DNA of 51,930 bases from an uncultured Alphaproteobacteria bacterium. GTDB lineage: Bacteria > Pseudomonadota > Alphaproteobacteria > HIMB59. Shown here in pieces: positions 1 through 51,930 of the stretch. The translations under genes and the position numbers were made by a program. A model generated the notes under the pieces. That model ran no database searches. It was given only the letters and a program-made list of their open reading frames with translations, and was not told where the DNA came from. Position 1 is the stretch's first letter; every line of letters starts with the position of its first letter. The stretch covers positions 1-51,930 of the forward strand of contig CABYQR010000006.1 in NCBI GenBank assembly GCA_902521155.1, read 5' to 3'.

Positions 1-30
1 CCTATACTTAGATTAGTTTTGGAGGACTGA
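1..30 (+). CDS. 3' end of an upstream gene (partial)
   Basis: Only the first plus-strand frame is open from the window edge, reading PILRLVLED and ending at a TGA at 28-30; the other two frames stop at once. The next gene starts three bases later and its ribosome binding site lies inside this tail, which suggests translational coupling. In related bacteria a DUF1365 protein often precedes cyclopropane fatty acid synthase, but nine residues cannot identify it. Confidence 0.4.
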   Translation, partial: PILRLVLED

Positions 31-33
31 GGT

Positions 34-1209
34 TTGATCGTAGATCACTACATTAACAAAGTTTGTACTCAAATTCTTTATGGAGAATTGAATTTAGAGG
101 TTAAAGGGAAAAAGTACTATTTTCAGGGCCAAAACGATGGTCCTAGCGTTCATTTAACAGTTCATAAACTATCAATGCTTTGGGATTTATATTTTAGAGG
201 CTCAGTTGGGCTTGGAGATGCTTATATAAAAGGCAAGTTTGAAGCAGACGATCTAAGTAAATTTCTAGAATTTGGGGCTATGAATGAAAAGGCGTTTGGT
301 GGCGAAATGGGTGGATCGAAACTATATCGATACCTTTCAAAGTCTTATATGAATAAAACTCAAAATTCTTTAGGTCAAAGTAAAAAAAATATTCATGCTC
401 ACTATGATTTAGGTAATGATTTCTATGAGGAATGGTTAGATGACTCTTTAACTTATTCTTCAGGTTTTTTTAAAACAGGTAACGAAACCTTATCTCAGGC
501 TCAAAAAAATAAATTTGATAGTTTAATAAAAGGAAATGAACCAAAATCTGGCGACCATGTCTTAGAAATAGGATCGGGCTGGGGGAGCTTTGCATTTTAT
601 CTTATCTCTAAATTTCCCGATATTACTATTGATACTTTGACTATATCACAAGAACAATACGATTTTGTAAAATCTAAAATTGAAGAAAATCATCTACAAG
701 AAAATCTAAATGTAATTTTTAAAGATTATCGAGAACATCAAGGTGAATACTCTCGAATTTATTCAATAGAAATGTTTGAGGCCGTAGGAATGCAATATTG
801 GCAGATCTATTTCGATAAAATAAAAGATTTACTCAAACCATCGGGCGTCTTTTCAATGCAAACAATTGTAATTTTTGAAGGACTTTTTGAAAAATATACT
901 CAAAAAATTGACTTTATACAAAAATATATTTTCCCAGGTGGAATGCTGCCAACAGTCAAAACTTTAGAGAATATAGCTATTGAAAAAAAGTTAGACTTTT
1001 TTGTTAAAAATCAAATGGCAGATAGTTATCACCAAACTCTAGAAATGTGGCGTCAAAACTTTAATCACAAATGGGACAAAATCAAAAACTTAGGTTATTC
1101 AAATGAATTCAAAAGAATGTGGAACTTCTATCTATCTTATTGCTCAGGAGGATTTAAAGCCAAAACAATTGATGTTTTTCAAATAGATTTTACTAAGAAC
1201 AGTAATTAA
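34..1209 (+). CDS. cfa: Cyclopropane-fatty-acyl-phospholipid synthase
   Basis: This SAM-dependent enzyme adds a methylene bridge across double bonds of membrane phospholipid acyl chains. Its 391 residues match the usual family length. The conserved HYDLGNDFYEEWLD segment is at 123-136, the SAM-binding loop VLEIGSGWG at 176-184, and the family segment SIEMFEAVG at 244-252. The start is TTG, chosen because GGAGGA at 21-26 is well spaced and homology begins near the N-terminus. E. coli Cfa has a cysteine in its TYSCAYW motif; here the motif reads TYSSGFF. The DUF3833 lipoprotein gene follows. These two genes often travel with DUF1365 and FAD-oxidoreductase genes in a lipid-modification cluster, so a role in remodelling membrane fatty acids is likely. 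Confidence 0.93.
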   Translation: MIVDHYINKVCTQILYGELNLEVKGKKYYFQGQNDGPSVHLTVHKLSMLWDLYFRGSVGLGDAYIKGKFEADDLSKFLEFGAMNEKAFGGEMGGSKLYRYLSKSYMNKTQNSLGQSKKNIHAHYDLGNDFYEEWLDDSLTYSSGFFKTGNETLSQAQKNKFDSLIKGNEPKSGDHVLEIGSGWGSFAFYLISKFPDITIDTLTISQEQYDFVKSKIEENHLQENLNVIFKDYREHQGEYSRIYSIEMFEAVGMQYWQIYFDKIKDLLKPSGVFSMQTIVIFEGLFEKYTQKIDFIQKYIFPGGMLPTVKTLENIAIEKKLDFFVKNQMADSYHQTLEMWRQNFNHKWDKIKNLGYSNEFKRMWNFYLSYCSGGFKAKTIDVFQIDFTKNSN

Positions 1210-1282
1210 CAGTTATCAAGCTTTAAGTTAAAAAACTATTTATCATTCAAATCTAGTTAAAGTAAATTGCGTAATTAAAATA

Positions 1283-1810
1283 GTGTTTAAAAAACTAGTA
1301 TTAATAGGTATTTTAGCCTTAATTATAACAGGATGTTCAGATATGAATTTAAAAGACTTTGCTGAAAAAAAACCCGAACTTAAAATAGAAGAATATTTTC
1401 TTGGTAAAACTTCTGCCTCAGGACTTTTCATTGATCGATTAGGAAAGGTAAAGCGTCAGTTTACGGTAGATATGGAGGGCATCCAAGAAGGAGACCTTTT
1501 TATCTTAAATGAGACTTTTATATACGATGATGGGGAAGAAGAATTTCGTCGTTGGGAAATAAAAAAAACTGGAGATAAATCATATGAAGGACGTTCTTCA
1601 GATATAAAAGGAATTGCTTTAGGCGAACGTTCCGGTAATGCGCTAAATTGGCATTACACCCTAAAATTAAAATATAAAGATGGAATTATGTTAGTTAAAT
1701 TTGATGATTGGCTCATAATGCAGGATGAAAAACATGTTTTTAATAAAGCAACTATGAAGAAATTTGGTATTCGTTTAGGAGATGTCTATCTTTTCTTTAA
1801 GAAGGAATAG
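1283..1810 (+). CDS. DUF3833 family lipoprotein
   Basis: This is a 175-residue protein with a lipoprotein signal: a short basic start, a hydrophobic run, then the lipobox ITGC with the modified Cys at about residue 18. The mature part is rich in beta-strand pattern, with a conserved DDWLIMQDEKHVFNKATMKK-like core typical of DUF3833. The start codon is GTG, just upstream of the signal peptide. It lies 73 bases after cfa on the same strand, and DUF3833 genes commonly sit next to cyclopropane fatty acid synthases, so a role in envelope lipid handling is plausible but unproven. Its 3' end overlaps the convergent trcR by 14 bases, with no visible terminator between them. Confidence 0.85.
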   Translation: MFKKLVLIGILALIITGCSDMNLKDFAEKKPELKIEEYFLGKTSASGLFIDRLGKVKRQFTVDMEGIQEGDLFILNETFIYDDGEEEFRRWEIKKTGDKSYEGRSSDIKGIALGERSGNALNWHYTLKLKYKDGIMLVKFDDWLIMQDEKHVFNKATMKKFGIRLGDVYLFFKKE

Positions 1811-2384
1811 TTTGGCTTAGTTTGGCAGCTTTATCTTTAGCCTTTTGCTCTTTTTCTGCTTTTCTTTGACCTTTTTCTACAACAGCCTCTAAATCATCAT
1901 AAGAACATAACCCTAAATCCGTAGGATTACGAAACTCAATAATGGGTTGAGATTGGTTACCAGCTCTAATATTAGCTACAGTTGGTTTAGTTGAACTAGT
2001 TAATTTTGCTATCTGAGTATCAGTAAGTATTTTTCCGTATTCTCTGATCAGCCATCCAATTGCCTTTGGACGCTCTTGTCTTACAGATAGGGGTAAATAT
2101 TTTTTTGCTTTAACACTTGATTGAATTGACTCAGATTTTTTATTTTGAAGTTGTAGCTCTGCTCGCGGGTCACTCTCACATCGTTTGATTTCATCCATAG
2201 TTAACTGCCCACTAGCTATTGGATTTAAACCCTGCATTTTATAAGCATCCTCGCCATCAGCAATACTTTGAACTTCTAGTTCGTGAAGCTGACAAAATTG
2301 AGATATTTGTGGAAAACTTAATGCAGTATTATCAACAAGCCAAACTGCGGTAGCTAATGGCATTAAGGGTTTATTGTCAGACAT
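1797..2384 (-). CDS. trcR: Cell cycle transcriptional regulator TrcR (DUF1013)
   Basis: The protein has 195 residues, near the family length. The N-terminal block with PLATAVWLVDNTALSFPQI, the GQLTMDEIKRCESDP block at about 59-73, and the helix-turn-helix-like segment LTDTQIAKLTSSTKPTV are the hallmarks of DUF1013. The family is confined to alphaproteobacteria and is named TrcR after its cell-cycle role in that class. The C-terminus is a charged Lys/Glu/Ala-rich helix. It is the last gene of the minus-strand run that starts at tkt and lies 17 bases after rpmE, so it is probably co-transcribed with glycolytic and translation genes. Confidence 0.9.
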   Translation of the reverse strand: MSDNKPLMPLATAVWLVDNTALSFPQISQFCQLHELEVQSIADGEDAYKMQGLNPIASGQLTMDEIKRCESDPRAELQLQNKKSESIQSSVKAKKYLPLSVRQERPKAIGWLIREYGKILTDTQIAKLTSSTKPTVANIRAGNQSQPIIEFRNPTDLGLCSYDDLEAVVEKGQRKAEKEQKAKDKAAKLSQTIPS

Positions 2385-2401
2385 ACTTATTGTTAAAATA
2401 A

Positions 2402-2623
2402 TTAAATGTTAAAAGATTTATATTTATTTTTAAATCGAGCAACTCTTCCACCAGAGTCAACCATTTTCCCAGAACCTTGGTTCCAAGCTGGATGGGAAAG
2501 TGGGTCTATCTCTAATTTCATTGTATCTCCCGCTTTTCCCCATGTTGAGCGGGTTTTATAAGTAGAACCATCAGTACGTTCTACTGTAATTTCGTGATAA
2601 TCTGGGTGTATCTTTTCTCTCAT
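2402..2623 (-). CDS. rpmE: 50S ribosomal protein L31
   Basis: The 73-residue product matches bacterial L31 over its whole length: [10 protein letters not shown] at 5-14, then the conserved THR/SER-rich strand, the IDPLSHPAW block, and [11 protein letters not shown] near the end. L31 bridges the two ribosomal subunits. It has no cysteines, so it is the zinc-independent form. It lies 34 bases downstream of suhB and 17 bases upstream of trcR on the same strand, so it is probably expressed from the long tkt-led operon or from a local promoter in the suhB gap. Confidence 0.95.
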
Positions 2624-2657
2624 GATTTAGAGAAAATAGAGATCTACTGTTAAAAAA

Positions 2658-3464
2658 TCAAGTAAATATTTGAAGATTTTTAAGTAATTGATTGCTTATT
2701 GCAGCACTTGAAGCCACTAAGACCTCATCTTTTAAGGGATTAAATTCTTTACCTTCAATATTTAAACAAACTCCTCCTGCTTCTTTTATAAGAATAATTC
2801 CAGCAGCAATATCCCAAATATTTAATCGAGAGACCCAAAATCCATCAAATTTTCCTGAAGCTACGTGTGCTAAATCTAGCGCAGCAGATCCCATAATTCG
2901 AATACTTGCTTTTTTAAGCATATGACTTACTTGAGAAACACATCTATCTAGAATGTCTGAATGTTTAATTTGTATGCCAGTAGCAAAAACACTTCCTTCA
3001 AATTTATCGCGGTTAGAGACTCTTAATCGTTGATTGTTTATCCAAGAACCAGAGCCTTTGTGTGCCCAAAAAAATTCATTCAAAATTGGATTATAAGTAG
3101 CACCAGCTATTATTTCTTTTCGATGCATTAGTCCTATTGAAATAGAAAAATAACCATTTCCATGGATAAAATTTTTAGTTCCATCTAAGGGATCAAAAAT
3201 AAATACAGGATCATCTCCTTCTAGTTTTTCTAAATCTTTTTCAGTGTAACTTTCTTCTTCTATCTGAAGAAAATCAGGTCGATCTTTATTGAGATTGTAA
3301 CTAATAGTTTCGGAAGCTTTTAAGTCTGCAGAAGAAACAAAATCATTTTTATCTTTTTTAGATATTTGGAGTTTTTCCAATTCACCGAAATCTCTCACAA
3401 GTCCTTTTGCTGCATTACGGCATGCTTTTTCCATTACAACAATGACAGGAGGGATTATAGACAT
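2658..3464 (-). CDS. suhB: Inositol monophosphatase family protein
   Basis: This is a Mg-dependent sugar-phosphate phosphatase of 268 residues. The metal ligands are visible: the acidic EEE at 69-71, DPLDGTKNF at 91-99 (the family's DPxDGTxNF box), and WDIAAG at 217-222. SuhB acts on inositol-1-phosphate and related substrates, and in E. coli it also takes part in rRNA transcription antitermination. Position next to efp and rpmE fits a link to translation, though the substrate cannot be read from sequence. It lies 7 bases after efp. I use the suhB symbol in the broad family sense. Confidence 0.88.
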   Translation of the reverse strand: MSIIPPVIVVMEKACRNAAKGLVRDFGELEKLQISKKDKNDFVSSADLKASETISYNLNKDRPDFLQIEEESYTEKDLEKLEGDDPVFIFDPLDGTKNFIHGNGYFSISIGLMHRKEIIAGATYNPILNEFFWAHKGSGSWINNQRLRVSNRDKFEGSVFATGIQIKHSDILDRCVSQVSHMLKKASIRIMGSAALDLAHVASGKFDGFWVSRLNIWDIAAGIILIKEAGGVCLNIEGKEFNPLKDEVLVASSAAISNQLLKNLQIFT

Positions 3465-3471
3465 AAAAAAA

Positions 3472-4038
3472 TTATTTTGATTTTTCTATGTATGTTAGTT
3501 CTTTAGTATGAATTTTAATTTTGTCACCAGTCTCTATATGTGGAGGGACAGTAACTCTAATACCATTTGCTAAGACTGCGGGCTTATAGGAAGAGGAAGC
3601 TGTTTGACCTTTCACCACTGCCTCTGTTTCCAATATTTCGAATACTAAATTTTCGGGTGGGTTGACATTCGCAGGTTTCTCATCGTAAAACTCTATTGAA
3701 ACTTCCATACCGTCTTCCAGAAATTTTGCTGTTTCTGCATTTACCTGATCACTATTTAAAATAATTTGTTCATATGTTTGATTATTCATAAAAGTAAAGT
3801 CTTCACCACTTCTAAATAAAAACTGATGAGGAATTTCTTCAGCACGTACTTTTTCTATAGACTCTGAACTTCTAAATCTATCATTTGACTTGGATTGAGT
3901 ATTGATATTCTTTAATTCTGCCTGAATATAGGCACCCCCTTTACCTGGCTGGGTATGAGATAGCTTAGTGACTTTCCATAATCCATTGTTGTGTTGGATT
4001 ATATTTCCAATTTTCAGATCAATCGCATTTACTTTCAT
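3472..4038 (-). CDS. efp: Elongation factor P
   Basis: EF-P binds ribosomes stalled at polyproline stretches and promotes peptide bond formation. The 188-residue length and three-domain composition are standard. The N-terminal KOW-like domain carries the loop PGKGGAY at 31-37, with Lys33 at the position that is beta-lysylated in E. coli. The lysine is present, but no epmA or epmB gene is in this window, so its modification cannot be judged. The start codon overlaps the stop of the aldolase gene in an ATGA junction, so the two are probably translationally coupled. Confidence 0.96.
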   Translation of the reverse strand: MKVNAIDLKIGNIIQHNNGLWKVTKLSHTQPGKGGAYIQAELKNINTQSKSNDRFRSSESIEKVRAEEIPHQFLFRSGEDFTFMNNQTYEQIILNSDQVNAETAKFLEDGMEVSIEFYDEKPANVNPPENLVFEILETEAVVKGQTASSSYKPAVLANGIRVTVPPHIETGDKIKIHTKELTYIEKSK

Positions 4039-4952
4039 TTAGATTTATAAATTTGTATCATCTTATCAAGAAGAGCTAATGAGTCTTCACGTTTTCGCTG
4101 AAAACAATTTCTACCAATAATCGATCCATTTCCACCACCTGCATGAATGGCTTTAATTTCATCCATTAGCTCACTATCGTTTTTGGCATCACCACCTGAA
4201 AAAACAACTAATCTTTTTCCTTCAAAAACTACTTTTTTAATGTGAGCAACTCGATCTTTAAGTGAACCAATCTCTATTTTATTATTTTCAAAGGCAGCTT
4301 TAGTTGGATCTTCTTCAAGAAAATCACTAGGAAGTTTTACTTTAATAATATTAGCTCCCAATAGAGCTGACATATGAGCAGCATAAGAAATTATATTCAT
4401 TGCTGTCTCACCTTTTTTACTAATGTTAGTCCCTCTAGCGTAGGCCCACAAAACCACAGCCAAACCTTTAGCTTTTGCTTCATGGCTTAGTGATTGATAT
4501 TCTTCCATTAGAGAAAAATTGTGATCTGAACCTGGATAAATAGTAAAACCAATAGCAGAACATCCTAGTTTTAAAGCATCATCTATACTGCCGGTAACAG
4601 CTTGATTAAGAGTAGTGGCTAGAGTATTAGAGCTATTAATTTTTAAAATAGTGGGAATTTGTCCATGAAAATTATCAGAGCTTGTTTGTAATAAACCGAG
4701 AGGAGCGGCATATGCAGAAAGTCCAGCATCAATAGCTAATTGATGATGGTAATTAGGATCATAAGCTACTGGATTAACTGCAAAACTACGATCTGGGCCA
4801 TGTTCAAAACCCTGATCAACAGGAAGGATTATCATTCGACCAGTTCCTCCAAGCTTACCTTGACCTAAAATACGCATTATGTTTGATCGAACACCTACAT
4901 TTTCATGAGTGTAATTTGAAATTATCTTTTTTGTTGTATTTGAAACCCTCAT
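4035..4952 (-). CDS. fbaB: Class I fructose-bisphosphate aldolase (DhnA type)
   Basis: The enzyme interconverts fructose-1,6-bisphosphate with dihydroxyacetone phosphate and glyceraldehyde-3-phosphate. The 305 residues carry LPVDQGFEHGP at 43-53, typical of the DhnA/FbaB family, a beta-barrel segment GFTIYPGS near 135-142, and NIIKVKLPSDF at 201-211 containing candidate Schiff-base lysines. A GGG-containing phosphate loop (HAGGGNGSIIGRNCFQR) lies near the C-terminus. It follows gap by 8 bases and overlaps efp by 4. It is the class I, Schiff-base type rather than the metal-dependent class II enzyme. Confidence 0.93.
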   Translation of the reverse strand: MRVSNTTKKIISNYTHENVGVRSNIMRILGQGKLGGTGRMIILPVDQGFEHGPDRSFAVNPVAYDPNYHHQLAIDAGLSAYAAPLGLLQTSSDNFHGQIPTILKINSSNTLATTLNQAVTGSIDDALKLGCSAIGFTIYPGSDHNFSLMEEYQSLSHEAKAKGLAVVLWAYARGTNISKKGETAMNIISYAAHMSALLGANIIKVKLPSDFLEEDPTKAAFENNKIEIGSLKDRVAHIKKVVFEGKRLVVFSGGDAKNDSELMDEIKAIHAGGGNGSIIGRNCFQRKREDSLALLDKMIQIYKSK

Positions 4953-4960
4953 CTTAACTC

Positions 4961-5977
4961 CTATAATTTACAGACTTGCTCAGTAGTCTCAAGCATTCTA
5001 TTTGAAAAACCCCATTCATTGTCATACCACGTCAATACTCTACCAAAGTTATCTGAAACAGCTGTTGTCTCAGTTAAGTCTAGAATTGAACTTCTAGAGT
5101 CATGGTTGTAATCACTAGAGACTTTAGGATCAGTATCGACGCCCATAATCCCCTTTAAAGGACCATTAGCATACTCTTGAAATTTTTTATTAAGCTCTCC
5201 AACAGAAATAGTCTTATGAGTATTAAACTTAAAATCTACCAATGATACATTTGGTGTAGGAACTCTAATAGCAGTGCCATCAAGCTTCCCTTTTAAATGG
5301 GGAAGCACTAAGCCGACTGCTTTTGCCGCTCCAGTACTAGTAGGAATAATATTATTTGCAGCAGCTCTTGCTCGTCTTAAATCTTTATGGAAAGTATCAA
5401 CAGTATTTTGATCACCTGTATAGGAATGAATTGTAGTCATGTATCCATTTTCAATACCAAACTCTTTATCAATGACATAGGCAACAGGAGATAAACAATT
5501 AGTAGTACATGAGGCATTAGAAATTATCACATGATCAGAATTTATTTTTTCGTGATTAACTCCTTGAACAACAGTAAAATCTGCATTGGTGCATGGTGCT
5601 GACACAACAACTTTTTTGGCTCCACTTTCGACATGCAATAATGCTTTATCTTTAGATGCAAAAACACCCGTGCACTCTAAAATCACATCAACTTCCTTTT
5701 TAGCCCAATTAATATCTATAGGATTTTTTTCAGATGTTATTGTTATTTCATTTTGTCCAACTTTAAATTTATTATCAGCTGTTTTTTGTATCTCATCACC
5801 AAATGCACCATGTATACTGTCATACTTTAAAAGATGAATATTAGAGTCAATATCAGCTAGGTCGTTTATATGAGAAATTTCGTAAGTTTCGTTAAATTCA
5901 TTAGACCTCTCTGAATATGCCCGAAATACCAGTCGTCCTATTCTACCGAAGCCATTAATTGCAACTTTCTTTTTCAT
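4961..5977 (-). CDS. gap: Glyceraldehyde-3-phosphate dehydrogenase, type I
   Basis: The enzyme oxidises glyceraldehyde-3-phosphate to 1,3-bisphosphoglycerate, or runs the reverse reaction in gluconeogenesis. The Rossmann loop GFGRIGR is at 9-15. The catalytic segment SNASCTTNC is at 153-161 with nucleophile Cys157, and the general base is His184 in TTIHSYTGDQ. Asp at the end of strand 2 (HINDLAD) suggests NAD use. The 338 residues are full length. Its ATG shares one base with the tkt stop (TAATG), and the aldolase follows directly. The usual partner pgk is not between gap and fba. Confidence 0.97.
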   Translation of the reverse strand: MKKKVAINGFGRIGRLVFRAYSERSNEFNETYEISHINDLADIDSNIHLLKYDSIHGAFGDEIQKTADNKFKVGQNEITITSEKNPIDINWAKKEVDVILECTGVFASKDKALLHVESGAKKVVVSAPCTNADFTVVQGVNHEKINSDHVIISNASCTTNCLSPVAYVIDKEFGIENGYMTTIHSYTGDQNTVDTFHKDLRRARAAANNIIPTSTGAAKAVGLVLPHLKGKLDGTAIRVPTPNVSLVDFKFNTHKTISVGELNKKFQEYANGPLKGIMGVDTDPKVSSDYNHDSRSSILDLTETTAVSDNFGRVLTWYDNEWGFSNRMLETTEQVCKL

Positions 5978-7917
5978 TATTTCTTGATCCTTTTCATTAT
6001 TTTTGATGAAATATTTTTTGGCGTCAAGCCAAATTTATTGAAAATATCTTTAGCTGGAGCACTAGCTCCAAATTTATCTATTCCAAAAATATTTTCTGAT
6101 TTTGTATATTTATTCCAATACATTGAAGAGCCTGCTTCAATAACAAATACTTGCTCTAATTTTGATTGAAATAATTTTCTTTTAAAAGATGCCTGTTGCT
6201 CATCAAACACTGAACTACTAGGCATCGAAACAACTTTTGTTTCTATTTTTTGTTCTTTAAGAAAATTAGCTGTTTCCATTGCCAATGAAACCTCAGAACC
6301 AGAAGCAATAATTGTAATATGATTAATTTTTGATGATTGTGAAATTACATAAGCACCTTTGAAATTATTAAGGGTTGCTTTTTTATTAGATATTTGTGGT
6401 AAATTCTGTCGAGATAAACAAATAAAAGAAGGAGCATTACTTATTTTAAGAGCAAACTTCCAACAAGCTATTGTTTCCATCATATCACAAGGACGAAAGA
6501 CATAGCTGTTGGGTATAAGTCTTAGCATATTAATTTGCTCAATTGGTTGATGGGTTGGCCCATCTTCCCCTAGTCCTATAGAGTCATGAGTAAATACTTG
6601 AATAGGGTCAATCTTCATGAGAGCTGCAAGCCTTAAACTAGGTTTCATATAGTCTGCAAAACTCAAAAACGTGCCTGAGTAGGTTTTGTATAATCTAGTT
6701 GCTGCAATGCCATTCATAATAGAAGCCATTCCATGTTCTCTTACACCATAATGAATGTATTGCCCCTTATAATTTTTATGATTTAAGATATCCATTTGCT
6801 TTCCTTTTGTGTTATTGGATCCAGTTAAATCTGCTGAGCCACCAAATAGGGGCATTTTGTTATCTATAAAATGCAATACAGCCTCCGAAGATTTTCTTGT
6901 AGCTTGTGGGGTATTAAAATTTTTAAACTCTTTAACAATCCCATCAAATAATTTATCTATTTCTTTTGGGAAGTATTTAAGACCATTAATATTTGAAGAT
7001 ATTTTTTTAGATTGAGTATAAGCCTTATTATTTCTATTTGCAGAGTCTCTCCAAATTTTTAAAAGATGGGCAGGAATAATAAAAGGCCTCTCATTCCATT
7101 TAAGTTCTTTTTTTGTTAAGGCAATTTCATCTATTCCTAGAGGTGAGCCGTGAGAAGAAGCTTTGGCAGATTTATTGGGTGAGCCAAAACCTATAATAGT
7201 CTTAAAATTGATTAAACTTGGCTTAGATGTTTTTTGAACTTTTTTAAATAGATTTTTGATTTCTTGATGATTATGGCCATTGCCAGTTAGGACATTCCAA
7301 TTAACTGATTTAAATCTTAGGTTTGTATTATCACTAAAGGCAAGTTCTGTTGAGCCATCGATACTTATTTTATTATTGTCATAAACCAACACTAAATTAT
7401 CAAGTTTTAAATGCCCCGCAAAACTGATTGCTTCCTGACTAATTCCTTCCATTAGACAACCATCACCACAAAAAACATAAACTTTAGGTATTCGTTTTAG
7501 TTTTTTTTCTGAAGCCAATTTTTTTAAAGCTAGAGCCATTCCTACTGCGTTAGAAATACCTTGACCTAAAGGACCTGTAGTTATCTCAATACCAGCATCA
7601 GGCTCATACTCAGGATGACCTGCAGTAATGGAGCCAAGTTGACGAAAATTTTTAATTTGGTTAAGGGTCATTTTTTTGTAACCAGTTAAATATAAAAGTG
7701 AGTAAAGCAGCATTGATCCATGGCCATTTGATAAAACGAATCGATCGCGAAGTACCCACTCAGGATCCTTGGGGTTATGGACTAGAAAGTCATGAAAAAG
7801 AATTGTGGCAATATCTGCCATCCCCATGGGCATTCCAGGGTGACCTGATTTTGCTTTCTCAACTGCTTCCATAGAAAGAAAGCGAATGCAATTTGCAAGA
7901 TTTGTATAATTTTTCAA
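5977..7917 (-). CDS. tkt: Transketolase
   Basis: This TPP-dependent enzyme moves two-carbon units between sugar phosphates, linking the pentose phosphate pathway to glycolysis. The 646 residues are full length. Visible motifs are SGHPGMPMGMADI at 24-36, NGHGS at 64-68, the TPP and Mg motif GDGCLMEGISQEA at 151-163, and later YGVREHGM and EDGPTHQP segments. The start is TTG: the preceding bases hold no in-frame ATG, and the N-terminal ELAN-xIRxLSMDAV-like block of the family begins right there. It is the first gene of the minus-strand run. Only 35 bases separate it from the divergent gene, and TATA-rich sequence at about 7931-7939 may serve as a promoter element. Confidence 0.96.
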   Translation of the reverse strand: MKNYTNLANCIRFLSMEAVEKAKSGHPGMPMGMADIATILFHDFLVHNPKDPEWVLRDRFVLSNGHGSMLLYSLLYLTGYKKMTLNQIKNFRQLGSITAGHPEYEPDAGIEITTGPLGQGISNAVGMALALKKLASEKKLKRIPKVYVFCGDGCLMEGISQEAISFAGHLKLDNLVLVYDNNKISIDGSTELAFSDNTNLRFKSVNWNVLTGNGHNHQEIKNLFKKVQKTSKPSLINFKTIIGFGSPNKSAKASSHGSPLGIDEIALTKKELKWNERPFIIPAHLLKIWRDSANRNNKAYTQSKKISSNINGLKYFPKEIDKLFDGIVKEFKNFNTPQATRKSSEAVLHFIDNKMPLFGGSADLTGSNNTKGKQMDILNHKNYKGQYIHYGVREHGMASIMNGIAATRLYKTYSGTFLSFADYMKPSLRLAALMKIDPIQVFTHDSIGLGEDGPTHQPIEQINMLRLIPNSYVFRPCDMMETIACWKFALKISNAPSFICLSRQNLPQISNKKATLNNFKGAYVISQSSKINHITIIASGSEVSLAMETANFLKEQKIETKVVSMPSSSVFDEQQASFKRKLFQSKLEQVFVIEAGSSMYWNKYTKSENIFGIDKFGASAPAKDIFNKFGLTPKNISSKIMKRIKK

Positions 7918-7952
7918 TGGAATAACTTTGTTTTATACTTAATAATTAATGT

Positions 7953-8213
7953 ATGAACGAATTTCAACAACAAATACTTCAAAAAATTGAACAAATTGCC
8001 CTAAAACTTGAAAATTACAAATCAAACAACCAAGATTTAACAAAGCTTAAAGAAGAACTAGAGGCAAAGATTATTTATTTAGAGAGAAGAGAGCAGGAAA
8101 TAAATTCCCAATTGGAGGATCAAAAATTAGAATTATCTGAAAAATCAGAATTAATTGATAAGGCAACAAATAAAATAGAGAATTTGTTAGGATCAATAGA
8201 TATTGATGGCTAA
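7953..8213 (+). CDS. Small coiled-coil protein upstream of zapA
   Basis: The 86-residue product is almost entirely a predicted coiled coil: heptads of Leu/Ile with many Glu, Lys and Gln from about residue 5 to 80. It has no signal or membrane segment. In many alphaproteobacteria a DUF4164-type coiled-coil protein sits immediately before zapA, and this gene has the same position and size, so I take it as the positional counterpart. It may act with ZapA in bundling FtsZ, which is inference from context. Its stop overlaps the start of zapA by 8 bases. The ATG lies about 14 bases after a TATACT at 7934-7939, so the leader would be very short. Confidence 0.75.
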   Translation: MNEFQQQILQKIEQIALKLENYKSNNQDLTKLKEELEAKIIYLERREQEINSQLEDQKLELSEKSELIDKATNKIENLLGSIDIDG

Positions 8214-8538
8214 TTTAACACTTAGTATTGGTGGCCGACCTTTAAAAATACAATGTTCCGATAATAATATTGAAAGAGTCAAAGAAATTGGTGAAGCAAT
8301 AAGTGGTTTAATTGAAAATGAAAAAAAAGAAAATGTACCTTTTCTAACATCTACACTCATAGCCTATTTAAAATCCATGGAAGATATTCTAAAGAAAGAG
8401 AAAATCTTGCAAGATTCTCTTAATCAAAAATTATTTTATGAAAGTAGAATTCAAGAGCTTAAAAGTGAAAACCAAAATTTAAAATTTGATTTAGAACAAA
8501 TCTTTCAAAAATTAAACGAACATTTTTCCGTTGAATAA
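8206..8538 (+). CDS. zapA: Cell division protein ZapA
   Basis: ZapA bundles FtsZ filaments at the division ring. The protein has a short N-terminal globular domain (MANLTLSIGGRPLKIQCSD) followed by a long helix suited to coiled-coil dimerisation, with 110 residues in total. I chose the ATG at 8206 over the in-frame TTG three bases upstream because it gives the usual MAxxTLxIxGR start. It overlaps the coiled-coil gene before it and the 5-formyl-THF cyclo-ligase gene after it by 8 bases each. In many relatives the 6S RNA gene lies between zapA and the cyclo-ligase; there is no room for it here. Confidence 0.87.
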   Translation: MANLTLSIGGRPLKIQCSDNNIERVKEIGEAISGLIENEKKENVPFLTSTLIAYLKSMEDILKKEKILQDSLNQKLFYESRIQELKSENQNLKFDLEQIFQKLNEHFSVE

Positions 8539-9094
8539 ACAAGAACTTCGTAAATACCATATAAGATCTAGGATGAAAATGGAAGTCTCTGAGGTTAACA
8601 ATCTTTCAAATAAAATTAATATTAGAGTACTTGAACTCTTAAGTGATATTCCTGATAATTCTACTATTGGTCTTTTTTACCCCTATAAAAAAGAAGTAAA
8701 TATTTTAGCCTTAGCAGAAGAGTTGGAAAAAAAGAAAATTCAATGTCTGCTTCCAAAGGTAATTACAAAAAATAAACCTTTAAAGTATTTTTCTTATTCT
8801 CATCAATATCCATTACTTGAAAAAGGATTTGGGGGGATAATGGAACCTGTGAGCAATCACTCAGTCGATCCAGATTTCATTATAGCTTCTTGTTCTGCAT
8901 TTAATATTGAGGGTTATAGAGTTGGTTATGGGGGAGGTTTTTTCGATCGAACAATTTCTGAACTAAGTGAAAAAAAAAACATAAAAACTATTTTGGCTGC
9001 TTTTGAAAGTCAAAAAACGCCAATACAATTTCAAGAGAGCTTTGATGAAAAAGTTGATTATATCTGTACGGAGAATAAAACTTATAGAACATGA
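8531..9094 (+). CDS. fau: 5-formyltetrahydrofolate cyclo-ligase
   Basis: The enzyme converts 5-formyl-THF to 5,10-methenyl-THF using ATP. The 187 residues carry the N-terminal helix (LRKYHIRSRMK) and the signature GYRVGYGGGFFDR at 128-140, which matches the family's GxRLGYGGGYYDR. The start is TTG, overlapping the zapA stop by 8 bases; no ATG lies upstream before the zapA coding sequence, and the family N-terminus starts here. It has no clear Shine-Dalgarno sequence, so translation probably depends on coupling. The stop overlaps the next gene in an ATGA junction. Confidence 0.92.
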   Translation: MNKQELRKYHIRSRMKMEVSEVNNLSNKINIRVLELLSDIPDNSTIGLFYPYKKEVNILALAEELEKKKIQCLLPKVITKNKPLKYFSYSHQYPLLEKGFGGIMEPVSNHSVDPDFIIASCSAFNIEGYRVGYGGGFFDRTISELSEKKNIKTILAAFESQKTPIQFQESFDEKVDYICTENKTYRT

Positions 9095-9906
9095 AATTTT
9101 TAGTCATAGGAGACGTTGTAGGAAGAACAGGTCGTCTAGCTTTGCAAAACAATTTATCTAAAATAAAAGATCAATTTAAGATTGATTTTACTATAGTTAA
9201 TGGTGAAAATTCAGCTGGGGGTTATGGCATTACTAGCAAGATTTATGAAGAAATGATGAATTGGGGAGTTGACGCTGTTACTCTGGGCAATCATGCTTGG
9301 AAGAAAGATGAAATTATTCCTTATATGGAAAGCAATCCAAATCATAATATTATCAGACCTTTAAATTTTCCCGAAGGCTCACCAGGACAGGGTTTCAAAA
9401 TTTTTACGCATTTGAATGGTAAAAGAATTCTAGTTTGCCAAGTTCATGGTGAAACTTTTATTGACCTTCCCCTAGACAACCCCTTTCAATCAATAGATAC
9501 AAAAATCCTCTCAATAATAAATGACCATGATATTGACTACTCCTTTTTGGAGGTACACGCAGAAGTTACCTCAGAAAAAAATGGTATTGCTCAACATTAT
9601 GATGGTAAGTTCACTGCTATTTATGGGACACATGTCCATATTCCAACAATGGACGCTAGAATATTAGATAAAGGAACCTGTTTCCAAACAGACATAGGTA
9701 TGACAGGTGATTATAACTCAGTCATTGGAATGAAAAAAGATAACGCTATTAAAAGAATGAGGACTAAAAATCTCACACATAGACTTGAGCCGGCTGAGGG
9801 AGAGGCTACAATCTCCGGTGCTATCATTACTACAAATCCGGATAATAATAATTCCATTCAATCGATTCAAATAGGTGGTGTTTTGGATCGTAATTTACTA
9901 TCTTAA
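9091..9906 (+). CDS. YmdB/TIGR00282 family metallophosphoesterase
   Basis: The 271-residue protein is a two-metal phosphoesterase. Ligands fit the family: Asp8 in GDVVG, Glu39 and Asn40 in NGENSAGG, Asn67 and His68 in GNHAWKK, His156 in EVHAE, and His181 and His183 in YGTHVHIPT. Members hydrolyse cyclic nucleotides in Bacillus and Deinococcus; the substrate here is unknown. It is coupled to fau by an ATGA overlap and is followed by yebC after 3 bases, an order common in alphaproteobacteria. Confidence 0.9.
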   Translation: MKFLVIGDVVGRTGRLALQNNLSKIKDQFKIDFTIVNGENSAGGYGITSKIYEEMMNWGVDAVTLGNHAWKKDEIIPYMESNPNHNIIRPLNFPEGSPGQGFKIFTHLNGKRILVCQVHGETFIDLPLDNPFQSIDTKILSIINDHDIDYSFLEVHAEVTSEKNGIAQHYDGKFTAIYGTHVHIPTMDARILDKGTCFQTDIGMTGDYNSVIGMKKDNAIKRMRTKNLTHRLEPAEGEATISGAIITTNPDNNNSIQSIQIGGVLDRNLLS

Positions 9907-9909
9907 ATC

Positions 9910-10650
9910 ATGGCAGGACATTCCAAATTTAAAAATATCCAATTTCGAAAAGGCGCCCAAGATAAAAAAAGAGCTAAACAGTTTTCTAAAATAGGAAGAG
10001 AAATTCAAATTGCAGTTAAAATAGCAGGAACGGATATTGAGTCCAATCCAAGACTAAGATTGGCAATTACAAAAGCTAGAAGTGTTAATATGCCTAAAGA
10101 TAATGTGGATAGAGCCATTAATAAAAATAACTCAGATACTACAGAGTATAGTGAGGTTCGCTATGAGGGTTATGGACCATTTGGAACAGCCTTTATAGTT
10201 GAAGCTTTAACAGATAATAAAAATAGAACCGCTTCTGAGATCAGATCTATATTTTCAAAAAATGGAGGTAATTTGGGCGAGACGGGAAGTGTCAGTTTTA
10301 ATTTTGATAAAGTTGGAGAAATACAAATTAAAAGCGAAATTAATGATAGATTATTAGAAGAATTGCTAGAACATGGATTAGAGGATTACTCAGTAGAAGA
10401 TAATATTACAAATATTTATTGTAAATTTGAGTCATTGGCCTCTTTAGAAAAGGTTATTATGGAAAAAGGCTTAGATGTTGAAAGCGCTTTAATAGTTTGG
10501 AAACCAAATTTGACAGTAAAAATAGAAAAAGAAGATGAATTAAATAGATTGATTAAATTGAATGATGACTTAGAGGATAATGATGACGTTCAAAATTGCT
10601 TTTCTAATCTAGATTTTGACAGTTCCTTATTAGATAATTCCAATGCCTGA
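9910..10650 (+). CDS. yebC: YebC/PmpR family regulator (TACO1-like)
   Basis: The protein starts MAGHSKFKNIQFRKGAQDKKR, the family signature, and has the usual three-domain length of 246 residues. Family members have been described as DNA-binding regulators and, more recently, as factors that help ribosomes at difficult sequences. In most proteobacteria yebC precedes ruvC-ruvA-ruvB; here the next gene is a small nuclease candidate whose start lies 8 bases before the yebC stop. The acidic C-terminus (LEDNDDVQNCFSNLDFD) is longer and more acidic than I expect, possibly a lineage trait. Confidence 0.95.
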   Translation: MAGHSKFKNIQFRKGAQDKKRAKQFSKIGREIQIAVKIAGTDIESNPRLRLAITKARSVNMPKDNVDRAINKNNSDTTEYSEVRYEGYGPFGTAFIVEALTDNKNRTASEIRSIFSKNGGNLGETGSVSFNFDKVGEIQIKSEINDRLLEELLEHGLEDYSVEDNITNIYCKFESLASLEKVIMEKGLDVESALIVWKPNLTVKIEKEDELNRLIKLNDDLEDNDDVQNCFSNLDFDSSLLDNSNA

Positions 10651-10978
10651 TAAGGCATGGAAAAATAGAGAAAGACTTGTCTCTAGATTTTTTGGTGGAA
10701 TAAGAAACGCTCTGAGTGGTATTAACTCTAAGGTCACACATTCAGATGTTATACATGATACACTTTTTATTGAATGTAAATTAAGAGCAAAACACTCAGC
10801 TGTTAAATTATGGGATGATACAAAGATTTTAGCAGATAAGGAAAAAAAGACTCCAGTTATTGCGCTTTGTGAAAAAAATAGACCTGGTTTTTGGATAATG
10901 GTACATTCAGATGATTTTGAAACAGTTTCAAATGAACTCAGTGTTAAAAAAAATACTAGTAAAGAAGATGAGGATTAA
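10643..10978 (+). CDS. Small PD-(D/E)XK nuclease-like protein, Hjc-like layout
   Basis: This 111-residue protein has no confident name. Its layout matches a minimal PD-(D/E)XK nuclease: a helix with Glu10 (NRERLVSRFF), a glycine-rich turn (ALSGINSK, 23-30), Asp35, and the ExK pair Glu44 and Lys46 in FIECKLRA, followed by a helix (VKLWDDTKILADKEKK) and a strand with PVIALCEKNRPGFWIMV. The spacing E10-D35-E44-x-K46 resembles archaeal Holliday junction resolvase Hjc. Related small proteins annotated as hypothetical occur in other bacteria and phages. The start overlaps the yebC stop by 8 bases and tolQ follows after 3 bases, so it is in the yebC-tol operon. A structure-specific endonuclease is my inference; a restriction-type or repair nuclease is also possible. 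Confidence 0.72.
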   Translation: MPDKAWKNRERLVSRFFGGIRNALSGINSKVTHSDVIHDTLFIECKLRAKHSAVKLWDDTKILADKEKKTPVIALCEKNRPGFWIMVHSDDFETVSNELSVKKNTSKEDED

Positions 10979-10981
10979 ATT

Positions 10982-11680
10982 ATGGAAGAAGTTGTAAACC
11001 TTGCTGCTTTAGAAGGGTCTGTGGATTTTTCTATGTTTGGAATGTTTTTAAAATCTGATTGGGTAGTTAAACTTGTAATTGTCCTTTTAGTAATTTTCTC
11101 AATTCAATCTTGGAAAATTATTATTCAAAAAATCTTATTGGTAAACAAGCAACGTAAAATCTCTAAACAATTCGAAAACCATTTTTGGTCTGGGGTATCT
11201 TTAGATGAGCTTTATGAACAAATTGATGATTTTGACCAAGAAAGCTTTTCTAATATTTTTAGAAATATCATGAATGAATATGAAAAATCGCGATTGCAAA
11301 AAAATAAAATCGACTCAGCTTTTATTCAAAGATTATATACATCTCTTGATCTTAGTATTGCTACTGAAGATTCAAATTTAAATAAAGGCTTGTCTTTTTT
11401 AGCTTCTTCCGGATCAGTAGCACCTTTTATTGGTTTATTTGGAACTGTATGGGGAATTATGAATAGCTTTCAAGCAATTGCTATTGCTCAGAATACCAAT
11501 TTAGCTGTTGTTGCCCCAGGTATTGCAGAGGCACTTTTTGTGACTGCTTTGGGTTTATTTGTAGCTATACCTTCCACAGCATTTTACAATATGATTACAT
11601 CTAAAATTGACAATTATTTATCTGAGGCTGAAAGTTTTGGCAAAGATCTTGTAAATATTATTTCACGCCAAGTAAAATAA
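10982..11680 (+). CDS. tolQ: Tol-Pal system protein TolQ
   Basis: TolQ is the inner-membrane stator of the Tol motor, in the ExbB/MotA family. It has 232 residues with three hydrophobic segments: about 28-47, about 133-155 (GSVAPFIGLFGTVWGIMNSF) and about 172-200 (PGIAEALFVTALGLFVAIP). The conserved glycine- and threonine-rich second and third helices are clear. With TolR it uses the proton gradient to drive TolA. The usual upstream gene ybgC is missing; the nuclease candidate takes its place. tolR abuts the stop codon. Confidence 0.95.
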   Translation: MEEVVNLAALEGSVDFSMFGMFLKSDWVVKLVIVLLVIFSIQSWKIIIQKILLVNKQRKISKQFENHFWSGVSLDELYEQIDDFDQESFSNIFRNIMNEYEKSRLQKNKIDSAFIQRLYTSLDLSIATEDSNLNKGLSFLASSGSVAPFIGLFGTVWGIMNSFQAIAIAQNTNLAVVAPGIAEALFVTALGLFVAIPSTAFYNMITSKIDNYLSEAESFGKDLVNIISRQVK

Positions 11681-12076
11681 ATGAGAAAAAAACTCCGACC
11701 TGTTTCAAATATTAACGTAACTCCAATGGTTGATGTTATGCTAGTCTTGTTAATAGTTTTTATGGTTACAGCACCTCTATTAACTGTTGGCGTACCTGTT
11801 AATTTGCCAAAAGTTGAAGCTAACTCATTGGATGCTCAAAAAGAGCCACTTGAAATATCCATCAATCAAGATAATGAGATTTATTTGGGAGAGGAGCAAA
11901 TACCTTTTGATGATTTAATTGCTAAAGTAAAAATAATTGCAGGCTCAAACACTGATATAAGAATTTTTTTAAGAGCTGACACCTCTATTAATTATGGAGA
12001 AGTTATGAAAGTGTTAGGTGCATTGAACACATCAGGTTTTTTAAAAATTGCACTTGTGACTAAAAAACCTAGTTAA
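11681..12076 (+). CDS. tolR: Tol-Pal system protein TolR
   Basis: TolR is the ExbD-family partner of TolQ. The 131 residues have a short cytoplasmic start, then a single membrane helix INVTPMVDVMLVLLIVFMV at about 11-29 containing Asp18, the proton-path residue of the family. The periplasmic domain follows, with the characteristic FLRADTSINYGEVMKVLGAL near the end. It starts directly after the tolQ stop, with no spacer, and is followed at once by tolA. Confidence 0.95.
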   Translation: MRKKLRPVSNINVTPMVDVMLVLLIVFMVTAPLLTVGVPVNLPKVEANSLDAQKEPLEISINQDNEIYLGEEQIPFDDLIAKVKIIAGSNTDIRIFLRADTSINYGEVMKVLGALNTSGFLKIALVTKKPS

Positions 12077-13129
12077 TTGAGTACAATTTCTATTTTCAAT
12101 CCGTTTAGAAAAATAATTTATCTAGTTGAAAATGTTAGTTATAAAAAAAGTGACTCTTTCTTCCAAGTTATATCGTTTCTAATTCATTTATTAATTTTAA
12201 TACCTATGATTAATTTTACATTTCAAAAAGAGATCAGCGATATCCCAATGATTTTACCAGTAGAGATGTTTATTATAGAAGAGCAAACAGCTGCACCAGA
12301 ATTTGTTGAGGAGATTAATGAGATTGTCCCAACTATTCAGGAAGAGGCAGCCAAAGAGGTAAAAGAAATAATAGAGGAGCCTATTATCTCTCAACCTATA
12401 ATTGAAGAGGTTATTCCAGAAATAACTTCAACCGAAGTTCAAGAAATCCTTCCTGATATAAAGGAATCTAATATTATAAATGAAAGTGAAGAGGTTCTTG
12501 TTGATAACAGTTCTAATCAGGCAAATGAATTTGTAATAGAAGAAGTCCCCGTAGAACAAAAAAAAGAACCCGAGGAGGAGACACCCCCTCCTATTGAAAA
12601 TGATTTTGAAATTGAGCTAAAGCAAAAACCCGAACCAAGAGAAATAGAAAAACCTTTTGATAACTTTGAAATCATTGTTAAGAAAAAACCTACTAAAAAA
12701 ACTTTTAATGTGAGTACCGTTCTTAAAGATTTAGAAAATAAAGATCAAGAATTTAAAAAAGAACAAGAATCAATAGAGGAAAAACAAGAGGAAGTCTTTA
12801 CTGAAAAAGTAGGCCCAACAATGACTATTTCTGAGATTGATCTTTTAAAACAACAGCTCCACGGATGTTTGAATTTGAATGTCGGAGTAGCTAATCTAAA
12901 AGAAATTAAACCAGTTATATATATTGAGGTCAATCCAGATAGGACTGTCAAAAATGCAAAAGTTGTAAATCAAGAAAGATTAATAGACCCCTCTTTTAGA
13001 ACTGCCGCTGAAGCTGCAATGAGAGCTGTCAATAATCCTGATTGTAGTCCTTTATTATTACCTCAAGATAAATATGAGAAATGGAAAGAAATTAATTTTA
13101 CTTTTGATTTCAGCTGGATGTTTGATTAA
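12077..13129 (+). CDS. tolA: TolA-like protein, C-terminal TonB/TolA domain
   Basis: TolA spans the periplasm from TolQR to Pal. It has 350 residues: a membrane helix near 29-50 (VISFLIHLLILIPMINFTF), a long Glu/Pro/Ile-rich low-complexity linker from about 65 to 250, and a C-terminal domain beginning with LLKQQLHGCLNLNVGV that matches the alphaproteobacterial TolA/TonB C-terminal fold, with a paired cysteine (CLN and PDCSP). The start is TTG, immediately after the tolR stop. Acidic repeats such as EEPI and EVIPEI replace the Lys/Ala-rich helix of E. coli TolA, so sequence identity to it is low and the assignment rests on domain order and place. Confidence 0.88.
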   Translation: MSTISIFNPFRKIIYLVENVSYKKSDSFFQVISFLIHLLILIPMINFTFQKEISDIPMILPVEMFIIEEQTAAPEFVEEINEIVPTIQEEAAKEVKEIIEEPIISQPIIEEVIPEITSTEVQEILPDIKESNIINESEEVLVDNSSNQANEFVIEEVPVEQKKEPEEETPPPIENDFEIELKQKPEPREIEKPFDNFEIIVKKKPTKKTFNVSTVLKDLENKDQEFKKEQESIEEKQEEVFTEKVGPTMTISEIDLLKQQLHGCLNLNVGVANLKEIKPVIYIEVNPDRTVKNAKVVNQERLIDPSFRTAAEAAMRAVNNPDCSPLLLPQDKYEKWKEINFTFDFSWMFD

Positions 13130-13175
13130 TCAAAAAATTAAAAAAATACTCATAAAAATATGCTAATAATAAAGA

Positions 13176-14492
13176 ATGTTTAAATTACTTACCTTTTTTA
13201 TATTTTTAAGTATCAAATCTTTTGCTGCTTTAGATGTAACTATTTCCCAAGGACAAGTTGAACCTACTCCAATAGCAATTACTCAGATTTTTGGTAGTGA
13301 AGCTGATACAGCCAGATATGGGAATACTATCAGAGAGATTATTTCAAATAATTTGACTAATTCTGGGCTATTTTACACAGTCAATGAGGACTTATACATA
13401 CAGTCAGACAATTTAGTTGAAAAAGTTCCAAGATTTGAGGATTGGAAGTTGATCAAAGCCCAATTTCTTCTCAGCGCTGATGTAAAAAAATCAGATAAGG
13501 GTATTAGATTAAGAATGAGATTGTATGATGTTTTTAATGGAACTGAAATTGAGAAGCTTCAACTAACAATCCCAGATGAAGATCTTGTGAGACGTGTAGG
13601 ACATACCGTAAGTGACATTGTCTATGAGAGAATTACGGGAGAGACTGGATATTTCGATACTAGAATTGTCTATGTTTCTGAAGTAGGTCCCTTAGACCAA
13701 AGAATAAAAAGGTTAGCAATTATGGATCAAGATGGCCACCTTGATAGCCATCAATTTTTAACGGATGGAAAAAATCTTGTTCTTACACCACGTTTTGCCC
13801 CTAATAATCAAACCATAACTTATATGGAATATAAAAATAATTTACCCCGAGTTTATATCTATAATCTTTTAACTGGGGAGAGGGAAATAGTAGGAGATTT
13901 TCCTGGCATGACATTTGCTCCTAGGTTTTCTCCAGACAGCCAAAGCATAGTTATGTCCTTTTCAGAACCCAATACTGCTAATTCAGAGATTTATCTTATG
14001 GATTTAAATACACGATCACTTAATAAATTAACAGATGACTCAGGAATTGACACCTCTCCATCTTTTTCACCCGATGGTAGTAAAATAGTTTTCAACTCTG
14101 ATAGGGGAGGAAGCCCACAAATATTTATAATGGACAAAGATGGTAAAAATTTAAAAAGAATATCTAAAGGAAGAGGTGTTTATGGTAATCCTGTTTGGTC
14201 ACCTAGAGGAGACTATATTGCTTTTGTTAAAAATATAAGACCAGACTTCTATATAGGTGTGATGGATACCAATGGAGATAATGAGAGAATTGTTGTAAAA
14301 GATTTTTCTTTAGAGTCCCCGGCATGGTCTCCAAATGGTAGATATTTAATTTTTTATCGTCAGCAAAGATCAAACACAGATGGTACGGGGGGAGAAACTA
14401 CAATTCATTTTATAGATATTACTGGTTACAATGAGAGAATCATTCCTACTCCTAGGGATGGTAGTGACCCAGCTTGGTCACCTTTATTGTAG
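13176..14492 (+). CDS. tolB: Tol-Pal system beta-propeller protein TolB
   Basis: TolB is a periplasmic protein that binds Pal and links it to TolA. It has a signal peptide in the first 18 residues or so (FKLLTFFIFLSIKSFAA), an N-terminal domain, and then a six-bladed propeller with repeated blade motifs such as PRFSPDSQSI, PSFSPDGSKI, PVWSPRGDYI, PAWSPNGRYL and a final PAWSPLL. The 438-residue length is normal. It follows tolA by 46 bases, where AT-rich sequence with TAATAAT may hold a weak promoter; the 129-base gap after it likely holds the pal promoter. Confidence 0.96.
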   Translation: MFKLLTFFIFLSIKSFAALDVTISQGQVEPTPIAITQIFGSEADTARYGNTIREIISNNLTNSGLFYTVNEDLYIQSDNLVEKVPRFEDWKLIKAQFLLSADVKKSDKGIRLRMRLYDVFNGTEIEKLQLTIPDEDLVRRVGHTVSDIVYERITGETGYFDTRIVYVSEVGPLDQRIKRLAIMDQDGHLDSHQFLTDGKNLVLTPRFAPNNQTITYMEYKNNLPRVYIYNLLTGEREIVGDFPGMTFAPRFSPDSQSIVMSFSEPNTANSEIYLMDLNTRSLNKLTDDSGIDTSPSFSPDGSKIVFNSDRGGSPQIFIMDKDGKNLKRISKGRGVYGNPVWSPRGDYIAFVKNIRPDFYIGVMDTNGDNERIVVKDFSLESPAWSPNGRYLIFYRQQRSNTDGTGGETTIHFIDITGYNERIIPTPRDGSDPAWSPLL

Positions 14493-14621
14493 TTTTTCTA
14501 ATTTTTTAGGGTAAAGTATTGAAAATCAATAAAAATATAACAATAATTGACTTGATTTAAAATAAATTCAGTGTTTATTTAAGTTAATTATAGTTACAAA
14601 TATATTTACGCGGAGATAATA
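14493..14621 (+). promoter_or_regulatory. tolB-pal intergenic region, probable pal promoter and strong RBS
   Basis: This 129-base gap is the longest non-coding stretch in the window. It has no visible terminator hairpin. TTGACT at 14547-14552 resembles a -35 box and TATAGT at 14589-14594 a -10 box, but they do not pair at 17 bases, so the promoter cannot be fixed by eye. The end carries TTTACGCGGAGATAATA at 14605-14621 with GGAG at 14612-14615 as a good ribosome binding site for pal. A separate promoter would fit the need for abundant Pal. Confidence 0.4.
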
Positions 14622-15116
14622 ATGTTAAAAAAATTACTTTTACTCATTGCTGCTGGCTTTTTTCTAGCTTCATGCGCGGCTACTAATACTGAAACAGGTG
14701 GTGATGTTGATTCTACCTCTTCAGCTTCAAGCTCTTCATCTGATGGAAGCATTACAGCTGGTACTCAAGAAGACCTTATAGTCAATGTTGGAGACAGAGT
14801 TTTCTTCGAATTTGATAGCTCAGAACTAACAGTTGATGCTCAAGCCACTTTAGATGCACAAGCTGCCTGGCTTTCACAATATCCTGATACGGACATTACA
14901 ATTGAAGGTCATTGTGATGAAAGAGGTACAAGAGAATATAACTTAGCACTAGGTGATAAAAGAGCTTTTGCCGTTTATAGTTATCTAGCTCAAGCGGGAG
15001 TAGATACAAACAGAATGGATTACGTAAGTTGGGGTAAAGAAAGACCCGAAGTTATAGGTTCTGAAGAAACCGCATATAGCCAAAACAGGCGCGGTGTTAC
15101 AATAGTAACAAATTAA
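14622..15116 (+). CDS. pal: Peptidoglycan-associated lipoprotein Pal
   Basis: Pal is an outer-membrane lipoprotein that grips peptidoglycan and works with TolB and TolA in constriction. The lipobox LASC places the lipidated Cys at about residue 18. A Ser-rich linker follows, then the OmpA-like domain with FFEFDSSELT near 61-70, the peptidoglycan-binding block TIEGHCDERGTREYN, and the NRRGVTIV end. The 164 residues are normal. A strong ribosome binding site lies 6 bases before the ATG. A perfect hairpin downstream probably limits read-through into cpoB. Confidence 0.97.
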   Translation: MLKKLLLLIAAGFFLASCAATNTETGGDVDSTSSASSSSSDGSITAGTQEDLIVNVGDRVFFEFDSSELTVDAQATLDAQAAWLSQYPDTDITIEGHCDERGTREYNLALGDKRAFAVYSYLAQAGVDTNRMDYVSWGKERPEVIGSEETAYSQNRRGVTIVTN

Positions 15117-15126
15117 TAAAAATCTC

Positions 15127-15155
15127 GGGTGCTCATATTTGAGCACCCAAATTTT
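15127..15155 (+). terminator. Hairpin terminator or attenuator after pal
   Basis: GGGTGCTCA (15127-15135), loop TATT, and TGAGCACCC (15140-15148) form a perfect 9-bp GC-rich stem in an AT-rich genome, followed by AAATTTT. It lies 11 bases after the pal stop and just before the cpoB start. The T-run is short, so it may end only some transcripts, leaving cpoB at a lower level than pal. Confidence 0.8.
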
Positions 15156-15157
15156 CG

Positions 15158-16207
15158 ATGAAACGTCTAACCTATTTTCTGGTTTTAATATTTATTTCTT
15201 CTCACTCTTTTTTATTTTCTCAAAGTCATAATCAGGTTGAAGTTGAACTAGAAAGAATTAAAAAAGATATTATAGACCTTCAAAAGTTTGTTTATAAAAA
15301 TGGTAATAGTTCTTCGACTCAACAAAATGAGAGCTCTGAATTAGAAAATTTAAATCAATTACTCGGAAGTATTGCCGATAAGCTATCATCTCTAGAAATT
15401 CAAATGAACGATATGAAAGATGATATTAGTAATCTTTATCTTTTGTACACCTCTCCTCAGTTTGATACGAACAACCTCGTGAATTCAACTAAAGAATTAA
15501 ATATAGATGAAAGCTCTTCAAATATAGTTTTTGAAAAAAATAATGACAAGCAGAGTTTAGGTCAATTATCTTTGACTGAATTGGACAGTAGTTCTGAAGA
15601 AAAAAACACAATTGAAGTTTTAGAGCAAGACGAAGAAAATGAAGAATTTAACTCCTCTCAATCTTTGGGAAAACTCTCTATTTCTAGTTTAGAGGAAAAA
15701 GTTATTGAACCACAAGAGCTTACAGAAGAAGATTTATCTACACTTGCAGAGCTAGATCAGTTGATGTTAGAAAGAGAAAAAGAAATAAATAAGCCTATTG
15801 TCGATGTTTTGCAACAATTACAACTTGCAAAGCAAAGCTTAGCCAGTTTAGAAAATCAAAAAGCAATAGATAGTTTATTGCTCATTATTGGATCTGAAAC
15901 AAAAAATTTAGAAATATTAGCTGAGGCCTACTATTTAATAGGAAGGACATATTTTATTGAGGGTCAAGTAATTGAGTCTGTAAAATATTTTGGATTAAGA
16001 CATAGAGACTTATCAGACATTACAAAATTTAGATCAGAAAGTTATATTTGGTTAGGCAAATCCTTGTTTAGTATTGGGGACCAAGAAAATGGATGTTTAA
16101 TTATGGAAGAAATAATTTTTTCAAACTCATATCTCGATAATAATACAATCATAGAAGAAGCCAAAACCCTTCAAGACGATAAGGATTGTGGCCTAATCAT
16201 TGATTAA
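15158..16207 (+). CDS. cpoB: Tol-Pal system protein YbgF/CpoB-like
   Basis: This is a periplasmic protein of 349 residues with a signal peptide in the first 22 residues, a coiled coil at about 26-95 for oligomerisation, an acidic Ser-rich middle, and a C-terminal TPR-like region (AEAYYLIGRTYFIEGQVIESVKYFGLRHRD). CpoB coordinates peptidoglycan synthesis with Tol-driven outer-membrane constriction. The middle contains two copies of a QSLGxLSxxxL motif (132-142 and 168-178). The assignment rests on architecture and on the fixed position after pal; residue identity is low. It overlaps tilS by 8 bases. Confidence 0.85.
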   Translation: MKRLTYFLVLIFISSHSFLFSQSHNQVEVELERIKKDIIDLQKFVYKNGNSSSTQQNESSELENLNQLLGSIADKLSSLEIQMNDMKDDISNLYLLYTSPQFDTNNLVNSTKELNIDESSSNIVFEKNNDKQSLGQLSLTELDSSSEEKNTIEVLEQDEENEEFNSSQSLGKLSISSLEEKVIEPQELTEEDLSTLAELDQLMLEREKEINKPIVDVLQQLQLAKQSLASLENQKAIDSLLLIIGSETKNLEILAEAYYLIGRTYFIEGQVIESVKYFGLRHRDLSDITKFRSESYIWLGKSLFSIGDQENGCLIMEEIIFSNSYLDNNTIIEEAKTLQDDKDCGLIID

Positions 16208-17174
16208 TAAACGACAACTTAATCAAAAAAATTTTAACTTATACCTAAATAAGAATTTTAATGGAAAAGAAAAAATATTAATTTCTCTTTCGTGTGGTTT
16301 AGACAGTACCTTATTATTTTATCTAATTACAAAGTCTAATTTTTTTAAAAATGCGAATATATTCTTTGTTTTTTTTGATCATCAGAAAAGAGCTGAGGGT
16401 AAATTTGAAATTCAAAATTTTATCAATTACTATAGTATAAAAAAAAGCCAATATTTTATAAAAAAAATTAAAAAAGATTTATCTAATAGGGGTTTTCAAA
16501 ATTCTTCAAGACTAGCGAGACATGAATTTATTAATTCTTTATCAAAAAAAATAGGTATCGAAGATGTCTTCTTAGGTCATCATTTAGATGATATATACGA
16601 AACTTTTTTTTTAAGAGATATTCAGCAATCAAATGTATTTGGTTTAAAATCAATATTTAGTGATTATATTCTTGGCCTTAAATTTCATCGACCTTTAATA
16701 GAATACCCCAAAAAAAATATTCTTAACTTTGCCATTAAGAATAAAATTTTCTGGAGTGAAGATAGAACTAATTCTGAACTTGATTATACAAGAAATAAAA
16801 TTAGAAATTTTTTTATAAATAATAATAACTTGAACAAGATAGATAGAAAAAAAAATAACTATTCATATCTTAATAGTATTTTTGAATTGCAAAATAAATA
16901 TTTTATAAAACTTACAAAAAAAAAATATGAGATTAATTATAAGGATTTTAATTATTTAAATAATACCTTGAAACTCTTTGTTATTCAGTCCTTATATTAC
17001 GATTTAAGACATCATTTTAAAAGGCCAATTAGAAAAGATAGCTATTCAAACATAATCACACTTTTGAAAAACCCAAACAATATCAATACAGAAAGATCAA
17101 TTTTTGGTGGAAAAATAACTAGTTATAAGGGCAAAATATGTTTAAATCTTAATTTGGACTTTAAACGTAAATAA
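16200..17174 (+). CDS. tilS: tRNA(Ile)-lysidine synthase TilS
   Basis: TilS modifies the wobble cytidine of tRNA-Ile(CAU) to lysidine, needed to read AUA codons, which should be common in this AT-rich genome. The ATP-binding loop is SCGLDSTLL at 31-39, where the family has SGGxDS, and the second motif HHLDDIYETFFLR is at 127-139. Between them is SRLARHEF. The protein has 324 residues, somewhat shorter than E. coli TilS (432), so the C-terminal tRNA-binding part is reduced. The start is TTG, overlapping the cpoB stop by 8 bases, with no strong ribosome binding site. ftsH follows after 30 bases. Confidence 0.88.
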   Translation: MINKRQLNQKNFNLYLNKNFNGKEKILISLSCGLDSTLLFYLITKSNFFKNANIFFVFFDHQKRAEGKFEIQNFINYYSIKKSQYFIKKIKKDLSNRGFQNSSRLARHEFINSLSKKIGIEDVFLGHHLDDIYETFFLRDIQQSNVFGLKSIFSDYILGLKFHRPLIEYPKKNILNFAIKNKIFWSEDRTNSELDYTRNKIRNFFINNNNLNKIDRKKNNYSYLNSIFELQNKYFIKLTKKKYEINYKDFNYLNNTLKLFVIQSLYYDLRHHFKRPIRKDSYSNIITLLKNPNNINTERSIFGGKITSYKGKICLNLNLDFKRK

Positions 17175-17179
17175 AGATA

Positions 17180-17193
17180 ACTATATATATAGT
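17180..17193. promoter_or_regulatory. 14-bp perfect palindrome upstream of ftsH
   Basis: ACTATATATATAGT is its own reverse complement and lies 11 bases before the ftsH ATG, inside the 30-base tilS-ftsH gap. It contains a TATATAGT that could act as a -10 element. In a genome this AT-rich, short TA palindromes can arise by chance, so I rate it as a possible operator or promoter core only. Confidence 0.3.
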
Positions 17194-17204
17194 AATAATA
17201 AAAA

Positions 17205-19133
17205 ATGAAAAATTTTTCTAAAAATATCTTTGTTTGGATAATAATTAGCCTTATATTACTGGGTTTATTTAACGTTTTTAAAAATTCTCAAAATAATTAT
17301 TCCTCTATTACTTACACCTATTCTACTTTATTGAATAAGGCACAAACTGGCGAAATTAAATCAGTTGAAATTCAGGGTAATAATATTTTTGGTCAAACTA
17401 TGGATGGAGTTGAATTTACAACTTACGCTCCCAGAGACCCAAACCTTATTGAAACTTTAAGTGATAATGGTGTAGCAATAAATGCTAAACCCGAACAATC
17501 AGGTATGCACCCATTACTAAGTATATTTGTTTCTTGGTTTCCTATGCTCTTGTTAATTGGTGTCTGGATTTTCTTTATGCGACAAATGCAATCAGGAAAA
17601 GGTGGCGGCGCTTTGGGTTTTGGACGTTCAAAAGCCAAATTATTGAATGAAAACAAGCAAAGAGTTACCTTTAGTGACGTTGCGGGAATTGATGAAGCTA
17701 AGCAAGAGCTTGAAGAAGTAGTATCCTTCTTAAAAGACCCTCATAAATTTCAAAGATTAGGCGCAAAAATACCAAAGGGCGCTTTATTAGTAGGCCCCCC
17801 TGGCACAGGTAAGACTTTACTAGCCAGAGCAATAGCTGGTGAAGCTGGTGTTCCATTTTTTTCAATATCAGGTTCTGATTTTGTTGAAATGTTTGTTGGT
17901 GTAGGTGCTAGTCGTGTTAGAGATATGTTTGAACAGGGAAAAAAAAATGCTCCTTGTATTATATTCATTGATGAAATAGATGCTGTTGGAAGACATCGAG
18001 GTGCAGGTCTTGGTGGCGGTAATGATGAAAGAGAACAAACTCTTAATCAATTATTGGTTGAAATGGATGGTTTTGAGGCTAATGAAGGTGTGATTATTGT
18101 TGCAGCAACTAACAGGCCAGATGTTCTTGATCCGGCTTTACTTAGACCTGGAAGATTTGATAGACAAGTAGTTGTTCCAACTCCAGACATAATAGGTAGA
18201 GATAAAATCTTAAAAGTCCATACTAAGAAAATTAAAATGGATAAGTCTGTTAAGACAATCGCCATTGCAAGATCAACTCCAGGTTTCTCTGGTGCTGATT
18301 TAGCTAATATAGTAAACGAAGCAGCTTTAATAGCTGCGAGAAAGAATAAAAAAATTGTTACTATGGATGATTTTGAAGATGCAAAAGATAAAGTAATGCT
18401 TGGTACTCAGAATAAATCTAAAATTATTTCTGACTCTGAAAAAGAGGTTATTGCATATCATGAAGCAGGCCATGCCTTAGCTAACCTACATAGCAAGCAT
18501 GCTGATCCAATTTATAAGTCCTCTATAATCCCAACTGGAAGAGCTCTAGGTTTTGTAATGAGCGTTCCAGAGCAAGATAAGGTAATTCATCGCAAAGATG
18601 AGTACTTAGATAAACTTGTAGTCACAGTGGCTGCAAGAATAGCTGAAGAATTAATTTTTGGTCCAGAAAAGATTGGATCAGGTGCTGCTGGGGATATACA
18701 ACAAGTAACTAATCTTGCAAGAGCTATGGTAACACAAATGGGATATAGCGATAAATTAGGTAGAGTACGATACACTGGTAATCAAGAAGAAGTTTTTTTA
18801 GGTCACTCTGTTACACAATCTAAAAATATATCTGAAGAAACAGCTAGAATAATTGATCAAGAAGTAATCAGATTAGTTCAAGAAGCTGAAAGTAAAGCTA
18901 GAAATATTTTGACTGATAATATTAAAGATCTTCATGTGATTGCAAAAGGTCTCTTGGAATATGAGACCCTGACAGGAGAAGAAATTAAAAACCTTTTAAA
19001 AGGTATTAAGCCTAAGAGAGACGATGATCTTAATGATAGTTCAGATAGCTCTTCAGATCCATCTCAAAAGAGCTCAAATAAGGGTCCTTTACCTTCTTTT
19101 ACAAAAGATCAAAACTTTCCACTTCCAAATTAG
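17205..19133 (+). CDS. ftsH: ATP-dependent zinc metalloprotease FtsH
   Basis: FtsH is the membrane-bound AAA protease that degrades LpxC, RpoH and misfolded membrane proteins in E. coli, and both lpxC and rpoH lie in this window. It has TM helices at about 8-26 and 104-125 flanking a periplasmic loop, Walker A GPPGTGKT at 197-204, Walker B IIFIDEID at 252-259, the second region of homology with RPGRFDR at 314-320, and the zinc motif HEAGH at 419-423. The C-terminal tail is Ser/Asp/Lys-rich. The 642-residue length is standard. The order tilS-ftsH-glmM is the alphaproteobacterial one. Confidence 0.98.
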
Positions 19134-19160
19134 TCATAATTCTAATATTAAACTATTCAT

Positions 19161-20513
19161 ATGAGAATATTTGGAACTGATGGTATCAGAGGTCAGGTTG
19201 GTAAATACCCCTTAACCGCAGAAAACATACTTAAATTAGCAAAAGCCTCTTCACTAGTATTAAAAAAAAAGAATTCTATTTCCAGGGTAGTAATAAATAA
19301 AGATACACGTTTATCAGGTTATATCTACGAACCAGCTTTAACTGCTGGTTTTATTTCAATGGGCATAAATGTTGTCTTGGTAGGACCTTTACCGACACCC
19401 GCCTTAACTTTACTTAGTAAGTCATTAAGAGCTGACTTTTCTGTCATGATTACAGCTTCCCATAACCCATTCTTTGATAATGGTTTAAAGTTTTTCTCTA
19501 ATCAAGGTTATAAAATATCAATAGAGGAAGAAAATAAAATTGAGGATTATTTTTTTAATTACAACTTTGATAATTTTAAAATTAAACATTCTAATTATGG
19601 CAAAGCTGTAAGACTCAATGATGCTATGGGAAGATATTCTGAAGCTTTAAAAAGAAGTGCAGATCGGGAGTTAGATTATAGTAAAATCAAAGTTACTTTA
19701 GATTGTGCCAATGGAGCTGCATATAAAGTAGCACCTGAAGTTTTATTTGAAATGGGTGTTGATTTACACACAATAGCTGACAAACCCTCAGGAACAAATA
19801 TTAATGATAGGTGCGGATCATTATTCCCTAATAAAGCCTCCCAAGTAGTTAAAAAGAAAAAATGCAACATGGGAATATGTCTCGATGGCGATGGAGATAG
19901 AGTTATTTTAATTGACGAAAAGGGTGATGAGCTAAAGGGTGAAGAATTAATATTTATTTTTGCTAAATATTATTTAAAAAACAAATCTCTAAAAAAAAGG
20001 TCAAAAATAGTTACCAATGAGATAGCTAATTTTGGTTTAGACATAGCATTGAATAAATTAGGTCTAAAACTTATAAGAGTTAAGGTTGGAGATAAAAACA
20101 TTTTACAAGAAATACAAATAAATAATCATTTATTTGGTGGAGAACCCTCTGGTCATTTTATTTTTAGGGATGACTTATTAATTGGAGATGGCATGACAAC
20201 AGCTATAAGAATAATGTCTATAATGCTCAAAGAGGGAAAAAAGCTTTCAGAATTAAAAAAAGGTCTAGACTTACTGAGTGTCTTAGATATTAATCAAAAA
20301 ATTGACAGAGAAAGATTTTTCCAAAATGAGGATAAGATATATCGAAATTTAAATTTACTTTTAAGCAATAAGGAAATCTTTTTTAATATTAGGCCTTCAG
20401 GCACAGAGTCAGTTTTAAGAGTAAACTTGCAATATTATAAAAGAAATATAAAAGTAAACGTTCTGAATAAATTAAAAATAAATATAATCAAAATTATATC
20501 TGATGCTTGTTAG
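19161..20513 (+). CDS. glmM: Phosphoglucosamine mutase GlmM
   Basis: GlmM converts glucosamine-6-phosphate to glucosamine-1-phosphate, the second step of UDP-GlcNAc synthesis. The phosphoserine loop TASHNPFFDNG is at 98-108 with Ser100, the Mg site is LDGDGDRV at 241-248, and the substrate and phosphate loops are EPSGHF and RPSGTES. The 450-residue length is normal. It lies 27 bases after ftsH. Its stop overlaps the hisZ start by 11 bases. GlmU and GlmS are also in this window, so the whole route is within 35 kb. Confidence 0.96.
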   Translation: MRIFGTDGIRGQVGKYPLTAENILKLAKASSLVLKKKNSISRVVINKDTRLSGYIYEPALTAGFISMGINVVLVGPLPTPALTLLSKSLRADFSVMITASHNPFFDNGLKFFSNQGYKISIEEENKIEDYFFNYNFDNFKIKHSNYGKAVRLNDAMGRYSEALKRSADRELDYSKIKVTLDCANGAAYKVAPEVLFEMGVDLHTIADKPSGTNINDRCGSLFPNKASQVVKKKKCNMGICLDGDGDRVILIDEKGDELKGEELIFIFAKYYLKNKSLKKRSKIVTNEIANFGLDIALNKLGLKLIRVKVGDKNILQEIQINNHLFGGEPSGHFIFRDDLLIGDGMTTAIRIMSIMLKEGKKLSELKKGLDLLSVLDINQKIDRERFFQNEDKIYRNLNLLLSNKEIFFNIRPSGTESVLRVNLQYYKRNIKVNVLNKLKINIIKIISDAC

Positions 20514-21207
20514 TTCTTTCGACACTAAATATTCTAAACCAGCTTTTAAATATGAGTCTTTAGATAATAACTTTACTTCAATTTTATCTAAAAATAATAA
20601 GTTTTCTCGAATTTTTACATCTGTAGTGGAGAATCAAGAGTTAAAACTATCAACAGATATTTCTCTTAGGTCAGATATTACAGGACAAGTAATTAATACT
20701 ATTCTTACACATGATTATAAATCACCACATTATCTTTATTATATGGGAGATATATTTAAAAAAGATATTGTTAATAATCAGATAAAACAATACCGCCAAC
20801 ATGGAGTTGAAGTAATTAATTGTCCAAAGAGCGACTCCTTCAAAGAAGTTATGATAATTTTAGATAATATCTTATCTAAAATTCTACGAAAAAATTATAT
20901 TTATATTTTCACAGACCCTAAAATTAAGAATAAAAAAAACTATTTATTAGATGAAAAAACTAATAAAGATAACATTAGTAAATTTATTACTATTTTTAAG
21001 AATATAGTTAAATCCCCCTATGAATTAAATTTAGAAAAAAACTTTTTTTCCAAAGATTATCATCAAGATATATTTTTTTATGTTTATTCTTCTCAATCAA
21101 AAAAACTTTTGGCACAGGGTGGAGGCTATCAATATTTTAAAAATAAAAAAAATATTGAGGGTTTTGGATTTTCGTGCAATGTGGATAATTTGGCTGACTT
21201 AATCTAA
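20503..21207 (+). CDS. hisZ: Reduced ATP phosphoribosyltransferase regulatory subunit (HisZ-like)
   Basis: HisZ is a histidyl-tRNA synthetase-like subunit that activates short-form HisG in histidine synthesis. The product has 234 residues against a usual length of about 370-390. Retained features are the class II aaRS motif-2 region (LRSDITGQV, then YYMGDIFKK and QYRQHGVEVIN) and a C-terminal GGGYQYF ... GFGFSCNVDNLADL block, the counterpart of GGRYD and the usual final helix. The middle is shortened. Its place before purA is the alphaproteobacterial norm. The low identity means this is a probable call. It overlaps glmM by 11 bases and purA by 1. Confidence 0.72.
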   Translation: MLVSSFDTKYSKPAFKYESLDNNFTSILSKNNKFSRIFTSVVENQELKLSTDISLRSDITGQVINTILTHDYKSPHYLYYMGDIFKKDIVNNQIKQYRQHGVEVINCPKSDSFKEVMIILDNILSKILRKNYIYIFTDPKIKNKKNYLLDEKTNKDNISKFITIFKNIVKSPYELNLEKNFFSKDYHQDIFFYVYSSQSKKLLAQGGGYQYFKNKKNIEGFGFSCNVDNLADLI

Positions 21208-22460
21208 TGAATAAAGCAGTCATAGGATTACAATGGGGCGATGAGGGAAAAGGGAAAATAGTTGATTATCTCTCTGAAAACTTCGACTTAGTTACAAGGT
21301 ATCAGGGTGGAAATAATGCAGGACATACTGTAATTGTAGAAAATATCACTTATAAACTTAATTTAATTCCATCTGGTGTTATAAGAGGCAAAGTTTGTTT
21401 TCTAGGGCAAGGTATAGTCTTAGATCCTGATCATTTTATTCAGGAATATAAAAAAATTACTGAAAAAATAACAGATCCACGTATCTATCTCTCATCTAAT
21501 ATTCCACTGATATTAAATTATCATAAGCAACTTGATAGGATTAATGAGTCAATATTAACTGGAGAGAGCAAAATAGGAACAACTTCTAAAGGTATAGGAC
21601 CAGCCTATCAAGATAAGGTAGGTAGAAAAAGCATTAAACTTTATGATCTAACCAACCCTCACTCATTAAAAGAAAAATTATCATCAATAAAAAAATTTTA
21701 TGATCCTATTCTTAAGACTTTTGATGAAGATTTAATTGATATTGATAAAAATCTAGAATTATTGAATAATTTTTTTATTCAAGTTAAAAATCTGATAGTA
21801 GACAATAATGTAATTAAAAAAGATTATTTCAATAAGAAAATTTTATTTGAAGGAGCGCAAGGTGCATTATTGGATTTAGATCATGGTTCATATCCATTTG
21901 TTACTTCTTCCAATACTATTTCATCTAATATCTCAATTGGATCTGGACTCCAAGTAAATTATGAAACTATAGGAATCTTCAAAGCTTATGCAACCAGAGT
22001 GGGAAATGGACCCTTTCCATCTGAGTTATTTGATAAAATTGGTGATTATATCGCAGATAAGGGAGTTGAATTTGGAACTGTAACTAAAAGAAAAAGAAGA
22101 TGTGGCTGGTTAGATTTAGTATCATTGAAATATAGTTGTGAAATCAATAATGTAAAAGAATTATGTATTACTAAAGTTGACGTATTAAATGAATTAGATG
22201 AAATTAAAATTTGTAAGAGTTATGAAGGGAAACAATTCCAAGACATAAATTTTAGTGACAGTGCTTATTTAAGTAATTGTAAATTAAATGGATCTGATTT
22301 TGAAATATTTCCTAGCTGGGGTAATATTGATGGTATGATGAATTATGATCAATTACCCCAAAATTTAAAAAATTATGTTAATTTTATTGAAGAATATTTG
22401 AATTTACCGATTAAAATTGTTTCTCTAGGACCTGAGAGAAATCAGACAATTTTAAGATAA
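21207..22460 (+). CDS. purA: Adenylosuccinate synthetase
   Basis: The enzyme joins IMP and aspartate using GTP, the first committed step to AMP. The P-loop GDEGKGK is at 11-17 with Asp12, and NNAGHT near 37-42 carries the catalytic His. GTTSKGIGPAYQDK, the VGNGPFPSE segment and TKRKRRCGWLD near the middle are family landmarks. The 417 residues are slightly under the usual 430. The ATG shares a base with the hisZ stop. It faces rpoH with only one base between the two stops. Confidence 0.97.
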   Translation: MNKAVIGLQWGDEGKGKIVDYLSENFDLVTRYQGGNNAGHTVIVENITYKLNLIPSGVIRGKVCFLGQGIVLDPDHFIQEYKKITEKITDPRIYLSSNIPLILNYHKQLDRINESILTGESKIGTTSKGIGPAYQDKVGRKSIKLYDLTNPHSLKEKLSSIKKFYDPILKTFDEDLIDIDKNLELLNNFFIQVKNLIVDNNVIKKDYFNKKILFEGAQGALLDLDHGSYPFVTSSNTISSNISIGSGLQVNYETIGIFKAYATRVGNGPFPSELFDKIGDYIADKGVEFGTVTKRKRRCGWLDLVSLKYSCEINNVKELCITKVDVLNELDEIKICKSYEGKQFQDINFSDSAYLSNCKLNGSDFEIFPSWGNIDGMMNYDQLPQNLKNYVNFIEEYLNLPIKIVSLGPERNQTILR

Positions 22461-22461
22461 A

Positions 22462-23355
22462 TCACTCTTTGGTTAAAAGGTTATTTTCAGATATTAGTTT
22501 AATTTCTTCTTGTAGTTTTTTAATAGCCTTATTTTCGATTTGCCTAACTCTTTCTCGACTAATTGAGTATTTTTGACTCAAGTCTTCAAGCGTTTTCGTC
22601 TCTTCATCTAACCTTCTAGCAGTTAAAATTTCTAATTCACGAGGTTCAAGTTTTTTGACAGCTTGGTTATAAAGGGCTTTTCTTTTATCTAGGACATCAT
22701 TATCCTCAATTTTTTTTGCAGTATCAATTGTTTCATCTTCTACTTGGTCTATCCACTCTGAGTCGTTTTCATCATTAAGAGGGGTATTCAGAGAAAAATC
22801 CTTATTAAAAACCCTTCCTTCCATTTGTTTTACTTCATTTTCAGTCACTCCTAAATCCTCAGAAATCGATTTAATTTGATCATTAGTCAAATAGCCTTCT
22901 TCATATTTTTTTAATTGATTACGAAGTCTCCTTAAATTGAAAAAAAGTTTTTTTTGTGCAGCTGTTGTTCCAATTTTTACTAATGACCAACTATGTAATA
23001 CATATTCTTGTATGGAGGCTCTGATCCACCAAATTGCATAAGTCGCAAGTCGAAAGCCCTTATCGGGATCAAATTTTCTAATAGCTTGTATTAAACCCAA
23101 ATTACCCTCTGAAATTAAATCAAAAAGAGGAAGACCATATCCTTTATAGCCCAATGCTATCTTAGCAACTAGTCTCAAATGACTGGTGACAAGTTTTTGC
23201 GCAGCTTTTGTATCACCATTTTCTAACCAATCTATAGCAAGCTTTTTTTCCTCTTCGTCAGTAAGAATAGGAAACTGATTAATTTTTTTTAAATAAGGGT
23301 AAACATCATTTTCTGAAGTAATAACGGGAAGTAAATTTTTATTTTCAACGTTCAT
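22462..23355 (-). CDS. rpoH: RNA polymerase heat-shock sigma factor RpoH
   Basis: The 297-residue protein is a group 3 sigma factor. Region 2 shows LVTSHLRLVAKIALGYKGYG and the DLISEGNLGLIQAIRKFDPDKGFRLATYAIWWIR core. The RpoH box, QKKLFFNLRRLR, is at 134-145 and is diagnostic. Region 4 ends with YSISRERVRQIENKAIKKL. It is coupled to the upstream pseudouridine synthase by an ATGA overlap. In E. coli, RpoH is degraded by FtsH, encoded about 3 kb away here. Confidence 0.96.
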   Translation of the reverse strand: MNVENKNLLPVITSENDVYPYLKKINQFPILTDEEEKKLAIDWLENGDTKAAQKLVTSHLRLVAKIALGYKGYGLPLFDLISEGNLGLIQAIRKFDPDKGFRLATYAIWWIRASIQEYVLHSWSLVKIGTTAAQKKLFFNLRRLRNQLKKYEEGYLTNDQIKSISEDLGVTENEVKQMEGRVFNKDFSLNTPLNDENDSEWIDQVEDETIDTAKKIEDNDVLDKRKALYNQAVKKLEPRELEILTARRLDEETKTLEDLSQKYSISRERVRQIENKAIKKLQEEIKLISENNLLTKE

Positions 23356-24101
23356 TGTAATTTTGACTCTAAATCTCTCATATCAGAGGGCAGGTCACAA
23401 GTAATTATAATATTTTTTTGGGAATTTGGATGAATAAATTCTAATCTATGAGAATGCAGTGCTTGTCTCGGAAAATTAGAAATATAATCTTTAATCTGAA
23501 AAGATAAATTACTTAGCCTAAATTTTTGCTCTTTATTAAGTAAATAGCTCTTATCACCTATTATAGGTAAGCCTAAGGATGTTAAATGAACCCTTATTTG
23601 ATGAGTTCTTCCAGTAACAATTTCACAATTTAATAAACTTATTGAGCCAAAAAAAGTTTTTATATTTGTAACTTTAGTTAAAGCATTTTTTCCTTCTAAA
23701 TCAGAGATATTAAATTGAGTTCTTTTAATTTTATTTCTTACTATATTCTTATTAATTTCAATTTGATTTTGATTAAGAATTCCATATGAAAAAGCTAAAT
23801 AGTTTTTTTTTAACTCTCTTTTTTTAAACATCTCTTGTAATAATTTTTTAGAAATAATATTTTTTGATATTATTATTATACCACTAGTATCCTTATCAAG
23901 TCGATGAACAATCCCCTCTTTATTTTTCTCATCATCCTCAATATCAAAATTGCCATTTAAACTATCTTGTAAGTTAGGACTATCGTCATTCTCATTTTTT
24001 TTATGAGTTAGCAGACCTGAAGGCTTATTTAATATTGCTATATCATTGTCCTCATATAATATTTCTATTTGGAAATTGTTGTAAAAATATGAATTGTTCA
24101 T
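23352..24101 (-). CDS. RluA family pseudouridine synthase
   Basis: The 249-residue enzyme makes pseudouridine in RNA. The catalytic motif HRLDKDTSGIIII is at 66-78 with Asp69; NKPSGLLTH at 25-33 and GRTHQIRVHL later are family landmarks. It lacks the N-terminal S4 RNA-binding domain that RluC and RluD carry, starting instead directly at the catalytic core. Its neighbour rpoH is the usual partner of the alphaproteobacterial RluD gene, so it may be an RluD that has lost S4, but I do not assign the symbol. Only 7 bases separate its ATG from the divergent start. Confidence 0.88.
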   Translation of the reverse strand: MNNSYFYNNFQIEILYEDNDIAILNKPSGLLTHKKNENDDSPNLQDSLNGNFDIEDDEKNKEGIVHRLDKDTSGIIIISKNIISKKLLQEMFKKRELKKNYLAFSYGILNQNQIEINKNIVRNKIKRTQFNISDLEGKNALTKVTNIKTFFGSISLLNCEIVTGRTHQIRVHLTSLGLPIIGDKSYLLNKEQKFRLSNLSFQIKDYISNFPRQALHSHRLEFIHPNSQKNIIITCDLPSDMRDLESKLQ

Positions 24102-24108
24102 TGGATAA

Positions 24109-24381
24109 ATGTTAAAAAAAAAACTTCTTTTTAGTTTAGTTATTGTTCAGGGTATTTTAATACTGGCTGGCATAATAGCAATTGTCTTAGGTATTTTTTA
24201 TAAATTCAACAAGAGTGCCTCCTCATTAGATAAAATCAATCAAAATATCAATTTAAATCAAATATTTCTCTTAGATGAAAATCATTATCAGCAAAAGATA
24301 ATCGAAAATAACCAGGTTATTTTTCAAATAATTGAAATAAAATCCAATAAAATTATGAAAGAAGTCATAATTGATAAATAA
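24109..24381 (+). CDS. Small single-helix membrane protein (DUF6476-like position)
   Basis: The 90-residue product has one clear membrane helix near 7-31 (LFSLVIVQGILILAGIIAIVLGIFYKF) after a Lys-rich start, so the C-terminal 60 residues are likely periplasmic by the positive-inside rule. In several alphaproteobacteria a small DUF6476 membrane protein lies next to the rpoH-adjacent pseudouridine synthase gene, and this may be its counterpart; I see no decisive motif. It starts 7 bases from the divergent gene and overlaps the murG start by 11 bases. Confidence 0.65.
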   Translation: MLKKKLLFSLVIVQGILILAGIIAIVLGIFYKFNKSASSLDKINQNINLNQIFLLDENHYQQKIIENNQVIFQIIEIKSNKIMKEVIIDK

Positions 24382-25363
24382 GATCAATTATGTAGCTATA
24401 GCTGGGGACTCAGGAGGACACATATTCCCAGCAATTAAATATATTAATGAATTATCTCAAATTAAGAATCCTAAAAATATTTTATTTATTACTAATAATG
24501 TGGGGTCAGAATTTTGTGATCAAATAAACAGCAAAAATGTTAACTTATGTATTATAAATTCTAGAAATAAGTTTTTATTTATTTTAAATATTACAAAGTA
24601 TTTAATTCCGTTACTTATCAGAAATAGAAAGTTAATTCTTATTGGATTTGGTGGTTTTATCACAACACCAGTATTATATATATCAAAATTTTTTAATATT
24701 ATAAATTCAAATAAAATTTATATACATGAACAAAATTATATCTTAGGTTTAGCAAATAAGATTAATTATTTTATAGCTGATAAAGTATTTACATCATTCC
24801 CTTCCAAGAAATTAAACAAAAAAGAAATCTATGTTGGAAACTTTTTTAATAGCTTAGATAAAGATACTGAAGAATTAAACCAAAATTATATCAATATTTT
24901 ATTACTTGGTGGGAGTGGAGGTTCTTTAGAATTAAATAATATCTTACTTAGTAAATTAAAAAATTTAGATAAGGAATTACTTAATAAAGTAAAGCTATCA
25001 GTTCAAATCCCAATTAACTATTTCAAAAAATATCAAGAAAATTATCTCAAGATAATAAAAAATATAAATTTCTTTAAATTCAATAATAATCTTGACTATA
25101 CAAATTACGATTTAATTATTTCTAGATCTGGATCTGGATCTTTAAATGATATTTTGTATTGTACAGACTCTGTTTATTTTGTACCTCATCTCAACTCTAG
25201 AGATGGTCACCAATCTCTCAATCTAGACTTTTATAGAAAGCATAGTAATTTTTTAGATAAATTAGAAATTTTAGATTTTAAAAAAAAGACTAATCCATTT
25301 TATATCAACTCACTAATAAATCCCTTTTCAATAAATAAAATCATTTGCTATCTAACTAGATGA
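24371..25363 (+). CDS. murG: UDP-GlcNAc transferase MurG
   Basis: MurG adds GlcNAc to lipid I to form lipid II at the inner face of the membrane. The 330 residues carry the glycine-rich loops of the family in altered form: GDSGGHIFPA at 12-21 (usually GGTGGHxFPA), GFGGFITTP, GGSGGSLELN and SRSGSGSLND. HLNSRDGHQSLN near 277-288 matches the UDP-GlcNAc site region. The start is TTG, overlapping the previous gene. It overlaps murC in an ATGA junction. Upstream genes of the usual dcw cluster (ftsW, murD and so on) are not here. Confidence 0.88.
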   Translation: MINKINYVAIAGDSGGHIFPAIKYINELSQIKNPKNILFITNNVGSEFCDQINSKNVNLCIINSRNKFLFILNITKYLIPLLIRNRKLILIGFGGFITTPVLYISKFFNIINSNKIYIHEQNYILGLANKINYFIADKVFTSFPSKKLNKKEIYVGNFFNSLDKDTEELNQNYINILLLGGSGGSLELNNILLSKLKNLDKELLNKVKLSVQIPINYFKKYQENYLKIIKNINFFKFNNNLDYTNYDLIISRSGSGSLNDILYCTDSVYFVPHLNSRDGHQSLNLDFYRKHSNFLDKLEILDFKKKTNPFYINSLINPFSINKIICYLTR

Positions 25364-26739
25364 AATTATCTCAATTAACCAAGAAAAAAGTCCATATTAT
25401 TGGAATAAATGGCATTGGTATGAGCGCCTTAGCTGTTTATCTAAAAAAAAATAAAATTGATGTTTCAGGAAGTGATATAGCTAAGAACTCTAACACAGAT
25501 GTCTTAAATCGAAATGGGATCAATGTAATCATTGGCCATAAGGAGGAAAATATTAAGAATAAAGATATAATTTTTTATTCTTCTGCCATAAAGAATAACC
25601 CTGAAATTAAAGCGGCTAAGAAAAATAATATCCCTTTTTTCAATAGATCTAAATTACTTCAAATTATTTGCAAAGATAAATTTACAATTGTAATTTCTGG
25701 CTCTCATGGCAAGACATCAACAACATCAATCTTAGGTCATTTATTAGTTTCCTCTGGCTTGAATCCTACAATTATATCAGGTGGAATTATGAATAATTTT
25801 GGTCAAAACATTCATCTCACAGATAGCAATTATGTAGTAGTTGAAGCAGATGAAAGTGATGGTACGGTTTTTAAATTAAATCCAAGTATTCTTATCTTCT
25901 TGAATGTAGATAGGGAACATATTGACTATTATAAATCTTATTCAGTTTTAAAAACAAAAATTAAGAGATTCATTTTAAAAACTTCTCTAAAGTCTAAAGT
26001 AATTATCAATACTGATGATAAATTCTTAGAAACACTTAATACTAAATCTAAAAATATTATTACTTTTGGAAAAAAAGCTAGTTCTCAATATACATATAAA
26101 AAAGTTAAATTAAAAAATAATAATTCTACTTTTGACTTATATTTTAAAAATAAAATTATTCAAAAAAAAATATTATCACCTCTACTTGGAGAACATAATA
26201 TTCAAAACTTAACAGCTGCTCTATCAGTTATAAATAATTTAGATATTAAGATTAATAAAAAACATATTATGACTTTTAAAGGAACTATGAGGAGAATGAA
26301 TATTTTAGGAGTTATAGGCCAATCTGTGCTTATTGATGATTATGCACATCATCCAACAGAAATCCAAAAATTAATTGAAGTAAGTAATTTATATAAAAAT
26401 AAAGAAGTCTATTTAATTATAGAGCCACATCGTTATACAAGATTAAATGATTTGTATAATGATTACCTTCAAACTTTAAAAGGCATCAAAAAACTAAATA
26501 TTTTAAAAACATATACAGCTGGAGAGGTATTAACAAACAAGATGAAAGACTCAAAGAACCTTGTTAACGATTTAAATGTCTTATTCTCTCAGCAAACTAG
26601 CTATTTAGATAACTACCTCGATTTTTTTAATCTATTAGATGAATTAACCTCAAATAATAAAAAAAAAGTTATTATTGCAGCTGGAGCAGGAAGTATATCC
26701 AATCAATTTCGATTATATTATGAAACAAAAAAAAGATAA
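25360..26739 (+). CDS. murC: UDP-N-acetylmuramate-L-alanine ligase MurC
   Basis: MurC ligates L-alanine to UDP-MurNAc with ATP, in the cytoplasm. The 459 residues include the N-terminal Rossmann loop IGINGIGMSALA at 14-25, the ATP loop GSHGKT at 114-119, the EADESDG segment, NVDREHIDYY, and the C-terminal DDYAHHPTEI block. The gene overlaps murG by 4 bases and murB by 20, so the row murG-murC-murB-ddl is tightly coupled. Confidence 0.96.
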   Translation: MKLSQLTKKKVHIIGINGIGMSALAVYLKKNKIDVSGSDIAKNSNTDVLNRNGINVIIGHKEENIKNKDIIFYSSAIKNNPEIKAAKKNNIPFFNRSKLLQIICKDKFTIVISGSHGKTSTTSILGHLLVSSGLNPTIISGGIMNNFGQNIHLTDSNYVVVEADESDGTVFKLNPSILIFLNVDREHIDYYKSYSVLKTKIKRFILKTSLKSKVIINTDDKFLETLNTKSKNIITFGKKASSQYTYKKVKLKNNNSTFDLYFKNKIIQKKILSPLLGEHNIQNLTAALSVINNLDIKINKKHIMTFKGTMRRMNILGVIGQSVLIDDYAHHPTEIQKLIEVSNLYKNKEVYLIIEPHRYTRLNDLYNDYLQTLKGIKKLNILKTYTAGEVLTNKMKDSKNLVNDLNVLFSQQTSYLDNYLDFFNLLDELTSNNKKKVIIAAGAGSISNQFRLYYETKKR

Positions 26740-27589
26740 TTTATTAGAGAATTTTGACTCATCAAAGATTTCTTGGCTTAAATCTGGTGGAAAAATTGAA
26801 AAATTATTAAAAATTAATAATGAAGTTCAATTAGAGCAAATAAATGCAGAGTCTAATTCAAAATTAAATATTTTGCCGATTGGAAATTTTTCCAATTTGC
26901 TAATTAAAGATAGGGGATTTTCAGGATTAGCTGTCAAACTAACTGGAGATTTTTCAAAAATAACTGCAAATAAAGATTTTTTACTAGTTGGAGCAGGAGT
27001 GTTGGATCATTTCTTCTCTCAATATTGTTATAGAAACAAAATTTCAGGTTATGAATTTTTGCATACAATTCCAGGATCTATTGGAGGGAATATTTTTATG
27101 AATGCCGGATGTTATGGTAATGAAATTAAAGATAAATTAATTTCTGTAATTTATTATGATATTAAAAGATCTAAAATTTGTGAAATCAGCAGTCAGGATA
27201 TTAATTTTGACTATCGAAAAGGTTTCCAAGACCCAAACACTCTCATTTTATATGGAAAGTTTAAAGTAATAATTGGAGATCAAGCAGTCATCAAAAATAT
27301 AATGAAAGAAAATGAGGTTAAAAGAAATCAAACTCAACCCCAAAAAGTCAACTGCTGTGGTAGTATTTTTAAAAACCCCTCAAATCAAAATGCCTGGAAA
27401 TTAATTAAAAGTTCCCTAGATGCTAGTTTCTATACTGGTCCAATAAAATTATCTTTGAAACATTCAAATTTCTTCGAAAATGACTCAAATATAAGCCCAG
27501 ATTTAATTGAAAATTTTATTAAAACTATTCAAAAAAAGGTTGAGGAAAAACATAATATTATTCTTGAAAGAGAACTAGAAATTATATGA
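26720..27589 (+). CDS. murB: UDP-N-acetylenolpyruvoylglucosamine reductase MurB
   Basis: MurB reduces enolpyruvyl-UDP-GlcNAc to UDP-MurNAc with FAD and NADPH. I start it at the ATG at 26720 (289 residues) rather than at a TTG 45 bases upstream, because the family N-terminus (NFDSSKISWLKSGGK) begins just after it. Visible motifs are PIGNFSNLLIKD at 53-64 (usually GxGSN), GSIGGNIFMNAG at 119-130, CGSIFKNP at 213-220 with catalytic Ser215, and the final RELEII with the catalytic Glu. It overlaps murC by 20 bases and ddl by 4. Confidence 0.93.
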   Translation: MKQKKDNLLENFDSSKISWLKSGGKIEKLLKINNEVQLEQINAESNSKLNILPIGNFSNLLIKDRGFSGLAVKLTGDFSKITANKDFLLVGAGVLDHFFSQYCYRNKISGYEFLHTIPGSIGGNIFMNAGCYGNEIKDKLISVIYYDIKRSKICEISSQDINFDYRKGFQDPNTLILYGKFKVIIGDQAVIKNIMKENEVKRNQTQPQKVNCCGSIFKNPSNQNAWKLIKSSLDASFYTGPIKLSLKHSNFFENDSNISPDLIENFIKTIQKKVEEKHNIILERELEII

Positions 27590-28479
27590 ATAAAATGATT
27601 TTCAAAAATATTTATATTTTAGTAGTAGCAGGTGGATGGTCAAATGAAAGACAGGTATCTTTGTTATCAGGAAAGAATGTTTTTCAATGTTTAAAAAAAA
27701 ATAATTATAACGTGAAATTTTTGAACTTAGATAAGAAAAATATTAATTCCATTTTTAAATCAAAACCTGATTTGATTTTTAATGCTCTTCATGGTGAATT
27801 TGGAGAGGATGGTACTCTTTCACATTTGGCAAAAAAAAACAATATTCCTATAACGCATTCAAATGATTTAACTTCTGCCTTGTGTTTCAATAAAAGAATG
27901 CTCAAATATTATTTAAAGAGCAAGCTTAATATCCTCTCTCCTAAAGAAATTAACTTAGACTCTAATTCTAAATTCCCAATAATCTCAAAACCAAATTGGG
28001 GGGGCTCCTCAAGAGGAATTTCATTTATTAATGATCTTAAAAGTTTAAAAAAAATAAAATTTAGAGACGAAATTTTAATCGAAGAAGTCGTAGTAGGTAA
28101 AGAACTAACAGTGACTGTCATAAAAGATAATCAAAAAATTAAGGCTTTAGGAGTTACAGAAATTGAATTTAATAGTCATCATTATGACTACAAAGCTAAG
28201 TATACAAAAGGTAAAAGTAAACATTATCTTCCAGCTAGAATTTCAAATAATCAATATAAATTTTTAATAAATATATCTAAAAAAATATTTTCTATTTGTA
28301 AATGCCGTTCCTTAGCTAGATTGGATTTTATTTTAAGTAAAAAAAATAAAAAAATTTATTTTTTAGAGCTCAATACTCATCCAGGACTCACTAAAATTTC
28401 CCTTGCTCCAGAGCAAGCCGCATTCAAAAACTTAAAGTATCTAAATTTATTAGAAAAGATTATAGCCTCCTCACTATGA
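27586..28479 (+). CDS. ddl: D-alanine-D-alanine ligase
   Basis: Ddl joins two D-alanines for the peptidoglycan stem. It is an ATP-grasp enzyme of 297 residues. The N-terminal GGWSNERQVSL matches GGxSxEREVSL, then NALHGEFGEDG, KPNWGGSSRGI, EEVVVGKELTVTV and NTHPGLT (usually NTxPGMT). It overlaps murB and ftsQ by 4 bases each in ATGA junctions, in the standard dcw order. Confidence 0.95.
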   Translation: MNKMIFKNIYILVVAGGWSNERQVSLLSGKNVFQCLKKNNYNVKFLNLDKKNINSIFKSKPDLIFNALHGEFGEDGTLSHLAKKNNIPITHSNDLTSALCFNKRMLKYYLKSKLNILSPKEINLDSNSKFPIISKPNWGGSSRGISFINDLKSLKKIKFRDEILIEEVVVGKELTVTVIKDNQKIKALGVTEIEFNSHHYDYKAKYTKGKSKHYLPARISNNQYKFLINISKKIFSICKCRSLARLDFILSKKNKKIYFLELNTHPGLTKISLAPEQAAFKNLKYLNLLEKIIASSL

Positions 28480-29123
28480 TCTCTCCCCTTCGTTACTTAA
28501 TGATAAGTATTATTTCGTTACTTTTTTTGTTATTTGGTTTTTATTATGTTTTTGTATCATTAGAAAATGAAAGTTCTAATTCAATTATATTTAATGATCA
28601 AAATTTAAGTTTAAGTTTCGAAATAGATATATCTCAAAATATTAATAAAATTAATGATTATTTTAATGATTATAAATTTATTGAAAATTATATAATCAAA
28701 AAAAAAAATTCAAAAATATTTATAAATATTGTTTTAAAAAAACCATTTGCAAAAAATAATCTAAATCAGGAGATAATTTTTAAAGACAATTCTATTGCTT
28801 CTTATGATTTTTTTAGTCAATCTTTTATTGACAATATTTATTTAATCGACACATCTGTTGAAAGTTTGAAAATAAATAAATATCTCAACACAACCTTTAA
28901 AGATTTAAAAAGAATTTTTAATATTACTCACATAGAATTTATAGACCAGAGGAGATATAACTTAATTTTACAAAATAATATTAAAGTTATGCTACCCAAA
29001 AAAATTGATAAAGAATTGATTTTTTTCATTGAGGAAAACCTTGAATTTCTCAAAAATAATAATGACTTTAGAGAATATTTAGATTTTAGAAATTTTAATA
29101 AAAAAATGATAAGAGTTAAATAA
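28476..29123 (+). CDS. ftsQ: Cell division protein FtsQ
   Basis: FtsQ links early and late divisome proteins. The 215 residues have a short cytoplasmic start, a single membrane helix at about 8-28, and a periplasmic part that should include a POTRA domain. It is shorter and less conserved than most FtsQ proteins (usually about 270 or more), which is common in streamlined genomes. The call rests on topology and on its fixed place between ddl and ftsA; the residue evidence alone is weak. Confidence 0.8.
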   Translation: MISPLRYLMISIISLLFLLFGFYYVFVSLENESSNSIIFNDQNLSLSFEIDISQNINKINDYFNDYKFIENYIIKKKNSKIFINIVLKKPFAKNNLNQEIIFKDNSIASYDFFSQSFIDNIYLIDTSVESLKINKYLNTTFKDLKRIFNITHIEFIDQRRYNLILQNNIKVMLPKKIDKELIFFIEENLEFLKNNNDFREYLDFRNFNKKMIRVK

Positions 29124-29124
29124 T

Positions 29125-30315
29125 ATGGAAAACATTAATACTATTATTGAAATTGGTTCTTTTTCAATAAAAACAATAATTTACTCTAATTCAGAAAAAA
29201 ATTCTAAAATTGAAGGCATTGGTAAATCAAATACTCAGGGCTATAACGGTAATGAGATTAATAGTTTTGATGAATTTATTGAATGTATAAAAAAATCTCT
29301 AGTTCAAGCTGAAAAGCAAGCTAATCTCATTATTAAAGAATGTTATGTATTGCTTGGCAATAAAAGTATTAAAATTAATAAATTTAAAAATAGTCTTTCC
29401 TTAGATGGCTCTATAGTTGAAAATAATGATTTAAGAAAGCTTTCAAAATTAAAAATCAAATCACAGGACAATTTTAATCAAAATTTTTATACATCACACT
29501 ATCAAATAGATAATGATCTTATAACCGATAATCCTTTAGGCATAAGTTGTAATAAATTATCAATGATTTCCTTAATATCTATGATAGATAAAAAACAAAT
29601 TAATATAATTAATAATATCTTTCAAAAACTTAAAATTAAAATTATTAATTATATTGACACTACTACTTCTTATTTTTTTTATTTAAAAAATAAAAAAATT
29701 AGTAAAAAGAATTTAATTTTAATTGATTTTGGTTTTAACCATACAAATATTTTAATGATTAAAAATAAACAACTTTCTTTTATAAAAAACTTGCCTATTG
29801 GTTCTCGTCTTATTTCTGATGACTTAGTTAAAATGTTAAATGTTAGCTTTGATTTTGCTGAGAAATTAAAAATTTCAACTATTAACTTACATGATGATAG
29901 AAATCCTACCATTGAAATTCCTGTTTGGGAGGAGTTTGGTAATAATATAAAAAATAAAATTGAACACAACTATGTTAAAAAAATTATTACATCAAGACTT
30001 GACGAAATATTTAATTTAATTTTTAAGACTTTACCTGATGACAAAAACTTTTATTCATATTTATTTACTGGAGGAGGTTCTAGGATTAAAAACTTTCAAT
30101 CCTATTTCAGATTAAAATTTGGTCATGATATCCAATATTTAGAACCACCAAGCTCATCTGGAATTCCAAAAGTTTTAAACGATTCAAGTTTTATGTCTAT
30201 TTATAGTGCATACTGGCTTCAAAGTAGTAAAAGTTATAAAAAAGAGGACTTTTTAAAAAAAATTGATTCTTTTTCTAACAAAATATGGTACAAAAGATTC
30301 GTAGACCTACTATAG
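29125..30315 (+). CDS. ftsA: Cell division protein FtsA
   Basis: FtsA is the actin-like protein that tethers FtsZ to the membrane. The 396 residues show the phosphate-1 loop IEIGSFSIKTII near 8-19, the second phosphate loop LIDFGFNHTNILM near 198-210, and the adenosine motif FTGGGSRIKNF. It follows ftsQ by one base. Near the C-terminus a FSNKIWYKRFVDLL segment could be the membrane-targeting amphipathic helix. A 13-bp inverted repeat straddles its stop codon. Confidence 0.92.
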   Translation: MENINTIIEIGSFSIKTIIYSNSEKNSKIEGIGKSNTQGYNGNEINSFDEFIECIKKSLVQAEKQANLIIKECYVLLGNKSIKINKFKNSLSLDGSIVENNDLRKLSKLKIKSQDNFNQNFYTSHYQIDNDLITDNPLGISCNKLSMISLISMIDKKQINIINNIFQKLKIKIINYIDTTTSYFFYLKNKKISKKNLILIDFGFNHTNILMIKNKQLSFIKNLPIGSRLISDDLVKMLNVSFDFAEKLKISTINLHDDRNPTIEIPVWEEFGNNIKNKIEHNYVKKIITSRLDEIFNLIFKTLPDDKNFYSYLFTGGGSRIKNFQSYFRLKFGHDIQYLEPPSSSGIPKVLNDSSFMSIYSAYWLQSSKSYKKEDFLKKIDSFSNKIWYKRFVDLL

Positions 30316-30336
30316 GTAGATTTTCGCGGGGATAAA
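30305..30336 (+). promoter_or_regulatory. ftsZ leader: inverted repeat and strong RBS
   Basis: ACCTA (30305-30309), CTA and TAGGT (30313-30317) form a short inverted repeat over the ftsA stop. It is followed by TTTTCGCGGGGATAAA at 30321-30336 directly before the ftsZ ATG. The GGGG serves as a ribosome binding site. The sequence closely resembles the pal leader at 14605-14621, and CGCGG is rare in this AT-rich DNA. Confidence 0.45.
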
Positions 30337-31854
30337 ATGACACTAGATATAGAGCCAGTAATTGATCAAAAAAATTTAAAACCTTCTCTAACAGTAATGG
30401 GAGTCGGTGGAGCAGGAAGCAACGCTATAAATAACATGATTCAATCTAATTTAAATAATGTTGAATTTATTGTAGCCAACACAGATGCTCAAGCTTTAGA
30501 AAACTCGTTATGTTATAATAGAATTCAGTTAGGCCTTGAAAAAACAAAAGGTTTAGGTGCGGGTGCTGATCCTACTATAGGAAAAGAGGCAGCTGAAGAA
30601 AGTATAGATATTATCTCTGAAGAATTGAGAAATACTAATATGTTATTTATTACGGCAGGTCTAGGAGGTGGAACAGGTACAGGAGCTTTACCAGTTATAG
30701 CAAGCATTGCTAAGAAACTAGGAATTGTAACTGTAGCTATAGTATCTACTCCTTTTAACTTTGAAGGTACTAAAAGAATGAACTTAGCTCTTCAAGGACT
30801 AGAGGATGTTCAAAATAATGTAGATACCTTGCTAATAATTCCAAATCAAAACTTATTCAAAGTATCAAATGAACAAACTTCTTTTGCAGAGGCATTTAAA
30901 AAAGCTGATAATGTTCTTTTTGATGGTGTCAAAGGTTTAACAGATTTAATAACTCAACCAGGTTTAATTAACCTAGATTTTGCTGATGTTAGAACTGTAA
31001 TCAAAGAAATGGGATTTGCAATGATGGGTACAGCTGTAGCCGAGGGTGACAACAAAGCTGTTGAGGCTTCAAATTTGGCTTTAACAAATCCTTTAATTGA
31101 AAATATTGATATGAACACAGCTAAAGGAGTTATTGTTAACATATCTGGTGGAAGCGATATGACTCTTTTAGAAGTAGACCATGCTGCTAATATTATTAGA
31201 CAAAGCGTCAATCCTGATGCAAATATTATTTTTGGTTCTTTGATCGATGAAACACTTCAAGGCAAACTCAAAATAAGTATCTTTGCTACAGGTATAGAAG
31301 CAACTGGTAAAAAAATATTATACTATCCTGAGTCTGAAAATTCCTCCGGTTTTAGTTCACTACAAAATAAAGTTGATAATGAAACAGATAATAATACTGA
31401 TATAGGTGATCAAACTACTAATATTGATGAAGAATCTCTTGAACTTAATAACACAGAACAAGAATTTAAACTTTCCAGCAAAGAAGAAGCTTCAAAAACT
31501 CAAGAGGAAAATACAGTCGTTTATGAGAAAAATTCTGAAACTAGTGTGAACTTTACAAATTTAGAAGAAAAGAAGAAAACTGGTTTTTTCAGTATGCTTT
31601 CAAATCTTATGTCCTCAGATAATAAACAAAATGAAAGTAGCAATACTGATAAGCCTGAAAAAAAAACGAAAGCAAAAAAAGAAAAGACTGATCCTAATTT
31701 ATTTCTTTTTAATGATGTTGTTGAGGAGTCTGCAACTTCAATAAATGAGAATAATACCCCTGAAATATCAGAATTATCAGAAATTAGCTCAGAAAATGAA
31801 CTTGTTGAAGATATAGATACGCCTTCATATCTTAGAAAAGGTTCTGGGCAATAA
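30337..31854 (+). CDS. ftsZ: Cell division protein FtsZ
   Basis: FtsZ is the tubulin-like GTPase of the Z ring. MGVGGAGSNAINNM is at 21-34, the tubulin signature GGGTGTGA at 110-117, and the T7 loop NLDFADVR near 208-217. A long acidic, Ser/Lys-rich linker from about 340 leads to the C-terminal peptide TPSYLRKGSGQ, the docking site for FtsA and other partners. The 505 residues, longer than E. coli FtsZ, fit alphaproteobacterial forms with extended linkers. A strong ribosome binding site precedes it. Confidence 0.98.
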   Translation: MTLDIEPVIDQKNLKPSLTVMGVGGAGSNAINNMIQSNLNNVEFIVANTDAQALENSLCYNRIQLGLEKTKGLGAGADPTIGKEAAEESIDIISEELRNTNMLFITAGLGGGTGTGALPVIASIAKKLGIVTVAIVSTPFNFEGTKRMNLALQGLEDVQNNVDTLLIIPNQNLFKVSNEQTSFAEAFKKADNVLFDGVKGLTDLITQPGLINLDFADVRTVIKEMGFAMMGTAVAEGDNKAVEASNLALTNPLIENIDMNTAKGVIVNISGGSDMTLLEVDHAANIIRQSVNPDANIIFGSLIDETLQGKLKISIFATGIEATGKKILYYPESENSSGFSSLQNKVDNETDNNTDIGDQTTNIDEESLELNNTEQEFKLSSKEEASKTQEENTVVYEKNSETSVNFTNLEEKKKTGFFSMLSNLMSSDNKQNESSNTDKPEKKTKAKKEKTDPNLFLFNDVVEESATSINENNTPEISELSEISSENELVEDIDTPSYLRKGSGQ

Positions 31855-31923
31855 AATCTAAAATTACAAAGTTTTACAATTATAAAGTAATAGTTCTTCT
31901 TAATATTCTTAGTATTTAGGTAT

Positions 31924-32781
31924 ATGCAAAGTTTTACCATAAATAAATCCATAGGTTTAAGTGGGATTGGTCTTCACTCCGGTGTGAATTCAAATATCAT
32001 TTTGAAACCTGCAAAGATCAATAGCGGTATCTATTTTAACAGAACTGACAAGGATAAGATAATTCCAGCCCAATGGAATAATGTTATATCTACTAAATTT
32101 TCTACAAATATTGGAAAAGATGATGTTGAGGTAAAAACAGTTGAACATATATTAAGTGCATTAGCTGGATTACATATTAACAATTGTGAAATTTCTATTG
32201 ATAATATTGAGGTACCTATTTTAGATGGTAGTTCAAAAATATTTGTAGAAGAAATCCAAAAAGTTGGTGTTCTAGAGCAGAGCAATAAGCAAAATATTTT
32301 AGAAATTCTAAAACCAATAAAATTTAAATGTGATTATGGCTATGCGGAGCTATTACCAAATGAAAATAATCAAGAGGGATTAAACATTAACTTAGAATCT
32401 TTTTTTGAAGGTAAATATGAAGATCAAAATATTAAAGTTACTAATTTAAATGGTAATTATGTTGACTCTATTTCTAAAGCTAGAACTTTTGGCTTTTTCC
32501 ATGAAATCGAATATCTTAAATCACAAAACTTAATTAAAGGGGGTTCTTTAGATAATGCTATAGTTATTAAAGACTGCAAACCTATTAATAAAGAAGGTCT
32601 TAGATACGAAAATGAATTAATGCGTCATAAAGTTTTAGATGTTGTCGGAGATTTGTATTTATCAGGTTACCCGATTGTTGGTACTTATAAAGGTTTTAAA
32701 ACAGGTCATTTTATAACTAATAATCTACTTAAAGAGCTATTTAAATCAGAGGATAATTATTTAATTCATAAAATTCACTAA
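31924..32781 (+). CDS. lpxC: UDP-3-O-acyl-N-acetylglucosamine deacetylase LpxC
   Basis: LpxC commits UDP-GlcNAc to lipid A synthesis. It is a zinc enzyme, and the ligands are His75 in VEHILSAL and His235 and Asp239 in RHKVLDVVGDL. IGLHSG near 15-20, PILDGSS near 99-104 and KARTFGFFHEIEYLK match family motifs. The 285 residues are slightly under the usual 305. It ends the cluster after ftsZ. The 69-base gap before it has no clear terminator. FtsH, its degrader in E. coli, is also in the window. It overlaps the convergent fumC by 4 bases. Confidence 0.96.
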   Translation: MQSFTINKSIGLSGIGLHSGVNSNIILKPAKINSGIYFNRTDKDKIIPAQWNNVISTKFSTNIGKDDVEVKTVEHILSALAGLHINNCEISIDNIEVPILDGSSKIFVEEIQKVGVLEQSNKQNILEILKPIKFKCDYGYAELLPNENNQEGLNINLESFFEGKYEDQNIKVTNLNGNYVDSISKARTFGFFHEIEYLKSQNLIKGGSLDNAIVIKDCKPINKEGLRYENELMRHKVLDVVGDLYLSGYPIVGTYKGFKTGHFITNNLLKELFKSEDNYLIHKIH

Positions 32782-34166
32782 ACCATATTTTTTGGATTAG
32801 TGTACCTTTCAAAATCTGCTTCACTTAAATCTGTTAACTCCATACATGACTGTTTTAATGAAATATCTTTATTGTAAGCATTTAAAGCAACTTTAGAGGC
32901 TAAATCATATCCAATAACTTTTGTTAAAGGTGTCACAAGCATAAGTGAGTTATTAAGTAATTCTCTAATCTTAGCCTTATTTGCCTTTATGCCCTTGAGA
33001 CAATTCTTATCAAATGAAATCAAAGAGTCACTAATTAAGTTTATTGAGTCCAGAGTATTATGAATAATTAAAGGGTTATAGACATTTAATTGAAAATGTC
33101 CTTGCGTACAGGCAAATGTAATTGAATTTTTTAGACCTATTACATGTGCACAAACCATAGATAATGCTTCACATTGTGTGGGATTAATCTTACCAGGCAT
33201 TATGGAAGAACCAGGCTCATTAGCAGGTAAAATTAACTCAGCTATGCCACTCCTAGGACCAGATGCCAGAACTCTAATATCATTTGCCATTTTAAATAAA
33301 GAGCTAGTTAATATTTCTATTCCAGACATTACTTCTATAAAAACATCATGAGAAGCCAGTGCTTCATATTTATTTGAGGCAGTCTTAAAAGGAAGTTTTG
33401 AAATCTTCTTTAAGTGTTGAATAAATTTTTTATCAAAACCCTTAGGTGAATTAACTCCTGAGCCAACTGCTGTTCCACCTTGTGCTAAATTATAAAGCTT
33501 ATCTAAACTTTTTTTTATTACTGTTTCAGCATAATATATCTGATCATAGTAAGCTAAAAATTCATTCGATAATCTAATAGGTGTTGCATCTTGAGTATGT
33601 GTTCTGCCAATTTTAATAATACCTTTAAATTCTTTAATTTTTTTCTTTAAAGTTTTTTTTATTTGAATAATAGATGGAATTAGTTCTCTGTGAATAGCTA
33701 ACACAGTAGATATATGCATGGCAGTAGGGATGGTATCATTTGAAGATTGTGATTTATTTATATGATCATTGGGGTGTAAAGGAGAGTTTGTAGGAAGTTT
33801 TTTTCCTAATAATAAATTACTTTTATTAGCTATCACTTCATTCATATTCATATTTATTTGGGTACCAGACCCTGTTTGCCATACCACTAATGGAAATTGA
33901 TCTTCAAGCTTTTTATTAATTATAAGGTCACAAACTTTTACAATTACTTCAACTTGAGACTTTTTTAATAATTTAAAATCAAGATTTGCAAGAGCACATG
34001 ATTTTTTTTGTAAAGCAAGTGCCTCAATAAAAATTTTTTGAAAATTAAATTTACCAACTCCTATTTGAAAGTTTTCTAAAGATCTTTGTGTTTGAGCTCC
34101 CCAAAGTTTTGTACTATCTACCTTGATTTTACCTAAACTATCTTTTTCTTCACGAAATTTGACCAT
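32778..34166 (-). CDS. fumC: Class II fumarate hydratase
   Basis: The enzyme hydrates fumarate to malate in the TCA cycle. The 462 residues show VWQTGSGTQINMNMNE at 95-110, SNDTIPTAMHI at 142-152, GRTHTQDATP at 187-196 and the superfamily signature GSSIMPGKINPTQCEA at 319-334. Those residues separate it from aspartase and argininosuccinate lyase. It reads toward lpxC. Its start lies 28 bases from the divergent gpmA start, so the two genes must share a very compact promoter zone. Confidence 0.96.
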   Translation of the reverse strand: MVKFREEKDSLGKIKVDSTKLWGAQTQRSLENFQIGVGKFNFQKIFIEALALQKKSCALANLDFKLLKKSQVEVIVKVCDLIINKKLEDQFPLVVWQTGSGTQINMNMNEVIANKSNLLLGKKLPTNSPLHPNDHINKSQSSNDTIPTAMHISTVLAIHRELIPSIIQIKKTLKKKIKEFKGIIKIGRTHTQDATPIRLSNEFLAYYDQIYYAETVIKKSLDKLYNLAQGGTAVGSGVNSPKGFDKKFIQHLKKISKLPFKTASNKYEALASHDVFIEVMSGIEILTSSLFKMANDIRVLASGPRSGIAELILPANEPGSSIMPGKINPTQCEALSMVCAHVIGLKNSITFACTQGHFQLNVYNPLIIHNTLDSINLISDSLISFDKNCLKGIKANKAKIRELLNNSLMLVTPLTKVIGYDLASKVALNAYNKDISLKQSCMELTDLSEADFERYTNPKNMV

Positions 34167-34194
34167 GTTAAATAAATACTATATATCACTCACA

Positions 34195-34815
34195 ATGAAA
34201 AATATTTTATTAATTCGCCACGGAGAAAGTAAATGGAATAAGCTAAATCTTTTTACTGGATTTAAAAATGTTGAATTATCAGAGCAAGGCATAGAAGAGG
34301 CCAATAATGCTGGAAAAAATTTTAAAAATCTTAATTTAAGTTTTGATATAGTTTTTACCAGTGAACTTAAAAGAGCTCAAGATACAGCAAAAATTATCCT
34401 CGAAAATTTAGAACAATGGAATCATTTAAATTCTGAAAGTAAGGTCATTAAAAATATTAATCTCAATGAGCGTGACTATGGAGATCTCACGGGTCTCAAT
34501 AAAAAGGAAACAGCAGAAAAATTTGGAGATGAACAGGTACACAAATGGAGACGTGGATATTCTGATAAGCCACCAAATGGAGAAAGTCTTGAAGATGTTG
34601 TCAATAGAGTAAAAATTTATTTTGAAAATGAAATAATGCCTGCAATTAATAGATCTGAAAATAATAATATTTTGATAGCTGCCCATGGAAACTCTCTGAG
34701 AGCACTTTTAATTGTTATGAAAATTTATTCTTCAGATAATATTAACACCGTGGAACTTTCTACTGGTATCCCTATTCATATTTTGTTTGAAAATGAGACA
34801 TTCTCTATAAAGTAG
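34195..34815 (+). CDS. gpmA: 2,3-bisphosphoglycerate-dependent phosphoglycerate mutase
   Basis: The enzyme interconverts 3- and 2-phosphoglycerate. I start it at the ATG at 34195 (206 residues), because the family begins MKNILLIRHGESKWN; upstream in-frame starts would run into the fumC gene. The catalytic His9 is in RHGE, NERDYGDLTGLNK at 91-103 holds the acid Glu92, and AAHGNSLRALL at 162-172 holds the second His164. The 206-residue length fits the short alphaproteobacterial dPGM form. LysE follows after 4 bases. Confidence 0.92.
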   Translation: MKNILLIRHGESKWNKLNLFTGFKNVELSEQGIEEANNAGKNFKNLNLSFDIVFTSELKRAQDTAKIILENLEQWNHLNSESKVIKNINLNERDYGDLTGLNKKETAEKFGDEQVHKWRRGYSDKPPNGESLEDVVNRVKIYFENEIMPAINRSENNNILIAAHGNSLRALLIVMKIYSSDNINTVELSTGIPIHILFENETFSIK

Positions 34816-34819
34816 TTTA

Positions 34820-35419
34820 TTGATCGATACTGCTCTTATCCTTGCATTAATTTCCTACTATACAGTTATGTTTATTACACCAGGTCCAAATAATACTATG
34901 CTCACAATTTCTGGAATCAAATTTGGATTCAAAAAAACAATCCCTCATATATTTGGAATCTCTATTGGACATGCCATCCAAATTTCAATTATTTGTTTAG
35001 GATTTGGCATAATCTTTAAACAATATCCTTTAATTCAAGTATATCTAAAGTGGGTTTGTCTTATTTACTTATTTTATTTAGCCTGTAAAATGATTGGATC
35101 TATAAAAAATCATGAAGTCAATAGTGGTAAGCCCTTGAAGTTTATAGAAGCATCAATGTTCCAGTGGGTTAATCCCAAGGCTTGGACAATAGCAATTACA
35201 GTATCAACTGCTTTTTATCCTAGTGAAGAAAATTATATTTTAGCTTTTTTATTTCTTGCCTCTTTTGCAACTTTAATAAACTTACCATGTATAAGTTTAT
35301 GGGCTTTATTTGGAGCTTCCATTAGAAAATTTATTGACAATCATGTAATTAAAAAAGCTATTGAGTATTTTTTTGCACTCCTCCTTGTTATTACAGGTAT
35401 CTATCTAGCTTTAAATTAG
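34820..35419 (+). CDS. LysE/RhtB family exporter
   Basis: The 199-residue protein has about six hydrophobic segments typical of LysE/RhtB amino acid exporters. The N-terminal signature PGPNNTML is at 21-28, followed by SGIKFGFKKTIPHIFGI. The central FQWVNPKAW is also typical. The start is TTG, four bases after the gpmA stop, as no ATG comes before the first membrane helix. The substrate is not readable, but the adjacent lysine-linked saccharopine dehydrogenases suggest lysine or another basic amino acid. It overlaps the convergent gene by 9 bases. Confidence 0.87.
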   Translation: MIDTALILALISYYTVMFITPGPNNTMLTISGIKFGFKKTIPHIFGISIGHAIQISIICLGFGIIFKQYPLIQVYLKWVCLIYLFYLACKMIGSIKNHEVNSGKPLKFIEASMFQWVNPKAWTIAITVSTAFYPSEENYILAFLFLASFATLINLPCISLWALFGASIRKFIDNHVIKKAIEYFFALLLVITGIYLALN

Positions 35420-36520
35420 GCAATTAAGCAAATTTAAATATCGAAAGTTTAGATATCCTTTTTTTGAAACATAATATTCCTCAATAGTATCTTCATTGAG
35501 TGATTTTAGAATTTTAGGTAATACAACCTTCAGCTTTCTACTAAAGTGCTTTGACGCTTCTAAGGGAAGACCACTTGGGAGGTTATCAACAGCCATTATT
35601 TCCATATTTTTGTATCTATAATAGGGTGATGCTAAACTGGTACTCTTAACTGTTGTTGGAACTGAACCATTAATATCGCAAGTAATATCCCCTATAATTT
35701 TAAAAAATCCCTTATTAACATTCTTTTTACTAAATAATTTAGGAAATCTATTATCCCAATAATGGCAAGCTAAATAAATATCATAGCCTTCAATATGTTT
35801 AGTAAATTGTGATTCATATTTACCTTTTCCTTTCATTAAATCATTAAGATTAAATCTCCCATCCACACGCTTATAATATTGACTAGGCGATAAGACTTTA
35901 AAATGCAGATTATTTCTATTGGGTTTTTTTTTAGAGAGAATTCCTATTTTTTTTAAAAAAAATTGAGCACCCTCTGATACTAAACCATCTCCAGTTATGA
36001 GAATTTTTAAATCTTGTAAATCAACATTTTGAAAATTTTTAATTAAATCATCAGTAATGTAATTTTTTTTTTGCATTTCTTTCAATTTTAAAAATCTAGA
36101 TAAAGTTAGATAAGCTCCCATGACGCCAGCATACCATCCAAAGCCTAACTGTCTTTTACCCTCTTTATTTTTAAGTAATTCATAATCAATTAAGGAACAA
36201 TTCCCTTTCAAAATTTTTTTTAATAAGGGCATATTATTAACTTGTCCCTTAATTGTATGAGAAAACATCATATAATTTTGATTTGATTTTATTTTACTTA
36301 AAGAAACTTCCTTTATAGATAAATAAAGATCTACTTTTTGATTAGTATACTTTTCACAACCAACTTTATAATACTCATGATCGTTAATAATTCTTTGTTT
36401 TGAAGGCTCAATTAGGAAATGTAATTTTGGAAAACTTTTCTTTAAAAATAATATATCTTTAGGTACCAAAGGTGTTCGTAATTCATTTATTTTTGACTCT
36501 TTAAGAATAGAAACAATCAT
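35411..36520 (-). CDS. Saccharopine dehydrogenase, NAD+, L-lysine-forming (LYS1 type)
   Basis: The 369-residue protein belongs to the alanine dehydrogenase/transhydrogenase-like fold. The N-terminal KESKINELRTPLVP at 7-20 and FSHTIKGQ at 86-93 match LYS1-type enzymes, and GDGLVSEGA at 177-185 is the NAD-binding loop. The enzyme interconverts saccharopine with lysine and 2-oxoglutarate. It is translationally coupled (ATGA overlap) to the reductase-type saccharopine dehydrogenase upstream. Together they would cycle between lysine and aminoadipate semialdehyde. Direction, whether lysine breakdown or synthesis, is not set by sequence; breakdown is the common role in alphaproteobacteria. Confidence 0.85.
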   Translation of the reverse strand: MIVSILKESKINELRTPLVPKDILFLKKSFPKLHFLIEPSKQRIINDHEYYKVGCEKYTNQKVDLYLSIKEVSLSKIKSNQNYMMFSHTIKGQVNNMPLLKKILKGNCSLIDYELLKNKEGKRQLGFGWYAGVMGAYLTLSRFLKLKEMQKKNYITDDLIKNFQNVDLQDLKILITGDGLVSEGAQFFLKKIGILSKKKPNRNNLHFKVLSPSQYYKRVDGRFNLNDLMKGKGKYESQFTKHIEGYDIYLACHYWDNRFPKLFSKKNVNKGFFKIIGDITCDINGSVPTTVKSTSLASPYYRYKNMEIMAVDNLPSGLPLEASKHFSRKLKVVLPKILKSLNEDTIEEYYVSKKGYLNFRYLNLLNCLI

Positions 36521-37632
36521 AACTCTTTTATAGATACACCTAACTCTTCTAAATTATTTAAAATGGATGATACATTTTCATTATCATGAAAAATTCTATG
36601 TATACCTATTAACAAGTCAGTATTCATAATCCTCTCTATAGTTGATGCTACTGTATAAGAAACGCATTGAGCCATTGATGAATTTTGAATATTCCTAGAC
36701 TCATCAATATACATAGTTTTATCAAATATTATTTTTTGATTTTGATCTTTAGCTATTAAACTAACATATAGTAAAACTCTATCTCTCTCATTTATACTGT
36801 ATTGATTCTTCTCCCAAAGCTGAGAACTTAATTCCTCAAAGTCACTATTCTCATCTATTTTTTTAAAAATTTGTTCCCATGCTTTAGTCCAACCTTTCAG
36901 CCTAATCGTTCCTCTCTCAAAGCTTTCGATCACTGAATCATATTCATTTAACTTATATTCTTTTAAATAGGGGAAGGAGTTTCTATTTGGATAAATTTCA
37001 AATTCTTCATCTAAAAAATCTATATTGGAAGTAGATTGATAAGGTTTAGGAGAAGTTTCTTTCTTAAAATCTTTGATGTATTTTGCAGGAGTTTTTAATG
37101 CTTTTAAGACTCCAATAGGAGACCAGCTAAATTTATATTTAAATTCATTAGAAATTAAAGGAAAACCTCCACACATACTTTTAAATTTAATTGAAGATAC
37201 AATTTTATTTCTTGAATCAATTTTAAAATCATTAATAATTTTATGTGCTAGCAAATGATCCATACCAGGGTCAAGCCCCGTTTCACACATAAAAATATTT
37301 TTGTTTTCAATGAATTGATTATGAAATTCTTCATATTTAACGTCATAGTAGCTAGATGTTAACAGGTGGCATTTTTTTTGGACTGCAATCTTTGCAATTT
37401 CAATATGATTTGAAGCTGGAAGCATGGAAACAATGAGATCATTTGTATTTAATTCGTTTCTTAAATCATTTAAATCAAGTTTTCGAACTTTAATTTTGTT
37501 TGATAATAATCGTGATGCCTTTTCAGGTGTTCTATTCCAAACTTCTAATTTATAGCCCTTATTAGACAAATATAAGATACCAGGTGGTGAAGATAAGCCC
37601 ACTCCAAGCCAATGTATTTTTTTTACATTCAT
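36517..37632 (-). CDS. Saccharopine dehydrogenase, L-glutamate-forming (LYS9 type)
   Basis: The 371-residue protein has an N-terminal NAD(P) loop (LGVGLSSPPG near 9-18), GLDPGMDHLLAH at 119-130, CGGFP at 154-158 and KFSWSPIGVL near 167-176, all typical of LYS9-type saccharopine reductase. It converts saccharopine to aminoadipate semialdehyde and glutamate. Carboxynorspermidine dehydrogenase belongs to the same superfamily and polyamine genes are next door, but the CGG and KFSWSP motifs and the LYS1-type partner favour saccharopine. Its start is 49 bases from the divergent aguA. Confidence 0.85.
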   Translation of the reverse strand: MNVKKIHWLGVGLSSPPGILYLSNKGYKLEVWNRTPEKASRLLSNKIKVRKLDLNDLRNELNTNDLIVSMLPASNHIEIAKIAVQKKCHLLTSSYYDVKYEEFHNQFIENKNIFMCETGLDPGMDHLLAHKIINDFKIDSRNKIVSSIKFKSMCGGFPLISNEFKYKFSWSPIGVLKALKTPAKYIKDFKKETSPKPYQSTSNIDFLDEEFEIYPNRNSFPYLKEYKLNEYDSVIESFERGTIRLKGWTKAWEQIFKKIDENSDFEELSSQLWEKNQYSINERDRVLLYVSLIAKDQNQKIIFDKTMYIDESRNIQNSSMAQCVSYTVASTIERIMNTDLLIGIHRIFHDNENVSSILNNLEELGVSIKEL

Positions 37633-37681
37633 AAATATAAACTTTAAAATATATAGAAAGAAATTTATAGGTATTTATTAG

Positions 37682-38665
37682 ATGAAATTAATTCCAGAGT
37701 GGAAAGATCATAGTTACTGTTTAATAGCTTGGCCATGTAATTTAGATTTATATGGTTCTCAAATCAACAAAGCTAAAATTGAAATTGCTAATCTAGCTAA
37801 TCAAATCTCAGAAGAAGAAAAAGTAAATATGTATTGTAATTCAGCTGATTACAGGGAGTGCACAACTCTTATTTCAAATAAGAGTATTTCTATCATAGAG
37901 ACTAAGCTTGATGATTCTTGGATGAGAGATATAGCGCCCATCTTTTATAAAGAAAAAAACTCTCTTAACGCTATTTCATTTAATTTCAATGGATATGGTA
38001 AATATCCAGAATTTAAGAATGATAATAAAGTTTCAGAATTTATTTGCTCAAATTTAAATATTCCTTATTTCAAAAATAATTTAACTTTAGAAGGTGGTGC
38101 TATAACTTATGATGATAAGGGTAATTTATTTACCACAGAGAGTGTCCTTTTAAATCCCAATAGAAAAAATGAATCAAAAACAAATATAGAGGATCAATTA
38201 CTAAAATTATTTGATTTAAATAAAATAATATGGATACCTGAAGGTCTTCAAGGTGACGATACGGATGGCCATATTGATAATATATTTTGCCCTATAGGAA
38301 ATGATAAATATTTGCTTGCTTATACCAATCAAAATGAAACAAGAGATTTTAATGTCTTAGACAAATCTAAAAAAATTTTAGAAGATGAGCTTATATTTCA
38401 AAGCCCTAAAAACCAGATTATACAAATACCATTACCTTCAGAGATTTATATTAATCAAAAAAAGATTATTGCTTCCTATATCAATTTTTATTTTACTAAA
38501 AATTCTATTTTTGTCCCTAAATTTAATGTCAAAGAAGATGATGAAGTATATGATATTTTTCAATCAGTATTTATTGATAAAAAAATTAAAATGGTGGAAA
38601 CTAGTCATATTAATTATGGAGGGGGTAATATTCACTGTATTACCATGAATATCCCAAAAATATGA
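37682..38665 (+). CDS. aguA: Agmatine deiminase
   Basis: The enzyme hydrolyses agmatine to N-carbamoylputrescine and ammonia. It is in the peptidyl-arginine deiminase family, with DDSWMRDIAP at 77-86, LEGGA at 136-140, GDDTDGHIDN at 191-200, and the catalytic cysteine Cys319 in GGGNIHC close to the end. The 327 residues are slightly short of the usual 360 or so. The ATGA overlap with the following amidase gives a two-step agmatine-to-putrescine unit. A compact divergent promoter zone of 49 bases separates it from the saccharopine genes. Confidence 0.94.
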   Translation: MKLIPEWKDHSYCLIAWPCNLDLYGSQINKAKIEIANLANQISEEEKVNMYCNSADYRECTTLISNKSISIIETKLDDSWMRDIAPIFYKEKNSLNAISFNFNGYGKYPEFKNDNKVSEFICSNLNIPYFKNNLTLEGGAITYDDKGNLFTTESVLLNPNRKNESKTNIEDQLLKLFDLNKIIWIPEGLQGDDTDGHIDNIFCPIGNDKYLLAYTNQNETRDFNVLDKSKKILEDELIFQSPKNQIIQIPLPSEIYINQKKIIASYINFYFTKNSIFVPKFNVKEDDEVYDIFQSVFIDKKIKMVETSHINYGGGNIHCITMNIPKI

Positions 38666-39519
38666 AAATTAAAGTAACTGCCACTCAATTTAAATCTATT
38701 AAAGGCGACAAAGAGGCTAATATTAACAAAGCTTTATACTTATCAAATTTAGCTGTTTCTCAAAAAACAAATATAATCTTATTACAAGAATTATTTCAAA
38801 CAGAATATTTTTGTTCTACTAAAAATTTAAAATTTTTTGATTATGCAATTTCATTTCCAGACAATAGAATTTTTGAAACCTTTTCTAACTTTTGTAAAAA
38901 TTACAAAATAGTTATGCCAATTAGTTTTTTTGAAAAACATGAAAATAATTACTTTAATTCATTAGTTGTTATTAATAGTAAAGGAGAGATTAGTGATGTA
39001 TATCGTAAATCTCATATCCCTGAGGGTCCGGGTTATAATGAAAAGTTTTATTTCACCCCAGGCAATACTGGTTTTAAGGTATTTGAAACAGTGTATGGGA
39101 AAATCGGATGTGGTATCTGTTGGGATCAATGGTTTCCAGAATGCGCTAGGACGATGACACTTATGGGAGCAGATGTTTTGCTTTATCCAACTGCCATAGG
39201 TTCTGAACCCCAAGATCCCTTAATCAAATCTAAGCTTCATTGGCAAAATGTTATGATCGGCCATTCTGCTGCCAATCAAATTCCTGTAATTGCATCTAAT
39301 AGAATAGGTGAGGAAATAGAGGAAGATGTAACATTAAGTTTTTATGGAGGATCCTTTATTACCGACCACCTAGGAAATATTACTAAAGAGATGGATGGTA
39401 AGACGGAAGGAGTGATCACTAATGAATTTGATTTAGATTTAATTAAACAATACCGCCAATCATGGGGAAATTTTAGAGATCGTCGCCCAGATCTTTATAA
39501 AAAAATCTGTGATTTTTAG
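38662..39519 (+). CDS. aguB: N-carbamoylputrescine amidase
   Basis: The nitrilase-fold enzyme splits N-carbamoylputrescine to putrescine, CO2 and ammonia. The Glu-Lys-Cys triad is visible: Glu43 in LQELFQTEYF, Lys116 in YRKSHIPEGPGYNEKFYF and Cys153 in GCGICWDQWFPE. The PEGPGYNEKFYFTPG run is typical of AguB rather than of other nitrilases. The 285-residue length is normal. It overlaps aguA by 4 bases and lies 53 bases before the binding protein gene, which has its own strong ribosome binding site. Confidence 0.95.
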   Translation: MKIKVTATQFKSIKGDKEANINKALYLSNLAVSQKTNIILLQELFQTEYFCSTKNLKFFDYAISFPDNRIFETFSNFCKNYKIVMPISFFEKHENNYFNSLVVINSKGEISDVYRKSHIPEGPGYNEKFYFTPGNTGFKVFETVYGKIGCGICWDQWFPECARTMTLMGADVLLYPTAIGSEPQDPLIKSKLHWQNVMIGHSAANQIPVIASNRIGEEIEEDVTLSFYGGSFITDHLGNITKEMDGKTEGVITNEFDLDLIKQYRQSWGNFRDRRPDLYKKICDF

Positions 39520-39572
39520 CTAAAATTAGCATAAAATCTTAAATTGGAATTAAAATGTAGAGGAGAGGTTCT

Positions 39573-40640
39573 ATGAAAAAATTTTTGATTACTCTCATTG
39601 CTTTAGCACTACCACTTAGTTTAAGTGCTAAAGAAGAGTTATTTATTTACAATTGGTCAGACTATATTGCAGAAGACACTATAGCTAATTTTGAAGAGGA
39701 AACAGGTATAGATGTTACTTATGATGTCTTCGATTCAAATGAAGTTTTAGAGGCAAAACTTTTAGCTGGAGGAAGTGGATATGATCTAGTTGTTCCTTCA
39801 GGATCTTTTATGGAAAATCAAATTAAAGCTGGTGTCTTTCAAAAATTAGATAAAAGCAAACTACCTGGTCTTGCAAACTTAGATCCAAGTGTACTCCAAA
39901 AAACTGATGCCCATGATCCTGGTGGAGACTATTCTGTAAACTATATGTACGGTACTACTGGAATCGGCTACAATGTAGCAGCTGTTGAAGAAAGAGGGGG
40001 AGATGTTGAGTCCTGGGATATAATTTTTAATCCTTCAGAGATAGCTAAGTATGCTGATTGCGGAGTTGCTATGTTAGATGCTCCAAGTGAAATAGTTGAA
40101 ATTGCCTTAAACTATTTAGGCCATGATCCTAACACTGAAAATACAAAAGCTAACCAAGAGGCACTTGAGTTATTAAAGCAAATTAGACCATTTATTAAAT
40201 ACTTTGATTCATCTCAGTATATTGATGATCTAGCAAATGGAGAAATCTGCTTGGCTATCGGATGGTCGGGAGATGTATTTATTGCAGCCTATGAAGAAAT
40301 TGAGGAAGTATGGTACTCAATTCCAAATGAAGGAACTGTGATATGGTTTGATATGATGGGAATTCCTGCTGACGCTAAGAATGTAGAGAATGCTCATAAA
40401 TTTATTGACTATGTTTTAAGACCTGAGGTTGTTGCTGAGATTACCAATTATGTTTGGTACTCTAATCCAAACTTGGTAGCCAATACTACAGAAGGTTTAA
40501 TTGATCCTGAGATACTTGAGGATCCAGCTATTTATCCAACAGAAGAGACACTAACAATGCTTTTTGCTGATACAGCTGACTCACCTCAAAAATCTAGAAT
40601 CTCTTCTAGAATATTTAATAGCTTTAAAGCTGCTCAATAA
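39573..40640 (+). CDS. potF: Polyamine ABC transporter substrate-binding protein (PotD/PotF type)
   Basis: The 355-residue protein begins with a signal peptide (MKKFLITLIALALPLSLSA) and then ELFIYNWSDYIAEDTIANFEEETG, the standard start of periplasmic PotD/PotF proteins. YDLVVPSGSFMENQI, MYGTTGIGYN and a later IGWSGDVF match family positions. The ribosome binding site GAGGAGAGG lies just upstream. A strong terminator follows, separating this gene from the ATPase and permease genes, which lets the binding protein be made in excess. Substrate is probably putrescine or spermidine; the sequence does not decide between PotD and PotF. Confidence 0.92.
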   Translation: MKKFLITLIALALPLSLSAKEELFIYNWSDYIAEDTIANFEEETGIDVTYDVFDSNEVLEAKLLAGGSGYDLVVPSGSFMENQIKAGVFQKLDKSKLPGLANLDPSVLQKTDAHDPGGDYSVNYMYGTTGIGYNVAAVEERGGDVESWDIIFNPSEIAKYADCGVAMLDAPSEIVEIALNYLGHDPNTENTKANQEALELLKQIRPFIKYFDSSQYIDDLANGEICLAIGWSGDVFIAAYEEIEEVWYSIPNEGTVIWFDMMGIPADAKNVENAHKFIDYVLRPEVVAEITNYVWYSNPNLVANTTEGLIDPEILEDPAIYPTEETLTMLFADTADSPQKSRISSRIFNSFKAAQ

Positions 40641-40652
40641 AGCTCATTTTTG

Positions 40653-40697
40653 AAAAGCACAACTTAATTTATTAGGTTGTGCTTTTTGTTTTTTAAA
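40653..40697 (+). terminator. Rho-independent terminator after the potF-type gene
   Basis: AAAAGCACAAC (40653-40663) pairs with GTTGTGCTTTT (40676-40686) in a perfect 11-bp stem with a 12-base AT loop, followed by T-rich sequence ending at about 40697. It lies 12 bases after the binding protein stop, before the ATPase start at 40700. It is the clearest terminator in the window and probably reduces expression of the transporter core relative to the binding protein. Confidence 0.85.
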
Positions 40698-40699
40698 CC

Positions 40700-41761
40700 A
40701 TGTCTAATTCTTTTCTTGAAATAAAAGGTGTATCTAAAAAATTTGGAAATATTGTAGCTTTAGATAACATCAATTTAGATATTTCTAAATCTGAGCTTTT
40801 TAGCTTATTAGGTTCATCTGGATGTGGAAAATCAACTCTTTTAAGAATTATTGCTGGGTTTGAAAAACCCGATAGTGGAAAAATTTTTTTAGATGGGGAA
40901 GATATAACATTATTACCTCCTTACCTTAGACCATTAAATATGATGTTTCAAAATTATGCTTTATTTCCTCATTTAAATGTAAAAAAAAATATTGAATTTG
41001 GCCTAAAGGAGGAAAGACATAACAACGACGAAATTAATTTAAGAGTTAAAGATATTATTTCTTTATTAGAATTAGATGGCTTAGAAAAAAGAAAAATCTT
41101 TGAGATTTCAGGGGGACAACAACAAAGAGTAGCTCTAGCAAGATGTTTAGTTAAAAAACCTAAATTATTGCTTTTAGATGAACCATTGGCTGCCTTAGAT
41201 AAAAAGTTACGTGTTCAAACTCAATTTGAACTTGTTAACTTACAATACAAATTAGGTATAACTTTTATTATTGTAACCCACGACCAAGAGGAAGCTATGT
41301 CACTATCTGATAGAATGGCAATTATGAAATCTGGTAAAGTTTTACAAACCGGAAATCCTGTCGAGGTCTATGAAAAGCCAATTAATGAATATGTAGCAAA
41401 TTTTATAGGTACAGCAAATATTTTTAATATCAAAGAAATATCCAAAAATTTTTTAATTGAAGAATTAAATATTAAAATTGATCTCCCTAAAAATGCTCAA
41501 ATGTTTCAAAAGTGTCTCATAAGACCAGAAAAAATCTCAATTAAAAAAATTAATTCTAATAATACCACCGAAAAGTGTACAGGAGTTGTCAAAGAAGTAG
41601 CCTACCTAGGTAGTTATACTAAATACTTAGTAGAGTCTAATAATTTTCAATTCTACTCGTTTATGCAAAATAGAGAAATATCAGAAAGATTAAAAATTAA
41701 GTGGGATGATCTTGTAGAATGCTCATGGAACAATGAGTCAATTTATTTTTTTAATGAATAA
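40700..41761 (+). CDS. potA: Polyamine ABC transporter ATP-binding protein (PotA/PotG type)
   Basis: The cytoplasmic ATPase has 353 residues. Walker A GSSGCGKST is at 38-46, the Q-loop is in MMFQNYALFPH, the signature ISGGQQQR at 136-143, Walker B LLLLDEP at 156-162, and the H-loop in VTHDQEEA. The C-terminal 100 residues form a TOBE-type domain, shared by PotA and PotG. It follows a terminator after the binding protein gene. The last codons hold ATGAATAA, in which the next gene starts. Confidence 0.95.
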   Translation: MSNSFLEIKGVSKKFGNIVALDNINLDISKSELFSLLGSSGCGKSTLLRIIAGFEKPDSGKIFLDGEDITLLPPYLRPLNMMFQNYALFPHLNVKKNIEFGLKEERHNNDEINLRVKDIISLLELDGLEKRKIFEISGGQQQRVALARCLVKKPKLLLLDEPLAALDKKLRVQTQFELVNLQYKLGITFIIVTHDQEEAMSLSDRMAIMKSGKVLQTGNPVEVYEKPINEYVANFIGTANIFNIKEISKNFLIEELNIKIDLPKNAQMFQKCLIRPEKISIKKINSNNTTEKCTGVVKEVAYLGSYTKYLVESNNFQFYSFMQNREISERLKIKWDDLVECSWNNESIYFFNE

Positions 41762-42647
41762 CTTTCTTCGAAAACAAAATTTTTGGTTTGTATTCACCCC
41801 TTATTTTTGGCTGGTATTATTTTTTTTTATACCACTAGCTTTAATTTTTAAAATATCCATATCTGTTTCTGAATGGGGAATGCCACCCTATAGAGATTTT
41901 ATTGATTTCTCCGATGGTGGTATAAAAATTAATTCTACTCTTAGTAACTATGCTTTTATTTTTTCAGACTCTTTCTACCTAAGATCTTTTTTAAATTCTC
42001 TATCTCTAGCTTTTACTTCAACATTAATATGCTTATTTATTGGATACCCGATTGCATTTTATGTAGCAAAATCAAAAGAAAATATCAGAAACCTCTTATT
42101 AATTTTATTGATAATTCCTTTTTGGACTTCTTTTCTTTTAAGGGTTTATGCTTGGAAGGTTATATTACAAGGATCGGGTATTATAAATGTAATACTAATG
42201 AAATTAGGCTTTATTAATGAACCAATTTCAATGCTTTATAATCACTATACTGTCATATTGGGCGTTGTTTATACTTATCTTCCCTTCATGATTTTGCCAC
42301 TTTATGGCTATCTAGTAAAATTTGATTTAAATTTAATTGATGCCTCTAATGATTTAGGAGCAAAGCCACTTAAGACATTTATTAGAGTCATTCTTCCTTT
42401 ATCCTTGCCAGGTATTATTGCTGGTAGCATGTTAGTCTTTATTCCTGTTGTAGGTGAATTTGTAATACCTGAATTACTAGGAGGCAGTGATAAATTATAT
42501 TTTGGTAAAATTATTTGGGATGAATTTTTTGTTAATAGGGATTGGCCTATAGCTAGTGCTTTAGCAATGTCTGGTATTCTTATATTGGTTATTCCAATAA
42601 TAATTTTTCAATTAATGTTTGCTAAGTACAATTTTAAAAATGAATAA
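41754..42647 (+). CDS. potB: Polyamine ABC transporter permease (PotB/PotH type)
   Basis: The inner-membrane permease has about six hydrophobic helices. I start it at the ATG at 41754 (297 residues), because the membrane protein starts just after, and the start codon lies in the ATGAATAA overlap of the ATPase gene; an ATG 21 bases upstream is possible. The EAA-type loop that docks the ATPase is NDLGAKPLKTFIRVILPLSLPGI, with the conserved Gly and the LPLSLPG end. The C-terminal part is typical for PotB/PotH. Confidence 0.9.
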   Translation: MNNFLRKQNFWFVFTPYFWLVLFFFIPLALIFKISISVSEWGMPPYRDFIDFSDGGIKINSTLSNYAFIFSDSFYLRSFLNSLSLAFTSTLICLFIGYPIAFYVAKSKENIRNLLLILLIIPFWTSFLLRVYAWKVILQGSGIINVILMKLGFINEPISMLYNHYTVILGVVYTYLPFMILPLYGYLVKFDLNLIDASNDLGAKPLKTFIRVILPLSLPGIIAGSMLVFIPVVGEFVIPELLGGSDKLYFGKIIWDEFFVNRDWPIASALAMSGILILVIPIIIFQLMFAKYNFKNE

Positions 42648-43437
42648 ATCACTTTTGAAAATAATTACCTTAGCTATTGGATTTATGTTTCTTTACTTCC
42701 CAATCTTAACTTTAATAGCTTATTCGTTTAATGAAAATAAAAGAGTAATGTTATGGAAGGGCTTTTCTTTAAAATGGTATGGAAAATTATTTCAAAATGA
42801 ACAAATTATCGAAGCATTTCTAATAAGTATTAAGGTTGCTTCACTTTCTGCTACCTTTGCCACTATCTTAGGAGTTATGATAGGATATTCTTTAACAAGA
42901 ATTTCTAAGATCCCAGCAAGACCCTTCTTTATTTTCCTCAGCTCCTCTCCTTTAGTTATGCCCGAGATCATTTTAGGATTATCACTTTTACTTTTTTTTA
43001 TTTCTTCTAATCATTTAATAGGTTTTCCTTCAAGCAAAGGTCAGTTAACTGTATTAATATCTCACATAACATTCTCAGTTGCTTTTGTAGCTATCATTAT
43101 ACAATCAAGGTTAAGTAGCTATGATAAAAACATTGAAGAAGCAGCTCAAGACCTAGGAACTCTCCCTAATAAAATTTTTTGGAAAATAACTGCCCCAGTA
43201 ATTCTCCCTTCTATAGTATCTGGTTGGCTTTTAGCTTTTACACTCTCACTTGACGATTTAGTAGTTGCAAGTTTTACTAATGGTCCCGGTGCAAATACTC
43301 TACCAATAGTGGTATTTTCAAAGGTGAGGTTAGGGTTAAGCCCAGAAGTAAATGCACTCTCTGCTATAATAATGTTAATAGTTATAATTGCTGCAGTATT
43401 TTATTATTTGATAAATAGATCAAACATTAAGAAGTAA
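42640..43437 (+). CDS. potC: Polyamine ABC transporter permease (PotC/PotI type)
   Basis: The second permease has 265 residues when started at the ATG at 42640, which lies in the same ATGAATAA string seen at the previous junction. It has six hydrophobic stretches and the EAA loop AAQDLGTLPNKIFWKITAPVILPSIVSGW. The motif SLDDLVVASFTNGPGANTLP matches the PotC/PotI end region. The 3' end overlaps the convergent puuA-like gene by 18 bases. Confidence 0.92.
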   Translation: MNKSLLKIITLAIGFMFLYFPILTLIAYSFNENKRVMLWKGFSLKWYGKLFQNEQIIEAFLISIKVASLSATFATILGVMIGYSLTRISKIPARPFFIFLSSSPLVMPEIILGLSLLLFFISSNHLIGFPSSKGQLTVLISHITFSVAFVAIIIQSRLSSYDKNIEEAAQDLGTLPNKIFWKITAPVILPSIVSGWLLAFTLSLDDLVVASFTNGPGANTLPIVVFSKVRLGLSPEVNALSAIIMLIVIIAAVFYYLINRSNIKK

Positions 43438-44772
43438 ATATTCTCTTTCCCAGGCAGTTATAATTTTGTTATAGGCATTAACTTCTAGATCTTTTATAGA
43501 ACAAAATAATTCAATAAAAGTTTGACCAAAAATTTCTTTCGCTTCTTTTGAACGAGAAAAAATATCAATTGATTGATAAATACTTTCAGTTAAGGACACA
43601 TTTACATTATAGGCGGCCTTAGTAGTTTCTTGTGTTGCCTTAATCTTTTTTTTCATTCCTAAGTAACCAGCACTTAAGGTAGCAGCAATAGCTAAATAAG
43701 GATTCACGTCTGAACCACATAGTCTATTTTCTATCCTTGCTTGACTGGCTGAGACAAAATTAGGAACTCTAAAACCACATGTTCTATTTTCAAACCCCCA
43801 ATTGAGGTTAAAAGGAGTACCTTCCTCCCAATAGCCTCTGAGACGCTTAAAAGAATTAACGTTTGGAGCAAACAGAGGTAAGAAAGCCTTAGAGTACTTT
43901 TGCAATCCTCCAAGATAATGATCAAAATATCTTGTAGTTTTTAAATCTTTATTCACAAAAGCTGGTTTACCTTTTTTAAGAATTGATTGATGGATATGCA
44001 TTGAGTTACCAGGGGAGTCTTCTAAAGGCTTAGCCATAAATGTTCCATATAAATTATGTTTTAGGGCAGTTTGTCTAAGAGTTCTTTTAAATAAAAAAAC
44101 TTGGTCAGCTAAATCAAGTGGATTACCATGCTTAAAGTTAATTTCCATTTGTGCGGGTCCATCCTCATGGTTGATATTTTCTACTTCAAGCTCTTGAGCT
44201 TCACAATAATCATATAAATCTTCAAAGATATGATCAAATTCATTAATTGCATCTATTCCATAAGATTGGTTGCCTTTTTCTATTCTTCCAGATTGGCCAG
44301 CAGGTGTTTCTAGGGGGTAGTCAGGATCATTATTTTTTTTAACAAGATAAAATTCTATTTCAGGTGCTATAATAGGTTCTAACCCCATATCTCTATATAA
44401 CCCTATTACTCTCTTAAGAATTCCTCGAGAATATACCTCAATTTCATTATTATTTCTGTCAACTGCATCGCAAATAATTTGTGCAGTAGGTTCTTCATAC
44501 CAGGGTACTACTTTTAAAGTATTAAAATCTGGCTTTAAAATAAAATCCCCATCTGTTGGATTTAGTAATTGGTCGTCAATTGAATATGTAACACTTCTAG
44601 ATACGGCTAGTTTAAATAGAGCTAAAGGCAATCGCAAACCTCCTGACTCAAAAGAACTTAGAAATTTTTTAGTAGGAAGTATTTTTCCTCTTGGAATGCC
44701 TGAATTGTCAGGAATTAAACATTCAACTTCAGTAATTTTATTTTTTTTAAACCATTCAATATAATTATTCAT
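43420..44772 (-). CDS. puuA: Glutamine synthetase-like gamma-glutamylputrescine synthetase
   Basis: The 450-residue protein has the glutamine synthetase fold. The catalytic metal ligands are PEIEFYL at 137-143 with Glu138 and Glu140, Glu203 in NHEDGPAQMEIN, Glu210 nearby, and the His-rich GNSMHIHQS at 255-263. A short N-terminal domain of about 110 residues and the absence of the adenylylation-type tail fit GlnA3/PuuA-like enzymes. PuuA adds glutamate to putrescine. The assignment to putrescine rests on the neighbouring transporter and the divergent PuuB-like oxidase; other gamma-glutamylamines are possible. Confidence 0.85.
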   Translation of the reverse strand: MNNYIEWFKKNKITEVECLIPDNSGIPRGKILPTKKFLSSFESGGLRLPLALFKLAVSRSVTYSIDDQLLNPTDGDFILKPDFNTLKVVPWYEEPTAQIICDAVDRNNNEIEVYSRGILKRVIGLYRDMGLEPIIAPEIEFYLVKKNNDPDYPLETPAGQSGRIEKGNQSYGIDAINEFDHIFEDLYDYCEAQELEVENINHEDGPAQMEINFKHGNPLDLADQVFLFKRTLRQTALKHNLYGTFMAKPLEDSPGNSMHIHQSILKKGKPAFVNKDLKTTRYFDHYLGGLQKYSKAFLPLFAPNVNSFKRLRGYWEEGTPFNLNWGFENRTCGFRVPNFVSASQARIENRLCGSDVNPYLAIAATLSAGYLGMKKKIKATQETTKAAYNVNVSLTESIYQSIDIFSRSKEAKEIFGQTFIELFCSIKDLEVNAYNKIITAWEREYLLLNV

Positions 44773-44812
44773 TTATATAACTAACCTACAAAATTTGATA
44801 TTTATGTAACTG

Positions 44813-46099
44813 ATGGAATATTCAGATAACTACTATGTAAGAACAAAATCATACAAGGTTAATACTAACAGATTAACTGAATCGTTACAATGTGATGTTT
44901 GTATAATAGGGGGAGGGTTATCAGGTATCTCAACTGCCTATTATCTCAATAAAATCAACCCTAATTTAAAAATTATAGTATTAGAGAAAAATAAAATAGG
45001 TTGGGGGGCTTCTGGAAGAAATGGGGGCCAACTTCTTCATGATTTTTCAGGTAATTTTTCTTCACAAAAACATTCAAACGACGAACAAAAGCAATTATGG
45101 AATTTTACAATTGATGCAGTTAGAGAGGTTAAAAAAAATATTAAAGATTTAAATATCGAATGTGGTCTTATAGAAGGATATCTGCAAGCCGCAGTGACCA
45201 GGTCTCATGATGAAGAATTAAAAAAATATGTAGATTTGCTGAATAATAAATTCAAATATAATTCTGCCTCATATTTATCTAATCAAGAAATGAAGGATTA
45301 CTTTCAAAGTCCTTATTATAAATCAGCTATGTATGACTCAGAGTGTGGCCAAATACATCCTTTGAATTATTGTTTGGGTCTTGCAAAAGAATTGTCAAAG
45401 CAAAATAATTGCAAGATTTATGAGGACTCAACTGTAGAGTCTTATGAATCTAATAATCAGGTTAAAGTTAAATTAAATAATGGCTCCACTGTCACTGCAG
45501 ATAAGATGATATTGTGTTGTAATGCCTATATTGGAAATTTAAACAAAGAGCTTCGAAGAAAAATTATGCCTGTTAAAACATATGTTTCAGCATTTACTAA
45601 TATACCAAAAGAAGAATTAAATAAATTTTTTAAAAAACAAATAACTGTGGGAGATATGCTGTTTGTATTAAATTATTTTAGACTTGATAAAGATGACAAC
45701 CTTATATTTGGCGGAGGAGTGAGTTATTCAAATGTCGACCCAGTCAACTTAGAGGAGTCTCTAAAAAAAAGCGTTAGAAAGATTTTACCAGGTTTAGAAA
45801 AATATAAAGCTTGGTGCACCTGGAGTGGCCATGTGGCTATAACAGTAAATAGGTTACCTCACATTGGTGCAATAGATAATAATATCCTTTTTGCTCAAGG
45901 TTATTCTGGTCATGGGCTCGCAATAACAACAATGGTTGGTAAAATGCTTGCTAAAGTTATTTCTTCTCAGGATAGTAGTTTTGAGTTATTTAGAAAGTTT
46001 GAACATCAAAATTTTCCAGGATTTGGAGTTATAGATACACCACTATTAGTATTAGCAATGAGCTACTTCAAACTCAAAGATCTATTAAGTTTTAAATAG
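44813..46099 (+). CDS. puuB: FAD-dependent gamma-glutamylputrescine oxidase-like protein
   Basis: The 428-residue flavoprotein has the DAO fold: IIGGGLSGISTAYYL starting at 31, LEKNKIGWGASGRNGGQL ending near 74, and late segments WSGHVAITVNRLPHIGA and YSGHGLAITTMVGKML. PuuB oxidises the amine of gamma-glutamylputrescine to an aldehyde. Divergent orientation with the glutamine synthetase-like gene, 40 bases between starts, supports the pairing. PuuC (aldehyde dehydrogenase) and PuuD (hydrolase) are not in the window. It overlaps the next convergent gene by 15 bases. Confidence 0.85.
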   Translation: MEYSDNYYVRTKSYKVNTNRLTESLQCDVCIIGGGLSGISTAYYLNKINPNLKIIVLEKNKIGWGASGRNGGQLLHDFSGNFSSQKHSNDEQKQLWNFTIDAVREVKKNIKDLNIECGLIEGYLQAAVTRSHDEELKKYVDLLNNKFKYNSASYLSNQEMKDYFQSPYYKSAMYDSECGQIHPLNYCLGLAKELSKQNNCKIYEDSTVESYESNNQVKVKLNNGSTVTADKMILCCNAYIGNLNKELRRKIMPVKTYVSAFTNIPKEELNKFFKKQITVGDMLFVLNYFRLDKDDNLIFGGGVSYSNVDPVNLEESLKKSVRKILPGLEKYKAWCTWSGHVAITVNRLPHIGAIDNNILFAQGYSGHGLAITTMVGKMLAKVISSQDSSFELFRKFEHQNFPGFGVIDTPLLVLAMSYFKLKDLLSFK

Positions 46100-47350
46100 C
46101 TTATTTTTCCCTAAAACTAGATTTGGATCTAAGTGCTTCTTAAATTTTTTAAGAAATTCATAATAATTTTTAGATTTATATTTTATTAGAAGTTTATTTT
46201 TTAAAACTCCAAGGCCATGTTCTGCGGCTATACTTCCATCACATGTGATTGTTAAGTCATATATAAACTTAGATAATAAGTTAATATTTTTTTTTGTATT
46301 AGGTTCAACTTTAAAATTACAATGTAAATTACCATCTCCTAAATGTCCAAAAAAATAAGGAGTAAAGATTTTATTTATTTGAATGAACTTATTTACTTCT
46401 TTAGTAAAATAACTCCATTTATTTATAGGTAAACAAATATCGAATTTTTGCAGAAAATTATATTTAGATTGATTGTAAACTAGTTCTTCCCTTTTACTCC
46501 ATATCCAAGATTTAGAAAAATTTCTTTCAATTTTCAAAATTTTAAGATTATCAAATATTTTTTGTTTTTTTATATTATTTAGGAAATTAATTTTGTGATT
46601 TGAACTAAATTCTATTATTAAATGATAATTAGATTTCTTTTTAAATAAATAATAACTAGGAATTGGAAATATTATTTCAAAGCTTATTAGATCATCATAG
46701 TGATCATTTCTTAAATTTTTCAATAACTTATTTGCCTTAGCTAGATTATCAATTTTAACTAAATAAGTTGTTTTATATTTCTTTTTAGGAAGTAGTTTTA
46801 AATTAGCTTTAGTAATTGTTCCAAATATACCCTCAGATCCACAAAATATTTTCCATAGCTTTGGCCCAAAATTATCTTTTTTTAATTTACTTTGGAAATC
46901 TAGAATTGTTCCATCGCTTAATACAACTTCTAATCCGTTAATATGATCTTCTATATTTCCATATTTTAATGTTTGCAACCCCCCTACGTTAGTTGAAATA
47001 TTGCCACCAATGGTACATTTGTCACTAGGAGCAATATTTACTGGAAATATTAACCCTTTTTTAGATGATTCATTTTGTATTTTTTTGAGTTTTGTGCCTG
47101 CTTGAGCCGTAACAATCATATTTTCTTTATCTATTTCTTCAATTTTATTCATTTCTTTAAAATCAATAAACATATTAAGACTTTTAGATTGACCTTTAGT
47201 TCCTTCTACTCGATTTGTTTCACCTCCTAAGGGAATAATATTAATTTTTTTTTTATTACAAAATTTCATTATTGTTGAAACATCTTTTGTATTTCGAGGA
47301 AGAGCTTTTAATTCATTATCTTTTTGTATTACCTTAAAGGGATATTTCAT
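46085..47350 (-). CDS. FAD-binding oxidase/dehydrogenase (GlcD/D-2-hydroxyacid type)
   Basis: The 421-residue protein has a PCMH-type FAD-binding domain with CTIGGNISTNVGGLQTLKYG near 112-131 and a C-terminal region with GHLGDGNLHCNF and EHGLGVLKN, as in GlcD and D-2-hydroxyglutarate dehydrogenases. These oxidise D-2-hydroxyacids. The substrate cannot be told from sequence; D-2-hydroxyglutarate or D-lactate are candidates. It is coupled to tsaC by an ATGA overlap, an arrangement also seen in other alphaproteobacteria. Confidence 0.86.
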   Translation of the reverse strand: MKYPFKVIQKDNELKALPRNTKDVSTIMKFCNKKKINIIPLGGETNRVEGTKGQSKSLNMFIDFKEMNKIEEIDKENMIVTAQAGTKLKKIQNESSKKGLIFPVNIAPSDKCTIGGNISTNVGGLQTLKYGNIEDHINGLEVVLSDGTILDFQSKLKKDNFGPKLWKIFCGSEGIFGTITKANLKLLPKKKYKTTYLVKIDNLAKANKLLKNLRNDHYDDLISFEIIFPIPSYYLFKKKSNYHLIIEFSSNHKINFLNNIKKQKIFDNLKILKIERNFSKSWIWSKREELVYNQSKYNFLQKFDICLPINKWSYFTKEVNKFIQINKIFTPYFFGHLGDGNLHCNFKVEPNTKKNINLLSKFIYDLTITCDGSIAAEHGLGVLKNKLLIKYKSKNYYEFLKKFKKHLDPNLVLGKNKLFKT

Positions 47351-48285
47351 TTTGAAGCTTTTTTAAGCCTATCATTAATAGCTATCCCAAGATCATACTC
47401 AGGAATAGGAGCCATACTAATAGTTTTATAATTTTTATTTTTATCAGCCAAAAAAATAAAATGGTATAGGTTTTTTGCAGCTTCATTCAAATTTGATATT
47501 TTACTGAGATTTTTAAATTGACCTCTTTTATCTTTACCAAAATTAATAAATGCACTGTTTTTTTTAAATCCTCTTTGATTTAAAAATATTTTCTTCTTTG
47601 GTGAATAATGTTTTTTAGAAGTGCCCGAAAAGCTTTTTTTATTTTTACCTTGAAAAATTTCAATATATGGAAGAAATTTTAATATATTTTTTATATTAAT
47701 CTTACCTGGTCTGATAATTTCTAATTTTTTATTAGTAATTTTAATCAGAGTAGACTCCAACCCAATATTACATTTACCATCATCAACTATTAATAAATTA
47801 GTTTCTCTAAATTGATCAAAAACCATATTAGCATTTATTGGACTTAATTTTTTAAATCTATTAGCAGATGGCATAACAATTGGTTTTCCTAAGATGTTTA
47901 TAATATTTTGGGAAAATATATTTTTGGGGACACGAACTGCACAATTCTCTTTTTGGGTTAATTGAAAAGGTATTTTTTTTGATTTCCTCTTTAAAATTAA
48001 AGTTAAAGGTCCCGGCCAAAATTGCTCAGCTAGAATGAGATTTTCATTATTTAAATGGAAATATTTCTTTACCATCTCCAAATTTGAGCAGTGAAATATC
48101 AACTTTTTATTTAAGGGTCGTTTTTTAAGTTTATATATTTTTCTGGCAGAAATTATACTTGTACCTATTCCAGCTAAACCATAAACAGTCTCAGTAGGTA
48201 GTACGACTAATTCCTTCTTTGTAAGCTTCTCTTTAATAAATTTTAAAAGGTTTTTACTATTATTTTTTTTAACGATAGTGGGCAT
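47347..48285 (-). CDS. tsaC: L-threonylcarbamoyladenylate synthase (Sua5/TsaC type)
   Basis: The enzyme makes threonylcarbamoyl-AMP for the t6A modification of ANN-decoding tRNAs. The YrdC-type core shows PTETVYGLAG at 30-39, KKRPLNKKL near 54-62, WPGPLTLIL and the CAVRVPKN block, and VDDGKCNIGLESTLI later. The 312 residues include the extra C-terminal domain of the Sua5 form, after the SGTSKKHYSPKKK linker. It is the first gene of a two-gene minus-strand unit, divergent from glmU with 65 bases between. Confidence 0.93.
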   Translation of the reverse strand: MPTIVKKNNSKNLLKFIKEKLTKKELVVLPTETVYGLAGIGTSIISARKIYKLKKRPLNKKLIFHCSNLEMVKKYFHLNNENLILAEQFWPGPLTLILKRKSKKIPFQLTQKENCAVRVPKNIFSQNIINILGKPIVMPSANRFKKLSPINANMVFDQFRETNLLIVDDGKCNIGLESTLIKITNKKLEIIRPGKINIKNILKFLPYIEIFQGKNKKSFSGTSKKHYSPKKKIFLNQRGFKKNSAFINFGKDKRGQFKNLSKISNLNEAAKNLYHFIFLADKNKNYKTISMAPIPEYDLGIAINDRLKKASK

Positions 48286-48350
48286 AATTTACATAATTAG
48301 ATATATTTTTAGTGTAAAGCTGCAATCATTTAATATTATTTTACATCTTT

Positions 48351-49640
48351 ATGAAAATTTGTGCCATTATTCTTTCAGCGGGTAAGAGTAAAAGATTTAA
48401 ATCCTCTATTCCTAAGTTCATGCATAATTTATCTGGTCTGCCAATTGTGGACTACAATATTAATCTTCTTAAAAAAATAAAGAAAATTACTAAATTTGAA
48501 ATTATTTCTAATAAAGAAAACTTAAATTATTTCCAAGATAAAGGTTATTCACCTTTTAAGCAAAATCCTGTTGATGGAACGGGAGGCGCAGTTAGACAAT
48601 TTTATAAAAAAAATAACAAATATGACTATTACCTTGTCATGCTATCAGATACCCCAGTTTTTGATTATAAAGTCATAAGTGATTTTTTAAATAAATCAGT
48701 AAAGACAAATTCAGATATTAGTGTTCTTTCACAAAATATTTCTAATCCCAAGGGATATGGAAGATTAATCCTAAACAATAAAAAACTTGTCAGAATTATT
48801 GAAGAGAATGACTGTGATAATATTCAAAAAAAAATTAATTTAGTTAACACAGGTATATTTATGATATCAAAGAGAGCAATTTCTAATATAAACCTCATAA
48901 AAAAAAATCCTAATAAGAAAGAATACTACATCACTGATCTAATCGATATTTGTAATAATAAAAATTTAAATTTAATGACAATTGTTAACTCTGGTATCCC
49001 AATTCAAGGAATTAACAGCGTAAAGGAATTAAATGATTTAGAAATTTTATCTCAAAATTATATTAAAAATAAAATTATGGAGTCTGGAGTAAGAATATAC
49101 CAGCCTGAAACAGTGTATATTGAGAATGACGTCAGTATTGAAAAGGGTGTTGTTATTGAACCAAACGTAGTAATACGCAGAGGTGTAAAAATAAAAAAAG
49201 ATACAATAGTTAAATCATTTTCTTACTTAGAAGATTGCAGAATAGGTAAAAATTGTTCTATAGGACCCTTTGCGAGAGTCAGACCTTCGTCTGATTTACA
49301 AGACCAAATTAAAATTGGAAATTTTGTTGAAATAAAAAAATCCAAATTGTCAACTGGGGTTAAGATTAATCATTTATCTTATATTGGTGACACAGTAGTT
49401 GGAAAAAATTCTAATATTGGTGCAGGCACAATTACTTGTAATTATGATGGAAGAAACAAATTATCCTGTCTAATTGGAGATAATTGTTTTATTGGCTCTA
49501 ACTCTTCCATCATAGCCCCTGTAAAAATAGGAAGTAGTGCTTATGTAGCTGCAGGATCAGTAATTACAAAAAATATCTCTAAAGGATATTTTGCAATTAG
49601 TAGACCAAAGCAAAAAAATATTAAAAATAAAATAAAATAA
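48351..49640 (+). CDS. glmU: Bifunctional UDP-GlcNAc pyrophosphorylase/GlcN-1-P acetyltransferase GlmU
   Basis: GlmU acetylates glucosamine-1-phosphate and then forms UDP-GlcNAc. The N-terminal uridylyltransferase domain begins LSAGKSKRFKSSIPKFMH at 8-25, an altered form of the LAAGxGTRMxSxxPKxL motif, and continues with DGTGGA and NTGIF. The C-terminal left-handed beta-helix shows hexapeptide repeats and KINHLSYIGD with the catalytic His341, then NIGAGTITCNYDG near 355-367. The 429 residues are slightly short. It shares a base with the glmS start (TAATG). Confidence 0.95.
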   Translation: MKICAIILSAGKSKRFKSSIPKFMHNLSGLPIVDYNINLLKKIKKITKFEIISNKENLNYFQDKGYSPFKQNPVDGTGGAVRQFYKKNNKYDYYLVMLSDTPVFDYKVISDFLNKSVKTNSDISVLSQNISNPKGYGRLILNNKKLVRIIEENDCDNIQKKINLVNTGIFMISKRAISNINLIKKNPNKKEYYITDLIDICNNKNLNLMTIVNSGIPIQGINSVKELNDLEILSQNYIKNKIMESGVRIYQPETVYIENDVSIEKGVVIEPNVVIRRGVKIKKDTIVKSFSYLEDCRIGKNCSIGPFARVRPSSDLQDQIKIGNFVEIKKSKLSTGVKINHLSYIGDTVVGKNSNIGAGTITCNYDGRNKLSCLIGDNCFIGSNSSIIAPVKIGSSAYVAAGSVITKNISKGYFAISRPKQKNIKNKIK

Positions 49641-51442
49641 TGTGTGGTATAGTAGGAATATTAAAATCTAATTCTTTAAAAAACGAAGCTATTGATATCC
49701 TAAAAAAGTTAGAATATCGTGGTTACGACTCAGCTGGCATTTCACTATTCGAAAAAAATAGAATTAGAACCATTAAAAGTATTGGAAAAATCTCTGAGCT
49801 TGAAAAAAAATCAAAAAAATTTTCAGATAAAAATTTTACCGGAATTATAGGTCATACTAGATGGGCCACACATGGTATAGTTAATAGAAATAATGCACAT
49901 CCTTTCTCTGATGAAAATCTAACTTTAGTTTGCAATGGAATTATCGAAAATTATTTAAAGATACAAAATAGATATATTGATATCCCAAGTCATATTCAGT
50001 CAGATACAGAAGTTAGCTTTTATTTTCTAAGCTATTTACTAAATAAATATAAAAACCCCGATGAAGCAATTAAGACTTTTTTAAAGACCATAAAAGGAAA
50101 TTATGCATTTGTAATATTCATAAAAAAAAATAACAGCTTTTATTTACTGAAAAATGGGAGTCCTATTTCTTTATCCCATAAAAATAAATCATTTTATGTC
50201 TGTTCAGACTCTTCAATTTTATCTAACTACCACAATAAAATTTATCACTTAAAGGATGGTGATATTGTAAAAATTAATAACGGCAATATTAAAAAATTGA
50301 ATAATAATTCTAAAATTAGTTTCGAAGATAATTCAGTATCACAAAATCCTTATGATAAGGGTAAATTCCAACACTACATGCTAAAAGAAATTCATGAACA
50401 GCCCAAAGTACTTAAAGACACTCAGCTAATATATGGCTCTGAATTCTTCATTGACTTTAAGGCTAAATTCGAAAACTTATTTAATGTAGATAAGCTAGTA
50501 TTGGTGGGATGCGGAACTGCTTACCATGCCTGCATGATAGGGGAATATTATTTTAATAAATTCACTAATTTGGATGTATCTTCTGAATTAGCATCTGAAC
50601 TACGATACAAAAATATAAGCAATAACAATAAAACTTTATATATTTTCATATCTCAATCTGGAGAAACTATGGATACCCTAATGGCATTAAAATATATTAA
50701 AAAATACAAGCACAGATCAATTATTATTACGAATTCTCTTCAAAGTAGCATGGTTAGAGAAGCAGATGTAACTATACCTACTTATGCTCAAAAGGAAGTT
50801 GGTGTAGCATCAACAAAAGCATTTACTTGTCAGATCTTGAGCTTAGCAAATTTATCATTAGAAGTAGGTAAAATGAATAAGGTTATTTCTCATATAGATT
50901 ACAAAAAAAATATAAAAATTTTAAATTTATTACCAGTAAAATTGAAAAATCTTATTAAAGACTTTACTCCAATAGCAAAATACCTTGCCAAAAAAATTAG
51001 TTTAGTAAATTCTTGTTATTTTATAGGAAGAAATATTTCCTACCCCATTGCATTAGAGGGCTCATTAAAATTGAAAGAGATTTCATATATGCACAGCGAA
51101 GGTTTCCCTGGTGGTGAGATGAAGCATGGTCCTATTGCGTTAATCGATAAAGATACAATGACAGTATGCATTAATCCAAATAATGAGCTCTATGAGAAAT
51201 CTTTATCAAATGCTCAAGAAATTTCGGCAAGAAATGGAAAAACCATTATACTCACTAGTGCAAAAAGAACAAAGAAAGCAGGAACAGAAATGAAAGTTCC
51301 CAATCTACCCAAGGAAAACTTTATTGACACACCTTTCATTTATTCTATTCCCCTCCAATTAATTTCATATTATTTTGCTCTTAATGAAGGCACTGATATT
51401 GATCAACCAAGAAATCTTGCAAAATCTGTCACTGTTGAGTAG
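49640..51442 (+). CDS. glmS: Glutamine-fructose-6-phosphate aminotransferase GlmS
   Basis: GlmS makes glucosamine-6-phosphate from fructose-6-phosphate and glutamine, feeding GlmM and GlmU. The N-terminal Ntn glutaminase begins MCGIVGIL with nucleophile Cys2, followed by GYDSAGISL and HTRWATHG. The C-terminal SIS domains show VLVGCGTAYHACM, SQSGETMDTL, KEVGVASTKAFTCQ and the end DQPRNLAKSVTVE. The 600 residues are full length. No glmS ribozyme or leader is visible; the ATG overlaps the glmU stop, so coupling sets its expression. Confidence 0.98.
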   Translation: MCGIVGILKSNSLKNEAIDILKKLEYRGYDSAGISLFEKNRIRTIKSIGKISELEKKSKKFSDKNFTGIIGHTRWATHGIVNRNNAHPFSDENLTLVCNGIIENYLKIQNRYIDIPSHIQSDTEVSFYFLSYLLNKYKNPDEAIKTFLKTIKGNYAFVIFIKKNNSFYLLKNGSPISLSHKNKSFYVCSDSSILSNYHNKIYHLKDGDIVKINNGNIKKLNNNSKISFEDNSVSQNPYDKGKFQHYMLKEIHEQPKVLKDTQLIYGSEFFIDFKAKFENLFNVDKLVLVGCGTAYHACMIGEYYFNKFTNLDVSSELASELRYKNISNNNKTLYIFISQSGETMDTLMALKYIKKYKHRSIIITNSLQSSMVREADVTIPTYAQKEVGVASTKAFTCQILSLANLSLEVGKMNKVISHIDYKKNIKILNLLPVKLKNLIKDFTPIAKYLAKKISLVNSCYFIGRNISYPIALEGSLKLKEISYMHSEGFPGGEMKHGPIALIDKDTMTVCINPNNELYEKSLSNAQEISARNGKTIILTSAKRTKKAGTEMKVPNLPKENFIDTPFIYSIPLQLISYYFALNEGTDIDQPRNLAKSVTVE

Positions 51443-51446
51443 ATAG

Positions 51447-51930
51447 ATGAGTTTTAATAATTCAATTGTAGATAATTATATCTTAGCCTCTATCTTAGAG
51501 GTTTCTAATTATTCCAATGTCAAACTGACTAAAAAAACTATTTATAAAAATAATTATCAATATTTTTTTATGCCTTCAAATATGATAAATGATAATTTTG
51601 ATCATCATCCTTTGGATACTTACGGTATAATTAATAAATCAAAACTCTTAATGAGAGAGCCCATTACCGGAGATCAAATTTCTTATATTATTAATAATAC
51701 TGAATTTACTAGTACAAATGAAACTTCGGGCCTTGTTATTGAGACGAAAATTTCAAAAATTTTTTATCTTTATGAAATTGAGAATATGCCTCATAAATAT
51801 GCAAATTCTATTTTTACAAATTTAAAATCTAAAAATATCAATATAGTTTTCCCAAGCAACGATATAATTCATGTAATTTCTGATAATATTAATAATTTAA
51901 ATAAATATGTTAAAAAGTTATCAAATAAAA
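51447..51930 (+). CDS. Unknown protein, partial, cut by the window end
   Basis: An ATG 4 bases after glmS opens a frame that stays open to the window end, 161 codons without a stop. It begins MSFNNSIVDNYILASI. The last third (GLVIETKISKIFYLYEIENMPHKYANSIF) alternates strand and helix in a way that recalls an ACT-like domain, but I recognise no clear family and give it no function. Base and codon use match the neighbours. It probably belongs to the glmU-glmS transcript. Confidence 0.6.
   Translation, partial: MSFNNSIVDNYILASILEVSNYSNVKLTKKTIYKNNYQYFFMPSNMINDNFDHHPLDTYGIINKSKLLMREPITGDQISYIINNTEFTSTNETSGLVIETKISKIFYLYEIENMPHKYANSIFTNLKSKNINIVFPSNDIIHVISDNINNLNKYVKKLSNK

Follow-up and report, generated by a model that had tools for sequence, protein, structure and literature searches.

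The textbook exception to the use of RuvC is found in Firmicutes, where RecU takes its place and RuvAB is kept. Almost all bacteria have RecA and Holliday-junction resolvases, and RecU, which does not derive from RuvC, replaces it throughout a whole bacterial group (PMC1193525). In Escherichia coli the task falls to RuvC, a protein of RNase H-like fold, and RuvAB, which together form a three-part machine. Archaeal cells use the Hjc and Hje enzymes (1gef, 2wcw/2wj0, 1ob8, 1hh1), and an archaeal-like counterpart is known from the Thermus phage Tth15-6. This protein, Hjc_15-6, has a solved structure (PDB 7bgs/7bnx) and cuts Holliday junctions in vitro, with E10, D40, E53, and K55 as its catalytic residues and E-SD-EVK as its motif (PMC8805305). 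Relatives are present in P23-45, TSP4, D6E, and Geobacillus phages; proteins of this type are about 155-177 residues long and are encoded by phage genes, the P23-45 copy lying in the replication region near DnaB.

HIMB59, also called AEGEAN-169, is an order of abundant ocean Alphaproteobacteria. The window analyzed here, a stretch of 51,930 nucleotides, comes from a HIMB59 genome of 1.11 Mb (78% complete). We consider it probable that a small phage-type Hjc nuclease encoded in the window is a captured housekeeping Holliday-junction resolvase, one that would cleave junctions in place of RuvABC in the HIMB59 order and in a related MarineAlpha6-type lineage. Like Hjc_15-6, it is a small PD-(D/E)XK protein with the series E ... 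RxPLSG ... SD ... ExK, spaced as E10-D35-E44-K46 where the phage enzyme has E10-D40-E53-K55; unlike Hjc_15-6, it has 111 residues and occupies a fixed chromosomal housekeeping locus. Archaeal Hjc and Hje provide its best fold match and share its catalytic set, but their connection to it in sequence runs only via the phage Hjc family. It resembles RecU in its non-RuvC origin, whereas it belongs to a different family, and its carriers have lost the RuvAB beside which RecU works. With E. coli RuvC and RuvAB, which are absent from HIMB59-order genomes, it shares a chromosomal slot and a presumed job.

The open reading frame encodes the product P0001, MPDKAWKNRERLVSRFFGGIRNALSGINSKVTHSDVIHDTLFIECKLRAKHSAVKLWDDTKILADKEKKTPVIALCEKNRPGFWIMVHSDDFETVSNELSVKKNTSKEDED, and lies embedded between yebC and tolQ, as the preliminary description had it, sharing 8 nt with yebC and ending 3 nt before the start of tolQ (Table 1). 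Homologs in 106 of 120 genomes from the order, together with an identical slot in three families, confirm that this is a real gene and not a chance reading frame. It is present as a single copy in the genome, and its G+C content of 31.5% is the same as that of its neighbors. Comparison with relatives in the genus gives dN values of 0.03-0.07 with saturated dS, placing the protein under strong purifying selection. Promoter scans at the locus found no excess over shuffled sequences.

Table 1. Features of the nuclease locus, in window coordinates.
Feature	Position	Strand	Basis
ymdB-like phosphodiesterase gene, upstream of yebC	9091..9906	+	ORF named from sequence; conserved order
yebC, upstream neighbor, ancestral neighbor of ruvC	9910..10650	+	ORF, synteny
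Hjc-like PD-(D/E)XK nuclease, 111 aa, candidate Holliday-junction resolvase	10643..10978	+	ORF, homologs, AlphaFold, profile link to Hjc_15-6 family
E10 codon, motif I glutamate (helix 1)	10670..10672	+	Invariant; aligned with E10 of Hjc_15-6 family, also E10 in Hjc_15-6 (PMC8805305)
R21-N-A-L-S-G26, conserved RxPLSG segment	10703..10720	+	R21, S25, G26 invariant; RVPLSG in Hjc_15-6; same segment in solved chain 7bgs and in its phage relatives
S34-D35 codons, motif II (D35 alone, 10745-10747)	10742..10747	+	D35 invariant; SD as in E-SD-EVK of Hjc_15-6 (PMC8805305)
E44-C45-K46 codons, motif III ExK (E44, 10772-10774; K46, 10778-10780)	10772..10780	+	E44, K46 invariant; aligned with E53/K55 of Hjc_15-6
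tolQ, downstream neighbor	10982..11680	+	ORF, synteny
tolR, tolA, tolB	11681..14492	+	ORFs named from sequence; conserved order

Direct searches with P0001 of NCBIfam and of the PDB sequences returned nothing useful, nor did searches of the PDB with the family profile made without a phage Hjc bridge. PHROG_2002, a group of phage genes whose name "Holliday junction resolvase" is an annotation and not a tested function, matches P0001 (E 2.8e-7) as well as 28 of 29 diverse family members. A profile of Hjc_15-6, built from relatives in Thermus, Geobacillus, Roseobacter, and Pelagibacter phages, aligns in hhalign with the profile of the nuclease family at a probability of 96.2% (E 2e-9), against 2.8% for the best of 150 column shuffles and 0.1% for the reversed profile, pairing E10, R21, LSG, D35, E44, and K46 with their Hjc_15-6 family counterparts. 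The same phage profile matches 7bgs in the PDB at 2.6e-30 and archaeal Hjc/Hje chains at 7e-8 to 6e-3. Profile comparison thus assigns the window nuclease to the archaeal-like phage Hjc family (Hjc_15-6/PHROG_2002 type), by a link to Hjc that is transitive, passing through phage Hjc sequences. A conserved protein outside the Pfam and NCBIfam families would gain a function.

Other labels were also considered. Having no Pfam-A match at E <= 1, P0001 was not classed with archaeal Hjc proper (the Pfam Hjc family); it gives no match to RuvC (PF02075), and RusA (PF05866) falls with the lack of any Pfam match. PF24608 (PDDEXK_15) matches 4 of the 29 members weakly (best E 0.0074) and P0001 not at all, and gives the Hjc of Thermus phage P23-45 likewise only 0.0039. 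The "RusA-like" PHROG_244 matches 14 of the 29 members but also Thermus Hjc, so that its label is a loose one. In Bacteroides phage BS162P1, one reading frame (L057:5323-6315) joins an HNH region annotated as I-HmuI to a C-terminal Hjc-like nuclease with 43% identity to the window protein; the label "DNA endonuclease I-HmuI" on this match belongs to the fused HNH part and not to the Hjc-like domain. Two cultured marine phages, Pelagibacter phage EXVC031P (L344:1504-1968) and Roseobacter phage CRP-823 (L343:1501-1836), encode further Hjc_15-6-like members, under the annotation "hypothetical" or "group-specific" protein.

The putative catalytic residues E10, D35, E44, and K46 do not vary among 19 bacterial homologs, nor among 28-29 diverse sequences, mostly from viruses, with identities as low as 31%. 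To the same depth, W6, K7, R21, S25, G26, and H38 are also invariant in the 29-sequence family alignment, and the segment T32-H33-S34-D35 of the window protein contains the SD of the Thermus phage motif. An AlphaFold monomer model based on this alignment (pLDDT 86.4, pTM 0.80) supersedes an earlier one from 23 sequences (pLDDT 73). It predicts helices at residues 5-17, 53-66, and 89-110 and strands at 41-47, 70-77, and 80-86, with the first strands of the nuclease fold, near residues 20 and 36, being short. The eight best Foldseek matches of the model in the PDB are all archaeal Hjc, as are the top three matches in VIA-align, led by 1gef_B (Z 7.2, rmsd 4.1 Å over 90 residues). Taken alone, these structural scores are moderate, since a Z value of around 7 may mean merely a common fold. 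The preliminary description had read E10, D35, and E44-x-K46 as the catalytic set of a PD-(D/E)XK fold close to archaeal Hjc. The conservation check, in both sets of homologs, bears out all four residues, and structure prediction returns that fold; the closeness to archaeal Hjc holds for the fold match, whereas the protein is most closely related to resolvases of phage packaging cassettes and not to archaeal Hjc directly.

The closest non-bacterial relatives are encoded on marine viral contigs, at 63-78% identity. In the viral contigs examined, the nuclease gene is placed between the genes for the small and large terminase subunits (terS and terL), followed by a head-tail adaptor gene, and in some it overlaps the start of the large-terminase gene by 4 nt. 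Phage resolvases such as T4 endonuclease VII clear branched DNA before packaging (PMC8805305), which would be a natural original role for a gene of the terminase cassette. Since viral sequences make up the deeper branches of the family, the source of the gene is most likely a phage, with transfer presumably running from phage to host; a plasmid origin was excluded at the sensitivity used, there being no match.

In the gene tree, the sequences of each bacterial family group together. One of them (f2) joins the viral sequences L113/L127 (support 100/96), and another (f1) joins a different viral set, L064/L073/L071, with moderate support (88/86). Topology tests do not reject a single clade of f1 and f2 (p 0.37), and are borderline for a clade that also includes the third family, f25, of the MarineAlpha6-type lineage (p 0.044). 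The tree is compatible with one capture or with several. Phage copies cluster according to the bacterial family they resemble, suggesting repeated exchange between host and phage; such exchange probably continued after capture, whether from host to phage or from phage to host.

The position of the gene on the chromosome relates it to RuvABC. In the RuvC-bearing Alphaproteobacteria L162 and L166 the order is yebC-ruvC-ruvA-ruvB-ybgC-tolQ-tolR-tolA, and what was seen of L159, L160, and L163 is consistent with it. This is evidently the ancestral arrangement, with exceptions among RuvC-bearing genomes (for example, L153 and L164) in which the yebC-ruvCAB-ybgC-tol order is not kept. The loci inspected from the HIMB59 order and from f25 read ymdB-yebC-nuclease-tolQ-tolR-tolA-tolB-pal, the slot being the same in f1, f2, and f25. 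The nuclease, lying between yebC and tolQ, stands exactly where ruvCAB-ybgC stood, in line with the preliminary description, which had called this the site of ruvC-ruvA-ruvB-ybgC in relatives. Its further suggestion of a link to division genes falls away, as the tol genes are simply ancestral neighbors of the ruv slot and call for no functional explanation. The ybgC gene is also gone from the locus along with ruvCAB (window 10979-10981; loci L031-L050 and L149-L152).

A tree of five flanking genes places f1, f2, and f25 together on one side of a branch with 99/97 support, although all of these genomes are AT-rich, no Pelagibacterales were knowingly included, and compositional attraction is possible. 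This topology fits a single ancestral replacement common to the three families. Two families make up the HIMB59 order (PMC10734472), which agrees with the present sample.

The distribution of the nuclease mirrors that of RuvC. It is present in 106 of 120 HIMB59-order genomes (65-89% identity), including all 20 with a completeness of 90% or more, and RuvC was found in none of the 120, against 353 of the 385 genomes in the class sample. RuvC is missing from all nine carriers in that sample, five from the HIMB59 order and four from one other family, f25, and the nuclease is missing from every one of the 353 genomes with RuvC; the Fisher p value of 6e-11 for this exclusion overstates independence, as only one or two evolutionary events lie behind it. 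The preliminary description had pinned its proposal on ruvC being missing from this genome; it is missing from the whole order and not only from the 78%-complete window genome. Not RuvC alone but all of the RuvABC complex has been lost. Presence and absence calls rest on family searches, in which RuvA_N was found in 0 of 21 genomes, and RuvB_C in 0 of 25 nuclease-bearing genomes and in both RuvC-bearing relatives used as controls. RuvB was scored by RuvB_C in place of RuvB_N (PF05496), which is matched in all genomes, but weakly and by AAA+ cross-matching (no better than 32 bits, often in frames of 400-800 aa, and in archaeal controls too). RusA (PF05866) was found in 0 of 27 genomes. RecA, RecG, and RuvX/YqgF (PF03652) are each present in 23 of the 25 nuclease-bearing genomes, close to universal presence given that the genomes are incomplete. 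With RecA present and RuvABC missing, homologous recombination is kept without its usual resolvase.

In the class sample, 23 alphaproteobacterial genomes have neither RuvC nor the nuclease (G216, G252, G167, G291, G315, and others). Near-complete genomes are among them, G216 being a single contig of 1.2 Mb and 100% complete. Further resolvase replacements may be hidden in this set.

The nuclease could alternatively act on forks, flaps, and Y structures in replication-fork processing or repair, with Holliday junctions resolved by other means or for the most part dissolved by RecG and topoisomerases. Promiscuity is common among phage resolvases, which are typically less selective than cellular ones (PMC3864405), the phage relatives sit in packaging cassettes, and RecG is present; yet the gene occupies precisely the ruvCAB slot, occurs only in genomes without RuvC, and has a family profile that groups with proven four-way junction resolvases, which together make this account rather improbable. 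Alternatively, RuvX, present in nearly all carriers, might be the working resolvase and the small nuclease might have an unrelated role. We regard this as very unlikely, since RuvX is equally present in RuvC-bearing relatives and so does not behave as a substitute, and since YqgF, which most genomes have together with RuvC or RecU, is not considered simply an analogue in function (Rocha 2005, PMC1193525). Slighter still are the chances that the gene is kept for phage-host conflict, such as packaging interference or exclusion, for although marine viral contigs commonly carry close phage copies and the gene tree mixes host with phage sequences, the gene is fixed and single-copy at the same core locus in three families, against the patchy spread usual for defense genes, and its protein is under strong purifying selection.

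Replacement of RuvABC by a captured phage resolvase, the reading we prefer, suggests the following course. A tailed-phage gene of the type flanked by terminase-subunit genes would have been captured and placed between yebC and tolQ, in the slot of ruvC-ruvA-ruvB-ybgC, and RuvABC would have been lost. In the present cell, RecA would make joint molecules, whose branches would be moved by RecG, a putative partner, or by spontaneous migration. By analogy with Hjc, the nuclease would bind the four-way junction as a presumed homodimer and nick two opposing strands; E10, D35, and E44 would hold Mg2+, and K46 would assist. A broader activity is possible, as branched structures of other kinds can be cut by PD-(D/E)XK proteins of such a size.

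The protein itself is of a known family; what is new is the cellular system, in which, unlike the RecU case, RuvAB has been lost too. The open-access literature searched yielded no paper that links HIMB59 and RuvC, and those read on HIMB59 genomes make no mention of ruv or Holliday genes. We give even chances to the full picture, that of a whole abundant order without RuvABC which resolves junctions with a domesticated phage packaging-cassette resolvase and RecG, and whose gene is still exchanged between host and phage while its slot stays constant.

If true, this would add a third solution beside RuvC and RecU, one that comes with the order-wide loss of all of RuvABC. It would mean that an enzyme of 111 residues can stand in for a machine of branch migration and resolution, and that a phage DNA-processing gene can turn into a core housekeeping gene. 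It also opens to testing the question whether a free-living cell can manage with RuvAB-independent resolution.
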